Virus record (IMG/VR): IMGVR_UViG_3300047379_000329
Location: 1 to 62,742 of that record
From: a virus
DNA length: 62,742 nt
Strand: one strand, 5' to 3'
Part shown: positions 1-62,742 of the stretch, in pieces
Numbering within the stretch: position 1 is the stretch's first letter
Layout: the number at the start of each line of letters is the position of its first letter
The notes under the pieces: generated by a model
The model's input: only the letters and a program-made list of their open reading frames with translations
Told to the model about the DNA's origin: nothing
Database searches by the model: none
Program-made: the position numbers and the translations under genes

Positions 1-194
1 TTCTCCATAATTGTTTGTAAAGTGTATCTGTTATCCAGTAGTGTCACTTCAAAAGTGTCTAGGATATAATCGTGTTCCACGATATAAGGTGCTTCCTCAT
101 TTCTTGATTGTAGAATCATAACCCTATTGGTAAAATCCCTGTAATCGTCTCTCTCTAAAATGAATGTCTCATTCATCATATATTTTGCTTCCAT
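1..194 (-). CDS. Hypothetical protein, 3' end outside window
   Basis: An open frame begins at the ATG at 194, whose A is the last base of the upstream gene's TAA stop (TAATG coupling). It stays open to the window edge, giving 64 codons of an incomplete protein. The N-terminus reads MEAKYMMNETFILERDDYRD and continues as charged, soluble sequence with no membrane segment. I do not recognise a family. The one-base overlap implies co-translation with the zinc-protease/VWA gene upstream and the same early-type promoter. Confidence 0.75.
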   Translation of the reverse strand, partial: MEAKYMMNETFILERDDYRDFTNRVMILQSRNEEAPYIVEHDYILDTFEVTLLDNRYTLQTIME

Positions 195-2578
195 TATGCT
201 ATCTCCTTAATGAATTCATTGGTTAAAAATCTTGAAGTTGTTTTTGATTTCTGATTTCTTTTGAATGCAGCCATCACTCTAGTTTTCTTTGCATCGATGA
301 ACTCTTCTCCAAGTTCATCATTTCCTGCAGTCCCGAGGGTGTTGGCTGAAGTAAGAAATAATTTGTTGTATCCATGAGCAGAGAATACTTTACCCTCTTT
401 TCTAATCTCTCTCCAAGCAGTATCAACATCAATGTCTTTTCTCTTATACTCTTTAGTATGTTCAATGACTGACCACAACTCTCTTTTACCATCCAAGACA
501 AAGTATCCAGTAATGGTAACATTGCAAGTTTGTGATATCCACTCTAAAATATTTTGAGTTACTGTAAAGGAGTTTCTTCCAACATATCCAGTTGACTCTT
601 CTAATGGGAAAGTCTTGTTTAGATATGGGTCGATTAAATCTCTTGACTGTTTGGTTCTCCAAGCATATGAATCATCATCACAGTTCTTTTCTTGTTCAGC
701 ATAGTCTTGTTTCTCTTCTTGAGTCCTTGCAAGTAGGTCTGCTCTATGAGAGAACCCATCAGTGATAACTGTTAGGATTGACTTCTCAATTCCATATTGT
801 TTGTTGAACTCGGGAAGAAGTTTTCTAAGGAAAACTAGTGTTTGGTCTAATGGTGTTCCACCTAGTCTGAAGTTTCTAGGGTGGAAAGTTGTTTCCAAAT
901 CCCAGTATCTTCCATCTTGTTCCATAGTCTCAAACCCTTCATAGAACTCATTGTATGTTGTAAGTGCTTTCTCATAGTTTCTCCAACTCATGTTAGAGTT
1001 CCACATGTTAGAGTAGATGCAACCTAAGTAACTCATCATTTCTTTATGTTTTCTATTGTTCATTTCATTAGATAGAATCTCAATTAGTTTACCACCGTTT
1101 CCATAGTAATCATCTTTTTTCTCTTCTGCTGTATAGTAACAGTCACTGAAAAGATAGATTCTATAAGGGATGTTAACTTTTCTACAGAACTCTGCAAGTA
1201 TCATTGATTGTTCTAATAGGTCGGTGACTTGATTGTGAATTGAACCACTCCAGTCAAGTAAAACATTCAACCCGTGGTTTTTACCTTCGGGAAGATATGT
1301 AGCTCTTTTGAAAATGTCGTCAACGATTTGGTATTTTGCAAGTCTATTCATATCTAACTTACCAGTTTTACCACTGAATGCTTTCTTGGAAAGTTGTGCA
1401 GACTGTTTCATTTCAAATTCTTTTGCCATATGAGCAACAATCTTTTTGTTTTTGTTCTCAAGTTTTTTTGCAACAAAACAACCCCTCTGATAATTTTTAG
1501 TCCAAGTATCTTCTTGGGCATAATCGGGTTTAGTGTCTACATAGTTTTTCCACTCATTCAAAACTTCTTGGAATGAAATGACATTCTTCTTAATATCAGT
1601 ATTCTTGAATATTGGTTTTAAGTTGATTGAAGTCTTAATAATATTTTCTTCTGAAAGAAATTGGTCTTCGTTATTGTGTGCATAGTGTTCAGTGATAGAT
1701 TCTCTAGCACCATCTTCTTGGTCGTGGTATCCATTTGTTTGACCACCTTCTTTACCACCAGTAGACTTGACTTGTTCTTCTGCATCATCAGTGTCACCTT
1801 CTTGGTCGACCTCATCGTCTGCATCATCACCACTGTCGGTGTTTAACTCGGGAAGTGTATCCTCTTCTATTTCATCTTCATCTGAATCTCCACCATCAGA
1901 AGATTCTTGAGATTCATTTTCCATTTCTTCCATTTCTGATTCTTCTGAATCGTCACCTTCTTCTTCGTCACCAAGGTCAAACATTTGAGGAACTAACATT
2001 TCATCATCTTCAGTCCTAGTCTCATTCTCTTTAGAATACTCATAGATTGCAGTAGCACATTCAACAACCTCTTCCCAAGTTTTGCATGATTCTGCCATGT
2101 CTAGGAATTCTTGTTCTACTTTGTTGAACTTAAGACCAAGTCTTGAACCAACTTTAGTTTGTAAATTAATTTTGTCAATCAATGAAAGGTCTGCAAGATT
2201 TCTTTTCTTAAGTTGGAAGAAGTCCATTTCCATCAATTCATTGTATGCAGTGAAGAAAGATTTTCTTAATCCTTGGAATTTATTTTTGATTGCTTTCTCA
2301 ATCCTAACATCTTCTACAACATTAAGATATCCTTTAAGTGTTCTATTCATTTCTAATGCAGAGTGTAGTCCTTCATAAGGAGTATTCAATGCATGTCCAA
2401 CTTCATGTCCCATGAATAGGTCATAAAGTTCTGCAGACATATCTTCTTTAAAGATAGGACAAGCAAGTATCCTATTCTTAACATCGAAGTATGCAGTTGG
2501 TATTTTCTTATGGACAACAGTGATGTTCTCTGTAGCCATGAGTTTTGCAAGTTGGTCTTTTTGGTTTTTATTTATCAT
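194..2578 (-). CDS. Zinc-metalloprotease-like protein with von Willebrand A (CobT-like) domain
   Basis: This 794-aa protein has a zincin motif HEVGHALNTP at about residues 58-67, then a very acidic Asp/Glu/Ser-rich stretch (about 200-310). A VWA domain follows, with a MIDAS-type DWSGS motif near residue 444. VWA proteins with acidic linkers (CobT, Mg-chelatase D type) usually partner an AAA+ ATPase; the ATPase is not in this window. The HExxH motif suggests peptidase activity or a remnant of it. A perfect sigma70-like promoter lies directly upstream, its -10 hexamer ending 6 nt before the ATG, so the mRNA may be leaderless. Probably early expressed and acting on host proteins or complexes; that role is inference. 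Confidence 0.88.
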   Translation of the reverse strand: MINKNQKDQLAKLMATENITVVHKKIPTAYFDVKNRILACPIFKEDMSAELYDLFMGHEVGHALNTPYEGLHSALEMNRTLKGYLNVVEDVRIEKAIKNKFQGLRKSFFTAYNELMEMDFFQLKKRNLADLSLIDKINLQTKVGSRLGLKFNKVEQEFLDMAESCKTWEEVVECATAIYEYSKENETRTEDDEMLVPQMFDLGDEEEGDDSEESEMEEMENESQESSDGGDSDEDEIEEDTLPELNTDSGDDADDEVDQEGDTDDAEEQVKSTGGKEGGQTNGYHDQEDGARESITEHYAHNNEDQFLSEENIIKTSINLKPIFKNTDIKKNVISFQEVLNEWKNYVDTKPDYAQEDTWTKNYQRGCFVAKKLENKNKKIVAHMAKEFEMKQSAQLSKKAFSGKTGKLDMNRLAKYQIVDDIFKRATYLPEGKNHGLNVLLDWSGSIHNQVTDLLEQSMILAEFCRKVNIPYRIYLFSDCYYTAEEKKDDYYGNGGKLIEILSNEMNNRKHKEMMSYLGCIYSNMWNSNMSWRNYEKALTTYNEFYEGFETMEQDGRYWDLETTFHPRNFRLGGTPLDQTLVFLRKLLPEFNKQYGIEKSILTVITDGFSHRADLLARTQEEKQDYAEQEKNCDDDSYAWRTKQSRDLIDPYLNKTFPLEESTGYVGRNSFTVTQNILEWISQTCNVTITGYFVLDGKRELWSVIEHTKEYKRKDIDVDTAWREIRKEGKVFSAHGYNKLFLTSANTLGTAGNDELGEEFIDAKKTRVMAAFKRNQKSKTTSRFLTNEFIKEIA

Positions 2579-2584
2579 GTTTTA

Positions 2585-2614
2585 AGTATACAAAAAAGTG
2601 AGGGGCATTGTCAA
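2585..2614 (-). promoter_or_regulatory. Early-type sigma70-like promoter P1
   Basis: On the minus strand, TTGACA (2614-2609), an 18-nt C-rich then T-rich spacer, and TATACT (2590-2585). The whole 30-nt element is identical to the copy at 3326-3355. Six nucleotides separate the -10 from the ATG at 2578, which places the expected start of transcription on the start codon. Confidence 0.8.
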
Positions 2615-2616
2615 AT

Positions 2617-2793
2617 TTATTTTTTAAGTTCAACAAACTTTCTCCTCGATTTAGAAAATTGTTTCATTGGGGACTTAAAGATTATCTCATCTTTAGTTCC
2701 AGTCTTGATGTATCCAACTAAGTGTCCAGCATCATTGACCATGTAAGTGTGATTGGATACTTCCCAATCTGTAATCTCTTTAAGATATTTCAT
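2617..2793 (-). CDS. Small conserved-type phage protein (58 aa)
   Basis: A 58-aa frame runs from ATG 2793 to TAA 2617. Its start overlaps the TAA of the upstream 102-aa gene (TAATG), so it is translationally coupled. The sequence begins MKYLKEITDWEVSNHTY, has a basic C-terminus rich in Lys/Arg and lacks a hydrophobic segment. I do not know its function. Position and coupling, rather than homology, support it as real. Confidence 0.7.
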   Translation of the reverse strand: MKYLKEITDWEVSNHTYMVNDAGHLVGYIKTGTKDEIIFKSPMKQFSKSRRKFVELKK

Positions 2794-3101
2794 TAAGCAA
2801 CCTCTGTCATTAACATAGTGTATGGTTCATAACAACCACTCACACCGATTGCAGAGTTATCACAACCTCTTCCGTCCATCCATATCTCTAAGTCAATTGC
2901 ATCATAACAATCTGAAGAGAATGTCTGACCCACAAAATCGGTACTTAGATTAGTCTCAAATACATTCTTACCCAGTCTACTGATAGGTTTTACTGAAAGA
3001 TAATTAGGAGTAACCTCTTTGATTATAGCAGTGGTTGTTATACCATCTATAGTATACTTACAGGTATCATACCCAACTTCTATGTAACTCGTATCCAACA
3101 T
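2793..3101 (-). CDS. Hypothetical protein (102 aa)
   Basis: This 102-aa soluble protein starts at an ATG that overlaps the TAA of the preceding 65-aa gene and ends in TAATG with the next gene. It is the middle cistron of a three-gene early-type operon behind promoter P2. It has four or more Cys (for instance in GRGCDNSAIGVSGCYE) and alternating beta-like segments, but I recognise no family. Confidence 0.8.
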   Translation of the reverse strand: MLDTSYIEVGYDTCKYTIDGITTTAIIKEVTPNYLSVKPISRLGKNVFETNLSTDFVGQTFSSDCYDAIDLEIWMDGRGCDNSAIGVSGCYEPYTMLMTEVA

Positions 3102-3298
3102 TAAATAGACCTCGCTTCTTTTCTAAGTTCAAATAGTTTTGCAATGAAACCATTTGCACCACCTGTAGGACTTGGTACTTCTGCAATACCAAATTCGTTT
3201 TCAATTGCAAAAATTACATTCCAAATATCCTTATCTGCCATAGACAGGATATCTTCCATAATTTCTTGATTAATGTTGTCGTTGTGAATGTTTGACAT
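3101..3298 (-). CDS. Hypothetical small protein (65 aa)
   Basis: I choose the ATG at 3298 (MSNIHNDNINQEIMED) because a strong AAGGAG ribosome-binding site lies just upstream. The longer open frame reads into the promoter itself. The protein is small, acidic and predicted helical, with no membrane segment and no recognised domain. It is the first gene of the operon driven by promoter P2. Confidence 0.8.
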   Translation of the reverse strand: MSNIHNDNINQEIMEDILSMADKDIWNVIFAIENEFGIAEVPSPTGGANGFIAKLFELRKEARSI

Positions 3299-3325
3299 GT
3301 TATCTCCTTTTTTCATTATATACAT

Positions 3326-3355
3326 AGTATACAAAAAAGTGAGGGGCATTGTCAA
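3326..3355 (-). promoter_or_regulatory. Early-type sigma70-like promoter P2
   Basis: Minus-strand TTGACA (3355-3350), an 18-nt spacer and TATACT (3331-3326), base-for-base identical to P1. The flanking bases on the upstream side are also shared with P1, so about 39 nt are duplicated. Here the -10 lies about 27 nt before the ATG, leaving room for a leader with a Shine-Dalgarno sequence. Confidence 0.82.
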
Positions 3356-3357
3356 AT

Positions 3358-3999
3358 TTATTTTAACTTATTTTTTAGAGTATAAGAGGAGTCTTGAAGG
3401 ACTTTGGTTCTGTCGTCAATTAAAAGGTTGTCGGGATTTGAGGTAAACCACATTGCAATAGTATGTCTAGAACACCTTCTTACAGCATTTACACCATGGT
3501 AATGGTATATACCTTGGAAAAGAATGCCCTCACAAGCACTAGGAGAGTGTGTATAACCATGTTCGGGAAAGTATGTCTCTCCATCTCCATAATTATCGTT
3601 AAGGGTTAAGATAAGAGTCCACTCTCTACTGGGTTGTTGGTCTAGATTTTCGTCTTCTATTTCCCATCTAGAATAAGTGTCTAAGTGTGGTTCTTGAGTA
3701 CCACCTATTGGCCACTCATTAATTGATGTCATTTCGGGATAGACTATTTGTGAGTTTTCTTTATAGATTTCTGCAACACACTGATAACCTATTCTTCTGA
3801 ATATATCTCGAACCCACTGAGTATGGATATGGACTATATCTAATCCAAAGTAATCAGAACCGTCTCCAATACTTCTAAGATGTTTGTGCGTTTTGTGGAA
3901 GTGTATCAGTTCCTTTGCTTGTTGTGGATTCACTAGATTCGGAATCTTTATCAGATTGAAGGGTCTTGATGTACTCTGCAATTGCTCTTCGTTTTTCAT
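3358..3999 (-). CDS. 2-oxoglutarate/Fe(II)-dependent oxygenase (prolyl-hydroxylase type)
   Basis: This 213-aa protein has the double-stranded beta-helix metal triad: HLD at residues 104-106, then HYHGVN with the distal His near 168 and the 2OG-binding Arg near 178. The family uses O2 and 2-oxoglutarate to hydroxylate proteins, nucleic acids or small molecules; the substrate here is unknown. The first 125 nt overlap, in another frame, the 3' end of the peptide deformylase gene. The N-terminal FNLIKIPNLVNPQQAKELI looks like genuine family sequence, so the overlap appears real. Confidence 0.85.
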   Translation of the reverse strand: MKNEEQLQSTSRPFNLIKIPNLVNPQQAKELIHFHKTHKHLRSIGDGSDYFGLDIVHIHTQWVRDIFRRIGYQCVAEIYKENSQIVYPEMTSINEWPIGGTQEPHLDTYSRWEIEDENLDQQPSREWTLILTLNDNYGDGETYFPEHGYTHSPSACEGILFQGIYHYHGVNAVRRCSRHTIAMWFTSNPDNLLIDDRTKVLQDSSYTLKNKLK

Positions 4000-4501
4000 T
4001 TTCTATTCTTTTCCTTTTTTCTTTAGGACGTGATTTCAATGCACGTTCTAATTTCAATTTAGATGCTCGTTGTAGAAACACTATACCATTTAAATGGTCT
4101 ATTTCATGTTGAGCGCATCTTGCACCAAGACCATCTAATATCAAAGTGTGTTCAGTACCATCACTGTCTTGATATTTCATTTCTATTACTCTTGCTCTTT
4201 TTATCATAAGAAATAAATCGGGAAACGATAAACATCCCTCTTTTTGTAATTCTGTTTCTTGGGATAGTCTTGTTATTTCGGGATTAAAGAAAGTTTTGTT
4301 TCCTGCATCTGCAGTCTTCATAACAAAACATCTAACATCTAATCCAACTTGATTTGCAGATAAACCAATACCACCAAATCTATCCATTGCTTCAGATAAT
4401 AGACTCTCTATTTCCTTTGGGTCTTCTGATGGATTATCAAAATCAAATTCTAAAGGAGGTGTTCTTAATACCTTTGATGCTTCTTCTACTAATGTATACA
4501 T
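3875..4501 (-). CDS. def: Peptide deformylase
   Basis: This 208-aa enzyme carries all three deformylase motifs: GIGLSANQVG (44-53), EGCLSFP (88-94) and QHEIDHLNG (131-139). The Cys and both His that bind metal and the catalytic Glu are present, so it should be active in removing N-formyl groups from nascent proteins. Deformylases are well known as auxiliary genes of marine T4-like phages. The C-terminal 50 residues are a charged, Ser/Thr-rich tail that is unusual for the family and is the part overlapping the downstream oxygenase gene. Its start is coupled to the stop of the 378-aa gene upstream. Confidence 0.96.
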   Translation of the reverse strand: MYTLVEEASKVLRTPPLEFDFDNPSEDPKEIESLLSEAMDRFGGIGLSANQVGLDVRCFVMKTADAGNKTFFNPEITRLSQETELQKEGCLSFPDLFLMIKRARVIEMKYQDSDGTEHTLILDGLGARCAQHEIDHLNGIVFLQRASKLKLERALKSRPKEKRKRIENEKRRAIAEYIKTLQSDKDSESSESTTSKGTDTLPQNAQTS

Positions 4502-5637
4502 TATCTATCTACTACTCCACTATATTGTAATTTTAACATACTAAATTTTGCCAATCTTCCTAGTGTTGCGAGTTTCTTACCTTCTCTAACTCCTGCATCA
4601 CTTCTAATTGTCATCTTCAGTTTCTTCATTTCATCGGGTGTATCTATATCTATAAACCATTCTTGAACTGATGCTTTATTTAGATATGCTTTAAAACTTG
4701 TGACCAGTGGTAATAATGATGCAAGGTCGTCCCCTTTTTGTTCTGCTGTTTTACCTACTGCTTTTACTAATATTAGTGGAACTTTTGCAGGTTTTTGTAA
4801 ATTGAAATTATCATATACCCAATTTTTGAAATCTTCTAGTGATAATTCATTTAGTGCTTTACACACATGAGTTCTTTGTATTCTTACCATTGCAGCATAC
4901 AAATTGTTAGACTCTTCTTCATTTTGAAGATGGTAATCCAAGTATAGTTGTCTGACACCTGCAGTGACTTTTCTATCTCCACTTGCATAAGTACTTTTTG
5001 ATGCAACCGATTCTATGTTTGGAATTTTAGAATACACTGCATCCCAAAGTTCATCTTCCATAGGTTTAAGTGCTGATTCTTTATCCATCTTTTTAAGTTG
5101 AGTCTTAACATAAGAGTTTAATAATGGTTCTGTAGATTTTGTTGTTCCTGCCTTTAATGAGATACCTAGTATCTCTTTATTTTTAAAGAATACAAAAATA
5201 TCTCCTGCATGATTTTTAGGAACTCCAGTGGGTTTTGCACGATATCCCCATACTACTTTTCGTATAGGTTTAGAAGTATTCAAATCATATAAAAAATTTG
5301 TAATGCCAATTGCATTTTCTATTTTCATCTTAACAAACCTTTCTTCCATAGTGCTGAGTCTGTCTATAACTTCTGCAGCAGCATCTGCATCTGAAGATGC
5401 ATAAGAGGTTTTTGCACTTTTTATATTTAACTTGTAAAGAAACTTTTTAAAATCTTCTACACTATTGGGTCTAAACTTTTTGTTAAATGCTAAACACGGA
5501 AACAATTCTGTTATGGATGCATTTTGTGTAGTTTCACCCATGCTCTTACTCTCTAGTAAGTCAACAGGGATGTCGTAAGAATATGCTAGTTTACTTCTTA
5601 CTAAAGGTTTCTCTAGATGTTCTTTAAAAGATTTCAT
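4501..5637 (-). CDS. Putative PD-(D/E)XK-fold nuclease-like protein
   Basis: A 378-aa protein with no family I can name firmly. Residues 146-164 (GDIFVFF...ILGISLKAG) resemble the core of restriction-type PD-(D/E)XK nucleases: Asp146, a beta strand, then S160-L-K162 where the usual second acid is replaced by Ser. It lies between gp46 and peptide deformylase. A late-type GATAAATA box sits exactly 5 nt before its ATG and there is no Shine-Dalgarno sequence, so a leaderless late mRNA is possible. The nuclease assignment is inference. Confidence 0.85.
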   Translation of the reverse strand: MKSFKEHLEKPLVRSKLAYSYDIPVDLLESKSMGETTQNASITELFPCLAFNKKFRPNSVEDFKKFLYKLNIKSAKTSYASSDADAAAEVIDRLSTMEERFVKMKIENAIGITNFLYDLNTSKPIRKVVWGYRAKPTGVPKNHAGDIFVFFKNKEILGISLKAGTTKSTEPLLNSYVKTQLKKMDKESALKPMEDELWDAVYSKIPNIESVASKSTYASGDRKVTAGVRQLYLDYHLQNEEESNNLYAAMVRIQRTHVCKALNELSLEDFKNWVYDNFNLQKPAKVPLILVKAVGKTAEQKGDDLASLLPLVTSFKAYLNKASVQEWFIDIDTPDEMKKLKMTIRSDAGVREGKKLATLGRLAKFSMLKLQYSGVVDR

Positions 5638-5642
5638 AGTAC

Positions 5643-5650
5643 TATTTATC
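5643..5650 (-). promoter_or_regulatory. Late-type box GATAAATA, 5 nt before ATG
   Basis: Minus-strand GATAAATA separated by GTACT from the ATG at 5637. It differs from the T4 late consensus TATAAATA at the first base only. The spacing would start transcription at the A of the start codon. Confidence 0.55.
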
Positions 5651-7365
5651 TATTCTGCAATTCGGGAGAAGTTTTTATGTTTCTCAAACCTAATTACATC
5701 ATTAAACTTATCATACAATGCTTCACCTTTATGTGATATGATGAATGCATTAGTTTTCTCTGTAAGTGTATTCAATAGTTTTAAAAAGTCGTCTGTTCCG
5801 TTAGTGTCAAGTGAAGAGTCGAACACTTCATCGAGAATGAGCAGGTTAGTGTTAACACTATTTTTCATTCTTGCAATAGTTCTCCATGTAAATAGAATAC
5901 TTAAATCTATTCTCATTTTCTCACCTTGTGAAAAGTTATCGTATTTGAACACATCTCTGAATCTTGACTTGATTGTTTCCTCAAAGGATTCATCTAATTC
6001 AAATCCTACAAAGAACTCCAGTGATGCAAGATACTTGTTTATCATATTGTTCATTACTGGAACATACTGTTTAATAATCTTCTGTTTAACACCTTGGTCT
6101 CTCAACAACATTTGTGCTAACTCGTAATAGTGTCCTTGGTCTACAAGTGTTTCTTTTTTAGATAATAGTATCTCTAATTTACTTTCATTCTCTTCTATAG
6201 ATTCATGTGTGTTAGAGGGGACGTTTGCTTCAATCTGTAGGTCTTCTATTTCTTTGTTAAGTTTCTTTATGTATTTCTGATTAGAAATAATTTCAGTTTG
6301 GATAACTGCAATTTGTTTTTGAAGAGATTCTATTCCTTGTTGGACTTTTCCGATTTCGTCCATTCTGTTGGAGGAGTCTGTGATTGTGTCTTCAATTTGT
6401 TGGAGTGCAGATACCAGTTCGTCCTTCTTCTTCTGTTTCTCTGCGATGTGAGTTTTTTTGTGTTCCTCATCTAATCCTTGTTTACATGTTGGACATTCAT
6501 CATTCTTTTCATAGAATGATATTTCTTTTTCTACTTTTCGTCTGTTCTCTTCCATCTTCTTTTCAAACTCTAGAGCTTGTTTCAGACGGTCTCCTTGTGG
6601 GTCTCTATCTGAAATTGAAGATGTTTTTTCTTTAATGGTTTCAGTTTTTAATTCAACCTTTTCCATAAGTGAGTCGACATTATCTTCAGTTTCTTTTATA
6701 GTAGACTGAAACTTACCTATCTTCTCATCACGATTTACACGAAGTGCAGTCAACTGTTCATTCAAACCATTGATTCTCTCTTCCATAATATTTATTTCAT
6801 GTTCATTCTCACGTTGCTCTACAACGTAATTACTGACTCTTTTTCTTAGGATGTCACTCATAGTCGAAAAGATAGATATGTCTAATAGGTCTTCGATAAG
6901 ACCTCTTCTATCCTTTGCTTTCAATTGCATGAATGGGACAAAGTTTGCAGAACCTAAGATTGCAACTTGGGTGAATGAACGATAAGACATCTTAAGAATA
7001 TTCTTTTCTAATTGTTCTTGGTAATCCTTTACTGTTGCATCTTGGTTGACGAATACTCCATCAACATGTATCTCAAACTTATTAGGTTTTGCACCTCGCA
7101 TAACCTTATACTCTTTTTTACCTATGTTAAATTCAACCTCTACTATAAGTCCTTTCTCGTTAACACTATTAATAAGAAGTTCTTTCTTTAAGTTTCTGAA
7201 CCCACGACCATAAAGACCAAAACACAATGCATCTAAAAGTGTAGATTTACCTGCACCATTCTCTCCAAGTATTAGGGTTGTTTGGTGTGCATTTAGGTCT
7301 ATCTCTGTAAAATTATTTCCCGATGAAAGTAAATTTTTCCATCTTACCTTTTTAAAATTTATCAT
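5650..7365 (-). CDS. gp46: Recombination endonuclease subunit gp46 (SbcC/Rad50-like ATPase)
   Basis: A 571-aa SMC-type ATPase. Walker A GENGAGKST is at residues 34-42. A coiled-coil middle follows with a zinc-hook CPTC near 291. The ABC signature FSQGEK is near 475 and Walker B LLILDEVFD near 509. With gp47 it forms the nuclease that resects DNA ends for T4-type recombination-dependent replication. Its start overlaps the end of gp47 by 4 nt, and the gene order 55-47-46 is that of related marine phages. Confidence 0.97.
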   Translation of the reverse strand: MINFKKVRWKNLLSSGNNFTEIDLNAHQTTLILGENGAGKSTLLDALCFGLYGRGFRNLKKELLINSVNEKGLIVEVEFNIGKKEYKVMRGAKPNKFEIHVDGVFVNQDATVKDYQEQLEKNILKMSYRSFTQVAILGSANFVPFMQLKAKDRRGLIEDLLDISIFSTMSDILRKRVSNYVVEQRENEHEINIMEERINGLNEQLTALRVNRDEKIGKFQSTIKETEDNVDSLMEKVELKTETIKEKTSSISDRDPQGDRLKQALEFEKKMEENRRKVEKEISFYEKNDECPTCKQGLDEEHKKTHIAEKQKKKDELVSALQQIEDTITDSSNRMDEIGKVQQGIESLQKQIAVIQTEIISNQKYIKKLNKEIEDLQIEANVPSNTHESIEENESKLEILLSKKETLVDQGHYYELAQMLLRDQGVKQKIIKQYVPVMNNMINKYLASLEFFVGFELDESFEETIKSRFRDVFKYDNFSQGEKMRIDLSILFTWRTIARMKNSVNTNLLILDEVFDSSLDTNGTDDFLKLLNTLTEKTNAFIISHKGEALYDKFNDVIRFEKHKNFSRIAE

Positions 7366-8429
7366 AAGTAATTGTGTTGGTCTAATGCTTCATCATATAG
7401 GGATGTCATTAAGTCATTGAGTGGTTTTTTCTTTCCTTGTATTTCTAAACTATCTACATATTTCTCTACGATAGTTAAAGTGTCTTCGATATCATCTATC
7501 TCTGAATCATCAAAGAAATCCATATGTTTATTATCATCTACTACTTGTAGGTGAAGAGGATTCTCGGCATGGACTTTATCCAAGAATGTATCAAACCAAT
7601 ATGGATTGTCTTTGTTTATAACAATAAGTTTTATAAACTTACCATTCACACTTGATAAGTCCTTTTCAGTTATAGTATCAAAAGTTTCTTTGCTGTCGTC
7701 ATAGAAAACTTTCTCAAACATTTCAAGTGGATTGTGAACTGGTGTTATTTCTTGTGTTTCGGTATCGAAGATATGGAAGTATTTGTTGTCTCCATAGTCC
7801 GACCATGTGAATTGCATTTGACTTCCTAAGTATCTAATATTACCAACTTCTGATTTGTGATGGAAATGACCACTCAAGACTTGTTCAAATCTTTTTACAT
7901 AAGTATGGTCTAATCCATGTGGACAATTGAATCCTGGCTGCATCAATGCACCTTCAAACTCAAAGTGACCCCAACATTGGGTTGCCTTTGCAGAGTGTAA
8001 AAACTCTACTGTATCTGCATAATTTTCGGGATTAATCCACGGAACAAGTGCAATAGGATATCCATCATATTCTTTTACTTCGGGTTCTTGTATAACATTA
8101 ATGTTTGATTCATTGAATAGTAAAAGTTCGGGTGAGTTGACATCATTTGTATTCTTATAATAAGTGTCATGATTACCAAGAATTAAATCCATTTGGATTC
8201 CTCTTTCTACTAAAGGTTCAATGAAGTGTTTACGATTAGCATGTAGACTGGAAAAGTTTACATACTTCCTTCTATCAAAGTAATCTCCCAAGTGAATCAC
8301 TTGTTTGATATCATGTTCATCTAGATATGGGAAAAATATTTCCTCGTAGAAACGACCTTGATATTTTGCCATTTCCAACATATCCGACCTAACACCTGCA
8401 TGGGTGTCATTTAAGATTGCTATTTTCAA
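7362..8429 (-). CDS. gp47: Recombination endonuclease subunit gp47 (SbcD/Mre11-like)
   Basis: A 355-aa calcineurin-like phosphoesterase with the five metal-binding motifs in order: NDTHAG (7-12), GDYFDRR (48-54), GNHD (85-88), GHFEFEG (154-160) and GHFHH (187-191). It is the nuclease partner of gp46. It lies directly behind gp55 with no gap and overlaps gp46, so the three are probably co-translated. Confidence 0.97.
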   Translation of the reverse strand: MKIAILNDTHAGVRSDMLEMAKYQGRFYEEIFFPYLDEHDIKQVIHLGDYFDRRKYVNFSSLHANRKHFIEPLVERGIQMDLILGNHDTYYKNTNDVNSPELLLFNESNINVIQEPEVKEYDGYPIALVPWINPENYADTVEFLHSAKATQCWGHFEFEGALMQPGFNCPHGLDHTYVKRFEQVLSGHFHHKSEVGNIRYLGSQMQFTWSDYGDNKYFHIFDTETQEITPVHNPLEMFEKVFYDDSKETFDTITEKDLSSVNGKFIKLIVINKDNPYWFDTFLDKVHAENPLHLQVVDDNKHMDFFDDSEIDDIEDTLTIVEKYVDSLEIQGKKKPLNDLMTSLYDEALDQHNYL

Positions 8430-8993
8430 TTATTCCTCTTCTTCTGAGAAGTTAGTTTCTAAATTATTCTTTGTTGATACTCTTTTAGATTTACGAGGTT
8501 TATACTCGACATGATTCATATTTTCGTTCATCCACTCAACATTTGTGTTAATAAGGGTTGGGTCATGAATGCCATCTATAGTTGTAAATGAATCTAATGT
8601 TAATGCAGATTCTATTGTTGACTTTTGTTTGATGTAAACCTGTTTCTTTTCTTTTTGTATTCTTCTTAAGAAAGCATAGTAACAGATTTGGGTAACATAT
8701 GCGAATGCATTGTTGGACTTCTCTACTTTAAAGTTCCCAATGTATTGAATACAGTTTTCAATTGCATCACAAATCATTTCATCTCTATATGTGTAGTTGA
8801 TGAAGTTTGGTCTTGTAGATAGACGGGTTGCAATTTTATAAATGCACTCTCCTATGTACTCTGACATTTGTGGTGCTTCCTTTCCTTCAGAAAGATTGGA
8901 CTGTATCTGACTTACATAATCTGCAACTGCAGCTGTAAAGTCTTTATTAGATACATAATGAATTGCTTTTTTGGGGTCTTTTTTTGTTGTCAT
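8430..8993 (-). CDS. gp55: Late-transcription sigma factor gp55
   Basis: A 187-aa protein if begun at the internal ATG 8993 (MTTKKDPKKAIHYVSNKDF). Such an N-terminus is typical of marine gp55 proteins, and the length matches T4 gp55 (185 aa). The frame also extends to an ATG at 9026 that would add 11 residues. The region IKIATRLSTRPNFINYTYRDEMI and the following helix resemble the sigma region-2 part that contacts the TATAAATA box. The many TATAAATA-type boxes in this window are its expected targets. A TATAAT hexamer lies exactly 6 nt before the ATG at 8993. Confidence 0.9.
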   Translation of the reverse strand: MTTKKDPKKAIHYVSNKDFTAAVADYVSQIQSNLSEGKEAPQMSEYIGECIYKIATRLSTRPNFINYTYRDEMICDAIENCIQYIGNFKVEKSNNAFAYVTQICYYAFLRRIQKEKKQVYIKQKSTIESALTLDSFTTIDGIHDPTLINTNVEWMNENMNHVEYKPRKSKRVSTKNNLETNFSEEEE

Positions 8994-9026
8994 ACCTCTA
9001 TTATACGGATAATTCTTTAAATTCAT

Positions 9027-9073
9027 AGAGGGTTTTTGAAATAAAATAATTAAACTTTTTTAAGAAACCCTCT
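9027..9073 (-). promoter_or_regulatory. Inverted repeat upstream of gp55
   Basis: Nine-base arms AGAGGGTTT (9027-9035) and AAACCCTCT (9065-9073) enclose a 29-nt AT-only loop. The arm nearer the gene touches the upstream candidate ATG at 9026. It could be a transcript-end hairpin of the cytochrome operon, a translational control element for gp55, or both. There is no clear T-run to make it a standard terminator. Confidence 0.45.
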
Positions 9074-9136
9074 TGTAGAATTTGAAATCATATGATATTA
9101 TTAATATGTCCCGAGGGGATATACTATAATAAGGGA

Positions 9137-9262
9137 TTAAGTGTAGGTTATAACTCTACTCTTTGCAGGATTATTAATTGCACGACTCATTCTATCGATA
9201 TCACCAACGGCAAGTTCAAACATGCACCAACCTAAAATTGTATATATTATATAGTGTTTCAC
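9137..9262 (-). CDS. Very small membrane protein of the cytochrome operon (41 aa)
   Basis: A GTG start at 9262 overlaps the TGA stop of the upstream 68-aa gene (GTGA), the classic arrangement for coupled translation. The frame gives 41 residues beginning VKHYIIYTILGWCMFELAVG, a single hydrophobic segment (about 4-19), then a short polar tail. No family is recognisable. Coupling and hydrophobicity support it; size and the GTG start limit confidence. Confidence 0.5.
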   Translation of the reverse strand: MKHYIIYTILGWCMFELAVGDIDRMSRAINNPAKSRVITYT

Positions 9263-9465
9263 AATCTGTCCAATCCTACGTTGATTAAGTAAAAGGACAA
9301 GAGCATAAAACCGAAAACGAGGACTTGCACGACTGACATTATTGCAACTTGTTTCATTGGGTGAACTTCAACAATTTTCTCAATCCAAGATTCATCAGGT
9401 GAAAGGTTTACAACCTGTAGTATTTTCTTTTCAGTATCGGGTTTTGTAAACCAAGGAACGTACAT
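9259..9465 (-). CDS. Small membrane protein of the cytochrome operon (68 aa)
   Basis: A 68-aa protein with a soluble N-terminal part of about 38 residues and one C-terminal membrane helix (about 39-62, rich in V, L, F). Its ATG overlaps the TAA of the cytochrome c gene (TAATG). I know of no homologue. Strict coupling to the cytochrome suggests a membrane partner, for example an anchor or an oxidase-docking subunit; this is inference from context. Confidence 0.78.
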   Translation of the reverse strand: MYVPWFTKPDTEKKILQVVNLSPDESWIEKIVEVHPMKQVAIMSVVQVLVFGFMLLSFYLINVGLDRL

Positions 9466-9908
9466 TACTTTAACTCCACCTCTATAAACTTACCAATCAT
9501 ATTGATATCTGCATCACTCAACATTCCTGCTTGAGCCCACATAGTAGAAGACATATTACCGACTGTCTCTCTATTTTTATATGCATTGAGTTTACTTACA
9601 ATGTAATCTTGTGATTGACCTGCAAGTTTAGGAAAGACTGCCATACCTTGACCTTCTGCACCGTGACAAGCTGCACACCCACTCCATAGACTTCTAATAG
9701 AAGAGAACTCATCTGCATTTGCAAGTGCATTTTTTCTTTGTTGTATTTCTGATGCAGTTCCGTTCAATGCAACATAGTCAACATAACACTGACCAGTGCA
9801 TGAAGTATTACTACTATATCCACTGTATTCTAAGTTTGGATATACTTTTGCAACAAAGAAAGTTGCGATTGCAATACATCCTAATAGAGACATTCCTAAT
9901 TCTTTCAT
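9465..9908 (-). CDS. Membrane-anchored class I c-type cytochrome
   Basis: A 147-aa protein. An N-terminal hydrophobic anchor or uncleaved signal spans about residues 6-24. A linker follows with a possible disulfide pair (C37, C41). The heme-c motif CAACH is at 78-82, and FPKLAGQ plus LSDADI match the c4/c5-type fold, with Met119 or Met123 as candidate sixth ligand. Such proteins are periplasmic electron carriers to terminal oxidases and need the host heme-attachment machinery. A strong AGGAG site precedes the ATG. The gene is the centre of a five-gene coupled operon and is a likely auxiliary metabolic gene acting on host respiration. Confidence 0.92.
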   Translation of the reverse strand: MKELGMSLLGCIAIATFFVAKVYPNLEYSGYSSNTSCTGQCYVDYVALNGTASEIQQRKNALANADEFSSIRSLWSGCAACHGAEGQGMAVFPKLAGQSQDYIVSKLNAYKNRETVGNMSSTMWAQAGMLSDADINMIGKFIEVELK

Positions 9909-9909
9909 A

Positions 9910-9984
9910 TTATACTCCTGTAAGTGAAAGTACTGATAAACAAAAAATAAACGTAAGTGTACCGATTTCTAATTTATCTCTCAT
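9910..9984 (-). CDS. Micro-ORF membrane peptide (24 aa)
   Basis: The ATG at 9984 overlaps the TGA of the 57-aa gene (ATGA). It encodes MRDKLEIGTLTFIFCLSVLS followed by LTGV and stops 1 nt before the cytochrome ATG. Residues 6-22 are hydrophobic enough for a membrane helix. The cytochrome's ribosome-binding site lies inside this frame, so its translation may also serve to open that site. Real expression is plausible but unproven. Confidence 0.5.
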   Translation of the reverse strand: MRDKLEIGTLTFIFCLSVLSLTGV

Positions 9985-10154
9985 AGGGATGCCCTCGATA
10001 GATACATTATCATAAATGGTAGTAAGAACGGAAGAGTCATCAGCACTAGAAATTCGATAGTGTCAACCAGTTTTCTCTTTACAGGTCTAACTTGATGGTT
10101 GACTTCTCTAGCTTTTCGCACCATGCTCTTCGCAAAAAAAGTTGCTGTGGTCAT
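9981..10154 (-). CDS. Small membrane protein of the cytochrome operon (57 aa)
   Basis: A 57-aa frame preceded by TTTAGGAAAACC, a reasonable ribosome-binding site. The N-terminal 30 residues are rich in Arg/Lys, then one strongly hydrophobic helix (about 32-52), so the N-terminus should face the cytoplasm. Size and single-helix layout recall small accessory subunits of terminal oxidases (CcoQ-like), but I see no sequence proof. It is the first gene of the operon. Confidence 0.68.
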   Translation of the reverse strand: MTTATFFAKSMVRKAREVNHQVRPVKRKLVDTIEFLVLMTLPFLLPFMIMYLSRASL

Positions 10155-10219
10155 GGTTTTCCTAAAGTTAAGTTATAAGTATTTTGTATAATGTGATATA
10201 AATCTATGTTATACGCACA

Positions 10220-10227
10220 TATTTAGA
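10220..10227 (-). promoter_or_regulatory. Possible late box TCTAAATA upstream of cytochrome operon
   Basis: TCTAAATA lies 65 nt before the first ATG of the operon. The extended sequence TTTGTCTAAATA resembles GTTGTCTAAATA at 41100-41107, again in a gene gap. It departs from TATAAATA at two positions, so this is a weak call. Confidence 0.35.
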
Positions 10228-10239
10228 CAAACTAAAATC

Positions 10240-10686
10240 CTAATGAATTTTCTTAGGGTCGGATGGTGCAAGAAGAGAATCTTCTTCTAAGAACTGTTCC
10301 TCTTCCAGTTTATCTAATTCTTCATCTGACATTCCTGCAACTAATTTGTTGATGGTGTCTTTGATGTATTCCATTTTAGGCATCTTGTTGGTTAAAGGGA
10401 TAGATTCAGTTTCTACCATAGTTAACCACTTTGAGGATGCTTCATCATAAAAGGGGATGTATTGTTCACTCATTTTACTTCTATGAAGAACATGTTCAGT
10501 GTCTATAGAAATCATTGAGTCTGAACTTACAGGTGTGTAAGGTATAAAGGTTGCAAGAGTATTAGTTAAATCTAATCTTGAAAGTTGACATACCATAGGT
10601 GCAGTAATCCTTATAGTATCTCCTACTTCTTCTACCATACCACAAATCTCAGCACCCGTTATTATTTTTATTACTTCGTATCTCAT
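10240..10686 (-). CDS. Conserved marine-phage protein with Sm-like N-terminal half
   Basis: A 148-aa protein starting MRYEVIKIITGAEICGMVEE. The pattern of short strands ending in PMVCQ and later FIPYTP resembles Sm/LSm-like small beta-barrels of T4-like marine phages; the fold call is inference. The C-terminus is acidic and probably disordered (EELDKLEEEQFLEED). It overlaps the end of uvsW by 4 nt. If truly Sm-like it could bind RNA. Confidence 0.85.
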   Translation of the reverse strand: MRYEVIKIITGAEICGMVEEVGDTIRITAPMVCQLSRLDLTNTLATFIPYTPVSSDSMISIDTEHVLHRSKMSEQYIPFYDEASSKWLTMVETESIPLTNKMPKMEYIKDTINKLVAGMSDEELDKLEEEQFLEEDSLLAPSDPKKIH

Positions 10687-12095
10687 AAGTTGAATTGTTT
10701 TATTTCGTATTTAAATCCTTCTTCGTTATAGATATTTATTCTTTCTTTAAGGTGGTTAAGTGTATAGTTATTACATTGTAAATCATCTGCAATGTCAAAC
10801 AGTCTCATTTCTGTTTTGCCTTCAGTCTTACGAAGTCCTCTACCAATTGATTGTAGATTTCTAATTCTTGATTTGGATGGTGATGCAAAAACCACATTAT
10901 CAATTTTCTTAATGTTCACTCCAGTTGAGAATGTACCATAAGATGCAAGTATAACATTGTCTTCTGCTTTCTCTACGATTGTTCTGACTTCTTCTCTATC
11001 AGTTACATCAGTTCCACCGTAAACATAGTGTAGTTTATCATCAAGTCTCTTAAACATTTTACCATGTAAGACTGCACCATGTTTCTCTACATATTGAAAC
11101 AAGACTAATGTATTTCCTTTAAGTGAATATACAAGATTACAAATAAATTCGTTCCTACTATCATTGCCGACCAAGTAGTCCATCTCTTCTTGGTAGTTTC
11201 CTTTCTTCTGTTTAGTATGACGAAGTATGATACAATCAATTGAAAGATTTGCAATAGTTCCATCTTCCATTAAATCTTTAGTTGATATAACTTTTTTGAC
11301 TGGGCCGAACAAACCTTCGAGTTGTAATCTATGAACCTCTGAACCATCCAGTGTTCCAGTAGTTCCAAATCGTATTGCAGTTTTTTTCATCTTCTCTAAG
11401 ATACCTTTGAGAACATCTGCTTTGAATAAATGTGCTTCGTCACCGACAACCATATCAAAAGAACTTAACACCTCCTTTGGTGCTTTTGCGAATGATTGCC
11501 ATGTGGTGATTGTTATTGGTGCATCAAACACTTCTTGTCCATGATATATCTTACAGACTCTTTCCTTATATCCATACTCTTCAAAATCTTTTGTCATTTG
11601 TTCTACTAGTGATGTAGTAGGAACTATGATAACCGTTTTAACATCATAGTATCTTGCAAGTAAGTATATAATCAATGACTTACCACTTGCAGTTGGAGAT
11701 AGTAATAGTTGTCTCCCATATTGAACTGCAGTATTGAATGCATCTATCTGATAATCTCTTGGAGGAAAAGGTAAGTCTAAATCTGCTAACCATGACTGAC
11801 TACACTTCTCTCTATGTTTAACACCAATAACATCTTCAATCCCTTCAAACTCATATCCTCGTTCTTTACAGAACTCATCTATGTAAGGAAGTAATCCTAT
11901 GTATATCTTTCTTGTTTTGATTGAGAATAAACGAACCTTACCATCCCACCATTTGTTTCTGTAGGAAGGCATAAACTTTGCATTTGGAACTGTAAAGGAA
12001 AAGAAGTCAAACAAGTCTTTTGCAAGACCATCATCGGGACACTCTACTTTTAAAAAAACTTCGTCTATCTTAGAGACACGAACTGTATTAGACAT
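10683..12095 (-). CDS. uvsW: Recombination DNA-RNA helicase UvsW
   Basis: A superfamily-2 helicase of 470 aa counted from ATG 12095. The open frame extends 8 codons further to a TTG, but MSNTVRVSKIDEV is the natural start. Motifs: Walker A SPTASGKS (133-140), DEAH (219-222), motif III-like FGTTGT, and motif VI QSIGRGLRKT near 423. UvsW unwinds branched DNA and R-loops and shuts off origin-dependent replication in T4. It overlaps the upstream oxygenase by 8 nt. Confidence 0.95.
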   Translation of the reverse strand: MSNTVRVSKIDEVFLKVECPDDGLAKDLFDFFSFTVPNAKFMPSYRNKWWDGKVRLFSIKTRKIYIGLLPYIDEFCKERGYEFEGIEDVIGVKHREKCSQSWLADLDLPFPPRDYQIDAFNTAVQYGRQLLLSPTASGKSLIIYLLARYYDVKTVIIVPTTSLVEQMTKDFEEYGYKERVCKIYHGQEVFDAPITITTWQSFAKAPKEVLSSFDMVVGDEAHLFKADVLKGILEKMKKTAIRFGTTGTLDGSEVHRLQLEGLFGPVKKVISTKDLMEDGTIANLSIDCIILRHTKQKKGNYQEEMDYLVGNDSRNEFICNLVYSLKGNTLVLFQYVEKHGAVLHGKMFKRLDDKLHYVYGGTDVTDREEVRTIVEKAEDNVILASYGTFSTGVNIKKIDNVVFASPSKSRIRNLQSIGRGLRKTEGKTEMRLFDIADDLQCNNYTLNHLKERINIYNEEGFKYEIKQFNL

Positions 12096-12762
12096 AAGGT
12101 TGACCGTTAAACCACACAACTAGTGATTTTCTTGTACCTCTTAAAACTGGTGTTACTTGATGATAAACAAACGAAGGAAATACCACAACACTTCCTTTTG
12201 CCTTTGCAGAAAATGGAACGGTTCTTATAGATTGATTAATGTCTATGCTAGTATCTTTCTCTGTAATTTTATCTAACTGTCGGTGAGGTTCTAACCATTG
12301 AAAATGCCCACCCTCATAATCATCGGGGTCTGATAATTGTATAGTCATACTTAACTTTCTTATAACTCCATTTGGTAATGGTTCTGGCCCTGCATCAGTA
12401 TGCCATGTATAGAAGTCCCCTTTCTTCTTATTAGGTTGTGCATCATAAACTGTATACTGAGGTGGTTCATTCTCTGTGATTAAATCAGTCCATCCACTTT
12501 CATCACATGCAAGATACAATGCTTCATACATCTTATCTATAAGTTCTTGTGGCATTTCGTGTCCACCAAACCATTTTACTCTCGAACTTCTAATGTCCTC
12601 ATTGAAATCACCTTTTAGACCACCATCTCCATCGGGGTCTTGTTGTCCCATTCCAATCTCTGCATCCATGAAATCAATCTTATTTGCAGTTTTATGAAAA
12701 AGTTCTACTTCTTTGTCATTGAAAAAGGATGGTGCATTCCAAATATAATTCTTTAGTATCAT
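12088..12762 (-). CDS. 2-oxoglutarate/Fe(II) oxygenase (PKHD-type hydroxylase)
   Basis: A 224-aa protein with HTD at residues 121-123, distal His201 in FVYHQVTPV and Arg211 in GTRKSLVVWF: the complete iron and 2OG set of PKHD-type hydroxylases. Similar genes sit beside uvsW/uvsY in marine T4-like phages. The substrate is unknown. It lies directly between uvsY and uvsW, so it is expressed with recombination genes and may act on nucleic acid or on a phage protein. Confidence 0.92.
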   Translation of the reverse strand: MILKNYIWNAPSFFNDKEVELFHKTANKIDFMDAEIGMGQQDPDGDGGLKGDFNEDIRSSRVKWFGGHEMPQELIDKMYEALYLACDESGWTDLITENEPPQYTVYDAQPNKKKGDFYTWHTDAGPEPLPNGVIRKLSMTIQLSDPDDYEGGHFQWLEPHRQLDKITEKDTSIDINQSIRTVPFSAKAKGSVVVFPSFVYHQVTPVLRGTRKSLVVWFNGQPYV

Positions 12763-13206
12763 TTAACTTCCTGCCATGAACTTTCTCCAATCAATCGTAT
12801 TACGAATTGTTTGGTGTCTCCAAGTAATGTTTTGCATACACTCTTTGAGAAAGTCTATTGTTATTTTTAAGTAATCTTGTTTTGCCTTCATTTCCATGAG
12901 GTCTTTATCTGAATTGTAAAAGTAATGCATGTCTGCTTTCATGACATTAACACCGTCAAGTGGGTCATGTTCCCATCCCAATTCATTAATTCTATCCATG
13001 TCCATTTTACCGTTATACCATAACCACTTATCTTTGAGTAGTTCATTGTATTTAAATTCGTATTGTTTTGCTAATAAAAGTTTACTGGTTAGTAAGTCTT
13101 GGTATTTTGCATGTAGTTTAGGGACTTCAAGTGATGCATTATCTAATTCGATATCATCTATCTCACAATCTTCTTTCCACATGGTTTTTAATTCATCTAA
13201 GTTCAT
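12763..13206 (-). CDS. uvsY: Recombination mediator UvsY
   Basis: A 147-aa, highly helical, charged protein whose length (T4 UvsY 137 aa), position before uvsW and internal pattern YQDLLTSKLLLAKQYEFKYNELL match UvsY. It loads the UvsX recombinase onto gp32-coated single-stranded DNA. A TATAAT hexamer lies 7 nt before its ATG, with no Shine-Dalgarno sequence. Confidence 0.92.
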   Translation of the reverse strand: MNLDELKTMWKEDCEIDDIELDNASLEVPKLHAKYQDLLTSKLLLAKQYEFKYNELLKDKWLWYNGKMDMDRINELGWEHDPLDGVNVMKADMHYFYNSDKDLMEMKAKQDYLKITIDFLKECMQNITWRHQTIRNTIDWRKFMAGS

Positions 13207-13213
13207 ACTGTAT

Positions 13214-13242
13214 ATTATACCACAAAAAGTGGGTTTTATGAA
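13214..13242 (-). promoter_or_regulatory. Putative promoter of uvsY
   Basis: Minus-strand TTCATA (13242-13237), a 17-nt spacer containing CCCACTTTTTGTGG, and a perfect TATAAT (13219-13214). The spacer's CACTTTTT core is shared with P1, P2 and P3. The -10 is 7 nt from the ATG. Confidence 0.55.
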
Positions 13243-13775
13243 GTGGTTTCTATATCGTAATAAGTAAATCTAAATGTTGCTGTACACACTACTGGTTCAG
13301 TTTCAGAACCTGACTCTAATTCCATTCCACTGATTCCAGTAGGGAAACAGTCATAGAACCTTAAAAACTTATTTGGAATGTTTTTATTAGTGTTCATTAC
13401 AAGTGTAATCATTGAATACTGATTTAAGTCATTGTTTATTGCTGACAACCTACCAGTTGGAGTTTTTACAGTTTCAACATAGTTTTCAAAATCTGATGGG
13501 TCTTTGATTGGAATAATTGCATTCATCCAATCATACACTTCTTTGAAGTTTTCCAAATCTTCATCGACAAGGAACTGCACTTCTAAGTTATCAAAGGAAA
13601 CTTTGTCGCCTGGAAAAAATGCATCTACTCCAACACCTGCACCAGTTTCCACTTCTGTAAACTGTAAGCCAGGAATATTAACAGACCTAACATAGTATTC
13701 CACTGTAGGAATCTTGTCTATGATGAGTCTGAAATTATTCTTATTAAGAATAGATGTATTGATATTAGTTGTCAA
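13236..13775 (-). CDS. gp3: Tail-tube-fold protein, candidate tail completion protein gp3
   Basis: A 179-aa protein. NFRLIIDKIP near the start, SVNIPGL, then FDNLEVQFLVDEDL and a C-terminal CTATFRFTYYDIET are the signature of tail-tube-like beta-barrels (gp19, gp3, gp54). The length is close to T4 gp3 (176 aa), and its place between gp23 and uvsY fits marine T4-like phages. gp3 caps the tail tube. A second tube paralogue or tube initiator is the main alternative. It overlaps the 73-aa gene upstream by 11 nt. Confidence 0.88.
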   Translation of the reverse strand: MTTNINTSILNKNNFRLIIDKIPTVEYYVRSVNIPGLQFTEVETGAGVGVDAFFPGDKVSFDNLEVQFLVDEDLENFKEVYDWMNAIIPIKDPSDFENYVETVKTPTGRLSAINNDLNQYSMITLVMNTNKNIPNKFLRFYDCFPTGISGMELESGSETEPVVCTATFRFTYYDIETTS

Positions 13776-13986
13776 GTTTTAATACTCTCTTGTTTGTTGA
13801 AGTGTCCATGTAGTCATTACCTCTATATTCTCTTGTAACTACCTCTTCACAAAGATATCCGTCCTTTTCATATAGTGTGGTAATCTTTCTACTGATAACT
13901 CCTTCCGTTGTTTCTTCACCATTTGGGAATGCTTTAGTTGACCATGGCCCTTCTAAAACTTTCACTGTTCTTTCATAATCTGTCAT
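13765..13986 (-). CDS. Conserved-type hypothetical protein (73 aa)
   Basis: A 73-aa protein beginning MTDYERTVKVLEGPWSTKAF, beta-rich with no Cys cluster or membrane helix. GVISRKITTLYEKDGYL resembles a small protein common beside structural genes in marine T4-like phages, of unknown role. A CGGAG ribosome-binding site and a CATAAATA late box lie just upstream, so late expression with the virion genes is likely. Confidence 0.8.
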   Translation of the reverse strand: MTDYERTVKVLEGPWSTKAFPNGEETTEGVISRKITTLYEKDGYLCEEVVTREYRGNDYMDTSTNKRVLKLDN

Positions 13987-14006
13987 TTAATTCTCCGTTA
14001 TACAGT

Positions 14007-14014
14007 TATTTATG
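14007..14014 (-). promoter_or_regulatory. Late-type box CATAAATA
   Basis: Minus-strand CATAAATA ends 20 nt before the ATG at 13986, with a Shine-Dalgarno sequence in between. One mismatch to the T4 late consensus. Confidence 0.55.
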
Positions 14015-14405
14015 TTTTTTTCATCACCGTTTTTGGTGAAATGGAATCTTTCTCAAATTCCTCTCTCCAAACTTTCATGTCACCATTTTTAACAAGTTGT
14101 ATGAGTCGTTTGGATTTATCATAATCATACTCACCTGTTTTGTATTTTACCAATACTCCACACTCAAAGGTTCTGCAAGTGTATGGTCGTTTATCATATA
14201 CTCTGCATATGCCATTTGATGTTAGGTTTGTGCAACCACCCCCATCAAAAGTTACACTATGTGTAAAGTCTTGACCTTCATATGAGGTAATATCCTTTAC
14301 ATCGAATAGTTCGTATTCTTTATCAAAGAGGTGGATTGTCTCATTCGGTTGTGAACAACACAAATTGCACGATAGACAAATATTATTTTTCGATGACGAA
14401 CTCAT
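14010..14405 (-). CDS. YkgJ-type cysteine-cluster protein
   Basis: A 131-aa protein with Cys at about residues 10, 13, 16 and 17 (CLSCNLCC), then GGGCTNL and GICRVYDKRPYTCRTFECG. This is the CxxC...C pattern of the YkgJ family of small metal- or Fe-S-binding proteins. The biochemical role of that family is not settled. Its start lies 23 nt inside the preceding 72-aa gene in another frame. Confidence 0.85.
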   Translation of the reverse strand: MSSSSKNNICLSCNLCCSQPNETIHLFDKEYELFDVKDITSYEGQDFTHSVTFDGGGCTNLTSNGICRVYDKRPYTCRTFECGVLVKYKTGEYDYDKSKRLIQLVKNGDMKVWREEFEKDSISPKTVMKKT

Positions 14406-14601
14406 TCAATTGTCTTGCAACTCTAATGACTTCTTCACCAGTGATTTCTCTTAATGGTAAAGGTTTTTTATCATTTGGGAATGAGTCGTTGTGTGCGTAG
14501 ATAGCATCAACTTCCCTCTGATAATTAGAAGTCAATAGTCCTTCTGCTTGTGATAATAGGTCGGCTCTGATTTCGAACCCCGATTTATTTAAATTACTCA
14601 T
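14383..14601 (-). CDS. Hypothetical helical protein (72 aa)
   Basis: I take the ATG at 14601 (MSNLNKSGFEIRADLLSQAE), which follows CAGGAGAAAAAT, a strong ribosome-binding site. The longer frame upstream runs through the opposing ncRNA promoter and is not credible. Predicted mostly helical, with no family I can name. A small gene of this type is often found after gp23 in marine T4-like phages. Confidence 0.78.
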   Translation of the reverse strand: MSNLNKSGFEIRADLLSQAEGLLTSNYQREVDAIYAHNDSFPNDKKPLPLREITGEEVIRVARQLNEFVIEK

Positions 14602-14645
14602 ATTTTTCTCCTGTGTGTATGTGTAATGTACTTTATTGTACCTTG

Positions 14646-14653
14646 TATTTAGG
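14646..14653 (-). promoter_or_regulatory. Late-type box CCTAAATA
   Basis: Minus-strand CCTAAATA lies 44 nt before the ATG of the 72-aa gene and abuts the plus-strand TTGACA at 14654. The same octamer occurs 5 nt before the ATG at 28111. Confidence 0.4.
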
Positions 14654-14683
14654 TTGACAATCCCCTCCACTTTTTGGTATACT
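14654..14683 (+). promoter_or_regulatory. Plus-strand sigma70-like promoter P3 for ncRNA
   Basis: TTGACA (14654-14659), an 18-nt spacer and TATACT (14678-14683). The spacer matches that of P1/P2 at 14 of 18 positions. It is the only promoter I find that points against the gene direction. Transcription should begin near 14690. Confidence 0.82.
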
Positions 14684-14689
14684 AGTAAA

Positions 14690-15062
14690 GTAGGAAATCG
14701 AGACGGAAGTAAGTTGGTTGTGAGAGGTTGTTCCGTATAGAAAAGGTGTTCCACACTGTTAAAGTCAATTAAGACGTGGCATATAATCGTGAGGTGTGGA
14801 TAGAATCCGAACAGAGAAGTACTTGAAATTTTTGACGAATTGGGAAAGTATGGTAAACGAATTTCTTTATGGTCACTACCTATTGACCTAGATAAAATTG
14901 AGGTAAGGCCTCACTAGAAGGACACGGTGTAAAGAATTGGGTTAATCCCCAAGACATTGAACGATTAGAGTCAACTTTGAAGGAAAGGATAATAAGGCAT
15001 GATTCGGAAGGATGCAGTCCCAGTTTAAAGATAAAAAAAAAGGTCTCGTGAGAGACCTTTTT
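14690..15062 (+). ncRNA. Putative structured non-coding RNA (about 370 nt), unnamed
   Basis: It lies between promoter P3 and a GC-rich terminator, on the strand opposite to every gene. No plus-strand frame longer than a dozen or so codons with a good start is evident. Helices I can pair by eye: ACGGAA 14703-14708 with TTCCGT 14731-14736; CCACAC 14751-14756 with GTGTGG 14794-14799; GGTCA 14871-14875 with TGACC 14884-14888; TGAGG 14899-14903 with CCTCA 14909-14913; TTGGG 14937-14941 with CCCAA 14948-14952; and a long-range TCCGAA 14806-14811 with TTCGGA 15003-15008. It does not match tRNA, tmRNA or RNase P landmarks I know. The exact 5' end is inferred. Confidence 0.72.
15041..15062. terminator. 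Bidirectional rho-independent terminator
   Basis: GGTCTC (15042-15047), GTGA loop, GAGACC (15052-15057). On the plus strand it ends in five T and would close the ncRNA. On the minus strand it is followed by nine T and would end the major capsid transcript 31 nt after the gp23 stop. Confidence 0.9.
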
Positions 15063-15093
15063 AGTATTCCGATTAAGGAATGAGACTTTCGTC

Positions 15094-16395
15094 TTACAGA
15101 ATGTTTGACACTGCAAATTTTCTGTAGTACTGGTTAGTACCTGCTGATGCAAGTCCGTTTGCTGGTGTAGCACCGACAAATGGATTTGAAACCATACCAT
15201 ATCTAGTTTTGAAACCGATTTTTGGTTGGAATGTGTTCTCACCGACTGCACGAACCATTTGTAATGGAACGTATGGGCAGTAGAAAAGACCTGCGTCATA
15301 AGGGTTAGTACCTCTATAACCTACTGTTAAGTAGTCAACACCTGCATAAGGGTCAACATATACTTTAACTCTACCGTTTAATAAACCAGCAAAAGTATTA
15401 CCAGTATCATCTACGTTTAGGTTAGTTGAAAGAGCTGGAGCGTAATCTAATACACCTGCCATTGACAATGCACTTGCTACGTCTGAAGAACATAGGATAA
15501 AGTTACCTTTTCCTCTTCTTGTTTCTTTAGCAATTGTGTTTGATTCTCTTTCGATTTGGAATAATAAACCTTTGAATTTCTCAACAGACCATCTTCCGTT
15601 TGCATCTACATCTAAGTTGAATGTACCTGCAGAAGCAGTTGCTGATGCACCTGTTTTTGCTTGTACGTTTACTGTTCTAACAACTTCTCTGTTGATTTCT
15701 GCAAGAATTTCTGATGAAAGAATATTCGCAAGTTCTGACTCAGCGTCAAGACCGTGGATTGCTTTGAGGTCTTGTGCAAGTTCTAATGTGTATTCTGCTT
15801 TTAATGCTCTTGATTTTGCAGTAACAGTTGCTTTCTCTATTGAGAATGCCATCTGAGCAAAACCGTTTGATGCTTCAACATCACCTAATGCTTCTGCAGA
15901 TGCAGTAGTCATTCCGTTTCCAGTATGAGTTGCATAGTCAGAGTTAAAAGGGTCTGAGTTAGCCGTAGCTTGTAGTCCAGCAGTTACTGTTTGATTTTCT
16001 GATGAGTAACGTGATTCAACTTCGTTGATTCCCATTGCTTCAGTTTTATTTACAACAGATTCTGATGGATAGTCGTTATACCTTGCTTTCATTGCAAAGA
16101 TAAGTCCTGTCGGGCCAGTCATAGGTTGAACGCCACAAATGTCGTATGCAACGAGATTTGGCATAGCTCTTCTAACTAGGGATATTAAAATCGGGTCCCA
16201 GTTTGAAATTGAACTACCAGTAGCATTTAAAGGTGCTGCTTCCGCCAATTGAGCTCTGTCTTCGTTTAGAGCATTCTCTTGGTTTTCAAGGATAACAGCA
16301 GTAACAGCACGTTTGTAGTTGTCTTCGATTTTTGGTAAATCGGCGTGTTCTAGAATCGGTTGCCACTTTTCTTGTAAGTTTTCTGATAAAAACAT
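15094..16395 (-). CDS. gp23: Major capsid protein gp23
   Basis: A 433-aa HK97-fold capsid protein. LTGPTGLIFAMKARY-like sequence appears as GVQPMTGPTGLIFAMKARY after SLVRRAMPNLVAYDICG, the hallmark gp23 region. The C-terminus YYRKFAVSNIL is also typical. The N-terminal about 60 residues should be removed by the gp21 protease. It directly follows gp22, is followed by a strong terminator, and has AAGGAAATAAA before its ATG. Confidence 0.98.
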   Translation of the reverse strand: MFLSENLQEKWQPILEHADLPKIEDNYKRAVTAVILENQENALNEDRAQLAEAAPLNATGSSISNWDPILISLVRRAMPNLVAYDICGVQPMTGPTGLIFAMKARYNDYPSESVVNKTEAMGINEVESRYSSENQTVTAGLQATANSDPFNSDYATHTGNGMTTASAEALGDVEASNGFAQMAFSIEKATVTAKSRALKAEYTLELAQDLKAIHGLDAESELANILSSEILAEINREVVRTVNVQAKTGASATASAGTFNLDVDANGRWSVEKFKGLLFQIERESNTIAKETRRGKGNFILCSSDVASALSMAGVLDYAPALSTNLNVDDTGNTFAGLLNGRVKVYVDPYAGVDYLTVGYRGTNPYDAGLFYCPYVPLQMVRAVGENTFQPKIGFKTRYGMVSNPFVGATPANGLASAGTNQYYRKFAVSNIL

Positions 16396-16419
16396 TTTAT
16401 TTCCTTTATTAAGTAAGTC

Positions 16420-17766
16420 TTAACCTAATGGTTTTAACTTACTGATTGCTTGTGTATACTTTGCCATTGTAGGGTCTTTCTGAACTTCTGTAGATTCCTC
16501 TACTTTAAATTCTTCAGAACCTTCAACAACTAAAGTTTCTTCAACTACACTTTCACCTTCTGCAGGGAAGTATGCTTCTTTGATTTCAGAAATCTTCTCA
16601 GCGAAGTCTTCTGCATCTTTAAAGTCTACTCCTTCAGCAAGTGAAGATAGTTTCTCTTTTTGTGTTTCAGTCAAATCTTTCGATGCGTCTGAAACTACGT
16701 TATCTCTTTTGAGGGTGTCTAACTCTTCAGTGATGTCCATATTTCTATTTACTTCACCGTCAAGTTTTTGTTCCATCTCGTCAAGACGATTTGCAAGTTC
16801 ATCGATAACATCATACTTATCTTCAGGAACGTCAACATAATGTTCTACGAACAATGTTTTCAAACCTTCGATAAAGTTTTCTGTCATTTCTGACCTTAAA
16901 CCACGTTCTATAGCAAGTTCGTTTTCTTTCGTCCACTCTTCTGCACAATACGTTAAGTACTTATCAACTGCTTCCGATAGGTCACCTTTGACAGTCTCAA
17001 CTGTGGTTTTTAATTCTGCTTCATATTGAGCTTTCAATTCTTCAGATACTTCTTGTACCTTACTTGAAACTGCTGCTTTGAAGATTGTTTTTGCCTTTTC
17101 TGCATTTTCTTCAGAAAGGTCTAATGCTTCTGAAATTGCTGATAGGTCGTCATCTATTTCAATTTCAACAAGAGATGATTCTAATTCAGATGAAATTTCT
17201 TCAGAAACAGATTTCTCTTCTTCTTCTTGTTCACCTTCTTCGTCTTCTTTCTTCTTGTTTGCGTTCAGTTTACCATAAGTTTCTGTAACTTCTTCTTCAG
17301 TCATAGACTTCAAAGACTCTACTACTTTTCTAGCAACTTCTGCTTTTGTCAAACTTTCGTCAACTTCTTCTTCAGATATTGTTCCCAATATTGATTGGAT
17401 GTCTTCCTTAGTCATTTCCTTCATATTGTTGACGATAGCTTTGATTGATTCCATTTTTGAAGATTTGACTTCGTCTTTTTTAGACTCTTCTTCATCTTCT
17501 TTGATTGAATCTGCTTTTTCAGATTTACCAGCATTTTTCTTCTGAGCATCACCTTCGTTAGATGGTGCTGTTTCAGCTTTCTTTACTGATGCAACTGCTT
17601 TGTCAACAGGATTTTCTTCGGGTTTGACGACTTCAACTTTACCACTTCCAATTTCTGCGGCATCAGATGAACCTTGTTTGACTGGTTTTGAATCTCCTTT
17701 TTCAGCACCGTCATGAGGTTGTTTTACCTCTTCGATACTTTCTAGGTTGTTTTCTAAATCTGCCAT
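16420..17766 (-). CDS. gp22: Prohead core scaffold gp22
   Basis: A 448-aa, extremely acidic, Lys/Glu/Ser-rich helical protein lying between the gp21 protease and gp23, the gp22 position. T4 gp22 is 269 aa, so this one is much longer. The extra length is an N-terminal low-complexity half (about residues 1-190). Scaffold is degraded to peptides during head maturation. CAGGAG precedes the ATG and a TATAAATA box lies 40 nt upstream. Confidence 0.92.
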   Translation of the reverse strand: MADLENNLESIEEVKQPHDGAEKGDSKPVKQGSSDAAEIGSGKVEVVKPEENPVDKAVASVKKAETAPSNEGDAQKKNAGKSEKADSIKEDEEESKKDEVKSSKMESIKAIVNNMKEMTKEDIQSILGTISEEEVDESLTKAEVARKVVESLKSMTEEEVTETYGKLNANKKKEDEEGEQEEEEKSVSEEISSELESSLVEIEIDDDLSAISEALDLSEENAEKAKTIFKAAVSSKVQEVSEELKAQYEAELKTTVETVKGDLSEAVDKYLTYCAEEWTKENELAIERGLRSEMTENFIEGLKTLFVEHYVDVPEDKYDVIDELANRLDEMEQKLDGEVNRNMDITEELDTLKRDNVVSDASKDLTETQKEKLSSLAEGVDFKDAEDFAEKISEIKEAYFPAEGESVVEETLVVEGSEEFKVEESTEVQKDPTMAKYTQAISKLKPLG

Positions 17767-17806
17767 TTTTTTCTCCTGTTATTAGTTTCTAATGAACTAC
17801 TTAATT

Positions 17807-17814
17807 TATTTATA
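17807..17814 (-). promoter_or_regulatory. Late promoter TATAAATA for gp22-gp23
   Basis: Perfect TATAAATA 40 nt before the gp22 ATG, overlapping the 3' flank of gp21. A Shine-Dalgarno sequence follows it. It probably drives gp22 and gp23 together up to the terminator at 15041-15062. Confidence 0.75.
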
Positions 17815-17816
17815 TG

Positions 17817-18467
17817 TTATAGACTCTCAACGAACCTTTTCCATAGATTTAACTTGGTTTCTTCCAATTTATTTAGTTTTGCAGTTTTTAACTCGTTTTG
17901 CATCTGCTCAACTTGAACTGCAGTAAGTATACCATTCTGATATACCCATTCGACTCCTTCCATTATTCCTTCAACGAATGCTTCAGGTGCAGACGGGTCT
18001 GCAACTATATCACCTGCTGTTGCAAGTTGGAAATCACCTTTTACCATTTGTGCGCCACCTTTTTGTTCTAGTGAACCTAGACCTCTAGATGAAACACCAA
18101 GTTTTGCACCATCATTGATAAGTGCTTTAACTATTTCTCCATTAGGAGTACTTAATATTTTTGCTTTACCCACGTAATTTTTACCTTCGAGTGTAAGTGA
18201 TTCTATTAAGTGTGAAACTTTGTCTAAATTGATTGTTGGCCCTTCAGGATGTCCTAACTCACCAAATGCTCTTTGTTTTTCTACAAACTCTTTTGTATAT
18301 CGTTCAACTTCCTTTTCCATCACTTCCATAGGATAGATTCTACCATTCCTATTTTTGATGTCTGCTTGCATAAAGACCCCTTCTATGAAGTAGTCTTTAC
18401 CTTTACCGTCTTTTGATTCGGTGATGATTGGAGATATTGTCTCGTTAAATTCAGCTATTAATTTCAT
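17817..18467 (-). CDS. gp21: Prohead maturation protease gp21
   Basis: A 216-aa protease (T4 gp21: 212 aa). The catalytic His73 in FGELGHPEGP and Ser126/127 in GVSSRGLGSL are in the expected order, and EGVFMQADIKNRNGRIYP near the start is diagnostic. It cleaves scaffold and capsid proteins during prohead maturation. It overlaps the upstream 98-aa gene by 17 nt. Confidence 0.96.
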   Translation of the reverse strand: MKLIAEFNETISPIITESKDGKGKDYFIEGVFMQADIKNRNGRIYPMEVMEKEVERYTKEFVEKQRAFGELGHPEGPTINLDKVSHLIESLTLEGKNYVGKAKILSTPNGEIVKALINDGAKLGVSSRGLGSLEQKGGAQMVKGDFQLATAGDIVADPSAPEAFVEGIMEGVEWVYQNGILTAVQVEQMQNELKTAKLNKLEETKLNLWKRFVESL

Positions 18468-18747
18468 TTATAATGTCCTCTAATTTTACTTCTTGCATAT
18501 CGGATGATGACATAATAGATTTTATCTGTTTCATCTCCTTCTCTGCACCTTTTAAGTCTTTGTAAGGTTTCTCACTGAATAAATTACCATCTATATACAC
18601 ATTAACCTTACCTTTGTTATCAGTGTATACTATTTCAACTTTCGATGAACCAACTTTAGTAACATCTCTCTTCAACTCTTTCTCTCCACGAGGAAGTTTA
18701 AACTTTGCCTCGTTTAGTTCGATTTGCATTGAAGAAAAACTTTTCAT
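18451..18747 (-). CDS. Small prohead-region protein in gp68 position (98 aa)
   Basis: The ATG at 18747 (MKSFSSMQIELNEAKFKLP) overlaps the TAA of the 58-aa gene (TAATG), so I prefer it to an upstream in-frame ATG. A beta-rich region VEIVYTDNKGKVNVYIDGN is followed by a helical, acidic end. It lies exactly where T4 has gene 68, between gp20/67 and gp21. The assignment as a prohead core protein rests on position only. Confidence 0.75.
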   Translation of the reverse strand: MKSFSSMQIELNEAKFKLPRGEKELKRDVTKVGSSKVEIVYTDNKGKVNVYIDGNLFSEKPYKDLKGAEKEMKQIKSIMSSSDMQEVKLEDIINEINS

Positions 18748-18923
18748 TACATTCCTTGTGTTTCTGCTGATTGATTCATCCAATCAACTTGTAGTTCTAC
18801 TCTTTTCATGTCCACGGTCTCTGCTGCTTTCTGCTTGATACCTTGGTCTATTAGTTCCTTTGCATCAGAAAGACTACCTTTTTCTATGGTGTCAACTATC
18901 TGTTTTGCTATTTCACTACTCAT
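18747..18923 (-). CDS. Small helical protein in gp67 position (58 aa)
   Basis: A 58-aa frame starting MSSEIAKQIVDTIEKGSLSD, behind GGAG and right after the portal gene. The sequence is helical and charged, ending in QVDWMNQSAETQGM. Position and size fit T4 gp67, a prohead core and shape-determining protein, although similarity is not visible to me. A TATAAATA box directly abuts its ATG. Confidence 0.72.
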   Translation of the reverse strand: MSSEIAKQIVDTIEKGSLSDAKELIDQGIKQKAAETVDMKRVELQVDWMNQSAETQGM

Positions 18924-18931
18924 TATTTATA
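18924..18931 (-). promoter_or_regulatory. TATAAATA box abutting ATG of the gp67-like gene
   Basis: Perfect TATAAATA immediately before the ATG at 18923. Transcription from it would start inside the 58-aa frame, so if used it serves the 98-aa gene and gp21. Confidence 0.4.
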
Positions 18932-18935
18932 TCTC

Positions 18936-20465
18936 CTAATATGATGAAAAACCGTCATCGTCTTGGTCTGGCATTGTTTCCTTTTCAGTTTTTATCTGCT
19001 GGTCAAGAAGTTCAATGTCCTCTTCTGTTTGTCTAAGTATATACTTTCTTACATATTCATGTGAGAAGTATTGACCGACATACTCTGATGCACCTTGTAA
19101 TGCATCTAATCTTTCTTTAAAAATCTCTTGTTCTTTTAATTCTGTAAAGTGATTATCTGCAGTAAAGTCGTATTGGATAAAGTCTTTAAACTTATCAAAT
19201 TCTTCTTGACTTACTATCTCTTTAAGAATAACTTGAGTTCTTAAAATGTCTGTAAATGTTCTAGCAAACTTCTTCTGAAGTCTGTTAGTGAACTTATTAA
19301 ATTTAAGTTCGTCTCTACTAATCTCTGAAGAACGACCCATGTTAAACCCATTGTCGGACTCCATTCTTGACGAAGGAACATTCAGTGATTGATATAGTTT
19401 CTTCTTGAAGTATTCTATATCATCTATTTCTGAAAGATTCTGTCCGCCAGGCAGTGTAGTAATCTCTGTTCCTCTACCACCCTCTCTTCTCGGCAACCAA
19501 AAGTCTTCTAACATACTCATATGTTTTCTATCGTCTTTTATCTCACCAGTATCTGCATTGTAAATAAGTTTATTTCTATACTTATTCATAGTCTCTGCAA
19601 GGTACTGTTCTGCCTTTGCTTTTGGAAGGTTTCCTACATCAATGTAGAAAATTCTTCTTTCGGGAGCTCTTGATAATCTATAAATTACAAGTGCATCTTC
19701 CATCATTGATAACTGATTTGAAGTTTTCAATGCTTTATGCAGATACCCGATAACTGCATTTTTGTTGTAGTCTAAAAGACCCGAAGTAGTGTAACATACT
19801 GCTTCAGGTGCAATTTTAAGTGTAGAACCTTCTACAGCACTACTCTTGTCGAATCCTTTATCGTTGAAGACATAAAATTCTTCAATAGACTTGATTCTTT
19901 TAATTCCGTCTGAACCCTTTTCTTCTTCTACGTTTCTAACTTTCTTAATTTTAAGAGGGTCTACGTTTCGTAAATCCACAAGACCCAGTTTCGGTCTTTT
20001 AGTGTCAACGACTTTATGGAAGTATATTCTTCCATCAACGTACCATTTTCTGAATAATTCATGAGAGTTCTGATTGAACTTCATTAGAGATAGGATATGA
20101 CTAAATTCGTCTTGCATCTTTTTCTTGATGCTGTCTGAGAGTTTGACATCTCTTAAGTCAAGTGTAACTATCCTATCAGCACTATCCGATGTGATACACT
20201 CATTTATAATGTCTTCTATAGCTGCATCACATTCAGGCACTAGGGATGTTTCTCTGTATCTACGAATGAGTTCAACCTCATTCTTAATACCACCATCCAT
20301 ATCAACATAGGCACCATAAGCACCTCCTGCAATATACCCTGCTTGTTGTGCAATGACGGGTGTTCCGTCATCGTCTACAGGTGGAACAAAAGACTGTCCT
20401 TGTTTAACAGTCGTTGCTCTTAACTCGTCTTTCTTACGAGATATTTCAAATCCAAATATTTCCAT
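18936..20465 (-). CDS. gp20: Portal protein gp20
   Basis: A 509-aa portal (T4: 524 aa). Typical stretches are AIEDIINECI, WYVDGRIYFHKVVD, DALVIYRLSRAPERRIFYID, and YQSLNVPSSRM. It forms the dodecameric vertex for DNA packaging and neck attachment. A TATAAATA box ends exactly 5 nt before the ATG and there is no well-spaced Shine-Dalgarno sequence, so translation may be leaderless. Confidence 0.98.
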   Translation of the reverse strand: MEIFGFEISRKKDELRATTVKQGQSFVPPVDDDGTPVIAQQAGYIAGGAYGAYVDMDGGIKNEVELIRRYRETSLVPECDAAIEDIINECITSDSADRIVTLDLRDVKLSDSIKKKMQDEFSHILSLMKFNQNSHELFRKWYVDGRIYFHKVVDTKRPKLGLVDLRNVDPLKIKKVRNVEEEKGSDGIKRIKSIEEFYVFNDKGFDKSSAVEGSTLKIAPEAVCYTTSGLLDYNKNAVIGYLHKALKTSNQLSMMEDALVIYRLSRAPERRIFYIDVGNLPKAKAEQYLAETMNKYRNKLIYNADTGEIKDDRKHMSMLEDFWLPRREGGRGTEITTLPGGQNLSEIDDIEYFKKKLYQSLNVPSSRMESDNGFNMGRSSEISRDELKFNKFTNRLQKKFARTFTDILRTQVILKEIVSQEEFDKFKDFIQYDFTADNHFTELKEQEIFKERLDALQGASEYVGQYFSHEYVRKYILRQTEEDIELLDQQIKTEKETMPDQDDDGFSSY

Positions 20466-20470
20466 ACTAT

Positions 20471-20478
20471 TATTTATA
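20471..20478 (-). promoter_or_regulatory. Late promoter TATAAATA, 5 nt before gp20 ATG
   Basis: Perfect box separated from the ATG by ATAGT. It is partly embedded in an inverted repeat: ATAACAC (20476-20482) pairs with GTGTTAT (20491-20497). Confidence 0.72.
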
Positions 20479-20514
20479 ACACCTTCGTGAGTGTTATTTT
20501 CACTTTAATTCTAC

Positions 20515-21012
20515 TTAAACGACTCTTTCCCAGTGAGAATATGAGAATGTTGTTTCAAATTCTTCCAAAGCATCACCGTTTTCATAAGATAAATCGATTG
20601 TACCGATTGAATTTGGGAACATATTAAAGAACTCATATCTCGCAAGGACTGAATCATCTTTACCTAACTGTTCTACGAATGCACGAGAAATTAAGTAATC
20701 AGTTGAAGTTGCACCATCAGAAGTTCCAAATCCTTGGATTTCTTCTTGCCATGCTTCTAAAGCAGTTCTTGCAGAGAACTCATTATCGTTTATAACAGTG
20801 ATACTCCAATCTTCAAAAGTTCTATCACCTGCAAGTTTAAGTACTTGACCTCTGAACGGGACTTCTACTGGAGTGATTGTAGCAGCAGGTATACTTGTTG
20901 CTTTACACAAAAACTCTATCTTGTTTCCTGTTCTAGGAACAAACACCCTAAATCTGTTAGCTCTTGGGCCACCTCCGATTAATTGTGCTTTAAATTGGTC
21001 TATTGTTGCCAT
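20515..21012 (-). CDS. gp19: Tail tube protein gp19
   Basis: A 165-aa tube subunit (T4: 163 aa). FRVFVPRTGNKIEFLCKAT, VPFRGQVLKLAGDRTFEDW and the end FETTFSYSHWERV are characteristic. It forms the inner tail tube inside the gp18 sheath. It follows gp18 after 13 nt with its own ribosome-binding site. Confidence 0.97.
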   Translation of the reverse strand: MATIDQFKAQLIGGGPRANRFRVFVPRTGNKIEFLCKATSIPAATITPVEVPFRGQVLKLAGDRTFEDWSITVINDNEFSARTALEAWQEEIQGFGTSDGATSTDYLISRAFVEQLGKDDSVLARYEFFNMFPNSIGTIDLSYENGDALEEFETTFSYSHWERVV

Positions 21013-21025
21013 GTTTTATTTCTCC

Positions 21026-23014
21026 TTAAACTGCACTATATATTTCTTCAAACTCAACACCACTTCTAGCAGCAATAAAGTTTAAAGTTATGAAGTTAAT
21101 AGATTTTGCAGGTTTTACGAAGATTGAACATACAAACTCATTTCTGTCTATAACAGTGTCTGTATTGTTTGTTTCATCACAAATAACTGAATAATCTACT
21201 AATCCTCTTCTGTTTTTAACATCTCTTAAGAAAGGTTCTACTGCAGCTCTAAATTGAGCACGAGTAAATGCATCGTTAAATTCAAACAACTGAGCTTTAG
21301 CTGCAGTTGCAATTGCTTTCTCTAATACTATGAATAACCTTCTTACATTAATTCTATCAAATGCACTAGGTGTTGTTAATGCAGTCTTATCTCCATATAA
21401 CAATGTACCTTGGCCTGGGAATGTGACTACAGGGTTAACTCTTGCACGATATAAATCGTCTCTTGAACCTTGTTTTGGATTGAATGCAAGTTTAGTTATA
21501 CCTAAGTATTGACCTCTTGAGAACCCAGCAGGAGATACCCATGCATCTCTTAATAGGTCTGACCTTGCCATAATACCTGCAGTGTGTCCGTTTGCAGGAA
21601 TCCATCTGTATGTGTCATGGAATCTATCGTATTGATATACCCATGTTGAATCGATAACTGCATAAGAACTTGATGTTGCTGTATTTGCAGTTGTGATTAC
21701 ATTACTTGATTGTGTTTCTTCTGATGAAACACCCACGACATCTGCATATCTTGGTGAACATATTGCCATACAGTCCTTTCTTGTTTCACAAAGAAGGATT
21801 GCTTGGTTTGTTAATGTTGTCCAGTCTGCAAGAATGTCTTGTTGAACACCACTTCCGTTATCAGTTCTTGTTGAACCTACTAATAACATTGAGAAGTCGA
21901 TAGTTTCTGCATCACCGAAGTGAGTTGACCATGCACCATGTTTCTCACCTGCAGTAGATATTCTACCATCTGCACCACCACTTAATGATGATGAGAAAGG
22001 TGTTGATGGGCCAGTAAATACATTACTTACTGATTGTGCAAGTGTTCTACTTTCTGATACTGTTAGGTCTGTTGCAGTGTTATGTCCACTCCAATATACC
22101 CATGATGAACTATTTGATACTACATCTTTATAGTATAATGAACCACCTTGTGCATCTTTAGCATCTGATGCAAGTGATACAAAACCATATGATTCTAAAA
22201 CTGTTCCTGATGCACCTGAAATTGCACCATCTTCGTCAATAACTACAATGTGTAGTTCGTCTGCACCTGCACCTGCAAGTGTAGCACCTGAAGATGTGCC
22301 TGGTGCTTTACTGAATAATGCATAGTGTTCCCAATATCTTGATACTTGAACACCAGTTGCAACATCAACTGTTAAACCAGTTCCAGCAGGTTGTCCTACT
22401 GCTTCTACTGTTAAATCGTTTGAATTGATTGCAGTAATTTTATATTCTGTGTTGTGTCCTGCAAATCTGATTATATCTCCAACGATGAATACTGCACCAC
22501 TTACTACGGAAATAACAGTTTGTCCTGTTCCTTCGTTTCCGTCTACTGTAGTTACGTTATCGTTGTAGTATGCGTCTGCACTAGCACATGATGATACTTT
22601 TAATGAGTTACCTAGTGAGCCTGGGTTTCTTGCTATCCACTGTCCTGCAGTTCCTGCTTGTCCACCACTCTTATAAGTGTTTACATAGTCATCGTTGTTT
22701 TTTAGTAATGAAGAGGCATTTCCACTTGCATTTGCACTGAAAAGACCGTTTGTGTTTACCCTAACGATTCTTAAAGAAGAACCATATTTAAGGAAGGATT
22801 CTGCTGTGTAGAAGTCTTCAGCTCCTGCAACTGAATTTGCTGGTGAAGAAAAATTGTCTACCAAACCCTTTGCATCTGAAACTGTTACAACTTCATCAAC
22901 AGGGCCCCAATTAAATGAACCTGCAAATGCACCAGTTGTACTGGATACTGCTGGAACAACATTTGTCAAATCTATTTCTGAGATTTGAACGCCTGGTGAT
23001 ACTTGAAATGTCAT
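21026..23014 (-). CDS. gp18: Tail sheath protein gp18
   Basis: A 662-aa contractile sheath subunit (T4: 659 aa). The N-terminus SPGVQISEIDLTNVVPAVSSTTGAF is of the classic sheath type. The C-terminal core NVRRLFIVLEKAI and FVKPAKSINFITLNF is conserved. The middle (about 130-330) is the surface-exposed variable insertion. A TATAAATA box lies 43 nt upstream and CAGGAG precedes the ATG. Confidence 0.98.
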   Translation of the reverse strand: MTFQVSPGVQISEIDLTNVVPAVSSTTGAFAGSFNWGPVDEVVTVSDAKGLVDNFSSPANSVAGAEDFYTAESFLKYGSSLRIVRVNTNGLFSANASGNASSLLKNNDDYVNTYKSGGQAGTAGQWIARNPGSLGNSLKVSSCASADAYYNDNVTTVDGNEGTGQTVISVVSGAVFIVGDIIRFAGHNTEYKITAINSNDLTVEAVGQPAGTGLTVDVATGVQVSRYWEHYALFSKAPGTSSGATLAGAGADELHIVVIDEDGAISGASGTVLESYGFVSLASDAKDAQGGSLYYKDVVSNSSSWVYWSGHNTATDLTVSESRTLAQSVSNVFTGPSTPFSSSLSGGADGRISTAGEKHGAWSTHFGDAETIDFSMLLVGSTRTDNGSGVQQDILADWTTLTNQAILLCETRKDCMAICSPRYADVVGVSSEETQSSNVITTANTATSSSYAVIDSTWVYQYDRFHDTYRWIPANGHTAGIMARSDLLRDAWVSPAGFSRGQYLGITKLAFNPKQGSRDDLYRARVNPVVTFPGQGTLLYGDKTALTTPSAFDRINVRRLFIVLEKAIATAAKAQLFEFNDAFTRAQFRAAVEPFLRDVKNRRGLVDYSVICDETNNTDTVIDRNEFVCSIFVKPAKSINFITLNFIAARSGVEFEEIYSAV

Positions 23015-23057
23015 ACTCTTTTACTCCTGTTAATGTAAAAAGTGTTGTTTACTGTTT

Positions 23058-23065
23058 TATTTATA
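23058..23065 (-). promoter_or_regulatory. Late promoter TATAAATA for gp18-gp19
   Basis: Perfect box 43 nt before the gp18 ATG, in the gap after the gp17 stop, followed by a normal leader with a Shine-Dalgarno sequence. Confidence 0.78.
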
Positions 23066-23095
23066 ACAAATAAAAACCCACCAACACATGATTTT

Positions 23096-24676
23096 TTACG
23101 ATTGAAACCACCTATCTCCTTCTTTATCTACAAATGATACTTCTTCTGCAGGGGTTGAACCAAAAACACCTGCTGGTAATAGGTCTTCTTCAATCATTTT
23201 TTGTTGTTCTGAATACAACAAGTCTTTAACTTGTGAATCCGTTAAATGATAGAAAAATTCTGTTGTTACAAACCATGCAAATAATACACAATTCATAACC
23301 ATGTCATCATGATATCCCTTTGCAGCTTCATAAGAATTACCTTTGTTAACAAATGTTAGTAATTCAGTTATAGTTGCACGGTCAATTAATTCTAATCTAT
23401 TTTCTTCTAATAATTCTTTTAGTGTTGAACAACCAATCCTTTTGATTTTTCTGTTCATTGTTACACCGATATCTTCTTGTTTTGTCATCCCTTGCACAAA
23501 AACATTAGGATATTCTATATCATAGTGTAATTGAGTTGCAACTGTACCACCTTCTGCATTGTTCTCTACTATCACTAATGCTTCGTTGTATGGTTTTACA
23601 TACTTACTTATCATGTCGGGAAGTAACATAGGTGAGAGCATATTGTCTCTAAATGTTGCAACTTGTTTAAATGGTTGACTACTCACATCGAAAATACTAA
23701 ATGTTGAATAATCTATTCCTCTACCCTTAGAAACATCAACTGTACATACATATGAATGCCCTTCTTTGGGTCTTTCGTATATATTTATATTATCTCTATT
23801 CCAATCAGGGTCTACACTCCTTAGTCCTAGTAAAACATTACTGTTTATGAGGGTATTACCAGTTCCCAAGAATGAGTTACCATACTCCTGTTCGAACTGA
23901 GTTTCGGATGTGTTTGCAATGGTCTGTTTCTTCCACTCTTCATCTCTGCCTGGCACATCAAACCAGTTGATAAGAAAGTTTTTGTATTCAGATTGTTCCT
24001 GTACTGCACTCTCATATATCTTATAGAACATATTACCAACACCATTTGCAGTAGATGTAATAATAACCTTTGAATTTTTACCCGAGGTAACAACAGGATA
24101 GGTAGATGTATAGAACTCTTCTGCATTTTCTACGAACGCAAACTCATCAAGATACAAGAGGTTTATAGATAATCCACGAATAGAACTCGAAGATGTTGCA
24201 GCTGCAACGACCTTAGAATCATTTGCAAATTCTATATTACCTTTGTTAAGAATCTTTACGCCTGGCTGTAAAAAGAATGGAACACTCTCTAACATGGTAA
24301 CAATACGAGATATCATTTCCCTTGCAATTGCACCTTTGTTTGCAAGTACAGCGACAGTTACTTCGGGGTGAAATAGTAGATACCATAATAGATATGCACA
24401 TGATGTGATTGACTTACCACTCTGACGTGATGCAAGAACTACATTGAACCTATTTCTATCATAGTGTTCTATCAGATTTCCTTGATATCCACGAAGTTTA
24501 AATTTGACAAGACCCTCGTCTAATGATATAATTTGACAATAATTTTCTATAAAATGAACGGGTTCTTTAGAACACTTCAAGTATTCTTTAAACTCTTCTT
24601 CAGTGTATTGAGATTCAATACCTGCTCTTTTGATGAGATTGTTACCTAAGTAACCCTCATTTGTAGGTTTAACCAT
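23096..24676 (-). CDS. gp17: Terminase large subunit gp17
   Basis: A 526-aa packaging motor. The ATPase has Walker A SRQSGKS (83-89) and Walker B LLYLDE (173-178) followed by FAF. The C-terminal RNase H-like nuclease begins near TVDVSKGRGIDYS, with an Asp for metal binding. The length is shorter than T4 gp17 (610 aa), as usual for marine relatives. It is coupled to gp16 by a one-base overlap. Confidence 0.98.
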   Translation of the reverse strand: MVKPTNEGYLGNNLIKRAGIESQYTEEEFKEYLKCSKEPVHFIENYCQIISLDEGLVKFKLRGYQGNLIEHYDRNRFNVVLASRQSGKSITSCAYLLWYLLFHPEVTVAVLANKGAIAREMISRIVTMLESVPFFLQPGVKILNKGNIEFANDSKVVAAATSSSSIRGLSINLLYLDEFAFVENAEEFYTSTYPVVTSGKNSKVIITSTANGVGNMFYKIYESAVQEQSEYKNFLINWFDVPGRDEEWKKQTIANTSETQFEQEYGNSFLGTGNTLINSNVLLGLRSVDPDWNRDNINIYERPKEGHSYVCTVDVSKGRGIDYSTFSIFDVSSQPFKQVATFRDNMLSPMLLPDMISKYVKPYNEALVIVENNAEGGTVATQLHYDIEYPNVFVQGMTKQEDIGVTMNRKIKRIGCSTLKELLEENRLELIDRATITELLTFVNKGNSYEAAKGYHDDMVMNCVLFAWFVTTEFFYHLTDSQVKDLLYSEQQKMIEEDLLPAGVFGSTPAEEVSFVDKEGDRWFQS

Positions 24677-25074
24677 TAATCTTTTTTATTCTCTTTCTTT
24701 AGGAACTTCTGTAACTCTGATGTTGAACCAACATATAGATGGTTGTGTTGAGTCTTCACCCCTTCATTCTCGTTGTTTAAATCTTTCATCTTTTTCTGCA
24801 AATCTAATAACTTCTCTGCAGTATCCCCAACTGTCTTTATAAGTTGTCCTGCAACCTCATAAGCACGTGGGTGTTCGGTTTCTTTACATAAGTCTAAGAT
24901 TCCATCGATTGCATCCTGACCCCTTTCTACGAGCCCATAGAGAGTCTCACGACCATACTTATAGTCATTTTCCATACTTTCTACTCTTTGTGGAACTTTG
25001 ACTACTTGGGTTTCTTTTTTTATTTCTTTAGAAATGTTTAGAACATCGTCTAATTGGTCTTCAATTTTTGCCAT
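24676..25074 (-). CDS. gp16: Terminase small subunit gp16
   Basis: A 132-aa, helical, charged protein immediately before gp17, in T4 order 15-16-17. YGRETLYGLVERGQDAIDGILDL and the following helices match small-terminase cores. The C-terminus is basic (FLKKENKKD). It recognises DNA and regulates gp17. Confidence 0.93.
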   Translation of the reverse strand: MAKIEDQLDDVLNISKEIKKETQVVKVPQRVESMENDYKYGRETLYGLVERGQDAIDGILDLCKETEHPRAYEVAGQLIKTVGDTAEKLLDLQKKMKDLNNENEGVKTQHNHLYVGSTSELQKFLKKENKKD

Positions 25075-25077
25075 ATA

Positions 25078-26127
25078 TTAACTCGCATCGGTAACTTTAT
25101 CTTCTGCAAATGTAGAATTAGTACCATCATCATAAAAAGTTACGGTCTCTGCAACAACAAATGCATCACTTGGGTCTACAGAACCGACAAACTTAAGTGT
25201 AGTGTTTGCATCAATAGTAATTGCAGAACTTAATGTAACAGTAAGTTTATCTGAACCAATATTAGAAACCGTTGGGTTGGTTGATAAATTCGTTCCAAAC
25301 ACCTCATCTCCTACACTTATCTTACTATTTATTGCAGTTGAGAAGGTGACATTATTACCATTAGACACTGCATTTGCAACCTCCCCGAACGCAGGTTCAT
25401 AGTGTTTAACTTCTTTAACCAAACCTGATTCATCTATTTGTGAAGTCGTAAATCCACCTGCATCTATATTGACATAGTCTCTTTCAATAACACTCTTAAT
25501 AACCTCTCCCGTATAAACAGGGCCGAAGAAGTACACTTTCATTGTAAAATCTAAAGTGTATTCTATTATTCTATTATCTTCAAAAGAACCATCGTAACTG
25601 TCTTCCATAGATACACTATTAAGTGTTATAGGAACATCTCTTTTTTCACTCATTGAGTCAATCATGTTCATAGTTACAGTATACTCGGGTTGAAAATAAG
25701 GAACAATTTGTTCTACGATTTGGATTGCATCGTTAACATGCTTTGCAAGAATACTAAGTGTAAATCCTATATTGTAAGGTGCTGGAGCATATTGGAATCC
25801 TCTCTTTCCAGTATCAGTGGTTTCTAGTAGATTTTTTTGTGTTCTTATGAGTTTGTTTTGTTGTCTAGTTGCATCATATTCAAATGAATTCATCTCGAAT
25901 GCCATTCTTGGAAGACTTATTGCACTTCTATTACCGTCATTTAAATTGGGTTCTTGGTCTAGTCGTGCTAACCATTTTGCTTTAGGGCCATATGCAATAG
26001 GAACTAAACTTTTAGAAAGAACTGTTCCGTCTGCCTTTCTCTTTACTACAGATATGTTATTGAATAGTGTTCCAAAGATTGATACACTTCTCTTAATTGT
26101 TTCATGATAAAAATGAGTTCCGAACAC
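25078..26127 (-). CDS. gp15: Tail terminator / sheath stabiliser gp15
   Basis: A 349-aa protein beginning MFGTHFYHETIKRSVSIFGT, the gp15 signature. The core NIGFTLSILAKHVNDAIQIVEQI and PITLNSVSMEDSYDG is conserved. T4 gp15 is 272 aa; the extra C-terminal Ala/Val/Thr-rich beta segment (about 255-349) looks like an added Ig-like or decoration domain. It caps the tail and joins it to the neck. Confidence 0.95.
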   Translation of the reverse strand: MFGTHFYHETIKRSVSIFGTLFNNISVVKRKADGTVLSKSLVPIAYGPKAKWLARLDQEPNLNDGNRSAISLPRMAFEMNSFEYDATRQQNKLIRTQKNLLETTDTGKRGFQYAPAPYNIGFTLSILAKHVNDAIQIVEQIVPYFQPEYTVTMNMIDSMSEKRDVPITLNSVSMEDSYDGSFEDNRIIEYTLDFTMKVYFFGPVYTGEVIKSVIERDYVNIDAGGFTTSQIDESGLVKEVKHYEPAFGEVANAVSNGNNVTFSTAINSKISVGDEVFGTNLSTNPTVSNIGSDKLTVTLSSAITIDANTTLKFVGSVDPSDAFVVAETVTFYDDGTNSTFAEDKVTDAS

Positions 26128-26981
26128 TATGAAACCTCACCGAATGGGTTTGTCTCTGAGAAGTCTAAGTATCCATCTGCTTTGTCTTCAAAGTCTTTGT
26201 TTTGTGCTTGACCGTCATTCTCCATTGTCATCACATCTGTAATTGCATTAATGGTACGAGATGTTCCTGAAGTAGAACCTACTATAGTGTCACCAACTGC
26301 AAGTGTTGAAGTGTTATGTACAAGATTTAGTTTCTCTGTTGCACCTGACCATGCGGATACTTCTCCAACTACAGTACCATTAAATGTTACTGGTTCATTT
26401 ACAGTGTAAGAACCTGTTCCACTATTCATGGTTAGGTCTAATGCATAAGCATTCTGATTTTCAATAACATCTATAGTACCCATTCCAGTATCGAAATCTT
26501 CTCCACTATATTCAAAGAGTTCACATTGCATTTTGAACACGAATAGTTTTCCAACTTGATAGAATGGATTCTCATGTTCTACGAATTTGATTTCAAACAT
26601 TGAACCACTAAGAGGGAAGTAGATTAGGTCTCCTTCGTTAGGTCTTAGGGATGTTGCAAGATTAGAGTCTAGTGATATGAATCGTTCCCATGTTCTCAAT
26701 GCAATTACAAAGGTTGCTTGGTCTTTCACTTGAACACCAAACTTACTGAATAGGTCTCCCTCTCCCTCAAATCCTTCAGTATTTTCTAAATACATTTCTA
26801 CTGAATATGCATCACCAAATGTAGATTGCACATCTTCATTTAGAATAGTGTCCTCTTCTACAACTTCTCTTGGAAGGTAAAATGTTTCGTGACCATAGAA
26901 GCGCATAGACTCAACAACTAAATCTTCGTAAAGATGTTGTTCAGTTCCTACTGCATGGTTAAAAAATACATTTGTTGGCAT
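26127..26981 (-). CDS. gp14: Neck protein gp14
   Basis: A 284-aa neck protein starting MPTNVFFNHAVGTEQHLYED, typical for gp14. FYGHETFYLPRE and YQVGKLFVFKMQCELFEYSGE are conserved. It ends one base into the gp15 start, so the two are coupled. It helps form the collar that receives the tail. Confidence 0.96.
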   Translation of the reverse strand: MPTNVFFNHAVGTEQHLYEDLVVESMRFYGHETFYLPREVVEEDTILNEDVQSTFGDAYSVEMYLENTEGFEGEGDLFSKFGVQVKDQATFVIALRTWERFISLDSNLATSLRPNEGDLIYFPLSGSMFEIKFVEHENPFYQVGKLFVFKMQCELFEYSGEDFDTGMGTIDVIENQNAYALDLTMNSGTGSYTVNEPVTFNGTVVGEVSAWSGATEKLNLVHNTSTLAVGDTIVGSTSGTSRTINAITDVMTMENDGQAQNKDFEDKADGYLDFSETNPFGEVS

Positions 26982-26984
26982 GGT

Positions 26985-27800
26985 TTATCCCATCATATCA
27001 AGAACTGGCATTTCATAGTTCAGTCTTGACTCTTCTTCTAATCTTAAAATTTCTTCTTTTGCTTCATCTTTCATTTGTTGTCCATCAAGTGTTACACCGC
27101 CTGGCAATGCAATTCCTGAAAACTTAGAAAGGTTTTCTCCCCATTGATATTTAACAAGTGCAGTTGCATATTTCTTCAACCACATGTCATCAAAGATATC
27201 AGTCATATCATTGGGGTCTATTTTTCTGTAGCACTCTATAACAATATACTCTCCTGCAACTAATTTGTTTGCATTATAGTCAATGTAAAGTCTGTTAGAA
27301 TGCATGTTATATCTTAACGGTATCTGTCCCACTAGTATATCATTCAAAAGAGATAGGTGAGATTGAACTTGTGAATAGTATAAGACACTTGTTGATGTTA
27401 AGTCCCACAAATCATTGAGTCTCAATTGATACTGGATATCAAACATATTGGAGGTTGTTCCACTTGAGAAAGGGAATATTTGTATAACACTCAACACATG
27501 TTCGGGTAGTGTTATATAGTTTTGTCCTTCACCATATGTTTGGTTTGAAATTGCTTGTGTTCCACTGGTTGCTGCATTGTGGGTTTCATTTGTCTTAAAT
27601 GAGTCAATCTCTTCTTGTGTAATTTGGTGTTTTAGATAACACTTGATTGAACCCTCGTAATGAAATTCACGAAAGTACTGCAGAGCCTCATCCATTCTGT
27701 CATCAAACTGGTCATCATCCACATTGATTTCTAAAACTGGCGCACCCAGTTTTCTTTTGATGTACTCTTTAAATGTTGCTTTCGAGTTTGGTTTTGACAT
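26985..27800 (-). CDS. gp13: Neck protein gp13
   Basis: A 271-aa protein. FKEYIKRKLGAPVLEINVDDD and DEALQYFREFHYEG at the N-terminus and YNANKLVAGEYIVIECYRKID in the middle are characteristic of gp13. A TATAAATA box lies 30 nt upstream, opening the 13-14-15-16-17 late operon. Confidence 0.97.
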   Translation of the reverse strand: MSKPNSKATFKEYIKRKLGAPVLEINVDDDQFDDRMDEALQYFREFHYEGSIKCYLKHQITQEEIDSFKTNETHNAATSGTQAISNQTYGEGQNYITLPEHVLSVIQIFPFSSGTTSNMFDIQYQLRLNDLWDLTSTSVLYYSQVQSHLSLLNDILVGQIPLRYNMHSNRLYIDYNANKLVAGEYIVIECYRKIDPNDMTDIFDDMWLKKYATALVKYQWGENLSKFSGIALPGGVTLDGQQMKDEAKEEILRLEEESRLNYEMPVLDMMG

Positions 27801-27830
27801 AATTGTATTCCAGTATTAAATCTATAATAC

Positions 27831-27838
27831 TATTTATA
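27831..27838 (-). promoter_or_regulatory. Late promoter TATAAATA for gp13-gp17
   Basis: Perfect box 30 nt before the gp13 ATG in a 50-nt gene gap. Confidence 0.75.
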
Positions 27839-27850
27839 CGAATTTTAAGT

Positions 27851-28111
27851 CTATTCTTGGAAGTATGTTTTAGATTGTAGTCTATCTATTTTTTCATCTA
27901 TTCTAGTCATAGTTGCCATTATTCTTTCGGACACAATTTCTACTTCTTCACGGGTAACATATTCTTTTGCTAATTCTTCTCTAGTCTTGTTAACAAGTAT
28001 GTCTATTCTCTTCTGTTCAGATAAAAGATTTCTTATAAGGAATCCTAAAGGTGCTAACACAAATGTTATCATAAGATTCCATAAGAGGTGAGTGTCTATT
28101 ACTATTTCCAT
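27851..28111 (-). CDS. Small membrane protein with coiled coil (86 aa)
   Basis: One hydrophobic helix (about 8-29, LLWNLMITFVLAPLGFLIRN) is followed by a heptad-patterned helix (30-86). This layout occurs in small holin-like or tethering proteins. No lysis gene is recognisable nearby, so a lysis role is only a guess. A CCTAAATA box sits exactly 5 nt before the ATG. Confidence 0.8.
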   Translation of the reverse strand: MEIVIDTHLLWNLMITFVLAPLGFLIRNLLSEQKRIDILVNKTREELAKEYVTREEVEIVSERIMATMTRIDEKIDRLQSKTYFQE

Positions 28112-28116
28112 ACCCT

Positions 28117-28124
28117 TATTTAGG
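28117..28124 (-). promoter_or_regulatory. Late-type box CCTAAATA, 5 nt before ATG
   Basis: CCTAAATA separated by AGGGT from the ATG at 28111. It has two mismatches to TATAAATA, but the 5-nt spacing repeats that of other genes. Confidence 0.45.
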
Positions 28125-28128
28125 ATAA

Positions 28129-28827
28129 TTAACTCATTATGGGGTTTCCATTTTGGTCTAAGTCAAAGACAAATTCATTTGGATTGTAATTATCAATATT
28201 ACTAAGGTGTGCATTACTATCGGTGTAAGTCATGTTTATGTTAAATGATATTGAATACCTTTCTTTATCTGTTTGATTTGGTTCAACCATATGTGTTGCA
28301 CCACTTGGAAATAGAACGAGCTCTCCACTAGTGGGTGAAAAGTGAAAATTATTATTAGTTCTTGCACTTTGAGGGAACTCTGAAAGAACCTTTTCACTAC
28401 CATCAAACATAATCAAGTCTCCTTCATCACCATCTGCCTTTATATAAAAAACACCACTATACCAACAACCAGCATGACTATGTGGTACATTCCATGCACC
28501 TTTGTCATTAATATTTGCCCAAGAATTTCCTATAGTCACTTTAGCAGTATTTGGGTTCAATCCATTAAAAGGTAAAACCTCATCATTAAAGGTTGTAATG
28601 ATTTCATTCATTAGTTTTTGAAATATAGGAGATGATTCACATCCATCATTTGATTGCCATCCCGTATATTGATTTGATACCTGTCTACCTTTCGGGTCTT
28701 TTCTTCTCATGCTATCAATTTCTGTTTGTAGTAATAGTAAATAGTCCTTTGCAAAACCCCTATTCTCACCAGCATTTAACATATTTCTATGAAAAATATA
28801 TGTTGGAAACATTAATCTAACTGCCAT
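28129..28827 (-). CDS. 2-oxoglutarate/Fe(II) oxygenase superfamily protein (TIGR02466-like)
   Basis: A 232-aa protein with HSH at residues 116-118 inside NVPHSHAGCWYSGVFYIK, distal His179 in FPSGATHMVEPN and Arg190 in DKERYSISFNI. This matches a phage-common oxygenase family in which the first pair is HxH. It overlaps the upstream gene by 11 nt and lies in a cluster with another oxygenase and a glycosyltransferase next to tail-fibre genes. The substrate is unknown. Confidence 0.88.
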   Translation of the reverse strand: MAVRLMFPTYIFHRNMLNAGENRGFAKDYLLLLQTEIDSMRRKDPKGRQVSNQYTGWQSNDGCESSPIFQKLMNEIITTFNDEVLPFNGLNPNTAKVTIGNSWANINDKGAWNVPHSHAGCWYSGVFYIKADGDEGDLIMFDGSEKVLSEFPQSARTNNNFHFSPTSGELVLFPSGATHMVEPNQTDKERYSISFNINMTYTDSNAHLSNIDNYNPNEFVFDLDQNGNPIMS

Positions 28828-29731
28828 CTGTATCTCCTATTGGTAACTCTAACTGTATTTCGGGTGAGTCTTCACTTACATGATATGGACACTCGGGTGG
28901 TGGTGACTCTTCATTAAAGTATCTTTGTTTAGGATTCCAATATTTCATCTTCTTATAAGGCCCTACAGTTTTTGCAGAGACATCTCTATTGTCTTCAACA
29001 CCCAACATTCTGAATGCTTCTGGCATTCCTATCGTTTCCCTTTCTGTTGTTAGACGAGATGAACTTAACATTTCAGATTTTGTAGTCTTAAGTGCATATG
29101 TCCCAACCCATTCTTCTCTCTTAAAGGGAATTATCTGACAAAGAGGTGTTCCTTTAAGAATAGTAAAATTGTGGTCAACCTTTGGGTAAAAAATAATTTG
29201 TGCATTATCTACACCATTGTTAAACTTGTCGGTGTCAATTATACCCTGCCATGTAGAAAAGTATTTATTCTGATGTAGAAATGGGTCTAAGTAAAATGTA
29301 GAGTATCCTTCGGGTGTTGTGATACACCATGGGTTTCTCATTTTAAATGCATCTTTAACTGGAGGGTTTTCTGACTTGTCCATATATGCAAACCCATCCA
29401 TAAGTTGAGTGTGTGGATGAGAAGAAGAGGATGTACCCTTTAACCAGTTTCTTGCATCCAAGTCTCTAACAGATGCCCAACCAATACCTTCCTCATCTTT
29501 ATGAGAAATTCCTTGTATGACTTCCATATCTCTATTTGCACATAAGTACCAACCCATCTTTAACCAATCATCCATTGCAGGACATGCTCTTATAGTTTGT
29601 TGTTTGACCCCATTTACAACTTCTGCAACCTTTGATTTTTTCCACCAATCGGGAACTAAATCTTTTGCAAGTATGGGTTTAAAATCTTTTATTGTTGTAG
29701 GATTATATGTATGAAAGTCTATCGTTGGCAT
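28817..29731 (-). CDS. DUF6065-like protein
   Basis: A 304-aa protein. CPAMDDWLKMGWYL, TPEGYSTFYLDPFLHQ, GIIDTDKF and GTPLCQIIPFKREEW follow the pattern I associate with DUF6065, a beta-rich family of unknown activity found near oxygenases and glycosyltransferases. The family call is from memory and not verified. It overlaps both neighbouring oxygenase genes (29 nt upstream, 11 nt downstream). Confidence 0.85.
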   Translation of the reverse strand: MPTIDFHTYNPTTIKDFKPILAKDLVPDWWKKSKVAEVVNGVKQQTIRACPAMDDWLKMGWYLCANRDMEVIQGISHKDEEGIGWASVRDLDARNWLKGTSSSSHPHTQLMDGFAYMDKSENPPVKDAFKMRNPWCITTPEGYSTFYLDPFLHQNKYFSTWQGIIDTDKFNNGVDNAQIIFYPKVDHNFTILKGTPLCQIIPFKREEWVGTYALKTTKSEMLSSSRLTTERETIGMPEAFRMLGVEDNRDVSAKTVGPYKKMKYWNPKQRYFNEESPPPECPYHVSEDSPEIQLELPIGDTDGS

Positions 29732-30428
29732 CGTAAAACTCCTCCTTATCTACAAGTCTGACTTCATCACCACGAACAACAACAGACTTTCTATCTACAT
29801 ATCTTGCCTTTGCTGTTGGTGCATCTGCACCATGTGGTATTCTACCATCAAACATAATTAATCTATTTGGTTTAAACTTAACTGATGCAACCTCTTTATT
29901 GTTATCTCTTGCATGTATTCCATGTTCTGTTGTTGAATAGAATCTCAAATCTCCACCCCAAGAGTCTTCCCAAAATTTATTTGTGTAGTATAAGAATGAT
30001 ATATTCCACTCATCTTCGGGTGGACAGTCTTGATGGCAAGTTCCATGTAATCCTTGTGTCTGTGAGTTTAATCCCATGAATTGAAATCTTTCCCACTTAA
30101 ATCCAAATTCTGTTTGTAATTTTTTATTAAGGTATCTAGGAAAGTACGTGTATTTATCTTCTATATCATCTACAGACATAGGTCTTTTATTTTTATCATA
30201 ACCACTAAGTATGGATACTCCCCAAAATTGATGATGAGGTAATCCTGTTGGACTGTCTCCTCTTACTTCATTTCCTTTAGACCAAAAATTTGCACGTGAT
30301 ATTTGTGTGTCATAAAAGTAATGTAGTGAAGAAGGCAACCAATTATCTAAAACATAGATATCTTTTAGAGGAAGTGTTTCAACTCTAAAGGGTTTATCTA
30401 TAAAGACAACTTCGGGAGTTGAGTCCAT
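29703..30428 (-). CDS. 2-oxoglutarate/Fe(II) oxygenase (prolyl-4-hydroxylase-like)
   Basis: A 241-aa protein with HQD at 132-134 in GLHGTCHQDCPP, WGGDLRFY, distal His199 in GRIPHGADAP and Arg209 in AKARY. The complete metal triad and 2OG-binding Arg point to an active enzyme. Its neighbours are a glycosyltransferase, a DUF6065-like gene and Pro-rich repeat proteins, so protein hydroxylation is a testable possibility. Confidence 0.9.
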   Translation of the reverse strand: MDSTPEVVFIDKPFRVETLPLKDIYVLDNWLPSSLHYFYDTQISRANFWSKGNEVRGDSPTGLPHHQFWGVSILSGYDKNKRPMSVDDIEDKYTYFPRYLNKKLQTEFGFKWERFQFMGLNSQTQGLHGTCHQDCPPEDEWNISFLYYTNKFWEDSWGGDLRFYSTTEHGIHARDNNKEVASVKFKPNRLIMFDGRIPHGADAPTAKARYVDRKSVVVRGDEVRLVDKEEFYDANDRLSYI

Positions 30429-30994
30429 TATCTAGGGGCATCAACTGGAGTTTGAGCTCTAGGAATATAACTCATATATTCTTCTAAGTCTTTTAAATGG
30501 TCTTCTCTTGTAGATTGAATATCCATTTGTACTTGTTCTGATACAGATGCTATTGCATCACAAAACTCTAATACACTTCTTGCATTGCTTCTTTGTGGGT
30601 GGTTAGACCCCTCTCTTCCTGCAATGAGGACTTCTGTTAAATTATCAAATCCAGTACAGTCACAAGTTATATCAACCTGTTCATTACAGAAGTTTGTTAT
30701 ATCTTCACAATACTGATTTGAAAGTGATACTCCCATAGGTGGTTCTGAATGTTCTATATAGTTCTCAATAGCATCCATATCAGATGGTGTTAAAGGAGTT
30801 TGGACTTGTTCATCAAAACAAGACTTTGAATCGTCCCACTTAATTACTTTCAATTCTATATCATCGTAAACAATAACATCATAGTCAAAACCAAGTTCTG
30901 GCTTATCAACATTATCAAATTCATATTGTAACCCATTAGGTTTTCTAATTATTAGTTTACTTTCTTCTGTATATATAAAACAGTTATTATTCAT
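30428..30994 (-). CDS. Hypothetical protein (188 aa)
   Basis: A 188-aa soluble acidic protein. An N-terminal beta region (about 1-65) is followed by a helical C-terminal half with several Cys (YCEDITNFCNEQVDITCDCTG). It could be a fibre-assembly factor given its place after the fibre block, but I recognise no family. Its start follows a leader with AAGTGAGGAC and its end is coupled to the oxygenase. Confidence 0.82.
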   Translation of the reverse strand: MNNNCFIYTEESKLIIRKPNGLQYEFDNVDKPELGFDYDVIVYDDIELKVIKWDDSKSCFDEQVQTPLTPSDMDAIENYIEHSEPPMGVSLSNQYCEDITNFCNEQVDITCDCTGFDNLTEVLIAGREGSNHPQRSNARSVLEFCDAIASVSEQVQMDIQSTREDHLKDLEEYMSYIPRAQTPVDAPR

Positions 30995-31020
30995 TTTTAA
31001 GTCCTCACTTACAGTATATA

Positions 31021-32604
31021 CTATACCTTTTTATTTTGCAAGAGGTTTTTATACTTCTCGTATACCTCTAAGTTATTTATACCACTTATATCCATCCCAT
31101 CTATCCATGGGCCACCTCTAGTGTAATGCACTCCATTGTATCTCCATTTCTCTTTAGGGTTGTCATATCCTTCAACAAAGATATACTTTTCGGGTATCTT
31201 ACTTATTTTATCTGTCCACTCAAATTGGTGTAATTGTTTACCAGTCCAAGTGTTAACAACTTCGGGTGTTAACTTCTTACAGTCTTCATGTCCATTATTG
31301 AATATCATCATACTAGACCACAACTTTTTAGGATAGTCTATATTAACCTCTCCATCAAACTTAACATTGTCATGTTTATATTGTGGATATTGAATACATG
31401 CAACAGCATCATCGGGATTTAGGTAATAGAACATGGGTAATAAGTTCTTTTTGAATATGAAATCATCATCTACAAAGATACTAAATCCTTCATAGTTTTC
31501 TAAATGTGGTATTAGAAATCTGCTGTAAGTAAATTCAGTGGACTGATTTGCATACTCCCTATTATAGTCGGGAAGTTTAGAAATGTCAAGTAATTTGATT
31601 TCGGGTGTAAACCGTGTCGGGTTCACAAAATAACCACTACCCAATCCACTATCTATGCTTTCATAGATAGATTCTATACAAACCTTTTCTAAACCATTGT
31701 GTGTTGAATCATATCCTACATAAATGTTTAATGGTTTGCCCTTTGAAAGTGTGTGAACTTTTTTAGCATGGGCATATACTTCTTCTCTGAAATCTATACC
31801 CGTAAAGGTCACTTGCCACTCCACAATACCTCTAGTGTATAATAAACCAACTTCGGGTTTTTCTCCTTTTGATTCTATCTTTTTGCCCCAATACTCTAAT
31901 ATTTCTTCTATAGAAACTGAGTCGATATGTGGAAGAGCGTTCTGCGTATCAAATATTAAAAGCTCATGGGTCGGGTCTTCCATCTCTTCAAAACATCCTG
32001 AACGAATTGAGCCTGGATGTATCTGAAGTGAAAAGTGATTATTTGGATGTTTGACTGTAAACCCTTGAATGGGTGCTCTCAATCCTTCTTCTTGTATACT
32101 TTGAATTAACCAATGTGCTTTACTTGCATGATAGTACATTGAAGATAAAATTTCTTGACCATTTTCAAGTAATTTTTCTTCCTCTGTTAATTCAGTTAAG
32201 TCTCTTATATCAACAACATTTTTACCATCTTTAAATGTCTCTATACCCATTCCACTATGCATTCTTTCATGGTCAAAGTTTTCACATGTAAACCCATGTG
32301 GTAAAAACTTATTATAAGCATGAGACTCATTATTTAATCCATTAAAACCAGCGAACTCTTTGTTTTGTCTTTTTTCTAGTATATCACCCCATACAAACTT
32401 TTTTAATGGTGGGAGTTTATTTTTGAATACTTCTTTCCAAAGGACAAGAATTTCCTTGTCCTTTTCTGTCATATCTAAAACATTGCTAATTCTACCCAAC
32501 TGAAGGGTTGGAAGTTCATGTAATTCTTTTTGGGTTATTACGTCCCAATCAATATCGGGTACTTTGGATTCAAATTCAGCAAAAGATGTGATTGTTTCTA
32601 ACAT
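31021..32604 (-). CDS. Glycosyltransferase (GT8-like) with ParB-like N-terminal domain
   Basis: A 527-aa two-part protein. Around 160-215, HWLIQSIQEEGLRAPIQGF and HPGSIRSG resemble the ParB/sulfiredoxin-like fold. From about 290 on, NIYVGYDSTHNGLEKVCIES, FTYSRFLIPHLENYEG and FVDDDFIF (the DxD metal-sugar site) mark a GT-A glycosyltransferase like family 8. The donor and acceptor are unknown; the adjacent repeat-rich tail proteins are candidates. The fusion is unusual. Confidence 0.85.
   Translation of the reverse strand: MLETITSFAEFESKVPDIDWDVITQKELHELPTLQLGRISNVLDMTEKDKEILVLWKEVFKNKLPPLKKFVWGDILEKRQNKEFAGFNGLNNESHAYNKFLPHGFTCENFDHERMHSGMGIETFKDGKNVVDIRDLTELTEEEKLLENGQEILSSMYYHASKAHWLIQSIQEEGLRAPIQGFTVKHPNNHFSLQIHPGSIRSGCFEEMEDPTHELLIFDTQNALPHIDSVSIEEILEYWGKKIESKGEKPEVGLLYTRGIVEWQVTFTGIDFREEVYAHAKKVHTLSKGKPLNIYVGYDSTHNGLEKVCIESIYESIDSGLGSGYFVNPTRFTPEIKLLDISKLPDYNREYANQSTEFTYSRFLIPHLENYEGFSIFVDDDFIFKKNLLPMFYYLNPDDAVACIQYPQYKHDNVKFDGEVNIDYPKKLWSSMMIFNNGHEDCKKLTPEVVNTWTGKQLHQFEWTDKISKIPEKYIFVEGYDNPKEKWRYNGVHYTRGGPWIDGMDISGINNLEVYEKYKNLLQNKKV
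31074..31081 (-). promoter_or_regulatory. Possible late promoter TATAAATA inside glycosyltransferase 3' end
   Basis: Perfect TATAAATA, 79 nt before the ATG at 30994, within coding sequence of the upstream gene. It may drive the hypothetical/oxygenase operon or be fortuitous. Confidence 0.4.
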
Positions 32605-32636
32605 AATATATCTAACTGTTAAGTGTTTTACACACT

Positions 32637-32644
32637 TATTTAGT
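32637..32644 (-). promoter_or_regulatory. Late-type box ACTAAATA upstream of glycosyltransferase
   Basis: ACTAAATA 32 nt before the ATG at 32604, overlapping by one base an inverted repeat AAGTGT/ACACTT at 32621-32637. Two mismatches to the consensus. Confidence 0.35.
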
Positions 32645-32646
32645 GT

Positions 32647-33321
32647 TTAACTGCTAACGGGTGTTGCTGGCCAGTTATTACTCAAATCATTATCCCATCT
32701 AATAACAGGTGTTCTACCTTGTCTTGCATAAGTAGTAGGTTGTCTGTTTTGATACGTAAATGGTGTTTGACCTTGTCTAGCATATGTGCCTGGCTGTCTG
32801 TTCTGATATGTGAAAGGAGTTTGACCTTGTCTAGCATATGTGCCTGGCTGTCTGTTCTGATATGTGAAAGGAGTTTGACCTTGTCTAGCATATGTAAAAG
32901 GAGTCCTTGCTTGATATGTAAACGGGTTTTGACCATTTGCAATATAAGGTGTACCACCTTGTGTTGGGTAGTTATTAGGTTGTCGTGCTTGATATGTAAA
33001 CGGTGTTCTTCCAGTTCTTTGATATGTAAACGGTACTTGATAGGTAAACGGTGCTTGGAACGTAAAAGGATACCTTGCATTATACGTAAATGGAGCCCTA
33101 AATGTAAACGGATTTTGGAACGTAAACGGGTTTTGAGCATTATTAGGTTGTCTAGCATTATTCGGTTGTCTTGCATTAGCAATATAAGGTTGCCTTGCAT
33201 TTGCAATATACGGTTGCCTTGCATTAGCAATATAAGGTTGCCTTGCATTATTCGGTTGACGTGCATTATTCGGTTGACGCATGTTTGATGCATGTGGAAA
33301 CTGTATGAATCCTATAGGCAT
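32647..33321 (-). CDS. Repeat protein of PFTYQ/ARQPYIAN type (224 aa)
   Basis: Almost the whole protein (about residues 8-205) is short repeats. First come units of RQPNNA and RQPYIANA, then PFTFQ/PFTYQ blocks, then three near-identical copies of ARQGQTPFTYQNRQPGTY. Composition is dominated by Gln, Pro, Tyr, Phe, Thr, Asn, Ala and Arg, with almost no acidic residues. There is no signal peptide or globular domain except perhaps the final 18 residues. Location in the fibre block suggests a virion surface component; function unknown. ORFs in other frames across it are composition artefacts. Confidence 0.82.
   Translation of the reverse strand: MPIGFIQFPHASNMRQPNNARQPNNARQPYIANARQPYIANARQPYIANARQPNNARQPNNAQNPFTFQNPFTFRAPFTYNARYPFTFQAPFTYQVPFTYQRTGRTPFTYQARQPNNYPTQGGTPYIANGQNPFTYQARTPFTYARQGQTPFTYQNRQPGTYARQGQTPFTYQNRQPGTYARQGQTPFTYQNRQPTTYARQGRTPVIRWDNDLSNNWPATPVSS
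32707..33297 (-). repeat. Coding tandem repeat array D (PFTYQ / QPYIANA units)
   Basis: Short degenerate repeats, with a 54-nt unit near 32760-32880 repeated almost exactly. The same unit types recur at 33430-34029, 41905-42380 and 43080-43515. Confidence 0.85.
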
Positions 33322-33360
33322 TTTATAACTCCATTTGTATTAGTATTATATTTCATCGAC

Positions 33361-34179
33361 TTAAGGCTCAAAAGGATTTGGTGAATTATTTGAGAATTTC
33401 AAAAACCCTCCAAATGGATATGGTATAGGTATTCTAGCATTAGATATAAATGGGTTTTGGAACGTAAACGGTGCTTGGAACGTAAATGGTGTTCTTGCAT
33501 TATAGGTAAACGGTGTCCTTGCATTATATGTAAATGGTGTCCTTGCATTATAAGTGAACGGTGCTTGGAACGTAAATGGGTTTTGGAACGTAAACGGTTG
33601 CCTTGCATTATTCGGTTGACGTGCATTATTTGGTTGTCTAGCATTTGCAATGTAAGGTGCCCTTGCATTATTCGGTTGTCTTGCTGAAGCTGTCTGTTGT
33701 GCAGATGCAATATACGGATACGGTTGTTGGGCATTTGCAGGATAAGGACTTTGTGAGCTAGCAATGTACGGATAAGGTTGTTGATTATTATACGTAAATG
33801 GTTGTCTTGCATTTGCAATATAAGGTTGTCTTGCATTTGCAATGTACGGATACGGTTGTTGAGCATTTGCAATATATGGACTCTGACTGTTTGCTATGTA
33901 CGGATAAGGTTGCTGTGCATTAGCAATGTAAGGATTCTGACTATTTGCAATATATGGGTAAGGTTGTTGGGCATTTGCAATATACGGATTTTGTGCATTT
34001 GCAATGTACGGATATGGTTGTTGTACATTAGTTTGACCTGATGCATTATTCCACCCTGAAGGTGTTTTAACATACACTTGGTCTACTGCTTTCCATGTAG
34101 ACGAACCAGTTTTTACCCATGCACCTTGGGTTGCATTCCAACCCGTTGGTGTTTTAACCTTTTGTGAACCTGTTGCCAT
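33361..34179 (-). CDS. Repeat protein with N-terminal GW-type module (272 aa)
   Basis: Residues 1-48 contain two copies of a small module (VKTPTGWNATQGAWVKTGSS; YVKTPSGWNNA) common at the ends of marine phage tail proteins. Residues 50-245 are QQPYPYIANAQ units, then ARQPNNAR and PFTFQ/PFTYNART units. The end is IPYPFGGFLKFSNNSPNPFEP. It probably belongs to the adsorption apparatus. A TATAAATA box lies 25 nt upstream of the ATG. Confidence 0.85.
   Translation of the reverse strand: MATGSQKVKTPTGWNATQGAWVKTGSSTWKAVDQVYVKTPSGWNNASGQTNVQQPYPYIANAQNPYIANAQQPYPYIANSQNPYIANAQQPYPYIANSQSPYIANAQQPYPYIANARQPYIANARQPFTYNNQQPYPYIASSQSPYPANAQQPYPYIASAQQTASARQPNNARAPYIANARQPNNARQPNNARQPFTFQNPFTFQAPFTYNARTPFTYNARTPFTYNARTPFTFQAPFTFQNPFISNARIPIPYPFGGFLKFSNNSPNPFEP
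33430..34029 (-). repeat. Coding tandem repeat array C (QQPYPYIANAQ then PFTYNA units)
   Basis: Units of 6 to 11 codons; the first half matches array A and the second half matches arrays B/D in type. Confidence 0.85.
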
Positions 34180-34204
34180 TTAGTTATCCATTAATTATTG
34201 TTAG

Positions 34205-34212
34205 TATTTATA
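34205..34212 (-). promoter_or_regulatory. Late promoter TATAAATA for repeat proteins C and D
   Basis: Perfect box 25 nt before the ATG at 34179 in a 52-nt gene gap. Confidence 0.7.
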
Positions 34213-34231
34213 AAGACCCTAAACCCCTATA

Positions 34232-35851
34232 TTAGGAGTAAAGAATCCACATATCACCAACTGCACCATCACCACTCGTAGGTGCTGATGTTGATTGGTA
34301 CATATTTCTTGCAGTTCCACCAGCATTTGTTGCATTGGTGATTGTTATTGCACCTGAGGCAATTGTTCCTAACGATACATTTGAACCACTTTCATATTTT
34401 GTGTTCAATGCAGTCTGTAATCCATCAACATTTGCAATGGTATGATTATGTGAATCATCTGCAATTGTTGCTGTAATTGTAAGGTTTCCTGTTCCATCAA
34501 AAGAACCTGAACCTGAAACATCTCCACTTAAACCAATTGTTCTTGAAGTTGCAAGTGCTGTAGCAGTAGCTGCGTTACCTGTTGTTGAACCTGAAGACCC
34601 TGAAACATTACCAGTGACATTACCAGTTAAGTTCCCTTCGAAGGTCGATGCAACAAAAGTTTCTGAACCTACAGTCCATTTATCATTTGTTTCGTCCCAA
34701 AGAAGTGTCTTAGAAGCAGAACCACCACGAGTCACACTGATACCAGTGTCTTCTGTTGGTGAACCTGAAGTGAAATTACTGTTTAATGCAATGATATTAT
34801 CTGCAAGTGAGATAGTCTCTGAGTTTACAGTTGTTGTAGTTCCTGAAACGATTAAGTTACCTGTAACGGTCAATGCATCATTAACTGTAACGATACCTGT
34901 TCCATTCGCTGTTAACACTAAGTTAGTGTCTGTACTTCTTGATTCAATTGCATCTACATCAATCGAGTTTGAGAATTGAATTGCATTTCCATCTGATGAA
35001 GATATAGCATTTGATGCTTGTATCTGCATAGGTGCTTTAATTTGTATATTACCTGTTCCAGTTGCATCTAATTCGATATCACCCGAACCACTTGTTTGAA
35101 CACTAACATTTTGGTCTGCATCAGCAGAAACAGTAATTGTTCCTGAATTATCTGAAACCACTTGTTGTCCATTAACATATAATGAACCTGGCCCAACATA
35201 GATATCTCTCCATTGTTTTGAAGTAGAACCTAAATCGTATGTTACGTCTGTAGTTGGAACAATATGTGCATCTACAGTTGCTAGTGAAGTCATCACTCTT
35301 GCATCTGTAAAATAAAGGTTTGTTGACCCCTCTGCAGTTTCGTCTGTTGTTTGTCCATCAACATATGCTTTTACTGATTGCTGTGATGGAACATGAGTAG
35401 CACTATCGCTAGACATATCATCTTCATCTTTTAATGCATTTGTAATTCTAGCATCTGCTCTTGCATCTGTATAATAAAGGTTTGAACTTCCTTCTGATAA
35501 TGCATCTGTATCGAATGAAGAAAGACTTACTGTAAAGTCTACAGTTCCGTCTCCGTCTTCGTATGCAACTGTAATACCTGCTTCGGTATTACCTGACATC
35601 ATTCCACCAACAATGTCTTGTATTTCTTCTGTTGTTTTTCCTGTTGATGAGATTGTAATAGTATCTGCAGCGTCATCATAGGTTACAGTTGTTGAACCTG
35701 ACCCTTGAATTATTCCACCGATTTTATCTGCGATTGCTTCTTGAACCGCTGCACCTACTCCACCTGCAGCAATATTACCACTGGAGTCGATTACCTCTAC
35801 ACCACCAACGGATAAACCGTTTTTTACGTTAAAGTTTTTTTCTCCTGCCAT
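34232..35851 (-). CDS. Tail fibre-like structural protein (539 aa)
   Basis: The N-terminus NFNVKNGLSVGGVEVIDSSG is the attachment-type module of many marine phage fibres. It is followed by repeated beta segments: EGSSNLYYTDARADARI and EGSTNLYFTDARVM, NLIVSGTTTTVNSETISLAD, and GNVTGNVSGSSGSTTGNAATATAL-type motifs. The C-terminus is SAPTSGDGAVGDMWILYS. It should form a trimeric beta-helical shaft. It is coupled to the 76-aa gene upstream by a one-base overlap. Confidence 0.9.
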   Translation of the reverse strand: MAGEKNFNVKNGLSVGGVEVIDSSGNIAAGGVGAAVQEAIADKIGGIIQGSGSTTVTYDDAADTITISSTGKTTEEIQDIVGGMMSGNTEAGITVAYEDGDGTVDFTVSLSSFDTDALSEGSSNLYYTDARADARITNALKDEDDMSSDSATHVPSQQSVKAYVDGQTTDETAEGSTNLYFTDARVMTSLATVDAHIVPTTDVTYDLGSTSKQWRDIYVGPGSLYVNGQQVVSDNSGTITVSADADQNVSVQTSGSGDIELDATGTGNIQIKAPMQIQASNAISSSDGNAIQFSNSIDVDAIESRSTDTNLVLTANGTGIVTVNDALTVTGNLIVSGTTTTVNSETISLADNIIALNSNFTSGSPTEDTGISVTRGGSASKTLLWDETNDKWTVGSETFVASTFEGNLTGNVTGNVSGSSGSTTGNAATATALATSRTIGLSGDVSGSGSFDGTGNLTITATIADDSHNHTIANVDGLQTALNTKYESGSNVSLGTIASGAITITNATNAGGTARNMYQSTSAPTSGDGAVGDMWILYS

Positions 35852-36081
35852 TAGATGCTACCTCCGTCTATTTGAACATTGTTCAAAGTCTTAGATGCAG
35901 TTGCATCTGCTAAATGAGTGTCCACCAAGGAGTTTGCATAGTACTTGTTTGTACCTTCTGAAAGGTCGTCTGTACTTAGGTCTGATATTGCAGCTGCAAC
36001 TATTTTTCCTGATGATGTAATTACGTCTGTCGAACCAACTGTTAGTCCGTACTCTATAACAAATTTGTTTTGTGTTGCCAT
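35851..36081 (-). CDS. Short fibre-module protein (76 aa)
   Basis: It begins NKFVIEYGLTVGSTDVITSS, the same N-terminal module as the 539-aa fibre, then DLSEGTNKYYANSLVDTHL, and stops at NNVQIDGGSI. It looks like a fibre reduced to its attachment and end modules. It may be a functional cap or a remnant of a larger fibre. AGGAC precedes the ATG. Confidence 0.78.
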   Translation of the reverse strand: MATQNKFVIEYGLTVGSTDVITSSGKIVAAAISDLSTDDLSEGTNKYYANSLVDTHLADATASKTLNNVQIDGGSI

Positions 36082-36124
36082 TTTTTGGTGTCCTGTCGTA
36101 AATGGTTATTGAAATCTACACATT

Positions 36125-36132
36125 TATTTAGT
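36125..36132 (-). promoter_or_regulatory. Late-type box ACTAAATA
   Basis: ACTAAATA 43 nt before the ATG at 36081 in a 102-nt gap; two mismatches to TATAAATA. Otherwise I see only AT-rich spacer in the gap. Confidence 0.35.
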
Positions 36133-36183
36133 AGATGTAGACCCTCTAAACCCTCATCTATTTGAGAAATATGAAAGTATTTT

Positions 36184-36447
36184 TTAATCTAATGTTCCAG
36201 CACTAGGAATTTCTGATGAAGCTGCACTTACAACTCCAAGTTCATATGCTTGAAGTATTTGTGCATCTTCACCGACTGCAAGTGCAACACTATTTGCATT
36301 ACAATGTGCAACTAACAGAGAAAGAATCTCTATTTTTGCAAGTCTTGCTCTTTCTTTAGAGAAATTTGTTATGTAATCATCTACATCAGGTGTGATGTAT
36401 TCCAATGATTTCTGTTCTGTTGTTGTTAATGTTATTGTATAATCCAT
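36184..36447 (-). CDS. Hypothetical helical protein (87 aa)
   Basis: An 87-aa protein, MDYTITLTTTEQKSLEYITP then helical sequence ERARLAKIEILSLLVAHCNA. Small proteins like this occur next to fibre genes in marine phages and may be assembly helpers; I have no direct evidence. It follows the C1q-like fibre gene by 9 nt. Confidence 0.8.
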   Translation of the reverse strand: MDYTITLTTTEQKSLEYITPDVDDYITNFSKERARLAKIEILSLLVAHCNANSVALAVGEDAQILQAYELGVVSAASSEIPSAGTLD

Positions 36448-36456
36448 TTTTCTTTC

Positions 36457-37986
36457 CTATGATAATAATTGTCCACAAAATCTTGTGTATGCACCGTTGT
36501 TTCCACCTAATACAGAATGCGTACCTGATAGTTCTATGTATAGTTCTACATAATCTCCTTGTGCAAGATACATAATTATAGATGAACTTGCTTGTGCGTA
36601 ATGAACAGCACTGGTTGCTGCCTTTCCTACCCAACCACCATAATGGGGACTTCCAGTGTTATTTTTTCTAACACCAATACCTATATAAGTCAATTCACTA
36701 GCAGAAGCAGCCAATGCTAAATCACATAAGAACATATATCTTCCTGCTGTTGGTGCAGTGAATTTTCCAGTGGAATGGTTATATTCGTTGTTTGAATCGT
36801 GCATTTCACCGTCAAAGGTGTATTTAAGAGAACCACCACTTGCACTAAAAGATGAAGAAGGGTAACAGAAGAATGATGGTTGATTCGGTTGAGTGTTTCC
36901 GTTTGCTCTTAATTCTAATTGTGGTGAACCATTTACATATTGATTAAGTAATACAGTTCCAGTATGTCCACCGAAATACATTGTATCACCATTTATTCCC
37001 CAAAATGAACCTGTTGAATTGTCTGAATCTCTTAAATTATGAGCAGGGAAAGAACCCTCTAAGGATACTACGGGTGCAGTATTAGAACCCAAATCTCTTC
37101 TTGCTACTCCACTACTGTTACCAATTACAACATCACCATTATCACCAAGAACTGAAAATCTAGTTGTGTATGTATCACTTGGTGCAGTTGAACCCTCGGC
37201 GGTAGTTCCACTTGCAATTTCAAATCCTTTATTGACAACTTCTTGAGCTGCAATTCTCCAGTTATAATGTCCATTACCAGTTCCAAGATATAAATCGGGA
37301 CTTCCAGTGTTAAGTAACATATTTCCATCAACGTGAAATTTTGCACTTGGTGATGAAGTGCCAATGCCAACTTCTGCAGAGTTGTTTACGTGAATAACAT
37401 TTGTATCATCGGGTGATTGAATAATTGTATTTGTACCACTTGTAGTTATACCGTCTAAAGATACACTACCGAATGATAATGTGCCACTTCCATTTGTTTT
37501 AATTACTTGACCGTTTGTTCCATCTGTTGTAGGATAGGTTATAGAAGACCCTGTAAGACCGTTGGTTGCAGTTAAAGTTGTTGCAGTTAAATCTCCAACA
37601 GTTAAGTCTGCAAGAGAATATCCTGTCCCACTTGTATTGACCGTTGTGGTTGGTGCAACCTCTAAACCATCAAAAAGTTTCCAAGTCGAATCACTTGCAT
37701 CTCTGAAAAGACCCGTGTATTCTGTAGCACCACCATCAGATAAACCATCATCATAGTTTCCATATATACCAATATCTAAGGTATCTGAAGAGGTGTTTGC
37801 ATTTGCAAGTTCTAACATGTTATCTTCAACAGAGGTTGTTGTTGCATTAACAGTTAAACTTGTTCCATTTACTGTTAGATTTCCTGAAACAGTTGCATTT
37901 CCATCAATAGTAGTATTACCACCTATCTGTAAATCTGAATCGGTTTTTATCCCTATATCTGCAATGAATTTTGAATTGGTCGCCAT
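36457..37986 (-). CDS. Tail fibre with C-terminal C1q/TNF-like head (509 aa)
   Basis: An N-terminal beta-rich shaft (NLTVNGTSLTVNATTTSVED, TYPTTDGTNGQVIKTNGSG) is followed from about residue 375 by a C1q-like jelly roll: YNHSTGKFTAPTAGRYMFLC, YIGIGVRKN, AQASSSIIMYLAQGDYVEL and the end YTRFCGQLLS. C1q-type heads form trimers and bind ligands, so this is a good receptor-binding candidate. Two late-type boxes lie upstream, one exactly 5 nt from the ATG. Confidence 0.92.
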   Translation of the reverse strand: MATNSKFIADIGIKTDSDLQIGGNTTIDGNATVSGNLTVNGTSLTVNATTTSVEDNMLELANANTSSDTLDIGIYGNYDDGLSDGGATEYTGLFRDASDSTWKLFDGLEVAPTTTVNTSGTGYSLADLTVGDLTATTLTATNGLTGSSITYPTTDGTNGQVIKTNGSGTLSFGSVSLDGITTSGTNTIIQSPDDTNVIHVNNSAEVGIGTSSPSAKFHVDGNMLLNTGSPDLYLGTGNGHYNWRIAAQEVVNKGFEIASGTTAEGSTAPSDTYTTRFSVLGDNGDVVIGNSSGVARRDLGSNTAPVVSLEGSFPAHNLRDSDNSTGSFWGINGDTMYFGGHTGTVLLNQYVNGSPQLELRANGNTQPNQPSFFCYPSSSFSASGGSLKYTFDGEMHDSNNEYNHSTGKFTAPTAGRYMFLCDLALAASASELTYIGIGVRKNNTGSPHYGGWVGKAATSAVHYAQASSSIIMYLAQGDYVELYIELSGTHSVLGGNNGAYTRFCGQLLS

Positions 37987-37991
37987 GTGTA

Positions 37992-37999
37992 TATTTAGT
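37992..37999 (-). promoter_or_regulatory. Late-type box ACTAAATA, 5 nt before ATG
   Basis: ACTAAATA separated by TACAC from the ATG at 37986. A second box, CATAAATA, lies at 38015-38022. Confidence 0.4.
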
Positions 38000-38014
38000 T
38001 CCTATAATAAGAAC

Positions 38015-38022
38015 TATTTATG
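38015..38022 (-). promoter_or_regulatory. Late-type box CATAAATA
   Basis: CATAAATA 28 nt before the ATG at 37986, followed by a leader with AGGAA. One mismatch to TATAAATA. Confidence 0.55.
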
Positions 38023-38041
38023 CTTTTTGAAATGTAGTTAA

Positions 38042-38070
38042 CAAAAAAAGGGACTCCGAAGAGTCCCTTT
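38042..38070 (-). terminator. Rho-independent terminator after fibre operon
   Basis: GGGACTC (38050-38056), a 4-nt loop, GAGTCCC (38061-38067). On the minus strand it is followed by seven T. It lies 20 nt after the stop of the 136-aa gene, just before the late boxes of the C1q fibre. Confidence 0.92.
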
Positions 38071-38089
38071 AAGATAATCTAAAAAGTTG

Positions 38090-38500
38090 TTACGCTTCTA
38101 TCAATGTTCTGTCAAACTTTGTTACAGTCGAACTAGCACTTGATGGTGTGATTTTCAACTCTACATTTGCACCATTTATATCAGCATCAAAAGTTGCCAA
38201 TGTTGATGATTTCAATGTACCGTATGCAGTCAATGTGACAGCAGAACCGTCATGGACAAGAACAACTTCTGTAGAGTGATAATCACTCCCTTCTTTCATA
38301 GCAATGACATATCTTGCAGCTCTAAATGAGGCATGTGCAAAAGTGTCTAATGCTACTTCTGTAGTTGCAGTTGTTGTTAATGAACCTGCTTTGGATGTTT
38401 TAGAGTTAACAATCTTTGAAGTGACTATGACATCATTACTGACATCATACTCAATTGCACGAATCAACTCAGCGATTTTAAAACTATTTGTTTTAGCCAT
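38090..38500 (-). CDS. Structural protein, fibre-associated (136 aa)
   Basis: A 136-aa protein; TTTATTEVALDTFAHASFRA and RYVIAMKEGSDYHSTEVVLVHDG recall the C-terminal domain of the 275-aa protein upstream (KYVVMASHASAGTHAAEVLV). The two probably share a small beta-sandwich domain used as a fibre tip or decoration. It is the last gene before a terminator. Confidence 0.85.
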   Translation of the reverse strand: MAKTNSFKIAELIRAIEYDVSNDVIVTSKIVNSKTSKAGSLTTTATTEVALDTFAHASFRAARYVIAMKEGSDYHSTEVVLVHDGSAVTLTAYGTLKSSTLATFDADINGANVELKITPSSASSTVTKFDRTLIEA

Positions 38501-38513
38501 TTTATGATTCTCC

Positions 38514-39341
38514 TTATGTTAATCTAATTTGAAAGGTTGAAAATGAAGTATTTGTATTCGCTGGTGTTACCAACAATCTCATATTTCCTGAATCTATATC
38601 ACTTGATAAAGTGAATAGAGAGGCATTTGAGAATGCATCACCATATTGAACAAAATATGCATTTGTACCATCGTTAATTACTAATACTTCAGCAGCATGA
38701 GTTCCTGCAGATGCATGTGATGCCATTACGACATACTTGACTGCTTTGTTACCTACACCGTTAGAACTCAATACTTGGTCAGCAGTTGTTGCTGTTAAAC
38801 TTGATGAAGTGAAAAATCCTTGCACCAAATTTGATATTGAAGTTTGAGCTACTATTTGAAGTACATCTCCTTGTACAGCATTTTCCTGCAAAGTGATAGT
38901 AGAAGTTGAAGTGGTTACATAGTCGTCTCCACTTACTAACTTCACACCATTTAGATAGACTTGTTCTAAACCTAGAGTATAACTCAAAGTTGCAGAATTA
39001 TCATCAGAACCTGTAAATACAGTTTGAGTTGAACTCGTAACTGCATAATAGAACTGAGTTAGTCCACTTGATGGAGCATCAGTGAAACCTATTGTTCCAC
39101 TTCCATTAGTAGACAATAATTGTCCACTTGTTCCATCACTTGTTGGGAAAGTTAGAGCGTCATTAATAGTTAGTGAAGATGGGTTTGAACCAACCTCCAC
39201 TATGGCAGCGCTACCATCGTTCTTTTCAGTGTAAAACCTACCGTGGTAAGTATTAACTGCCAATTCACCTAGTGATAAATCACTAGTAACTGGAACACTG
39301 TTTTGTGTAGAACTTCTTTTAAACTGGATTACTGTTGCCAT
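38514..39341 (-). CDS. Tail fibre-like protein (275 aa)
   Basis: The N-terminus MATVIQFKRSSTQNSVPVTS and LSLGELAVNTYHGRFY is an Mtd-type attachment module. A mid-region TVFTGSDDNSATLSYTLGLE and VYLNGVKLVSGDDYVT is a domain repeated in phage structural proteins. The C-terminal beta domain is shared with the next gene. It follows the 538-aa fibre by 12 nt. Confidence 0.9.
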   Translation of the reverse strand: MATVIQFKRSSTQNSVPVTSDLSLGELAVNTYHGRFYTEKNDGSAAIVEVGSNPSSLTINDALTFPTSDGTSGQLLSTNGSGTIGFTDAPSSGLTQFYYAVTSSTQTVFTGSDDNSATLSYTLGLEQVYLNGVKLVSGDDYVTTSTSTITLQENAVQGDVLQIVAQTSISNLVQGFFTSSSLTATTADQVLSSNGVGNKAVKYVVMASHASAGTHAAEVLVINDGTNAYFVQYGDAFSNASLFTLSSDIDSGNMRLLVTPANTNTSFSTFQIRLT

Positions 39342-39353
39342 TTGTGTCTCCTA

Positions 39354-40970
39354 TTAGAATGAACCGCCGTCTATTGCTGTGATTTCAACTGCACCTGAAG
39401 ATACTGTGAAGTTTGCAGAAGCAAAACTTGCAATACCTTTGTTAGATGTTGTAGCATCTTCTGCAGACAATGTGATTGCACCGTCAGCATTAGTTACGTC
39501 AAGTCCTTCACCTGCAGTTAAAGTTGCAAGTTCCATATCACCGTTAGTACCGTTTCCAATCATCAACTGACCAGCAGTTGGAGCAGAACCGTCTATAGAT
39601 GTTATTGAACCACTTAAAGCAAGACCAGCACCTGATAAATTACCAGTTGTTGATAGACTTCCTACTGTTAATGCACCAAATTCTGCATCACCAACACTTC
39701 CTGAGAAGACTGAAGATGTATCTGTCGCATCTTGGATAAATTTGAATTTACCATCAGAGTCGTCCATACCAAAGAAACCAACTTTTGCAGAAGAACCATT
39801 GTGCCAGTTGAATTTGATACCTCTGTCTAAGTTATCGTCTGAAGTTCCTTCACCGATTTCAAATACAGGGTCATCAATTTCTACTGTTGTAGAGTTAACT
39901 GTTGTTGTTGTTCCGTTTACTGTCAAGTTTCCTGAAACAGTTAAGTTTCCTGAAGCTGCAATGTTTGTAGATGTGATGTCATCAGATGTAAGTGTTCCAT
40001 CAACGTCTACGTTGTTGAAAGTTACGTTATCTGTTGTTGCAACTGCCTGACCAATAGCGAAAGTCGCTGCTTGACCTGAAACAGAAGTTGTTACACCAGT
40101 TCCACCAGTAAATGTGATTGACTGTGAGTCTAAGTCGACTGCACCAGTTCCTGAATCACCAGCCATGTCTAAGTCTTGTGCTGTTACTTGTGAATCCACA
40201 TATGCTTTAACAGATTGTTGAGAAGGAACTTTAACTGCAGAGTCTGAAGCCATATTGTCTTCGTCTACTAAGAAGTCGATTTTTCCTACTGTTACTGCTG
40301 AGTTAGCAATGTGAGCTGTATCAATACCACCGTCTACTAAATGTTCTGAGTCGATTGAATCGTCTGCAATGTTTGTTCCGTCTACAACATCAGCACCAAG
40401 TGTTAAAACACCGCCGTCTGTTAAAGTAGCATCACCTGACATTACATTGTCAATCCATTTTGATGTATCTGCATCATATAATAACATACCACCGTCTGCT
40501 GGTGATGTGATATTAGTGTCGTCTGCACCTGCTAATGTAGATGTAGTTGACAAGAATGATAAAACACCTGAACCATCAGTACCAATTACTTGGTTTGCAG
40601 AACCGTCTGCTGATGGAAGAGTAAATGTCACAGAGCTAGCAAGAGAATCTGCAGATTTTAATGCAACAAAGTTTGTTCCATTGTCTGAATCTTCCATTAA
40701 CTGTACACTTGCACCTGCAGTTGAACCATTACCAACTTTTAAGTTAGCAGGAGTTGCAGATGAACCTTCTAAGATATCTGTGTAGTACTTACCACCGATT
40801 GAGTGGATTAATGCAGTACTGTTATCAGAATCTACTGATTCAATGTATAGTTTTGCTGATGCACCTGAATTCGCTCTATCCTGTACATATGCTAATTCAC
40901 CTTCTGACAAGTTAGATGTCGTTGGGGCAGTTAGACCTGTACTTCTTTTAATTTGAATTACTGTTGCCAT
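39354..40970 (-). CDS. Tail fibre-like protein (538 aa)
   Basis: The N-terminus MATVIQIKRSTGLTAPTTSN and LSEGELAYVQDR is the same Mtd-type attachment module as in the 275-aa protein. A long repetitive beta shaft follows (VPSQQSVKAYVDSQVTAQDL, NLTVSGNLTVNGTTTTVNST). The protein ends in ITAIDGGSF. It should be a trimeric side or tail fibre. Confidence 0.9.
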   Translation of the reverse strand: MATVIQIKRSTGLTAPTTSNLSEGELAYVQDRANSGASAKLYIESVDSDNSTALIHSIGGKYYTDILEGSSATPANLKVGNGSTAGASVQLMEDSDNGTNFVALKSADSLASSVTFTLPSADGSANQVIGTDGSGVLSFLSTTSTLAGADDTNITSPADGGMLLYDADTSKWIDNVMSGDATLTDGGVLTLGADVVDGTNIADDSIDSEHLVDGGIDTAHIANSAVTVGKIDFLVDEDNMASDSAVKVPSQQSVKAYVDSQVTAQDLDMAGDSGTGAVDLDSQSITFTGGTGVTTSVSGQAATFAIGQAVATTDNVTFNNVDVDGTLTSDDITSTNIAASGNLTVSGNLTVNGTTTTVNSTTVEIDDPVFEIGEGTSDDNLDRGIKFNWHNGSSAKVGFFGMDDSDGKFKFIQDATDTSSVFSGSVGDAEFGALTVGSLSTTGNLSGAGLALSGSITSIDGSAPTAGQLMIGNGTNGDMELATLTAGEGLDVTNADGAITLSAEDATTSNKGIASFASANFTVSSGAVEITAIDGGSF

Positions 40971-40979
40971 TTTTATTTC

Positions 40980-41072
40980 CTATAAAAATTTAATTGTTAT
41001 AAATGACTCTTCACTATCCGAGTCGTGATTACATAATATACCTGTCCACTCACTATGTGGGTCGTGTCTCAT
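40980..41072 (-). CDS. Possible small ORF (30 aa)
   Basis: In a 140-nt gap, ATG 41072 follows AAGGTG at a suitable distance and encodes MRHDPHSEWTGILCNHDSDS plus ten residues, stopping just before the next ribosome-binding site. A TCTAAATA box lies 27 nt upstream. It is too short to judge by composition. Otherwise the gap contains only AT-rich spacer. Confidence 0.3.
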   Translation of the reverse strand: MRHDPHSEWTGILCNHDSDSEESFITIKFL

Positions 41073-41099
41073 TGGATGACACCTTGATTTTTGTACTAG

Positions 41100-41107
41100 T
41101 ATTTAGA
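41100..41107 (-). promoter_or_regulatory. Possible late box TCTAAATA
   Basis: TCTAAATA in the gap before the 538-aa fibre, inside GTTGTCTAAATA, which resembles the sequence upstream of the cytochrome operon. Confidence 0.35.
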
Positions 41108-41110
41108 CAA

Positions 41111-41356
41111 CTAGAATGTTCCACCATCTAAATTTGTAGTAGTTGTCCACTTGTCTGATGATGCATCGTAAGACAATAATCCATCGTCTGTTTCTGATGC
41201 ATTTACGTCTGCTAATTCGTTAAGAGATTTTTGACTTAAATCCGTTCCACTTGAACCTGAACCTATTGCAACTTGTTTTGCACGAACATTTCCTGTTCCT
41301 GCTACTCTACCACCTATTGTGGCAACTCTACTTAATGTTCCTTTAATGTTTGACAT
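41111..41356 (-). CDS. Small fibre-related structural protein (81 aa)
   Basis: The N-terminal part RVATIGGRVAGTGNVRAKQV is Gly-rich and basic. It is followed by LSQKSLNELADVNASETDDG and LLSYDASSDKWTTTTNLDGGTF, a module widely present in marine phage fibre proteins. The DGGTF end is shared in type with two other proteins here. Confidence 0.8.
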   Translation of the reverse strand: MSNIKGTLSRVATIGGRVAGTGNVRAKQVAIGSGSSGTDLSQKSLNELADVNASETDDGLLSYDASSDKWTTTTNLDGGTF

Positions 41357-41359
41357 AAT

Positions 41360-41692
41360 CTACCTCGTTACGCCAGGTGTGACTATTGCTTGTCCTTCAA
41401 CCACTCTTGTGGTTTGTCCTCCACCTGATGTTATATTTAAATCGTAAACGTATCTACCTGCTTCTAATCCTGAAGTTGTAGTATCGTTTAAAGATAATGT
41501 TACTTGACCTGCAGCTGCATTAATACTTGTGGTAAAGGTTGCACTAACAGTTGAGGAGGTGTATGTTTTTCTTATTTGACCTGCAGAAGTGTAATTAGTC
41601 ATATTCAACACATCACCTGCAGAATCGGTTACATCTACTGTAATACTGAAGTCTGTTCCTTGGTCGATAAAAATGTTTGCAAGTATAGCCAT
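41360..41692 (-). CDS. Structural protein with Ig-like beta domain (110 aa)
   Basis: A 110-aa beta-rich protein: FSITVDVTDSAGDVLNMTNY, AAGQVTLSLNDTTTSGLEAG, RYVYDLNITSGGGQTTRVVEG. Similar small virion proteins occur in marine T4-like phages. A CATAAATA box lies exactly 5 nt before the ATG with no Shine-Dalgarno sequence. Confidence 0.85.
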   Translation of the reverse strand: MAILANIFIDQGTDFSITVDVTDSAGDVLNMTNYTSAGQIRKTYTSSTVSATFTTSINAAAGQVTLSLNDTTTSGLEAGRYVYDLNITSGGGQTTRVVEGQAIVTPGVTR

Positions 41693-41697
41693 ATAAC

Positions 41698-41705
41698 TAT
41701 TTATG
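41698..41705 (-). promoter_or_regulatory. Late-type box CATAAATA, 5 nt before ATG
   Basis: CATAAATA separated by GTTAT from the ATG at 41692. It lies just after the end of repeat protein B. Confidence 0.6.
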
Positions 41706-41710
41706 CGTTT

Positions 41711-42403
41711 TTAATTACTAAACTGAGAAGTAGGTACAGACTGATGTATTTTTTCTACCGTTCCACTATTGTTTGCATATACTTCTGATAATTTTCTTAG
41801 AGTTCCATTATCATTTACATATACACCTTTAACCTTTGCAACTGGCCCTACTCCTCTAGTTGCAATTGAGGGTTGTTGATATATGTATGGTGCTTGGAAT
41901 GTATAAGGTGTATTATAGGTAACTTGATATACAACATTAGTTTGTGAGTTTGCAATATAAGGTTGTTGTGCTGATGCAGGATGTCTATATGTGATTGGAG
42001 ACCTTGCTTGATATGTAAAAGGTGTTTGTCCTTGTCGTGCATATGTACTAGGTTGTCTTGCAATATACGTAAATGGTGTTCTACCAGTTCTCTGATATGT
42101 AAACGGTGTTTGACCCTGTCTTTCATATGTAAAAGGAGACCTTGCTTGATACGTAAAAGGTGTCTGACCTTGTCTTGCATATGTACTAGGTTGTCTTGCA
42201 ATATACGTAAAAGGGGTTCTTCCTGTTGCATTATACGTAAACGGTGTTTGACCCTGTCTTGAATAAGTAGTAGGTTGTCTTGCAATATACGTAAACGGTG
42301 TTTGACCTTGTCTAGAATATGTAGAAGGAGATTGACCTATTGCAGGACTCTGCGCACTAGCAATATACGGATACGGAGATGGGTTTGATGTCCAAATAGG
42401 CAT
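41711..42403 (-). CDS. Repeat protein with C-terminal GW-type module (230 aa)
   Basis: Residues 8-165 are units such as RQGQTPFTYIARQPSTYA and ARSPFTYERQGQTPFTYQ, with two very similar blocks of about 18-20 residues. The C-terminal 50 residues (KVKGVYVNDNGTLRKLSEVY) form a small globular module like that at the N-terminus of repeat protein C. The ATG overlaps the stop of repeat protein A (TAATG). Confidence 0.84.
   Translation of the reverse strand: MPIWTSNPSPYPYIASAQSPAIGQSPSTYSRQGQTPFTYIARQPTTYSRQGQTPFTYNATGRTPFTYIARQPSTYARQGQTPFTYQARSPFTYERQGQTPFTYQRTGRTPFTYIARQPSTYARQGQTPFTYQARSPITYRHPASAQQPYIANSQTNVVYQVTYNTPYTFQAPYIYQQPSIATRGVGPVAKVKGVYVNDNGTLRKLSEVYANNSGTVEKIHQSVPTSQFSN
41905..42380 (-). 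repeat. Coding tandem repeat array B (RQGQTPFTY units)
   Basis: Degenerate repeats with codon choice varied between copies, so identity at DNA level is lower than at protein level. Confidence 0.85.
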
Positions 42404-43650
42404 TAGAACGGCCCTCCACCACCACTACTACCTGAATACTCATTTTCAAATGTGGCCATCACGTGTATTTCTTCTGATGATAATTCAGGAAATCCACTTC
42501 TGTTAAATTTCAAGTCAAATGCAACACTTCCTTCTCCATAAGCACTAAAGTTAGTATTTCCACTAGGGGCTCTAGAATGGGTGAAACCACAACCAAATGC
42601 AAAAGTACCATTTTGCACTGTCGAATTAGTAGTTCCTTCTGACAAAGTGTATGTAGAACCAACTCCAGCTGCCCACACATGACCTACAGAATGTGATGAA
42701 TAATTTGGAAACTTGGTGAAAATAGGTGCATCGGTTTCTTCGTATCCAAAAGTTGTGGGTGCTGTTGATGTTGGGAACGAGTATTGGAATACATCTCTAT
42801 AAGTTTGGTTTGTGGGCAATGAGATACTAGAAGGTGTTCCACTAACTCCAACAAAACCACTAAATCCATCACCAAAATGAGTTTGATATCGAACATCCAT
42901 ATTAAAAATAGTATTAGACCCCGATGTAGAAATAGTTATAAGAAAGTTGACTCGACCATCAATAATTTCAAACTGTCTACTACTTACATTAGCTATATCA
43001 AATCTAACATGATTATCCCCATGTCCACTAAAACTAAGTGTATCTTGGGCAGTTAATGTTTCAGTATATGATACATTCGTTACAGTAGTTCCCTGTCTAC
43101 TATATGTTGATGGTTGGTTATATGAGTACGGACTTTGACTATTTGCAATATACGGATAAGGTTGCTGAGCATTTGCAGGATAAGGATTTTGTGCATTAGC
43201 AATGTACGGATAAGGTTGTTGGGCATTTGCAATATACGGATAAGGTTGTTGGGCATTTGCAGGATACGATGTTTGTGCATTAGCAATATATGGATACGGT
43301 TGTTGTGCATTTGCTATATAAGGTTGCCTTGCATTTGCAATATATGGATACGGTTGTTGTGCATTTGCTATATATGGATACGGTTGTTGTGCATTTGCAG
43401 GATAAGGATTTTGTGCATTAGCAATGTAAGGATACGGTTGCTGAGCATTTGCTATGTAGGGTTGTTGTCCATTTGCAGGATGTCTATATGTAAAAGGAGA
43501 CCTGTTACTATAAGTGCCTGGCTGTTGTGCAATTGCAGGTTGTTGAGCAGTCCTCTGTGCAGTTGTCGGTGTAGTTCCTTGTGCAGGGTTTCTCTGATTA
43601 AAGGGTTGTTGTATCGTTGTCCCAGTGTTTATATAAATTTCATCTGACAT
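42403..43650 (-). CDS. Repeat protein with C-terminal beta domain (415 aa)
   Basis: Residues 1-45 are Gln/Thr/Pro-rich. Residues 45-190 are about a dozen QQPYPYIANAQ-type units. Residues 200-405 form a globular beta domain (DTLSFSGHGDNHVRFDIANV, QTHFGDGFSGFVGVSG, FGCGFTHSRAPSGNTNFSAY). The end is SGSSGGGGPF. The repeat stalk plus globular head is the layout of an adhesin or fibre. Confidence 0.86.
   Translation of the reverse strand: MSDEIYINTGTTIQQPFNQRNPAQGTTPTTAQRTAQQPAIAQQPGTYSNRSPFTYRHPANGQQPYIANAQQPYPYIANAQNPYPANAQQPYPYIANAQQPYPYIANARQPYIANAQQPYPYIANAQTSYPANAQQPYPYIANAQQPYPYIANAQNPYPANAQQPYPYIANSQSPYSYNQPSTYSRQGTTVTNVSYTETLTAQDTLSFSGHGDNHVRFDIANVSSRQFEIIDGRVNFLITISTSGSNTIFNMDVRYQTHFGDGFSGFVGVSGTPSSISLPTNQTYRDVFQYSFPTSTAPTTFGYEETDAPIFTKFPNYSSHSVGHVWAAGVGSTYTLSEGTTNSTVQNGTFAFGCGFTHSRAPSGNTNFSAYGEGSVAFDLKFNRSGFPELSSEEIHVMATFENEYSGSSGGGGPF
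43080..43515 (-). repeat. Coding tandem repeat array A (QQPYPYIANAQ units)
   Basis: About a dozen units of 6 to 11 codons, matching the first half of array C more than 9 kb away. Confidence 0.87.
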
Positions 43651-43659
43651 AGCATAATC

Positions 43660-44844
43660 TTATATAACGAACCATAAGTGTCCAGTTGATGTTGACCCAA
43701 CTCCCGAAGGGGCATTACTAACGACTTCATAGTCTAATTCAATATTATCTGAGTCTATCTTAACACCATTTGATGTATTTGCAGCCATCACACCATTAGA
43801 TGAGTTATAAGTTAAACCATCTCCACCCGAAATAGCACTTCTTGCATCTGAATCACCATATTGTGCAGCTGCAGAAAATGCCAGTGTGTTATTTGCATCA
43901 TCATAACTTACAGTTATGTTACTATGTGTTGCACTAGTAATCATTCCAGCAGCAGCATCCATTGCATCTTCATTTGTATAAGTTGCAGCTGCATTTTGGT
44001 TTTCCCAATATCCTGCAGAATTGTTCCAAACCATCAATTGTCCATTTTGTGGTGAACTAGTTTGCACATCACTCAAACCACTTACTGCATGGTTTGATAT
44101 AGAAGATGTTGTTGATGATGTTGTTGCATTACCTGTTAATGCACCTACTAATGATGTTGATGTTATAGAACTAAAACCTGTTCCAACTCCACCTGAAATA
44201 GATGCAGTTCCATCTGTTAGTGTTGATGCTGTTAGAGTTTTACCACTTGCAAGTGTTATATCATCTTCTGCATAAGTCTTTCCTGCAAGTTGAATATTGA
44301 ATCCACTCTGTAATGATGTTGTTTGATTTGGAGAACCTTCTCCATTTAGAATAACACCTGAATCATTGATATTGTAAATAGTATTTGCAGCAGTCTCTGT
44401 AAACTGTCCTGCAACTCCACTACCTGAACCAATGTTTGTTCCTAAGTAAGAACCTGTAAATGAATAGATTACAACTTTATCAGATACTGTTGCACCTGAA
44501 GTTAAAGTTATAATAGTGTGTTTGTTTCCACTTGCACCACTAATTGTGAAGTCTGTTCCTTCAATTAAATGTTGTGCATTTTTGAACACTTGGATTCTAT
44601 TTGCACGGAACTCTAAAGAGTTTCCAAATGAATCGTCACCACTAAAAGCAGTTTGTCCAGCAGTTGCAATATAAACAAATTCTTGGAAGAAGAATGATTT
44701 ATCTTCTAGTGAATTTACTGCATCGACCAATGTAGAAGAGTTGGTTGTTCTTAATCCACTCTTATCCCCTACATCAATTGCAAGTTCGTTATACTTCTTT
44801 CTGAAGTCTTCTATAGTACTAAACTGATTAACTGTCTTTGCCAT
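43660..44844 (-). CDS. Tail fibre-like structural protein (394 aa)
   Basis: The N-terminus FSTIEDFRKKYNELAIDVGD and STLVDAVNSLEDKSFFFQEF is a well-known attachment domain in marine T4-like phages. RIQVFKNAQHLIEGTDFTIS and IITLTSGATVSDKVVIYSF follow, then a Ser/Thr-rich shaft and a short end VGSTSTGHLWFVI. It overlaps the 69-aa gene by 17 nt. Confidence 0.9.
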   Translation of the reverse strand: MAKTVNQFSTIEDFRKKYNELAIDVGDKSGLRTTNSSTLVDAVNSLEDKSFFFQEFVYIATAGQTAFSGDDSFGNSLEFRANRIQVFKNAQHLIEGTDFTISGASGNKHTIITLTSGATVSDKVVIYSFTGSYLGTNIGSGSGVAGQFTETAANTIYNINDSGVILNGEGSPNQTTSLQSGFNIQLAGKTYAEDDITLASGKTLTASTLTDGTASISGGVGTGFSSITSTSLVGALTGNATTSSTTSSISNHAVSGLSDVQTSSPQNGQLMVWNNSAGYWENQNAAATYTNEDAMDAAAGMITSATHSNITVSYDDANNTLAFSAAAQYGDSDARSAISGGDGLTYNSSNGVMAANTSNGVKIDSDNIELDYEVVSNAPSGVGSTSTGHLWFVI

Positions 44845-45037
44845 GTAATTTCTCTATTAAGTCTGAAAGTAGATTTTTAATCTCTCCCACCTCTTCCTTT
44901 AATGTATTTATATCCTCTGTCGTTTTCTTTTGTAACTCACGTCTCTTCTTTACTGCAAGATACCCATTATAATCTGTACTTACAATAGCAGAAGAATGTT
45001 CATCTCTTATAAGATTACTATGTCCTTCTACCTTCAT
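44828..45037 (-). CDS. Small coiled-coil virion-region protein (69 aa)
   Basis: The ATG at 45037 (MKVEGHSNLIRDEHSSAIVS) overlaps the stop of the 2201-aa gene (TAATG), so I prefer it to the longer frame. The C-terminal half is a coiled coil (INTLKEEVGEIKNLLSDLIE). This small gene follows the giant baseplate gene in related phages; function unknown. Confidence 0.82.
   Translation of the reverse strand: MKVEGHSNLIRDEHSSAIVSTDYNGYLAVKKRRELQKKTTEDINTLKEEVGEIKNLLSDLIEKLHGKDS
44905..44912 (-). promoter_or_regulatory. Late promoter TATAAATA within the 69-aa gene
   Basis: Perfect TATAAATA 60 nt before the ATG of the 394-aa fibre gene. It may start the fibre operon. Confidence 0.5.
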
Positions 45038-48000
45038 TATGCAAGTGCTAAACACCTAAGAGCAGATACCAATGGTACTACTGAAGTGTTAGTTCCCTGT
45101 CCAACTATCTTAACTGCAAATGCACTGAACTCGGGTAAGTTCTCTGCAGTAAACTCATATTCTTTAAAGTTTCTTGCATCTCTTTCTGTAGTTATATCGG
45201 GTGAACCATCTGTATTGAAGTATCTCCAATCCAGTTCATCAAAAGGTGTTGAATCATCATTTGATAACACTTTGAACATAACTTTTAAATCTGTAGTTGG
45301 TGGTCTAAAGAAATCTGCAATAACCTTAACGGATGATGCAGGAGTCTTTAAATTTACTTTTCTAGTACAGTATACCATTGCATTATTGTCTGCATCACTT
45401 TCTGTAGATGAGACATAATCAGTTGCAATTGATAGGTCACTAGAACTATTGATTTGATTTAATCTGTTTCCGATTCCAATCACACCAATAGATGATACAT
45501 CCACAACTGGTGAAATATTATTATTAAACGACTGCATTTGTAATACAGTTGTAAATGATTTAGCACCACTCATTTCGTTTGTTTCATTTATTGATGATGC
45601 AACCATACTTGGGAAACCTAAGAATGCATTATCATTCAAAGTGATAAAGTCATTATCAAGTCTCTTAGTATATGCAGTTCCATTTATGTATCCTTCGGGT
45701 GAAGTTGCAGGAGTCAAGTTTACTGAAGATACAATTCTTGTTCCCTCAACTTGTGTGCTTGGAATCATTGTATGTAATGAATCAAAGTAGTAATCTCTTG
45801 ATGCAGTTGCAACACTTCCACCACCTAGTGTACTATTATCTGCAACATATCCTGCTTTTAAATCGAATGCTGATAAATCGGGAATCACTGTAAATGAGTC
45901 GATAGCAATATTTGAAATTGCAGTAAATGTTGAATTGATAGCACTTACTGGAATACCACCTAGTGTCTCACCAATAGAGTCGATAGCAATAGTTGCATCT
46001 GTAGTTCCACCATCAAAGTTTGTTATAGTTAATGAATCTGATTCAGTATAATTACTTCCAGTTCCACTAATAACACATGATGATACAGCACTATCTGTAA
46101 CAATAACATCAACCGTACATCCTACTCCACTTCCAGTAGTAGTAGTTGCAACATTAGTATAAGTTCCGTTTGCAGGTGTTCCTGAAACTACTGGTGTTCC
46201 AATAGTTAATACAGACCCCTGTTTATCTCCAACTACACTTGCTACAGTCGTGTTGGATGATGTGGTATACATTCCATGTAGATAGTTTATCACTCTTACA
46301 TAGTTTTGTCCACTAAATGTTTCGATTGGATTGTTCTGTAATGTATGAACTGGTAATGTATCGTTATCAAATTTAAGAAGTGGTGTCTTAGTAATATCGA
46401 ATTTACACTTCTTAAGATTGAATTTCAAATCATCAGTCTGTTCTGCAGTCCATGTAGATGCATTTTGAGACATGAATAATGAACCAGCATATGGTTGTCC
46501 TGCAATTGTCTGTCCTGTTGCAAGGTCTGTTTCACCCATTCTAGATATGAACACATTATATTCATTTGAGTTTGAGTATACAACAAAACACATCTCTTGG
46601 TTTTGTTTTAGATACACTGGTGAATCAAATGTAAATGTTGTTGCAACTGAACCATCTGTTGAAGTGTTAACTTGTGAAGGTGTTTTAGTTGCAATAGAGA
46701 ATGGCATGACCAGCTGGCCAGGATATCCGTTTACCATGTTTCTGATTTCTACAGATACAGGCAATGTTGCATCCTTTGTCTCAAAGAATACATCTATTGA
46801 AGATACAAACATACCACCGTTTGATTCTACCATGAATGATTGTGCAAGAGGGTCTCTCCATCTTGGCTCCAAATCTTCCAAGTCAAATCTCATTTCGAAA
46901 TCTTCGAACCTTCTTCTTCTACCAATACCTATAAATGGAGGTAATGGTGGTTCAATCGGTAATGGTGGAAGAACAACTGGAGGTAATAATGGAGACACAA
47001 TAGGTGGGTCTATTATTACTGGTGGAATAATATCAATAGGTATAATAGGTGCAACATCATCAAATACTTCAGTATTCAATATCTCACCCCTTCTTGTTAT
47101 TGTTCTGTCACCAGTTGTAGAACCAGTTATAACTCTTGCATTTCTTGTAGATACTACTTCTGTTTGTGAAGATTGTAGTAATCCTTGTGCTTGATATATT
47201 TCAGTTCCACTTGAAGGTGGATTACTTAAATTATAGAAACTTGAAGTTATCTTAACTTCTCTCATTCCTGTTGGGAATCTTTGTTTATCTGTATTTGGTA
47301 AATCAAAGTATGCACGAAGTCTTCCATTTCCATCTGTTTTTAAGAATGATGTTGCTGTTACTCCACCATCTTGTGAATACGTTGCACTAAATGGTCTAGT
47401 GTATTCATCCACTCTCATGTTATCAAAGAACACATAGTGGTTTGTATTTGGTTTTAAGTTATCTGCATCAATCTCAATTGTTCTAGCACGCATGAATGGT
47501 ATAAGTGTTACACTTACAACTCTGTCATTTCTTGTTTCTACAAAGTCTTCGACTACACTTGTTGTAACACCAGTTCTTGTTTGTGTTTCAACAGTTTCTG
47601 TAATCTCTCTTGTTATTTGTTGTCCAGCAACCCATTCACCACCTTGTGTTGGGTCTCCACTCCATGAACCATTAGAAGTTGATTCAACCTCTGATGAAAC
47701 CTGTGCAGGTTCTCCAACCCATGTTGTTTGCCATGAGTTCCAAACTGTTCCAAGTGCATTTTCATTTAATGCTTGAATTGCATCGAAGTTTCCTTCCCTG
47801 TTAATTCTTACTTCGGGTAGTTGGTCTGTATCTTGCCAGACATCTGTGCCTGGCGTTAACTTGATGTTTCCTATAAATGCAAAGACATTATATGGGTTTA
47901 CATTGATTGTTCTAGATGCTTTATCTTGATTGACAAAAGATGATTCACTAAATGGTAGTGTTATCAAATCTCCAGTCTTAGTATAACTAGATGACGTTGC

Positions 48001-51000
48001 AGTATTCAAAGATATGTCAAAGAACTGTTGATATGATTTAGGTCTCATTGCACCTAGTTTAGTATCTATAGCAACATTATAATCGGGATGATTTACATCT
48101 CCAACTCTATGTCCTCTGAAGTTGTCTACTAAGAAACCTGACTTAAATCTGTCTAGTCCGTCTTCATCTATTATTTGTTTTGTTTGAGTGTCTTTCTCCA
48201 ATAAAGATAAAGAAGTAATTCTTTCTAAGTTTGTAACTCTGTTATTAATTCTTGCTACATCTTTCATTGTAAATCTTCTATGGTCTTGAGACCTAACTCT
48301 TATGTTAGAAAGATTTAAAGTATATGGTGGAACATAAAGTTCAAACAACTCTATTGATTCATCAACACCCTTTGGTTTAGAAGGAGTTAGACTTGGTGTT
48401 CCAACTGAAGTTTGGAATGACCCTGACTTATGTAAGAATACTTTATCGTATCTTCCAACATAGAATGAGATGTCTCCAACAAAACTTGAACCAGTAACGG
48501 GTGTGTCTGTTGCGTTAGCACCAGTTGAAGAAATACCTGTTCTACTTCCTTCAAAGTTTCTACCAGTAGTATAACCAAACGGTGCAAATTGAGCATCTGT
48601 TGATAAGTTTACTGGATTTGTTGGGTCTTGTGCATTATTACTACCGAATGTAGATGTACCAAGTATCTGACCACAAACTGGTCTGAAGTCTAGTGAATCT
48701 GAAAGTTCAAATGTTCCATCGGGCTCTAATCCACCTAAGTCCACTTTATTTGGTGAGTAGACTGGAATGTCTCTATAGTCTATTGATGCATATGATTCAA
48801 CATCAAAAAAGTCTCCACTTCCTGACGGTGTAAAGTAATCGAAACAAATCAATATAGGATTTGAAGGTTTAGCAGAACCAGTCTTAAGTGTAAGTTTTCC
48901 TAAGTCATAGAAACCGTCTCTCTGACCATTGTCAAAGAAATATCTAGATGTTATGTTTGATGAACCTTGAGATACATTGCTTAATGTTGCAACTGATTTA
49001 GATGTTTGACCAACAACTGTTTCTGCATCTACAAATGTTCCTGATACATAATAGAAGTATGTTGTTCCACCTGTTGTTATTATTATACCATGTGCATTAG
49101 ATGTTTGTCCAATAAATTTTTCATAGTTTACGAATGTCCCACTAGACACTGTAAATGTTGCACTAGGTGGTAGAGGTGTTGTTCCTCCAACTCCCTCATA
49201 GATTCCTCTGATTTTAAATGCATCTGCAACACCTAACGATATTTCTCTATCGTCATATGCAGTACCATATTTTCCACCAGCACTTCTTGCAGAACCAACT
49301 TTAAGTAGTCTTGCATGTCTTATTGTTTTGTCTCTATTGACTGGGTCGGTAATCGTGATAGTAGAAGTAACTCTTAGAACTGCACCATTGTCAGCAGAAT
49401 CAAATCCTGTCAATGTTAATGTTTGACCCGAACCTGAAGATTGTGGTGAACCACCAAAGTCTTCTATGTTTAGAAGGTCTCCTTGTGCATAACCTGTTGC
49501 AGCTTCTATAACTGCAATTGTAAAGTTATCAGTATTCTTTGCACCGAATACACCATTTGAACCAGTTGATAACTGGACTTCGTTAGATGCAACAGTTACA
49601 ACTTCTTGTCTTCTTACTTGAATAGACTCTGCAGTATGTGATGATATCCAATCTCTCGGCCATGATGATATTGCAGCAGTTTGGTCTTGGTCAAAGATTC
49701 TGACTCTTCGTCTTGTTGCATTTCCACTAAATGCAGTTGAACCATTACCTGTTAATGTTAAACTTAAATCATCGGTAACTGATGCAACAACATTCTCATT
49801 ACCTGCTTGGTCGACAATGATATCACCTTCTTTTAATTCAGACAAGTACTTAGTTCCAAAACCAGTTACTCCAGTACCACCTGTAGTCATAGTTAAAGAA
49901 CCTGTTAGTGTTTTGTCCGAATCTGCAACTAAGTCTGCAGTGAATATTTCTCTGTTTGTGTTTTTTGCTGTTTGTGTAATTGACCTTGCACGGTCAACAT
50001 TGTAAGACCTAACTGCAGTTACTGTTGTTGTACCTGAAGTTACACCTTCTGTTGTTATTGAATTCCCAATCACAAATGTTCCTACAACATCATGTACAAA
50101 CAATTCAGCACCATCAGTGTGTGATACGATTGCAGTTGCACCACTACTAGAAACAACTCTATCTCCAGTACTAAATGTTCCACTTAATGTACCACTAATT
50201 CTAGTGAACATTTTGATGTCAAACATATACAAGTTAAATACGGATGCATTTGTGTAAACATCACCTGAATCTGAACCACTGTCCAAATCAATGTTTCTTA
50301 CTCTTGCAGTTCCAATTTGTAATGTTGTTGGTTTTGTACCTGCTGAAGATATAGATGTGTTCCATAATTCACATGGTGCAAATGGAGACATTGCATCGTC
50401 TCCTGCTTCATTACCAAATTCGGGTAATGAATGAATGTTCTTAACTTTTAATTTATTTCCTAATCTGATAGGTGTATTTGCATTATCTAAAGAAACTGTA
50501 GTTCTTGCCTTTGAGAAAGGAATTGTTGTAGTTCCAACTTTATCAATCTCATAACCTTTAACATATGCTTTGCCTGGCGATACTTGCATTACAAATTGAC
50601 TTTCATCTCCACCTTGGGAAGATGCATAAAAACCTCTATTAGTACTATCGTCTAAATGTTCTCTTAAACTATGTGTAAATTGGTTTACAACAAAATCACC
50701 ATTTGCATCGAATGTTCTTCTAGCAAGTGTGTTTTCTATTTCATTGTACATTGGTCTATTGACTTCTAATTCAATAATACCATTGTTAACTCTCATTGTT
50801 TCAACAAAGTCTGAGTCATCAGTAGTAGTAAGTGCATACTTACTTAATGTTAATGCAATTGATAATCTATCACCACCTGGCGCATTCTCATTAGTAGTTC
50901 CTGTTGCATTATCATTTAATGAATCATCTGTTGCTGAATTGATTGCAGATTCAACAATAGTTAAACCAACTCTATATGAAGGTCTCCCACTATACTTTTC

Positions 51001-51642
51001 TAGTATTAACTCTTGTGCAGGAACTTTAATAAAGAATCCTCTTATGAATACAACACCTTCTGATATATTTGCAATAGATGCTAGTCCATTAACACTATTG
51101 ATTGTTGTTTCTGTTCCAACTGTAAACTCATTATAGTTAGTTGTATTAAGTGCAACAACACCATCTCCATCTACAGTTACTTCCTGCAACTCTTCTGCAG
51201 AACTGAATGTGAATGAGTTTGATGTGTCTGTTCCTTGTGATTGGTATTTAACAAATAGTGTTAAAGAATCGTCTGTAGTTTCTGCAGATGAAGTTATAAC
51301 CTTTGCAACAACTCCTGTTGTTTTACCTTTAAGAAATTTTCCGTGGAATGATTGTCTATAAGTTTCTGCATTTGTATCACCTAGTGAATTTGGATTTGCA
51401 GAGTCAACTTTAACATAGTATAATTCCATGTTAATATCAGTCTGAGCTCCTTGAACAATAGAACCCTCTTTAAACATATGACCACCAAATCTTTCAATCT
51501 GATTTTGTAATATAGATTGTGATTGGATTAATTCTCTAGATTGTAGAGCCCTACCTGCACGGTATAATACCTTGTGAAAATTTTTATCTTCACTGTAATC
51601 ATCGTAATATGGGGATACATTTAAATCAGTTTTTTCAGCCAT
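45037..51642 (-). CDS. Giant baseplate/fibre-network protein with DUF4815-type N-terminus (2201 aa)
   Basis: The N-terminus NVSPYYDDYSEDKNFHKVLY and LQNQIERFGGHMFKEGSIV is the DUF4815 signature of marine myovirus structural proteins. Many small beta domains follow. A striking polyproline linker of about 45 residues (PPVIIDPPIV, LPPVVLPPLPIEPPLPPF) precedes an RDPLAQSFMVE domain that recurs in phage baseplates. The protein probably joins baseplate wedges to fibres, as gp10 does in T4; that equivalence is inference. Confidence 0.93.
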   Translation of the reverse strand: MAEKTDLNVSPYYDDYSEDKNFHKVLYRAGRALQSRELIQSQSILQNQIERFGGHMFKEGSIVQGAQTDINMELYYVKVDSANPNSLGDTNAETYRQSFHGKFLKGKTTGVVAKVITSSAETTDDSLTLFVKYQSQGTDTSNSFTFSSAEELQEVTVDGDGVVALNTTNYNEFTVGTETTINSVNGLASIANISEGVVFIRGFFIKVPAQELILEKYSGRPSYRVGLTIVESAINSATDDSLNDNATGTTNENAPGGDRLSIALTLSKYALTTTDDSDFVETMRVNNGIIELEVNRPMYNEIENTLARRTFDANGDFVVNQFTHSLREHLDDSTNRGFYASSQGGDESQFVMQVSPGKAYVKGYEIDKVGTTTIPFSKARTTVSLDNANTPIRLGNKLKVKNIHSLPEFGNEAGDDAMSPFAPCELWNTSISSAGTKPTTLQIGTARVRNIDLDSGSDSGDVYTNASVFNLYMFDIKMFTRISGTLSGTFSTGDRVVSSSGATAIVSHTDGAELFVHDVVGTFVIGNSITTEGVTSGTTTVTAVRSYNVDRARSITQTAKNTNREIFTADLVADSDKTLTGSLTMTTGGTGVTGFGTKYLSELKEGDIIVDQAGNENVVASVTDDLSLTLTGNGSTAFSGNATRRRVRIFDQDQTAAISSWPRDWISSHTAESIQVRRQEVVTVASNEVQLSTGSNGVFGAKNTDNFTIAVIEAATGYAQGDLLNIEDFGGSPQSSGSGQTLTLTGFDSADNGAVLRVTSTITITDPVNRDKTIRHARLLKVGSARSAGGKYGTAYDDREISLGVADAFKIRGIYEGVGGTTPLPPSATFTVSSGTFVNYEKFIGQTSNAHGIIITTGGTTYFYYVSGTFVDAETVVGQTSKSVATLSNVSQGSSNITSRYFFDNGQRDGFYDLGKLTLKTGSAKPSNPILICFDYFTPSGSGDFFDVESYASIDYRDIPVYSPNKVDLGGLEPDGTFELSDSLDFRPVCGQILGTSTFGSNNAQDPTNPVNLSTDAQFAPFGYTTGRNFEGSRTGISSTGANATDTPVTGSSFVGDISFYVGRYDKVFLHKSGSFQTSVGTPSLTPSKPKGVDESIELFELYVPPYTLNLSNIRVRSQDHRRFTMKDVARINNRVTNLERITSLSLLEKDTQTKQIIDEDGLDRFKSGFLVDNFRGHRVGDVNHPDYNVAIDTKLGAMRPKSYQQFFDISLNTATSSSYTKTGDLITLPFSESSFVNQDKASRTINVNPYNVFAFIGNIKLTPGTDVWQDTDQLPEVRINREGNFDAIQALNENALGTVWNSWQTTWVGEPAQVSSEVESTSNGSWSGDPTQGGEWVAGQQITREITETVETQTRTGVTTSVVEDFVETRNDRVVSVTLIPFMRARTIEIDADNLKPNTNHYVFFDNMRVDEYTRPFSATYSQDGGVTATSFLKTDGNGRLRAYFDLPNTDKQRFPTGMREVKITSSFYNLSNPPSSGTEIYQAQGLLQSSQTEVVSTRNARVITGSTTGDRTITRRGEILNTEVFDDVAPIIPIDIIPPVIIDPPIVSPLLPPVVLPPLPIEPPLPPFIGIGRRRRFEDFEMRFDLEDLEPRWRDPLAQSFMVESNGGMFVSSIDVFFETKDATLPVSVEIRNMVNGYPGQLVMPFSIATKTPSQVNTSTDGSVATTFTFDSPVYLKQNQEMCFVVYSNSNEYNVFISRMGETDLATGQTIAGQPYAGSLFMSQNASTWTAEQTDDLKFNLKKCKFDITKTPLLKFDNDTLPVHTLQNNPIETFSGQNYVRVINYLHGMYTTSSNTTVASVVGDKQGSVLTIGTPVVSGTPANGTYTNVATTTTGSGVGCTVDVIVTDSAVSSCVISGTGSNYTESDSLTITNFDGGTTDATIAIDSIGETLGGIPVSAINSTFTAISNIAIDSFTVIPDLSAFDLKAGYVADNSTLGGGSVATASRDYYFDSLHTMIPSTQVEGTRIVSSVNLTPATSPEGYINGTAYTKRLDNDFITLNDNAFLGFPSMVASSINETNEMSGAKSFTTVLQMQSFNNNISPVVDVSSIGVIGIGNRLNQINSSSDLSIATDYVSSTESDADNNAMVYCTRKVNLKTPASSVKVIADFFRPPTTDLKVMFKVLSNDDSTPFDELDWRYFNTDGSPDITTERDARNFKEYEFTAENLPEFSAFAVKIVGQGTNTSVVPLVSALRCLALA

Positions 51643-51674
51643 AGTTTCCTAACTTGTTTATAATATTGAATGTA

Positions 51675-51690
51675 GAGGGGTTGACCCCTC
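51675..51690 (-). other. Perfect hairpin between gp8 and the giant gene
   Basis: GAGGGG, a TTGA loop, CCCCTC. No T-run follows on the minus strand (TACATT), so it is not a standard terminator. It may protect the gp8 mRNA 3' end or slow transcription. Confidence 0.5.
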
Positions 51691-51694
51691 ATGA

Positions 51695-53155
51695 TTACAT
51701 TTCAATGATTAATTTAATATCTTCTATTTGGTCTGCAGCTCTTGTTACTGCACCTCTATTCTCAACATACATCACTTGACCTGAATATTTTTCAACTTCA
51801 GGGAAAGAAGCATCGACTGCTGAGATAGTTCCTATTGTTGTATTACCAACATATACAGTGTTTGAACTAACAAAGTTTACATATCCACCCTCACTATTTG
51901 CTTGAGGAATATGAGATACGACATTACCAGTGATTGAGATAACTCTTGATACTGCAACTCCATTTCCGTTTGAGTTTGCATTTAAAATAATGTCATCAAC
52001 ACTAAGACCACTAACACTTGAAAGTGTCATTTTATGGTATGCAGCTAATGTTGGAGATGTTGATACAGTTGTTGTACCAGCATTGAATGGGTCTTGTAAA
52101 AGTCCGATTCTTCTGAAATCATTATCTGTTGGGAAATCACCTGAACCTTCACCGAACTCTAATCTAGAGTTAACGATTACATAGTTTCCACCAAGTTCTT
52201 GGATTGGGTCTGCACCGTGTCCGATTAGTGGTGATATAATAGGTTTTGCAACCCCACCACTACCTGAACCAATACCTGATATATTTGCAATATCAATTGA
52301 TGCACGTTTGTATCCAGTTCCTGCAGCAGTTATGTTTACATGTGAAATTGCACCTGAAGATACAACCACTGTACATACACCACTTGAACCATCTCCGTCT
52401 ATTGCAACTGAAGTATATGTTCCATCGTTATAACTTGAACCACCTGCTGTTACTACTACATGGTGAATTCCTCCGTCCACTGCAGAGTTCTCAACATCCC
52501 ATTGTGATGTTCCGTCATCAGAAGCAGCAGTTCCTAATGCACCCGAAGTACCATCAATTTCTGTTTGAGCACCAATTGTTTTAACTGGTATAAAGTCGTT
52601 TGTTACAAATTTGATTGTCTCTGAAGCAGAAACAGTATACATGTATTTCCATATATAACCACGTCCTGTAGCTGCACCTGTATCTGAAGTCTCTACTAAT
52701 GCAGTTGCAGAAGTTCCAGTTGGTTTAACTGTTGAGTTAACAACAACACCTGAAGAATTTCTTCCTGTTCTGATACACTTGTATACATGATACTCGTCTG
52801 TTATAACAAAGAATCTTGAATCGTAAAGATTGTTTGATGATGTTGCAGGAGAAGTGTTACTTGCACTATAGTCATGTGCATACTCATCGTACTTAGTACT
52901 TCCTGTTGAGTCCCAATCATATCTTGTCAACCCATGAGATACATCTGAAGAACCAACTTTCTTCAATGCTAACATATCAGAATATGAATCTATCTCTTCT
53001 CCAACTGCATTTGCAGGTGAAGGTGGGGATGTGTCATCTGCCCATGGATATGGACGACCTATGAATATATATGATGAAGAGGCACTCTCTCCAAAATCTT
53101 CTTTGAATTGTTTAGCATTATGGATTCTAAACTTTTCGGTAATAATTGCTGCCAT
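51695..53155 (-). CDS. gp8: Baseplate wedge protein gp8
   Basis: A 486-aa protein. FRIHNAKQFKEDFGESASSS, YIFIGRPYPWADDTSPPSP and FFVITDEYHVYKCIRTG are the conserved gp8 pattern. T4 gp8 is 334 aa; the extra length lies in Gly/Ser/Thr-rich inserted beta regions (about 230-300 and 380-450). CTACGATTA/GGAG leader features and a TATAAATA box precede it. Confidence 0.93.
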   Translation of the reverse strand: MAAIITEKFRIHNAKQFKEDFGESASSSYIFIGRPYPWADDTSPPSPANAVGEEIDSYSDMLALKKVGSSDVSHGLTRYDWDSTGSTKYDEYAHDYSASNTSPATSSNNLYDSRFFVITDEYHVYKCIRTGRNSSGVVVNSTVKPTGTSATALVETSDTGAATGRGYIWKYMYTVSASETIKFVTNDFIPVKTIGAQTEIDGTSGALGTAASDDGTSQWDVENSAVDGGIHHVVVTAGGSSYNDGTYTSVAIDGDGSSGVCTVVVSSGAISHVNITAAGTGYKRASIDIANISGIGSGSGGVAKPIISPLIGHGADPIQELGGNYVIVNSRLEFGEGSGDFPTDNDFRRIGLLQDPFNAGTTTVSTSPTLAAYHKMTLSSVSGLSVDDIILNANSNGNGVAVSRVISITGNVVSHIPQANSEGGYVNFVSSNTVYVGNTTIGTISAVDASFPEVEKYSGQVMYVENRGAVTRAADQIEDIKLIIEM

Positions 53156-53183
53156 TTTAATCTCCTACGATTATTTGTAATAC

Positions 53184-53191
53184 TATTTATA
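53184..53191 (-). promoter_or_regulatory. Late promoter TATAAATA for gp8
   Basis: Perfect box 28 nt before the gp8 ATG with GGAG in the leader; it lies between the 1174-aa gene and gp8. Confidence 0.75.
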
Positions 53192-53194
53192 ACA

Positions 53195-56100
53195 CTATGC
53201 AGACTTTATATATGCACTAAATGTTATATTTGTTCTTTTTCTTGCATGAGAGTCAAATTCACTCATGTAATGATTTGGGAAATAGGTGTCTAAGTCTGAA
53301 ATTCGTAGCCCTTCGGGATTTGATTCTTCACTTAACACATTTCCAGTTCCATCTTCTAATAATAAGTCATCTGCATCAGTCTCATCTTTAAGATAATATG
53401 ATATGTCATAAACTCGTTGTCCTGTAATTGTATTTAGGGTTCTATAAGTCGAACCAAAAGGCACAAAAGATGAGATACCACTTTCTGATAATCCTTCTTG
53501 CATAAATGCAGTTGAATCTTCACTTATTATTCTATCCCCATCTTCGAAGTATATGCCACCATCAATTTGTGTGTTTCTTTCTGAAACAAAATAACCCACA
53601 TGGTGAACAGGAACACTTGCATCTTCTAAGTTAATTATATCCACTCCGTCTTCTGTAATGATTCTCTCACCTTCAGTTCCTTGGAAGTAAACATTTTCAG
53701 TTAACCTAGGTTCAAACTTCAGATAGTTTGGAATATCTTCTAATTCTATCAATGAACCATCTTCCATAAGTAGGGTCTCTTCACCTGCTTCCCATACTTG
53801 AAATATTTTACCTTTGTTTGATGGTCTTCTCTCCGTACTTCTAACTAGATATCCATTATCTGCAGAATCTAATGAAAGAACTGTAGGTATGCCATCATGT
53901 GAATGCATTCCGACTTGTGTTGTTCCAAGAGCATGGGACTGAATGATATTGATATTGAAATGTCTGTTTCTATGAGATGAGTCTCCATATTCAGTATAAG
54001 GTTCTGTTATTGAACCACCTGTTCTTGGGTCTGTTCCTACATTTGGAACACCTGCATCTTTTAGTTCTGCAATTGTAACTGGGTCTATTTCAGAAGATAG
54101 TGTATAAATCTCTATCTCTCTCATAGAGTTTGTGAATGGAGTTGGAACACCTAACACAGCATTTGTTGGTATAATAACTGTTGGTCTAAATCTTACTTGG
54201 TCTTCTACAGTTGTATCAATTGTATTTTTGATTGCAACCTCACCAAAGAAGATGTGTCCTGCAGGGTGAAGTAAATCCTTAACGATACCTCTCCACTTGT
54301 TAATTGACTCTCCAACCTTGACAACATATGAGTGAGTCTGATAGAATTTACCATCTTGAACTCTTGAAGCACTCGCATCTATCGTTCCATAATCTCCAAC
54401 CATCTGTTCTTCGATTATACCCTCACCGTTAAATAGTCCTTGTCCATCAAACTTATTACTCTTCAATACTTTGAATGAATCAGTAGAGTTGAATGTAACA
54501 ACTTCATTTTCAAAGAAATCTCCTTCTAAAGAAGTATATGTCAAGATGTGTCTATCAATATCATACGAAACAACCTTTGCTGTAGACCCTGATAGCACTC
54601 CTGTAAATGTTAAATCTCGTGTAAGTGTTGCACTAGGTGTACTGATAACCATTGGGTGATGTGATGATGTTGATACAACTCCGTTTGCATCAAACATATT
54701 ACCTTGGTCTTGTATGTTGATAGAAGAGATACCACCAATAGTATCCGAGAATGCATACATCAATGCACCTGAACCACTTGTGATATTTACTTGTGTATTG
54801 TTTCTTTCTGTCTCTGAACTTCCACCTGTAATTAATTCTAAGTTTTGGAATGCACCAGTATCCGTTGGTAGTCTTTTAACTACTAGTCTTTTATTCTTTG
54901 TATCAATACTAGAAATAATACCAGTGGCATTTGAAGTTCCACCAGTTACACTCTCTCCAACTAAGAACCCTGATAGGTCATCGAAGTAAATGTATCCGCC
55001 TGGAAATACTTTAGGTATTGAAGTGTATTGACCACCTGAAGTAATTTTAATACTCTTAATTTCACCTGTTGCAGTTTCATGATTGATAATACTACCATCT
55101 TCATACACTATGTTATTAAACTCGGTGTATATGTTTAGTACTTGACCTGCATTTAGAGCAGACACTAAAGTTACTCTGTCATTTTTAGATGTGAACTCTG
55201 TAGTTCTAGTCATCTCTAAACCATCTACAAACACTTGTATTGCACTGTCGTTAAAAAATACTAAGTCTCCTTTATCGTCAACTACACTTGGCCCTCCAAA
55301 TACTGTTTGTCCTGAAGTTGCAGTAAACTCCCATTCGGTAACTGCTGGTTTGTTTTGGTCTTTAGTTCCTTGTTCAAGTAGAATAGTGTCGTTGATTGAA
55401 CCTATGATTGCTTCTCCACCGAAACCCTGTCCACCTTCAAATATTATTAAATCACCTGCAGAATAATCATCACCTGAATTTTCAATCAGGATTTCTGTAA
55501 TTCCACCCTCATGTAAACCATTGACAACTGATAGACATTCTGTAGTGTCTGTATCTGCTTTACCACCAACAATGTTTATCTTATCGTTTAATGTATATAA
55601 TGAACCGAAAGGTTTTGATTTTGTTTCATATAATAGTCCGTATCCATCTTCTAATAAGATATCTCCATTGTCATTATGTGCAACATAGGTAGAAGACCCA
55701 ACTGTAATATCAGATATAATACCATTGACTGTTGCAGTAAGTGCTGTTATTCCATCTCTATCTAAAATAGTAACACTAGAACCTTTAGTAAATTCTCCTA
55801 CATGATTGTTTATTATTTCTAATGAGTATAATCCTGTTTCTGAATTATCAGTATACACATTTTCAATAATTGCTTGTGCAACAATGGTTTTACCATCAAG
55901 TGCATATTGTGTTATCTTATCATTTGCTTCGGGTATTCCTGAAGTCATTGATATTCTCATTCTTCTTTGTTGAGAATAACCTGACTCACTTACATGAATC
56001 GTCTCATTGATTGGATATCTTATCTCGGCATCTTGTGCATACAAGAGTCTCATTAAGAATTGTAATGACTCACCAGTACCTTTCTTCTTATAAAGGTCTG

Positions 56101-56719
56101 TTATGTTTTTAATTGTTAGACGACTATTCTGTAAAGTTGCAAGGTCAATTGATGGCATGAAGTCTTTTTGGAAATACTGTAAGAACTCCTCTGTTGTTTC
56201 ATCAATATCTGAATAGTCTAATAATCTGTTGTTTGCAAGTATAGAGTTCTCTTTATAAGAACCAACTGTTCCTGTTTGATTAGAATCTCTTCCAGTTACG
56301 AGTTCTCCTTTTGAAAACCCATTGCCAGAAACTGATTTTAGGTAAAGTACATTACCGTTGATAACTTCTACCTTTGCAACTGATTTACTTTTTGAACCAA
56401 CAACATACTCCCCAATAGTAAAGGGGTCTGCACTTGCATTTCTATTTGTTGCAGTCTGTTCAAAAATAATTTTTGATGTGTCTTTATCGGGAGATGGTGA
56501 GACGGTAGCAGTTTCTAAAAAAATAGAACCCGTACCGTCTTCGTTTGCGATACCATCTAAATCGCCCTGTTCTGTTAAAGTTAATACTTCTGCTTCTAAG
56601 AATTCAAAATATGCTTTAAGAAATGATTCAAATGCAGGTGCTTCTGACTTCAAGTACTCGGGAAGTAATGAAGGAAGTCTGTATGAGAGTCTCTCCTTTA
56701 AAGTATGATTCTTAGACAC
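53195..56719 (-). CDS. Large baseplate wedge-like protein, candidate gp7 (1174 aa)
   Basis: The N-terminus LSYRLPSLLPEYLKSEAPAF and ESFLKAYFEFLEAEV is conserved in marine T4-like structural proteins. Repeated short domains contain DGxxLLxEDG-type turns (ILLEDGYGLLYE, LLLEDGTGNVLSEE). Its place between gp6 and gp8 and its size match T4 gp7 (1032 aa), but I cannot confirm homology. It forms part of the baseplate wedge. Confidence 0.9.
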   Translation of the reverse strand: MSKNHTLKERLSYRLPSLLPEYLKSEAPAFESFLKAYFEFLEAEVLTLTEQGDLDGIANEDGTGSIFLETATVSPSPDKDTSKIIFEQTATNRNASADPFTIGEYVVGSKSKSVAKVEVINGNVLYLKSVSGNGFSKGELVTGRDSNQTGTVGSYKENSILANNRLLDYSDIDETTEEFLQYFQKDFMPSIDLATLQNSRLTIKNITDLYKKKGTGESLQFLMRLLYAQDAEIRYPINETIHVSESGYSQQRRMRISMTSGIPEANDKITQYALDGKTIVAQAIIENVYTDNSETGLYSLEIINNHVGEFTKGSSVTILDRDGITALTATVNGIISDITVGSSTYVAHNDNGDILLEDGYGLLYETKSKPFGSLYTLNDKINIVGGKADTDTTECLSVVNGLHEGGITEILIENSGDDYSAGDLIIFEGGQGFGGEAIIGSINDTILLEQGTKDQNKPAVTEWEFTATSGQTVFGGPSVVDDKGDLVFFNDSAIQVFVDGLEMTRTTEFTSKNDRVTLVSALNAGQVLNIYTEFNNIVYEDGSIINHETATGEIKSIKITSGGQYTSIPKVFPGGYIYFDDLSGFLVGESVTGGTSNATGIISSIDTKNKRLVVKRLPTDTGAFQNLELITGGSSETERNNTQVNITSGSGALMYAFSDTIGGISSINIQDQGNMFDANGVVSTSSHHPMVISTPSATLTRDLTFTGVLSGSTAKVVSYDIDRHILTYTSLEGDFFENEVVTFNSTDSFKVLKSNKFDGQGLFNGEGIIEEQMVGDYGTIDASASRVQDGKFYQTHSYVVKVGESINKWRGIVKDLLHPAGHIFFGEVAIKNTIDTTVEDQVRFRPTVIIPTNAVLGVPTPFTNSMREIEIYTLSSEIDPVTIAELKDAGVPNVGTDPRTGGSITEPYTEYGDSSHRNRHFNINIIQSHALGTTQVGMHSHDGIPTVLSLDSADNGYLVRSTERRPSNKGKIFQVWEAGEETLLMEDGSLIELEDIPNYLKFEPRLTENVYFQGTEGERIITEDGVDIINLEDASVPVHHVGYFVSERNTQIDGGIYFEDGDRIISEDSTAFMQEGLSESGISSFVPFGSTYRTLNTITGQRVYDISYYLKDETDADDLLLEDGTGNVLSEESNPEGLRISDLDTYFPNHYMSEFDSHARKRTNITFSAYIKSA

Positions 56720-56731
56720 TAGTTATTATCC

Positions 56732-57220
56732 TTATGTTATTGCAGGTCTTGATGCTGTTAATCCTGAATCAGCGATTACAAACCACTTAGTTCCTGACCA
56801 AAAACAAATAACTGCTTCACCAAGAGTTGAAAGAACGATTTGGTTTGAACCAGTCGCACTTGTACCCCATGAAGTTACAGTTATATTTGCAACGTATGAA
56901 GATGCAGGTTCAGTTGAAGCATAAATTACTTTTAACTGACCAACGTCTGTTCCGTTGTCTAATGTGAAAGCGACATCTGCTGATGCACCTGAAAGGTCGA
57001 TTGCAGTTGCAAAAGAACTTGCAAGGTTACTTGCAGTTGCAGTCAATGTTGTGATATCGTCAACTGCTAAGTGAGTTGGGATGTTTTCAAACATTTGACC
57101 GATAGTCATTTTCTTGTTGACGGGTGTTCCGCCTGGGTTGTCTACAATATGTAGAAGGTCATCTGCACCGATATCAGAATCTGATACTTGTGTTAATGCA
57201 CTTATTTTTTTATCTGCCAT
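56732..57220 (-). CDS. Small fibre/decoration-like structural protein (162 aa)
   Basis: It begins MADKKISALTQVSDSDIGAD and DLLHIVDNPGGTPVNKKMT, a module frequent at the N-terminus of phage fibres and decoration proteins. The rest is a beta-rich Ala/Thr domain with CFWSGTKWFVIADSG. The 84-nt gap upstream holds only its ribosome-binding site and AT-rich spacer. Confidence 0.85.
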   Translation of the reverse strand: MADKKISALTQVSDSDIGADDLLHIVDNPGGTPVNKKMTIGQMFENIPTHLAVDDITTLTATASNLASSFATAIDLSGASADVAFTLDNGTDVGQLKVIYASTEPASSYVANITVTSWGTSATGSNQIVLSTLGEAVICFWSGTKWFVIADSGLTASRPAIT

Positions 57221-57304
57221 TTTAGTTTACTCCTATAAAAACCAAATTAATGGGATGCTACTCTAAGCACTGAACCTACAGTCTTAGACCACTTTATCCA
57301 TAAA

Positions 57305-59176
57305 TTAATATGTTGATGTAGATGTTGAAGAATATCCAACACCTGCACTACTTTCACCACTTGCGATGGTGTCTACTTCTGCCTTAACCGAGATATCAGA
57401 ACTAGAGATATCAATTAAGATTCCTCTTGTCGCAACAACATCGTTACTGCTCGGTATTAAGGTAAAATCAATCGTACTATCTACATTCACTGTTGAAGTT
57501 ATGTTGATGGCATTGACCGATAAAAGTCCTGTAGAATAATCTACTGTACCAGCAAAATTATCCGTATAAATTCTTGTTGCACCTGATAGATAGAATCTTC
57601 TCAAGTTTCCTGACCCATCATCGTCAAAGTATTGAATGTTGGTTGCATCACCTTGGGCATAAAATCCAGTTGTCGATGTTATCCCACCATTTTCTTTGTT
57701 GTAACCAGTTGTTGGATTATATAATCCGTTACCAGTTGTTAATGAGTATCCTATTAGTTGTGCTGCCTTTATTGCTAAACTCTTTTTCAATCTTATGTTT
57801 GTTGTATTAGAAAGAATAGAACCTTCACAATCATCAATATTTTTAATTAGATTTGAATGTCTGAATATAGAATCAAAGTTAGTTAAGTTATCTCTATCAA
57901 AATTATTAATTGTTAACTCTACCAATGTTTCTAACTCTCCTTGTGAAAGAGTTGTTGCTCTATCGTTATATTTAAATGTTGTTGAAATAAGAACCTTGAC
58001 GATTTCTGCATCTACAATAACTGGTCTTACTGTCAACATATTTAGAGAGTTCAATTTACCTTTGATTGCAGTCTTCTCTGTATCTGATAAGTAATCAGAG
58101 TTTAATGGTTTGATAGCAAGAAATACTTTACCATATTCGGGTGGATTGTTGTCTTCACCACCCCATACTGCAACTGCATCTGCATTCGGGTAATACTCAC
58201 TGACTTTTGCTTTGTAGTCATTCAGTGTTACCAGTCTGTTTTGTGAAGTGTAAAACTTTGTTGCTTTAAATTTGATTGACTCTATACTTTCTTTTTCTGC
58301 ACCACCTGTAGAAACTGAAGTTGTCGTGATAGTAGAGTCGGTATATCCATTAATAGAACTTTCTAATACAAAGTCCCTTGAACCATCACAATGAATATCA
58401 TCAACTATGATATAAGTAACAGTAATAACATCACCATCAAGTAATTGTTTACCTAATACACCATCTCCAAAATAGATTTCAACAAATGCATCTTCATTCT
58501 CTTGCACATAATATGCTTTAGAAGTTGTAGTGATATTAGATACATCTGTTGAAAGTGTATAAGTGTCTGATGTTCCAGCAGAGTTTACAGAAACATTGAG
58601 TTGTGTTCTGTCAACTCTTTCATTTGATAATACAAATTTTGGATTTGGTACTTGTCCATCAAACACAAATTGGTCTGTTGCATATGTTCCTTGTATAATA
58701 GGAACACTAGAGTAAGTGTATGTTGTTCCATTTTGTGATGGATTTATTGTATTGGGAACTACGAACTCATATGTCAATCCATCAAATACTGTAGATAGTC
58801 TAGTTCCTCTTGTCATTGCCATTTCACTAACTGTCGGGTAAGTTCCATCTGCATTTCTAACATTTTTTATTGAAACATCAACAATAGCACTAGATGCCTT
58901 TTCGGATGCAGGGACAAATCCTAAATCCTTTGCACGAGATACTACATTCTTTCTCATTTGTGCAGAGTCTAAAAATAACTCTGACCCTGCAATGTTTGTA
59001 TTGATTGCACCAATATGTGATGAGTATGCAAGAAGGTCTACTAACACTGACATGGTTGAACCCTCAAAGTCATAATCCTTTAAATGGTCTTGTCCTTGTA
59101 GATAGGATTTAAGATTATCTGCTATGTTTTCGAAATCTAAATCAGTAATGTTTATTTGTGAACTCTTAATTGCCAT
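57305..59176 (-). CDS. gp6: Baseplate wedge protein gp6
   Basis: A 623-aa protein (T4: 660 aa). DLDFENIADNLKSYLQGQD, LVDLLAYSSHIGAINTNIAG and EIYFGDGVLGKQLLDGDVIT are characteristic of gp6/gpJ-type wedge proteins. It forms the central baseplate ring with gp7 and gp53. It is coupled to gp25 by a one-base overlap. Confidence 0.95.
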   Translation of the reverse strand: MAIKSSQINITDLDFENIADNLKSYLQGQDHLKDYDFEGSTMSVLVDLLAYSSHIGAINTNIAGSELFLDSAQMRKNVVSRAKDLGFVPASEKASSAIVDVSIKNVRNADGTYPTVSEMAMTRGTRLSTVFDGLTYEFVVPNTINPSQNGTTYTYSSVPIIQGTYATDQFVFDGQVPNPKFVLSNERVDRTQLNVSVNSAGTSDTYTLSTDVSNITTTSKAYYVQENEDAFVEIYFGDGVLGKQLLDGDVITVTYIIVDDIHCDGSRDFVLESSINGYTDSTITTTSVSTGGAEKESIESIKFKATKFYTSQNRLVTLNDYKAKVSEYYPNADAVAVWGGEDNNPPEYGKVFLAIKPLNSDYLSDTEKTAIKGKLNSLNMLTVRPVIVDAEIVKVLISTTFKYNDRATTLSQGELETLVELTINNFDRDNLTNFDSIFRHSNLIKNIDDCEGSILSNTTNIRLKKSLAIKAAQLIGYSLTTGNGLYNPTTGYNKENGGITSTTGFYAQGDATNIQYFDDDGSGNLRRFYLSGATRIYTDNFAGTVDYSTGLLSVNAINITSTVNVDSTIDFTLIPSSNDVVATRGILIDISSSDISVKAEVDTIASGESSAGVGYSSTSTSTY

Positions 59177-59595
59177 TATCTTGCCCTTGTTATTTTGAAA
59201 TCTACTTCTTGTTTTCTTTCTGTATTTTTAATAGTGTAAAAGACTTGCATGTTAACTGCATTTGTATCGGTATCTCCGACTCTTACTTGTATGTTGGAGA
59301 TTCTAGGTTCAAATGTTTCTAACATGTCTACTATTCTTTTTTCAACCTTTCTTATCTTTCTTGCAGTATTCAATTCAAATAGTAAATCTCTTATAGAACC
59401 ACCAAACCCTGGCTTGAATGGTCTCTCATAATTGTTTGTTAATATGATATTCTTAACTGACCTCTTAACTGCTTCGACATCACTTCTAGTTGTAACATCT
59501 CCAGTTATTGGATGTGCTTTGAAAAGTAAATCCAAGTCCCTATAATTGTTTTTGGTTGCAACTACCTTTGCATTGTTTACTACATCTATTGCCAT
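59176..59595 (-). CDS. gp25: Baseplate wedge protein gp25
   Basis: A 139-aa protein (T4: 132 aa) with the gp25 core: DLLFKAHPITGDVTTRSDVE, AVKRSVKNIILTNNYERPF and PGFGGSIRDLLFELN. It joins sheath and baseplate and nucleates sheath assembly. A TATAAATA box lies exactly 5 nt before the ATG with no Shine-Dalgarno sequence. Confidence 0.97.
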   Translation of the reverse strand: MAIDVVNNAKVVATKNNYRDLDLLFKAHPITGDVTTRSDVEAVKRSVKNIILTNNYERPFKPGFGGSIRDLLFELNTARKIRKVEKRIVDMLETFEPRISNIQVRVGDTDTNAVNMQVFYTIKNTERKQEVDFKITRAR

Positions 59596-59600
59596 AATAC

Positions 59601-59608
59601 TATTTATA
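59601..59608 (-). promoter_or_regulatory. Late promoter TATAAATA, 5 nt before gp25 ATG
   Basis: Perfect box separated from the ATG by GTATT, located between the 360-aa gene and gp25. Confidence 0.72.
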
Positions 59609-60686
59609 CACTCTTAGGAACTGTTATGTCGATTGATTGAGGAAAACCTATAAGTTTTAACAAATCACAAAATGTTAAATTGATAAAATCAAATATCTTA
59701 CCAAGTCCTATTGCTTTAAAGAACTTTTCTACAATTTCTGTCCACTCCAAGAGCAGTTTCTTCTTCCAGTTAATTTTAAAATCTCTAAAGTCTGAAATCA
59801 TTTCGTTAATCTTATCATCTAAAGACTGAACACTTAACTCAATGTCTCCACCTGTAATATCAGAGAGACTAAACCCTGCTATGGATAGATTTTCAAGTTT
59901 CTTTTTGATATACTCTCTATAGTCTTTAGACCCCTTACCATACTTTGCTTCTGCTTCTGCCTTCCATTGATTGATTAATGCACCTAAATCAAAATCAAAT
60001 ATGTCGGGTATACTTGGAAGACCTAATGCATCCCATATCTCTTTAAACTTCTTTATGAGTTTCTCTCCTAACTTGAATAAAGAGTTAGACACCCAATCCA
60101 TGATTTCACTTTTTAGATACTTCCATGTAACTTTTGCTTTCCACTCATCACATTCTATACCAAAGTCCCCGTCAAAACATTTATACTCATCGGGAATCAA
60201 TGCATAAAACTCATCTACCTTTGCACCTATTTGGTCTTTGATATCTTTTTGTTCTTCTTTAGTTAAGATTTTAAGTACGTCTATTTCTATTCCTAAGATA
60301 GTAACCTCAAAGGATACTGGAATTATATCTCCTATCAGTTCCATAATCTTCACTGGAACATAGATATGAAACTCTTGTAACATTTCTTCTACAGCTTCTC
60401 TTGCTTCTTTGCCCCAATTACGAACTTTCCCTTTCTCCCAATAAGGAGAAGCAATATCTGCAAGTTTATCCATAAAACCTTCTACATCTTCTATGACCTT
60501 TTCTATATCCTTTTTTGCATCTTCTTCTATCTCGTCTGCATGTGTTACAAGATATACTTTTAGTTGACTGGGTATGTCTCCAATCTTTGCAATACTATTT
60601 GTTAAGTCTGCCTTAGATGGTAGATTAATAACTGTACCATCGGGACATGGAAATGTATTTGGTATTGTAGGTAAGGTTGTTGCCAT
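59604..60686 (-). CDS. Helical baseplate-region structural protein (360 aa)
   Basis: A 360-aa, mostly alpha-helical protein with Lys/Glu-rich amphipathic helices (HADEIEEDAKKDIEKVIEDV) and Trp-rich segments. Proteins of this kind sit between gp5 and gp25 in marine T4-like phages and are virion components of unknown role. Its stop overlaps the gp25 promoter. Confidence 0.88.
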   Translation of the reverse strand: MATTLPTIPNTFPCPDGTVINLPSKADLTNSIAKIGDIPSQLKVYLVTHADEIEEDAKKDIEKVIEDVEGFMDKLADIASPYWEKGKVRNWGKEAREAVEEMLQEFHIYVPVKIMELIGDIIPVSFEVTILGIEIDVLKILTKEEQKDIKDQIGAKVDEFYALIPDEYKCFDGDFGIECDEWKAKVTWKYLKSEIMDWVSNSLFKLGEKLIKKFKEIWDALGLPSIPDIFDFDLGALINQWKAEAEAKYGKGSKDYREYIKKKLENLSIAGFSLSDITGGDIELSVQSLDDKINEMISDFRDFKINWKKKLLLEWTEIVEKFFKAIGLGKIFDFINLTFCDLLKLIGFPQSIDITVPKSV

Positions 60687-61690
60687 TATGAGTTCAACTT
60701 AATAACTGTACCATCTAAACTTATTTGTGGTGCAACGACTGATAGGTTTCCTGTAGACTCTATTGCAGTTGTCTTTGCAACAGTAATCTTTGCATCTCCA
60801 CCAACATCGAATGTTGCATCTCCAAGCACCTTAACATTTACTTTGCCACCGACATGCACTTCATCGTCTTTACACACTACAGTGTAATTGTCGTTTACGA
60901 TTCGAGTTACCTGACTTCCATCAGGATGTATTTCATGGAATGTGCCTGAACGATGTTCTACTGCAATTCTTTCTGCATCTAGTGTATCATCAATCTCCAA
61001 CACATGACCTGATTCAGATTCTAAAACTTTGTTGTAAGGATAAACTGGTTTTGCTTTTGATGGAATACCATTTGCACTACTAGTGTCTCTTGAAGTGTAA
61101 TCACCCTCACCTCTTGCAAACTTGGATAGGTCTGACTCTTCTATGTATAATGGATACTTTGGAAGTTCGGTGACTGTTGGATTTGTAATTTTAGAACCTG
61201 TTCCATCATAATTGATTTCAAGGGTTTCAGGTTTAGTTGGTGCAGTGTCTAGTGCAGTGGTTAACCCAAACCCTCTTCTTGCATCTTGTTTTGGATTCGG
61301 CCCATCAGGTGTTTCTTCATAATCTGCAACGGTTAATTCTCTTGGGTCATTAAAACCTGTCTTAACTTTTCGTTCTATAAGTTTCTTATCAAGTCCTTCC
61401 TTATATCCTACTTGTGGAATACCTGCAGTTGAACCAAGGACTACTGGTTGTTGACACGTATCTCCATCTCTAAAGAAACCAAATACTGTAGAACCTTCCA
61501 CAAGTCCGTGTTGTGTTCCAAAACCCGATAACCCTGCAGAGGTAGTCGGTAGTAACACTTGAGCCCATGGAAGGTCGGGTGTAGCAATAAGTTGTTTGTT
61601 TGCTGTATGGATACCATAACAACGAACTCTGACTCTACCAATCTTTAGAGGGTCTTGTCTGTCTTCAACTATACCATAAAAAGTTTTCAT
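60686..61690 (-). CDS. gp5: Baseplate hub/spike protein gp5 (no lysozyme domain)
   Basis: A 334-aa protein. The OB-fold start KTFYGIVEDRQDPLKIGRVR and LVEGSTVFGFFRDGDTCQQP is typical of gp5. The C-terminus has beta-helix repeats (VHVGGKVNVKVLGDATFDVG). The lysozyme domain of T4 gp5 (575 aa) is absent: the OB-fold passes to the spike through a Pro/Asp-rich linker. It is coupled to both neighbours by one-base overlaps. Confidence 0.93.
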   Translation of the reverse strand: MKTFYGIVEDRQDPLKIGRVRVRCYGIHTANKQLIATPDLPWAQVLLPTTSAGLSGFGTQHGLVEGSTVFGFFRDGDTCQQPVVLGSTAGIPQVGYKEGLDKKLIERKVKTGFNDPRELTVADYEETPDGPNPKQDARRGFGLTTALDTAPTKPETLEINYDGTGSKITNPTVTELPKYPLYIEESDLSKFARGEGDYTSRDTSSANGIPSKAKPVYPYNKVLESESGHVLEIDDTLDAERIAVEHRSGTFHEIHPDGSQVTRIVNDNYTVVCKDDEVHVGGKVNVKVLGDATFDVGGDAKITVAKTTAIESTGNLSVVAPQISLDGTVIKLNS

Positions 61691-62742
61691 TATATACTCC
61701 TAGGAATTGTGTCTGTTACTTCTGCACTTTCTATATCCATTGCATAACTTTCTTTAACACATTCTAAATAACAAACACCTCTATTGTGAATAGGGTCTGC
61801 ATTAATACATAAGTCTATTATTAAATATCTATTATCATTTAGGTTATCTTTCGTTGATTGCTTAGACTGTTGAGATTCAGGTTCAGGTATGTTTAACCTT
61901 ATGATTTGACCAACTGTCAAATCTGTTCTTAAAGGTACGGTAACAACAATACGATGTTGTTGTAGTGTTTCTAATAATCCTTTCCTTTCTAGTACTGCAT
62001 TATCTCTAATAACATCTGTTTGAAATGTTTCATTGTCTGATAGGTTTTCTGCATTGTCAAAGTCATGTGCATTACTACAGTCATAATACACTACACTTTC
62101 AAATGCTTTATTCATTGAGAGATGGTTTGTAAACTCTTTCGAATCTGCTGGGGTGAAATCGTCCTTTAGTACGTCTGCAGTATTTGTCTGTTCTTCAATG
62201 TTTGTTCTTATCAAAGGGAATCCTGAAACATGTTGTCCTCTTTTAAATGTTTCATCCATATCATATACAATATCAGATTCTAGTTTTCTTATAGGGTCAT
62301 ATACTTTCATTGATGATGCATATGCACCATTCAGAACACCTCTAAGTGTATCAAACTGAGCTGGTTTTTCTACATGCATAATTTCAGTGTTCAGACCACT
62401 GTAATCATTAATGTCCATATCTTTAGTTTTTATATTTGCATTTCTTGGTTTATATGAGAATACTAATGGGAACTCCATTGAGAACATTGTGTCTATACTT
62501 GTAAATCTAAATCCACCGTTGATTGTCTGAAAGAAGAACATACCATTTTTCCATGACTGTTCTCCTCCACCAACAGATGCTTCTGATACTATGTGGTCTG
62601 TAAGTTCTGCAACTGACCAATTAGGACATATGAATTGCATCTTATCAGGACTTGTCTCTTCCCACGACTCAATTTCATTTGGTTTAATGTTAACACCTTT
62701 AGGGTCTTGTAACACTTGATATAACATATCAGTATAAGAACC
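61690..62742 (-). CDS. gp27: Baseplate hub protein gp27, 5' end outside window
   Basis: The frame stays open to the window edge beyond the first ATG at 62727, so the true start is probably outside. At least 350 codons are present. WSVAELTDHIVSEASVGGGE, NGMFFFQTINGGFRFTSIDT and the end PLRTDLTVGQIIRLNIPEPE match hub proteins of the gp27/gpD type. It forms the trimeric hub on which gp5 sits, and is coupled to gp5. Confidence 0.85.
   Translation of the reverse strand, partial: GSYTDMLYQVLQDPKGVNIKPNEIESWEETSPDKMQFICPNWSVAELTDHIVSEASVGGGEQSWKNGMFFFQTINGGFRFTSIDTMFSMEFPLVFSYKPRNANIKTKDMDINDYSGLNTEIMHVEKPAQFDTLRGVLNGAYASSMKVYDPIRKLESDIVYDMDETFKRGQHVSGFPLIRTNIEEQTNTADVLKDDFTPADSKEFTNHLSMNKAFESVVYYDCSNAHDFDNAENLSDNETFQTDVIRDNAVLERKGLLETLQQHRIVVTVPLRTDLTVGQIIRLNIPEPESQQSKQSTKDNLNDNRYLIIDLCINADPIHNRGVCYLECVKESYAMDIESAEVTDTIPRSI

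Follow-up and report, generated by a model that had tools for sequence, protein, structure and literature searches.

A polymorphic class I c-type cytochrome gene in T4-like marine myoviruses and its possible role in host respiration

The stretch of DNA analysed here (the window, 62,742 nucleotides) is an IMG/VR record of a T4-like myovirus, recognised by its UvsW, gp55-like late sigma factor, gp47-like nuclease subunit and tail sheath, and it carries a member of a family of phage class I c-type cytochromes. We consider it probable (roughly 0.6) that this gene is a cassette that supplies the infected cell with an exported electron carrier and so sustains host respiration during infection, and that the four small membrane-protein genes around it are pre-existing and independent rather than dedicated cytochrome partners.

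The first-pass annotation of this region, made from the letters alone, described five linked minus-strand frames, and we find them exactly as described: in the order p57, p24, cytochrome, p68 and p41 (Table 1), they are joined by the junctions ATGA, TAATATG, TAATG and GTGA. A purine-rich, Shine-Dalgarno-like stretch precedes each of the five starts (AGGA, GAGG, AGGAG, GAGGTGGAG and AGGA), and each product has a single hydrophobic segment, as had also been proposed, with best 19-residue Kyte-Doolittle means of 2.08 (p57), 1.72 (p24), 2.00 (cytochrome), 2.39 (p68) and 1.41 (p41, where the segment is weak and N-terminal). Such close spacing is nothing unusual here: of 52 larger ORFs next to one another in this genome, 10 overlap by exactly 1 or 4 nt. 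A scan for promoters and terminators gave no excess over shuffled sequence. Since dozens of contigs among the matches listed have homologues of the five genes in this order, and since all five are under purifying selection (median pairwise dN/dS 0.22-0.41), the frames are more than chance; on this comparative evidence all five are real, conserved genes. In Mosig (SAR11) and C48C1, the nearest phages for which complete records exist, uvsW, p148 and gp55 follow one another as in the window, and the Pelagibacter phage Mosig has a gene annotated 'methylamine utilization' at the same place as p148; the annotation of both phages lists neither a cytochrome nor the small genes between p148 and gp55. 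Elsewhere in the window, downstream of the gp46/47-like genes, lie a protein matching 2OG-Fe(II) oxygenase / endonuclease V phrogs (3358-3999) and a peptide deformylase (phrog_2890; 3875-4501).

Table 1. Genes of the uvsW-gp55 interval and its flanks, with positions in the window
Gene	Description	Position	Strand	Evidence
uvsW	UvsW-like helicase; outer upstream flank	10683..12119	-	phrog_16, E 2e-96; Pfam UvsW_N
p148	phrog_471-like (annotated 'methylamine utilization'); conserved upstream flank of the interval	10240..10686	-	
p57	57 aa, small single-TM protein	9981..10154	-	dN/dS 0.41
p24	24 aa, single-TM protein	9910..9984	-	dN/dS 0.37
cytochrome	147 aa, class I c-type cytochrome	9465..9908	-	PF00034, 36.1 bits; dN/dS 0.24
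p68	68 aa, small C-terminal-TM protein, conserved HPM(K/R)Q motif	9259..9465	-	dN/dS 0.22
p41	41 aa, GTG start; last gene before gp55	9137..9262	-	dN/dS 0.34
gp55	T4 gp55-like late sigma factor; conserved downstream flank	8430..9026	-	phrog_234, E 4e-55

The assignment of the 147-aa protein to the class I c-type cytochromes, already made in the first-pass annotation, holds up well. With 36.1 bits it exceeds the Pfam Cytochrom_C (PF00034) cut-off of 21.3 bits, and the same profile matches diverse members of the family in 35 cases out of 35 (E ≤ 1e-3). The heme motif C78xxC81H82 is invariant in 103 of 103 sequences, as is M123, which aligns with a Met of c554 in the region before LSD and is likely the distal axial ligand; with these invariant ligands the protein falls within a heme-binding family. 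The AlphaFold2 model (mean pLDDT 77.7) has as its best Foldseek matches the small class I cytochromes 8yts, c554 (2zzs) and c552 (1cno), and the sequence search agrees. Judged by profile score and ligand conservation, then, the family is one of genuine class I c-type cytochromes, and the one CxxCH per protein gives it a mono-heme architecture. Three other identities were considered and rejected: cytochrome c4, which requires two fused heme domains where the phage protein has a single CxxCH; CcoP, subunit III of the cbb3 oxidase (TIGR00782, 19.2 against 179.95 bits; PF13442, 24.5 against 27 bits); and soxD, which has been reported from phage contigs of an oil seep and a freshwater sediment (n=2; PMC8190135). 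N-terminal to the heme domain, and outside the part of the protein that cellular cytochromes match, the family carries an extra cysteine pair, C37-x3-C41 (CxxxC), likewise invariant in 103/103.

The N-terminus bears on where the protein would act. In the window it begins with an anchor (approximately residues 4-22), followed by a short ectodomain with the CxxxC pair and then by the heme domain; most members have such an uncleaved-looking, anchor-like segment, while 10 of 102 carry in its place a signal-peptide-like N-terminus ending in AxA. This swapped N-terminus (AFA or AVA, then Y), on a protein otherwise conserved, is seen at L052, L057, L059, L060, L187, L201, L218, L238, L250 and L251. 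Maturation of bacterial c-type cytochromes takes place in the periplasm. Because the N-termini are anchor-like in most members and signal-peptide-like in some others, we infer that the cytochrome is exported and that its heme domain is periplasmic in both forms.

The genomic position of the gene is far from fixed. Among 107 distinct cytochrome proteins, taken from the best 80 contigs per scan, 27 lie at the uvsW-gp55 site and 50 near nrdB; a further 8 stand beside glutaredoxin only, and 22 are elsewhere or without a site call. In the nrdB arrangement, nrdB is followed by p68 or a different small membrane-protein gene, then by the cytochrome and glutaredoxin, often with overlapping stop and start codons, and versions without the cytochrome (nrdB-p68-glutaredoxin) exist. 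In a third type of site the cytochrome follows a cytidylyltransferase-like gene and precedes genes for ferritin, a class V aminotransferase (IscS-like; Aminotran_5) and IscU/NifU_N; an iron/redox block of this kind, with cytidylyltransferase-like, ferritin-like, IscS-like and IscU-like genes around the cytochrome, is found at L028:4225-7614 and in part at L149 and L185. Taken over all sites other than that of the window, the redox and iron neighbours are nrdB, glutaredoxin, ferritin, cysteine desulfurase (Aminotran_5), IscU/NifU_N and AhpC. An empty version of the uvsW-gp55 site is seen in the relative L223, which matches the window at 92.8% identity from uvsW to p57 and at 91.6% from p68 to gp55. 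With the cytochrome missing, it is the stop codon of p24 that shares the TAATG with the p68 start, just as the stop codon of the cytochrome gene does in the window. Mapped onto a tree of 102 cytochromes, the two main sites must have been exchanged for each other at least 7 times, although the tree rests on few alignment columns and its individual forks are uncertain. Because of the empty site in L223, the nrdB-glutaredoxin and ferritin-IscS-IscU sites and these switches, the comparison of gene neighbourhoods identifies the cytochrome as a polymorphic auxiliary-gene cassette set among pre-existing small membrane-protein genes. At L038:2466-2909 and at equivalent positions of other nrdB-site loci, nrdB-cyt-glutaredoxin is closely followed by a gene for a SegE-type GIY-YIG endonuclease, a candidate driver of cassette exchange there. 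In L200, a gene directly after the cytochrome cassette (6434-6694) encodes a small exported-looking protein with EF-hand-like calcium motifs.

What might such a cassette do? In the reading that we favour, a T4-like marine myovirus would carry an auxiliary gene for an exported, usually anchored, mono-heme class I c-type cytochrome, which the host would bring to the periplasmic face through Sec and furnish with heme through its cytochrome c maturation system. The protein would then carry electrons from a quinol-oxidising complex to a terminal oxidase of the host. With host synthesis shutting down, it would add to the host's own carrier or take its place, and continued respiration could then provide proton-motive force and ATP for the synthesis of dNTPs, protein and phage. 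The cassette would fit between the stop codon of one gene and the start codon of the next in operons already present, in the window into the small membrane-protein cluster between uvsW-p148 and gp55, and elsewhere beside ribonucleotide reductase and glutaredoxin or before ferritin-IscS-IscU genes. A respiration-supporting use is probable because near-identical viruses differ in whether they have the gene, and because it occupies several positions in their genomes. The role of electron shuttle, more specifically, is suggested by the usual role of the family, by its anchored and secreted forms, by neighbours concerned with nucleotide reduction and with iron and redox chemistry, and by the absence of COX1 and psbA from the large relatives searched; since none of the 11 records searched has a COX1, the oxidase would be the host's own. 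The earlier proposal of a phage-supplied electron carrier thus remains plausible for a protein with an N-terminal anchor that is widespread and under purifying selection.

Several observations temper this picture. The ribonucleotide reductase, glutaredoxin and Isc neighbours at the other sites are cytosolic, so that co-location may reflect the timing of expression rather than a shared pathway. The net charge of the heme domain is slightly negative (median -3) and thus gives no clear oxidase docking signature, and since the N-terminal CxxxC segment has no characterised counterpart, the cytochrome may have a different partner. One could also speculate that it diverts electrons instead, acting as a decoy on the host bc1 complex or oxidase or feeding an acceptor of the phage's choosing, for instance in peroxide detoxification or in an iron/redox balance tied to the ferritin and Fe-S genes. 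The presence of ferritin, IscS, IscU, AhpC and glutaredoxin genes nearby would suit such a role, as would a conserved cysteine pair in a region without a match in cellular cytochromes; however, every residue that a functioning class I cytochrome needs is invariant, the heme domain closely resembles those of the ordinary small c554 and c552, and we consider diversion unlikely.

The relation of the cytochrome to its small neighbours is clarified by relatives that lack it. Among the matches listed, the complete order uvsW-p148-p57-p24-p68-p41-gp55 occurs without the cytochrome in L216, L221, L222, L223, L229 and L231-L233. The gene order of the window does recur in dozens of contigs, but many relatives have the order without the cytochrome, and with such empty sites the small frames are not conserved together with it. 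A 120-kb relative has p57, p24 and p68 and no cytochrome anywhere on the contig. In a 114-kb relative, the uvsW-gp55 interval contains p57, p24 and a p68-like gene, and the cytochrome lies elsewhere, between nrdB and glutaredoxin. Both p57 and p24 are conserved in the uvsW-gp55 interval whether the cytochrome is present or not. A profile scan of IMG/VR for p68 gave 510 contigs, and in the neighbourhoods of the best 80 per scan p68 is found at uvsW-gp55 or nrdB-glutaredoxin, adjoining the cytochrome or not; in roughly half of cases it does adjoin it, at both main sites and on either side. Some relatives without a typical p68 encode, near gp55 or p24, a small TM protein that resembles it but has diverged (L285, at G006:C1:129500-133500; L286; L210). 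Within the clade p68 may belong to the core genes, with a single copy in each genome.

As the only small gene found repeatedly beside the cytochrome at more than one site, p68 could be functionally tied to it. In an extended form of this idea, the phage-specific exported lineage with its CxxxC docking module would be a mobile respiratory module, re-installed beside p68 and beside ribonucleotide reductase/glutaredoxin or Fe-S genes, and rerouting host respiratory electrons with p68 as its membrane partner; we think this rather improbable. A still stronger coupling had been suggested by the first-pass annotation, in which the five genes were built as one functional unit and the small membrane proteins acted with the cytochrome as subunits or assembly factors on a terminal oxidase. 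The five are indeed contiguous, tightly coupled and all conserved in the window, and p68 directly adjoins the cytochrome at the nrdB site too, on either side. However, because close, near-identical relatives have all four small genes without the cytochrome (p57, p24 and p68 likewise on the 120-kb contig), the five genes are, on this comparison, not a conserved unit; p68 also stands without the cytochrome at nrdB-glutaredoxin, and the cytochrome does without p57, p24 and p41 at other sites and without p68 in 26 of the 50 distinct nrdB-site proteins. Searches of Pfam, PHROGs and NCBIfam gave p57, p24, p68 and p41 no significant match to oxidases, nor did the p68 profile match the PDB. Dedicated oxidase-subunit roles are thus not supported by the gene comparisons, and we regard the single-unit explanation as decidedly unlikely.

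Relatives of the cytochrome are widespread: a profile scan of IMG/VR found 484 contigs encoding them, of which the best 80 per scan were examined in detail. Among INPHARED phages there was no match to the cytochrome (E ≤ 0.01), none to a divergent member (E ≤ 1) and none to p68 or p57 (E ≤ 1). The closest plasmid matches are approximately 30-45% identical and cover the heme domain only. Scanning bacterial assemblies with two peptide patterns, which leaves room for distant cellular relatives, returned four, all in a virus-type nrdB-cyt-glutaredoxin context inside MAGs; because of this neighbourhood we rejected a cellular origin for them, and they are most likely phage contigs binned with bacteria. 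The MAGs that hold these apparent phage contigs (L082, L083, L084, L085) bear the names of Synechococcus CPC35, Planctomycetaceae TMED10 and a Sphingobacteriales bacterium. As for the host, the TerL of the window is nearest to phage C48C1 and its portal to OM43/SAR11 phages, both at approximately 55%, which is too distant to name one and leaves SAR11 unproven. A standard cyanophage is unlikely, since psbA (PF00124) had no match in 8 large related contigs, which may be incomplete. Finally, that a host cytochrome was picked up to little benefit and reshuffled by homing endonucleases and recombination would fit its presence/absence polymorphism, its site hopping and the SegE-type gene beside the nrdB site, but is very unlikely for a gene with a dN/dS of approximately 0.24 across 100 sequences and fully conserved heme ligands that is present in several hundred contigs.

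The takeover of electron transport by phages is well documented where the host is photosynthetic and hardly so where it lives by respiration. Now that a strongly conserved, phage-specific cytochrome c family is seen in several hundred contigs of marine viruses, whether phages of ocean heterotrophs maintain host respiration becomes directly testable, and near-identical genomes with and without the gene offer a natural presence/absence comparison. The case also illustrates that a tightly coupled row of phage genes need not be a functional unit.

Among known proteins, Vibrio parahaemolyticus c554 (2zzs), Pseudomonas nautica c552 (1cno) and Thioalkalivibrio c546/556 (8yts) resemble the phage protein in heme-domain sequence, fold, CxxCH and Met; compared with such small soluble class I cytochromes, the phage protein adds, in 103 of 103 members, an anchor- or signal-like N-terminus and a segment of approximately 45 residues with the CxxxC pair. 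Cytochrome c4 and the cbb3 subunit CcoP have a related heme domain, and chains of the Pseudomonas bc1-cbb3 supercomplex (8smr, 8snh), c4 included, are among the matches; both are diheme proteins, whereas the phage protein has one CxxCH. In viruses, besides soxD, a cbb3 subunit I has been reported from a virome (PMC3474794) and ccoP from soil phages, in a table (PMC12713726). These are also respiratory electron-transfer genes, but they concern few sequences and different proteins and settings, none of them a T4-like marine family with this architecture. One paper describes IscU and glutaredoxin genes in genomes of T4-like viruses from the ocean, and its main text does not mention a cytochrome (PMC5332604). 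Our literature search, which excluded most subscription journals and preprints and is thus weak evidence, found no c-type cytochrome family in T4-like marine phages. Phage-supplied redox genes are likewise known from cyanophages, as plastocyanin (petE), PTOX and ferredoxin, and we propose the phage cytochrome as a counterpart, in heterotrophs, of the first two; the cyanophage proteins are copper, di-iron or Fe-S proteins, whereas here the carrier is a heme c protein and the 8 large contigs are psbA-less. The cyanophage redox carriers are thought to keep electrons flowing to oxidases and to support nucleotide synthesis (PMC10452541, PMC5082946), and in cyanophage P-HM2 electron-transfer genes are co-expressed with nrdA/nrdB, with oxidases as electron sinks (PMC5082946). 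This last model is the closest precedent for the role that we propose.
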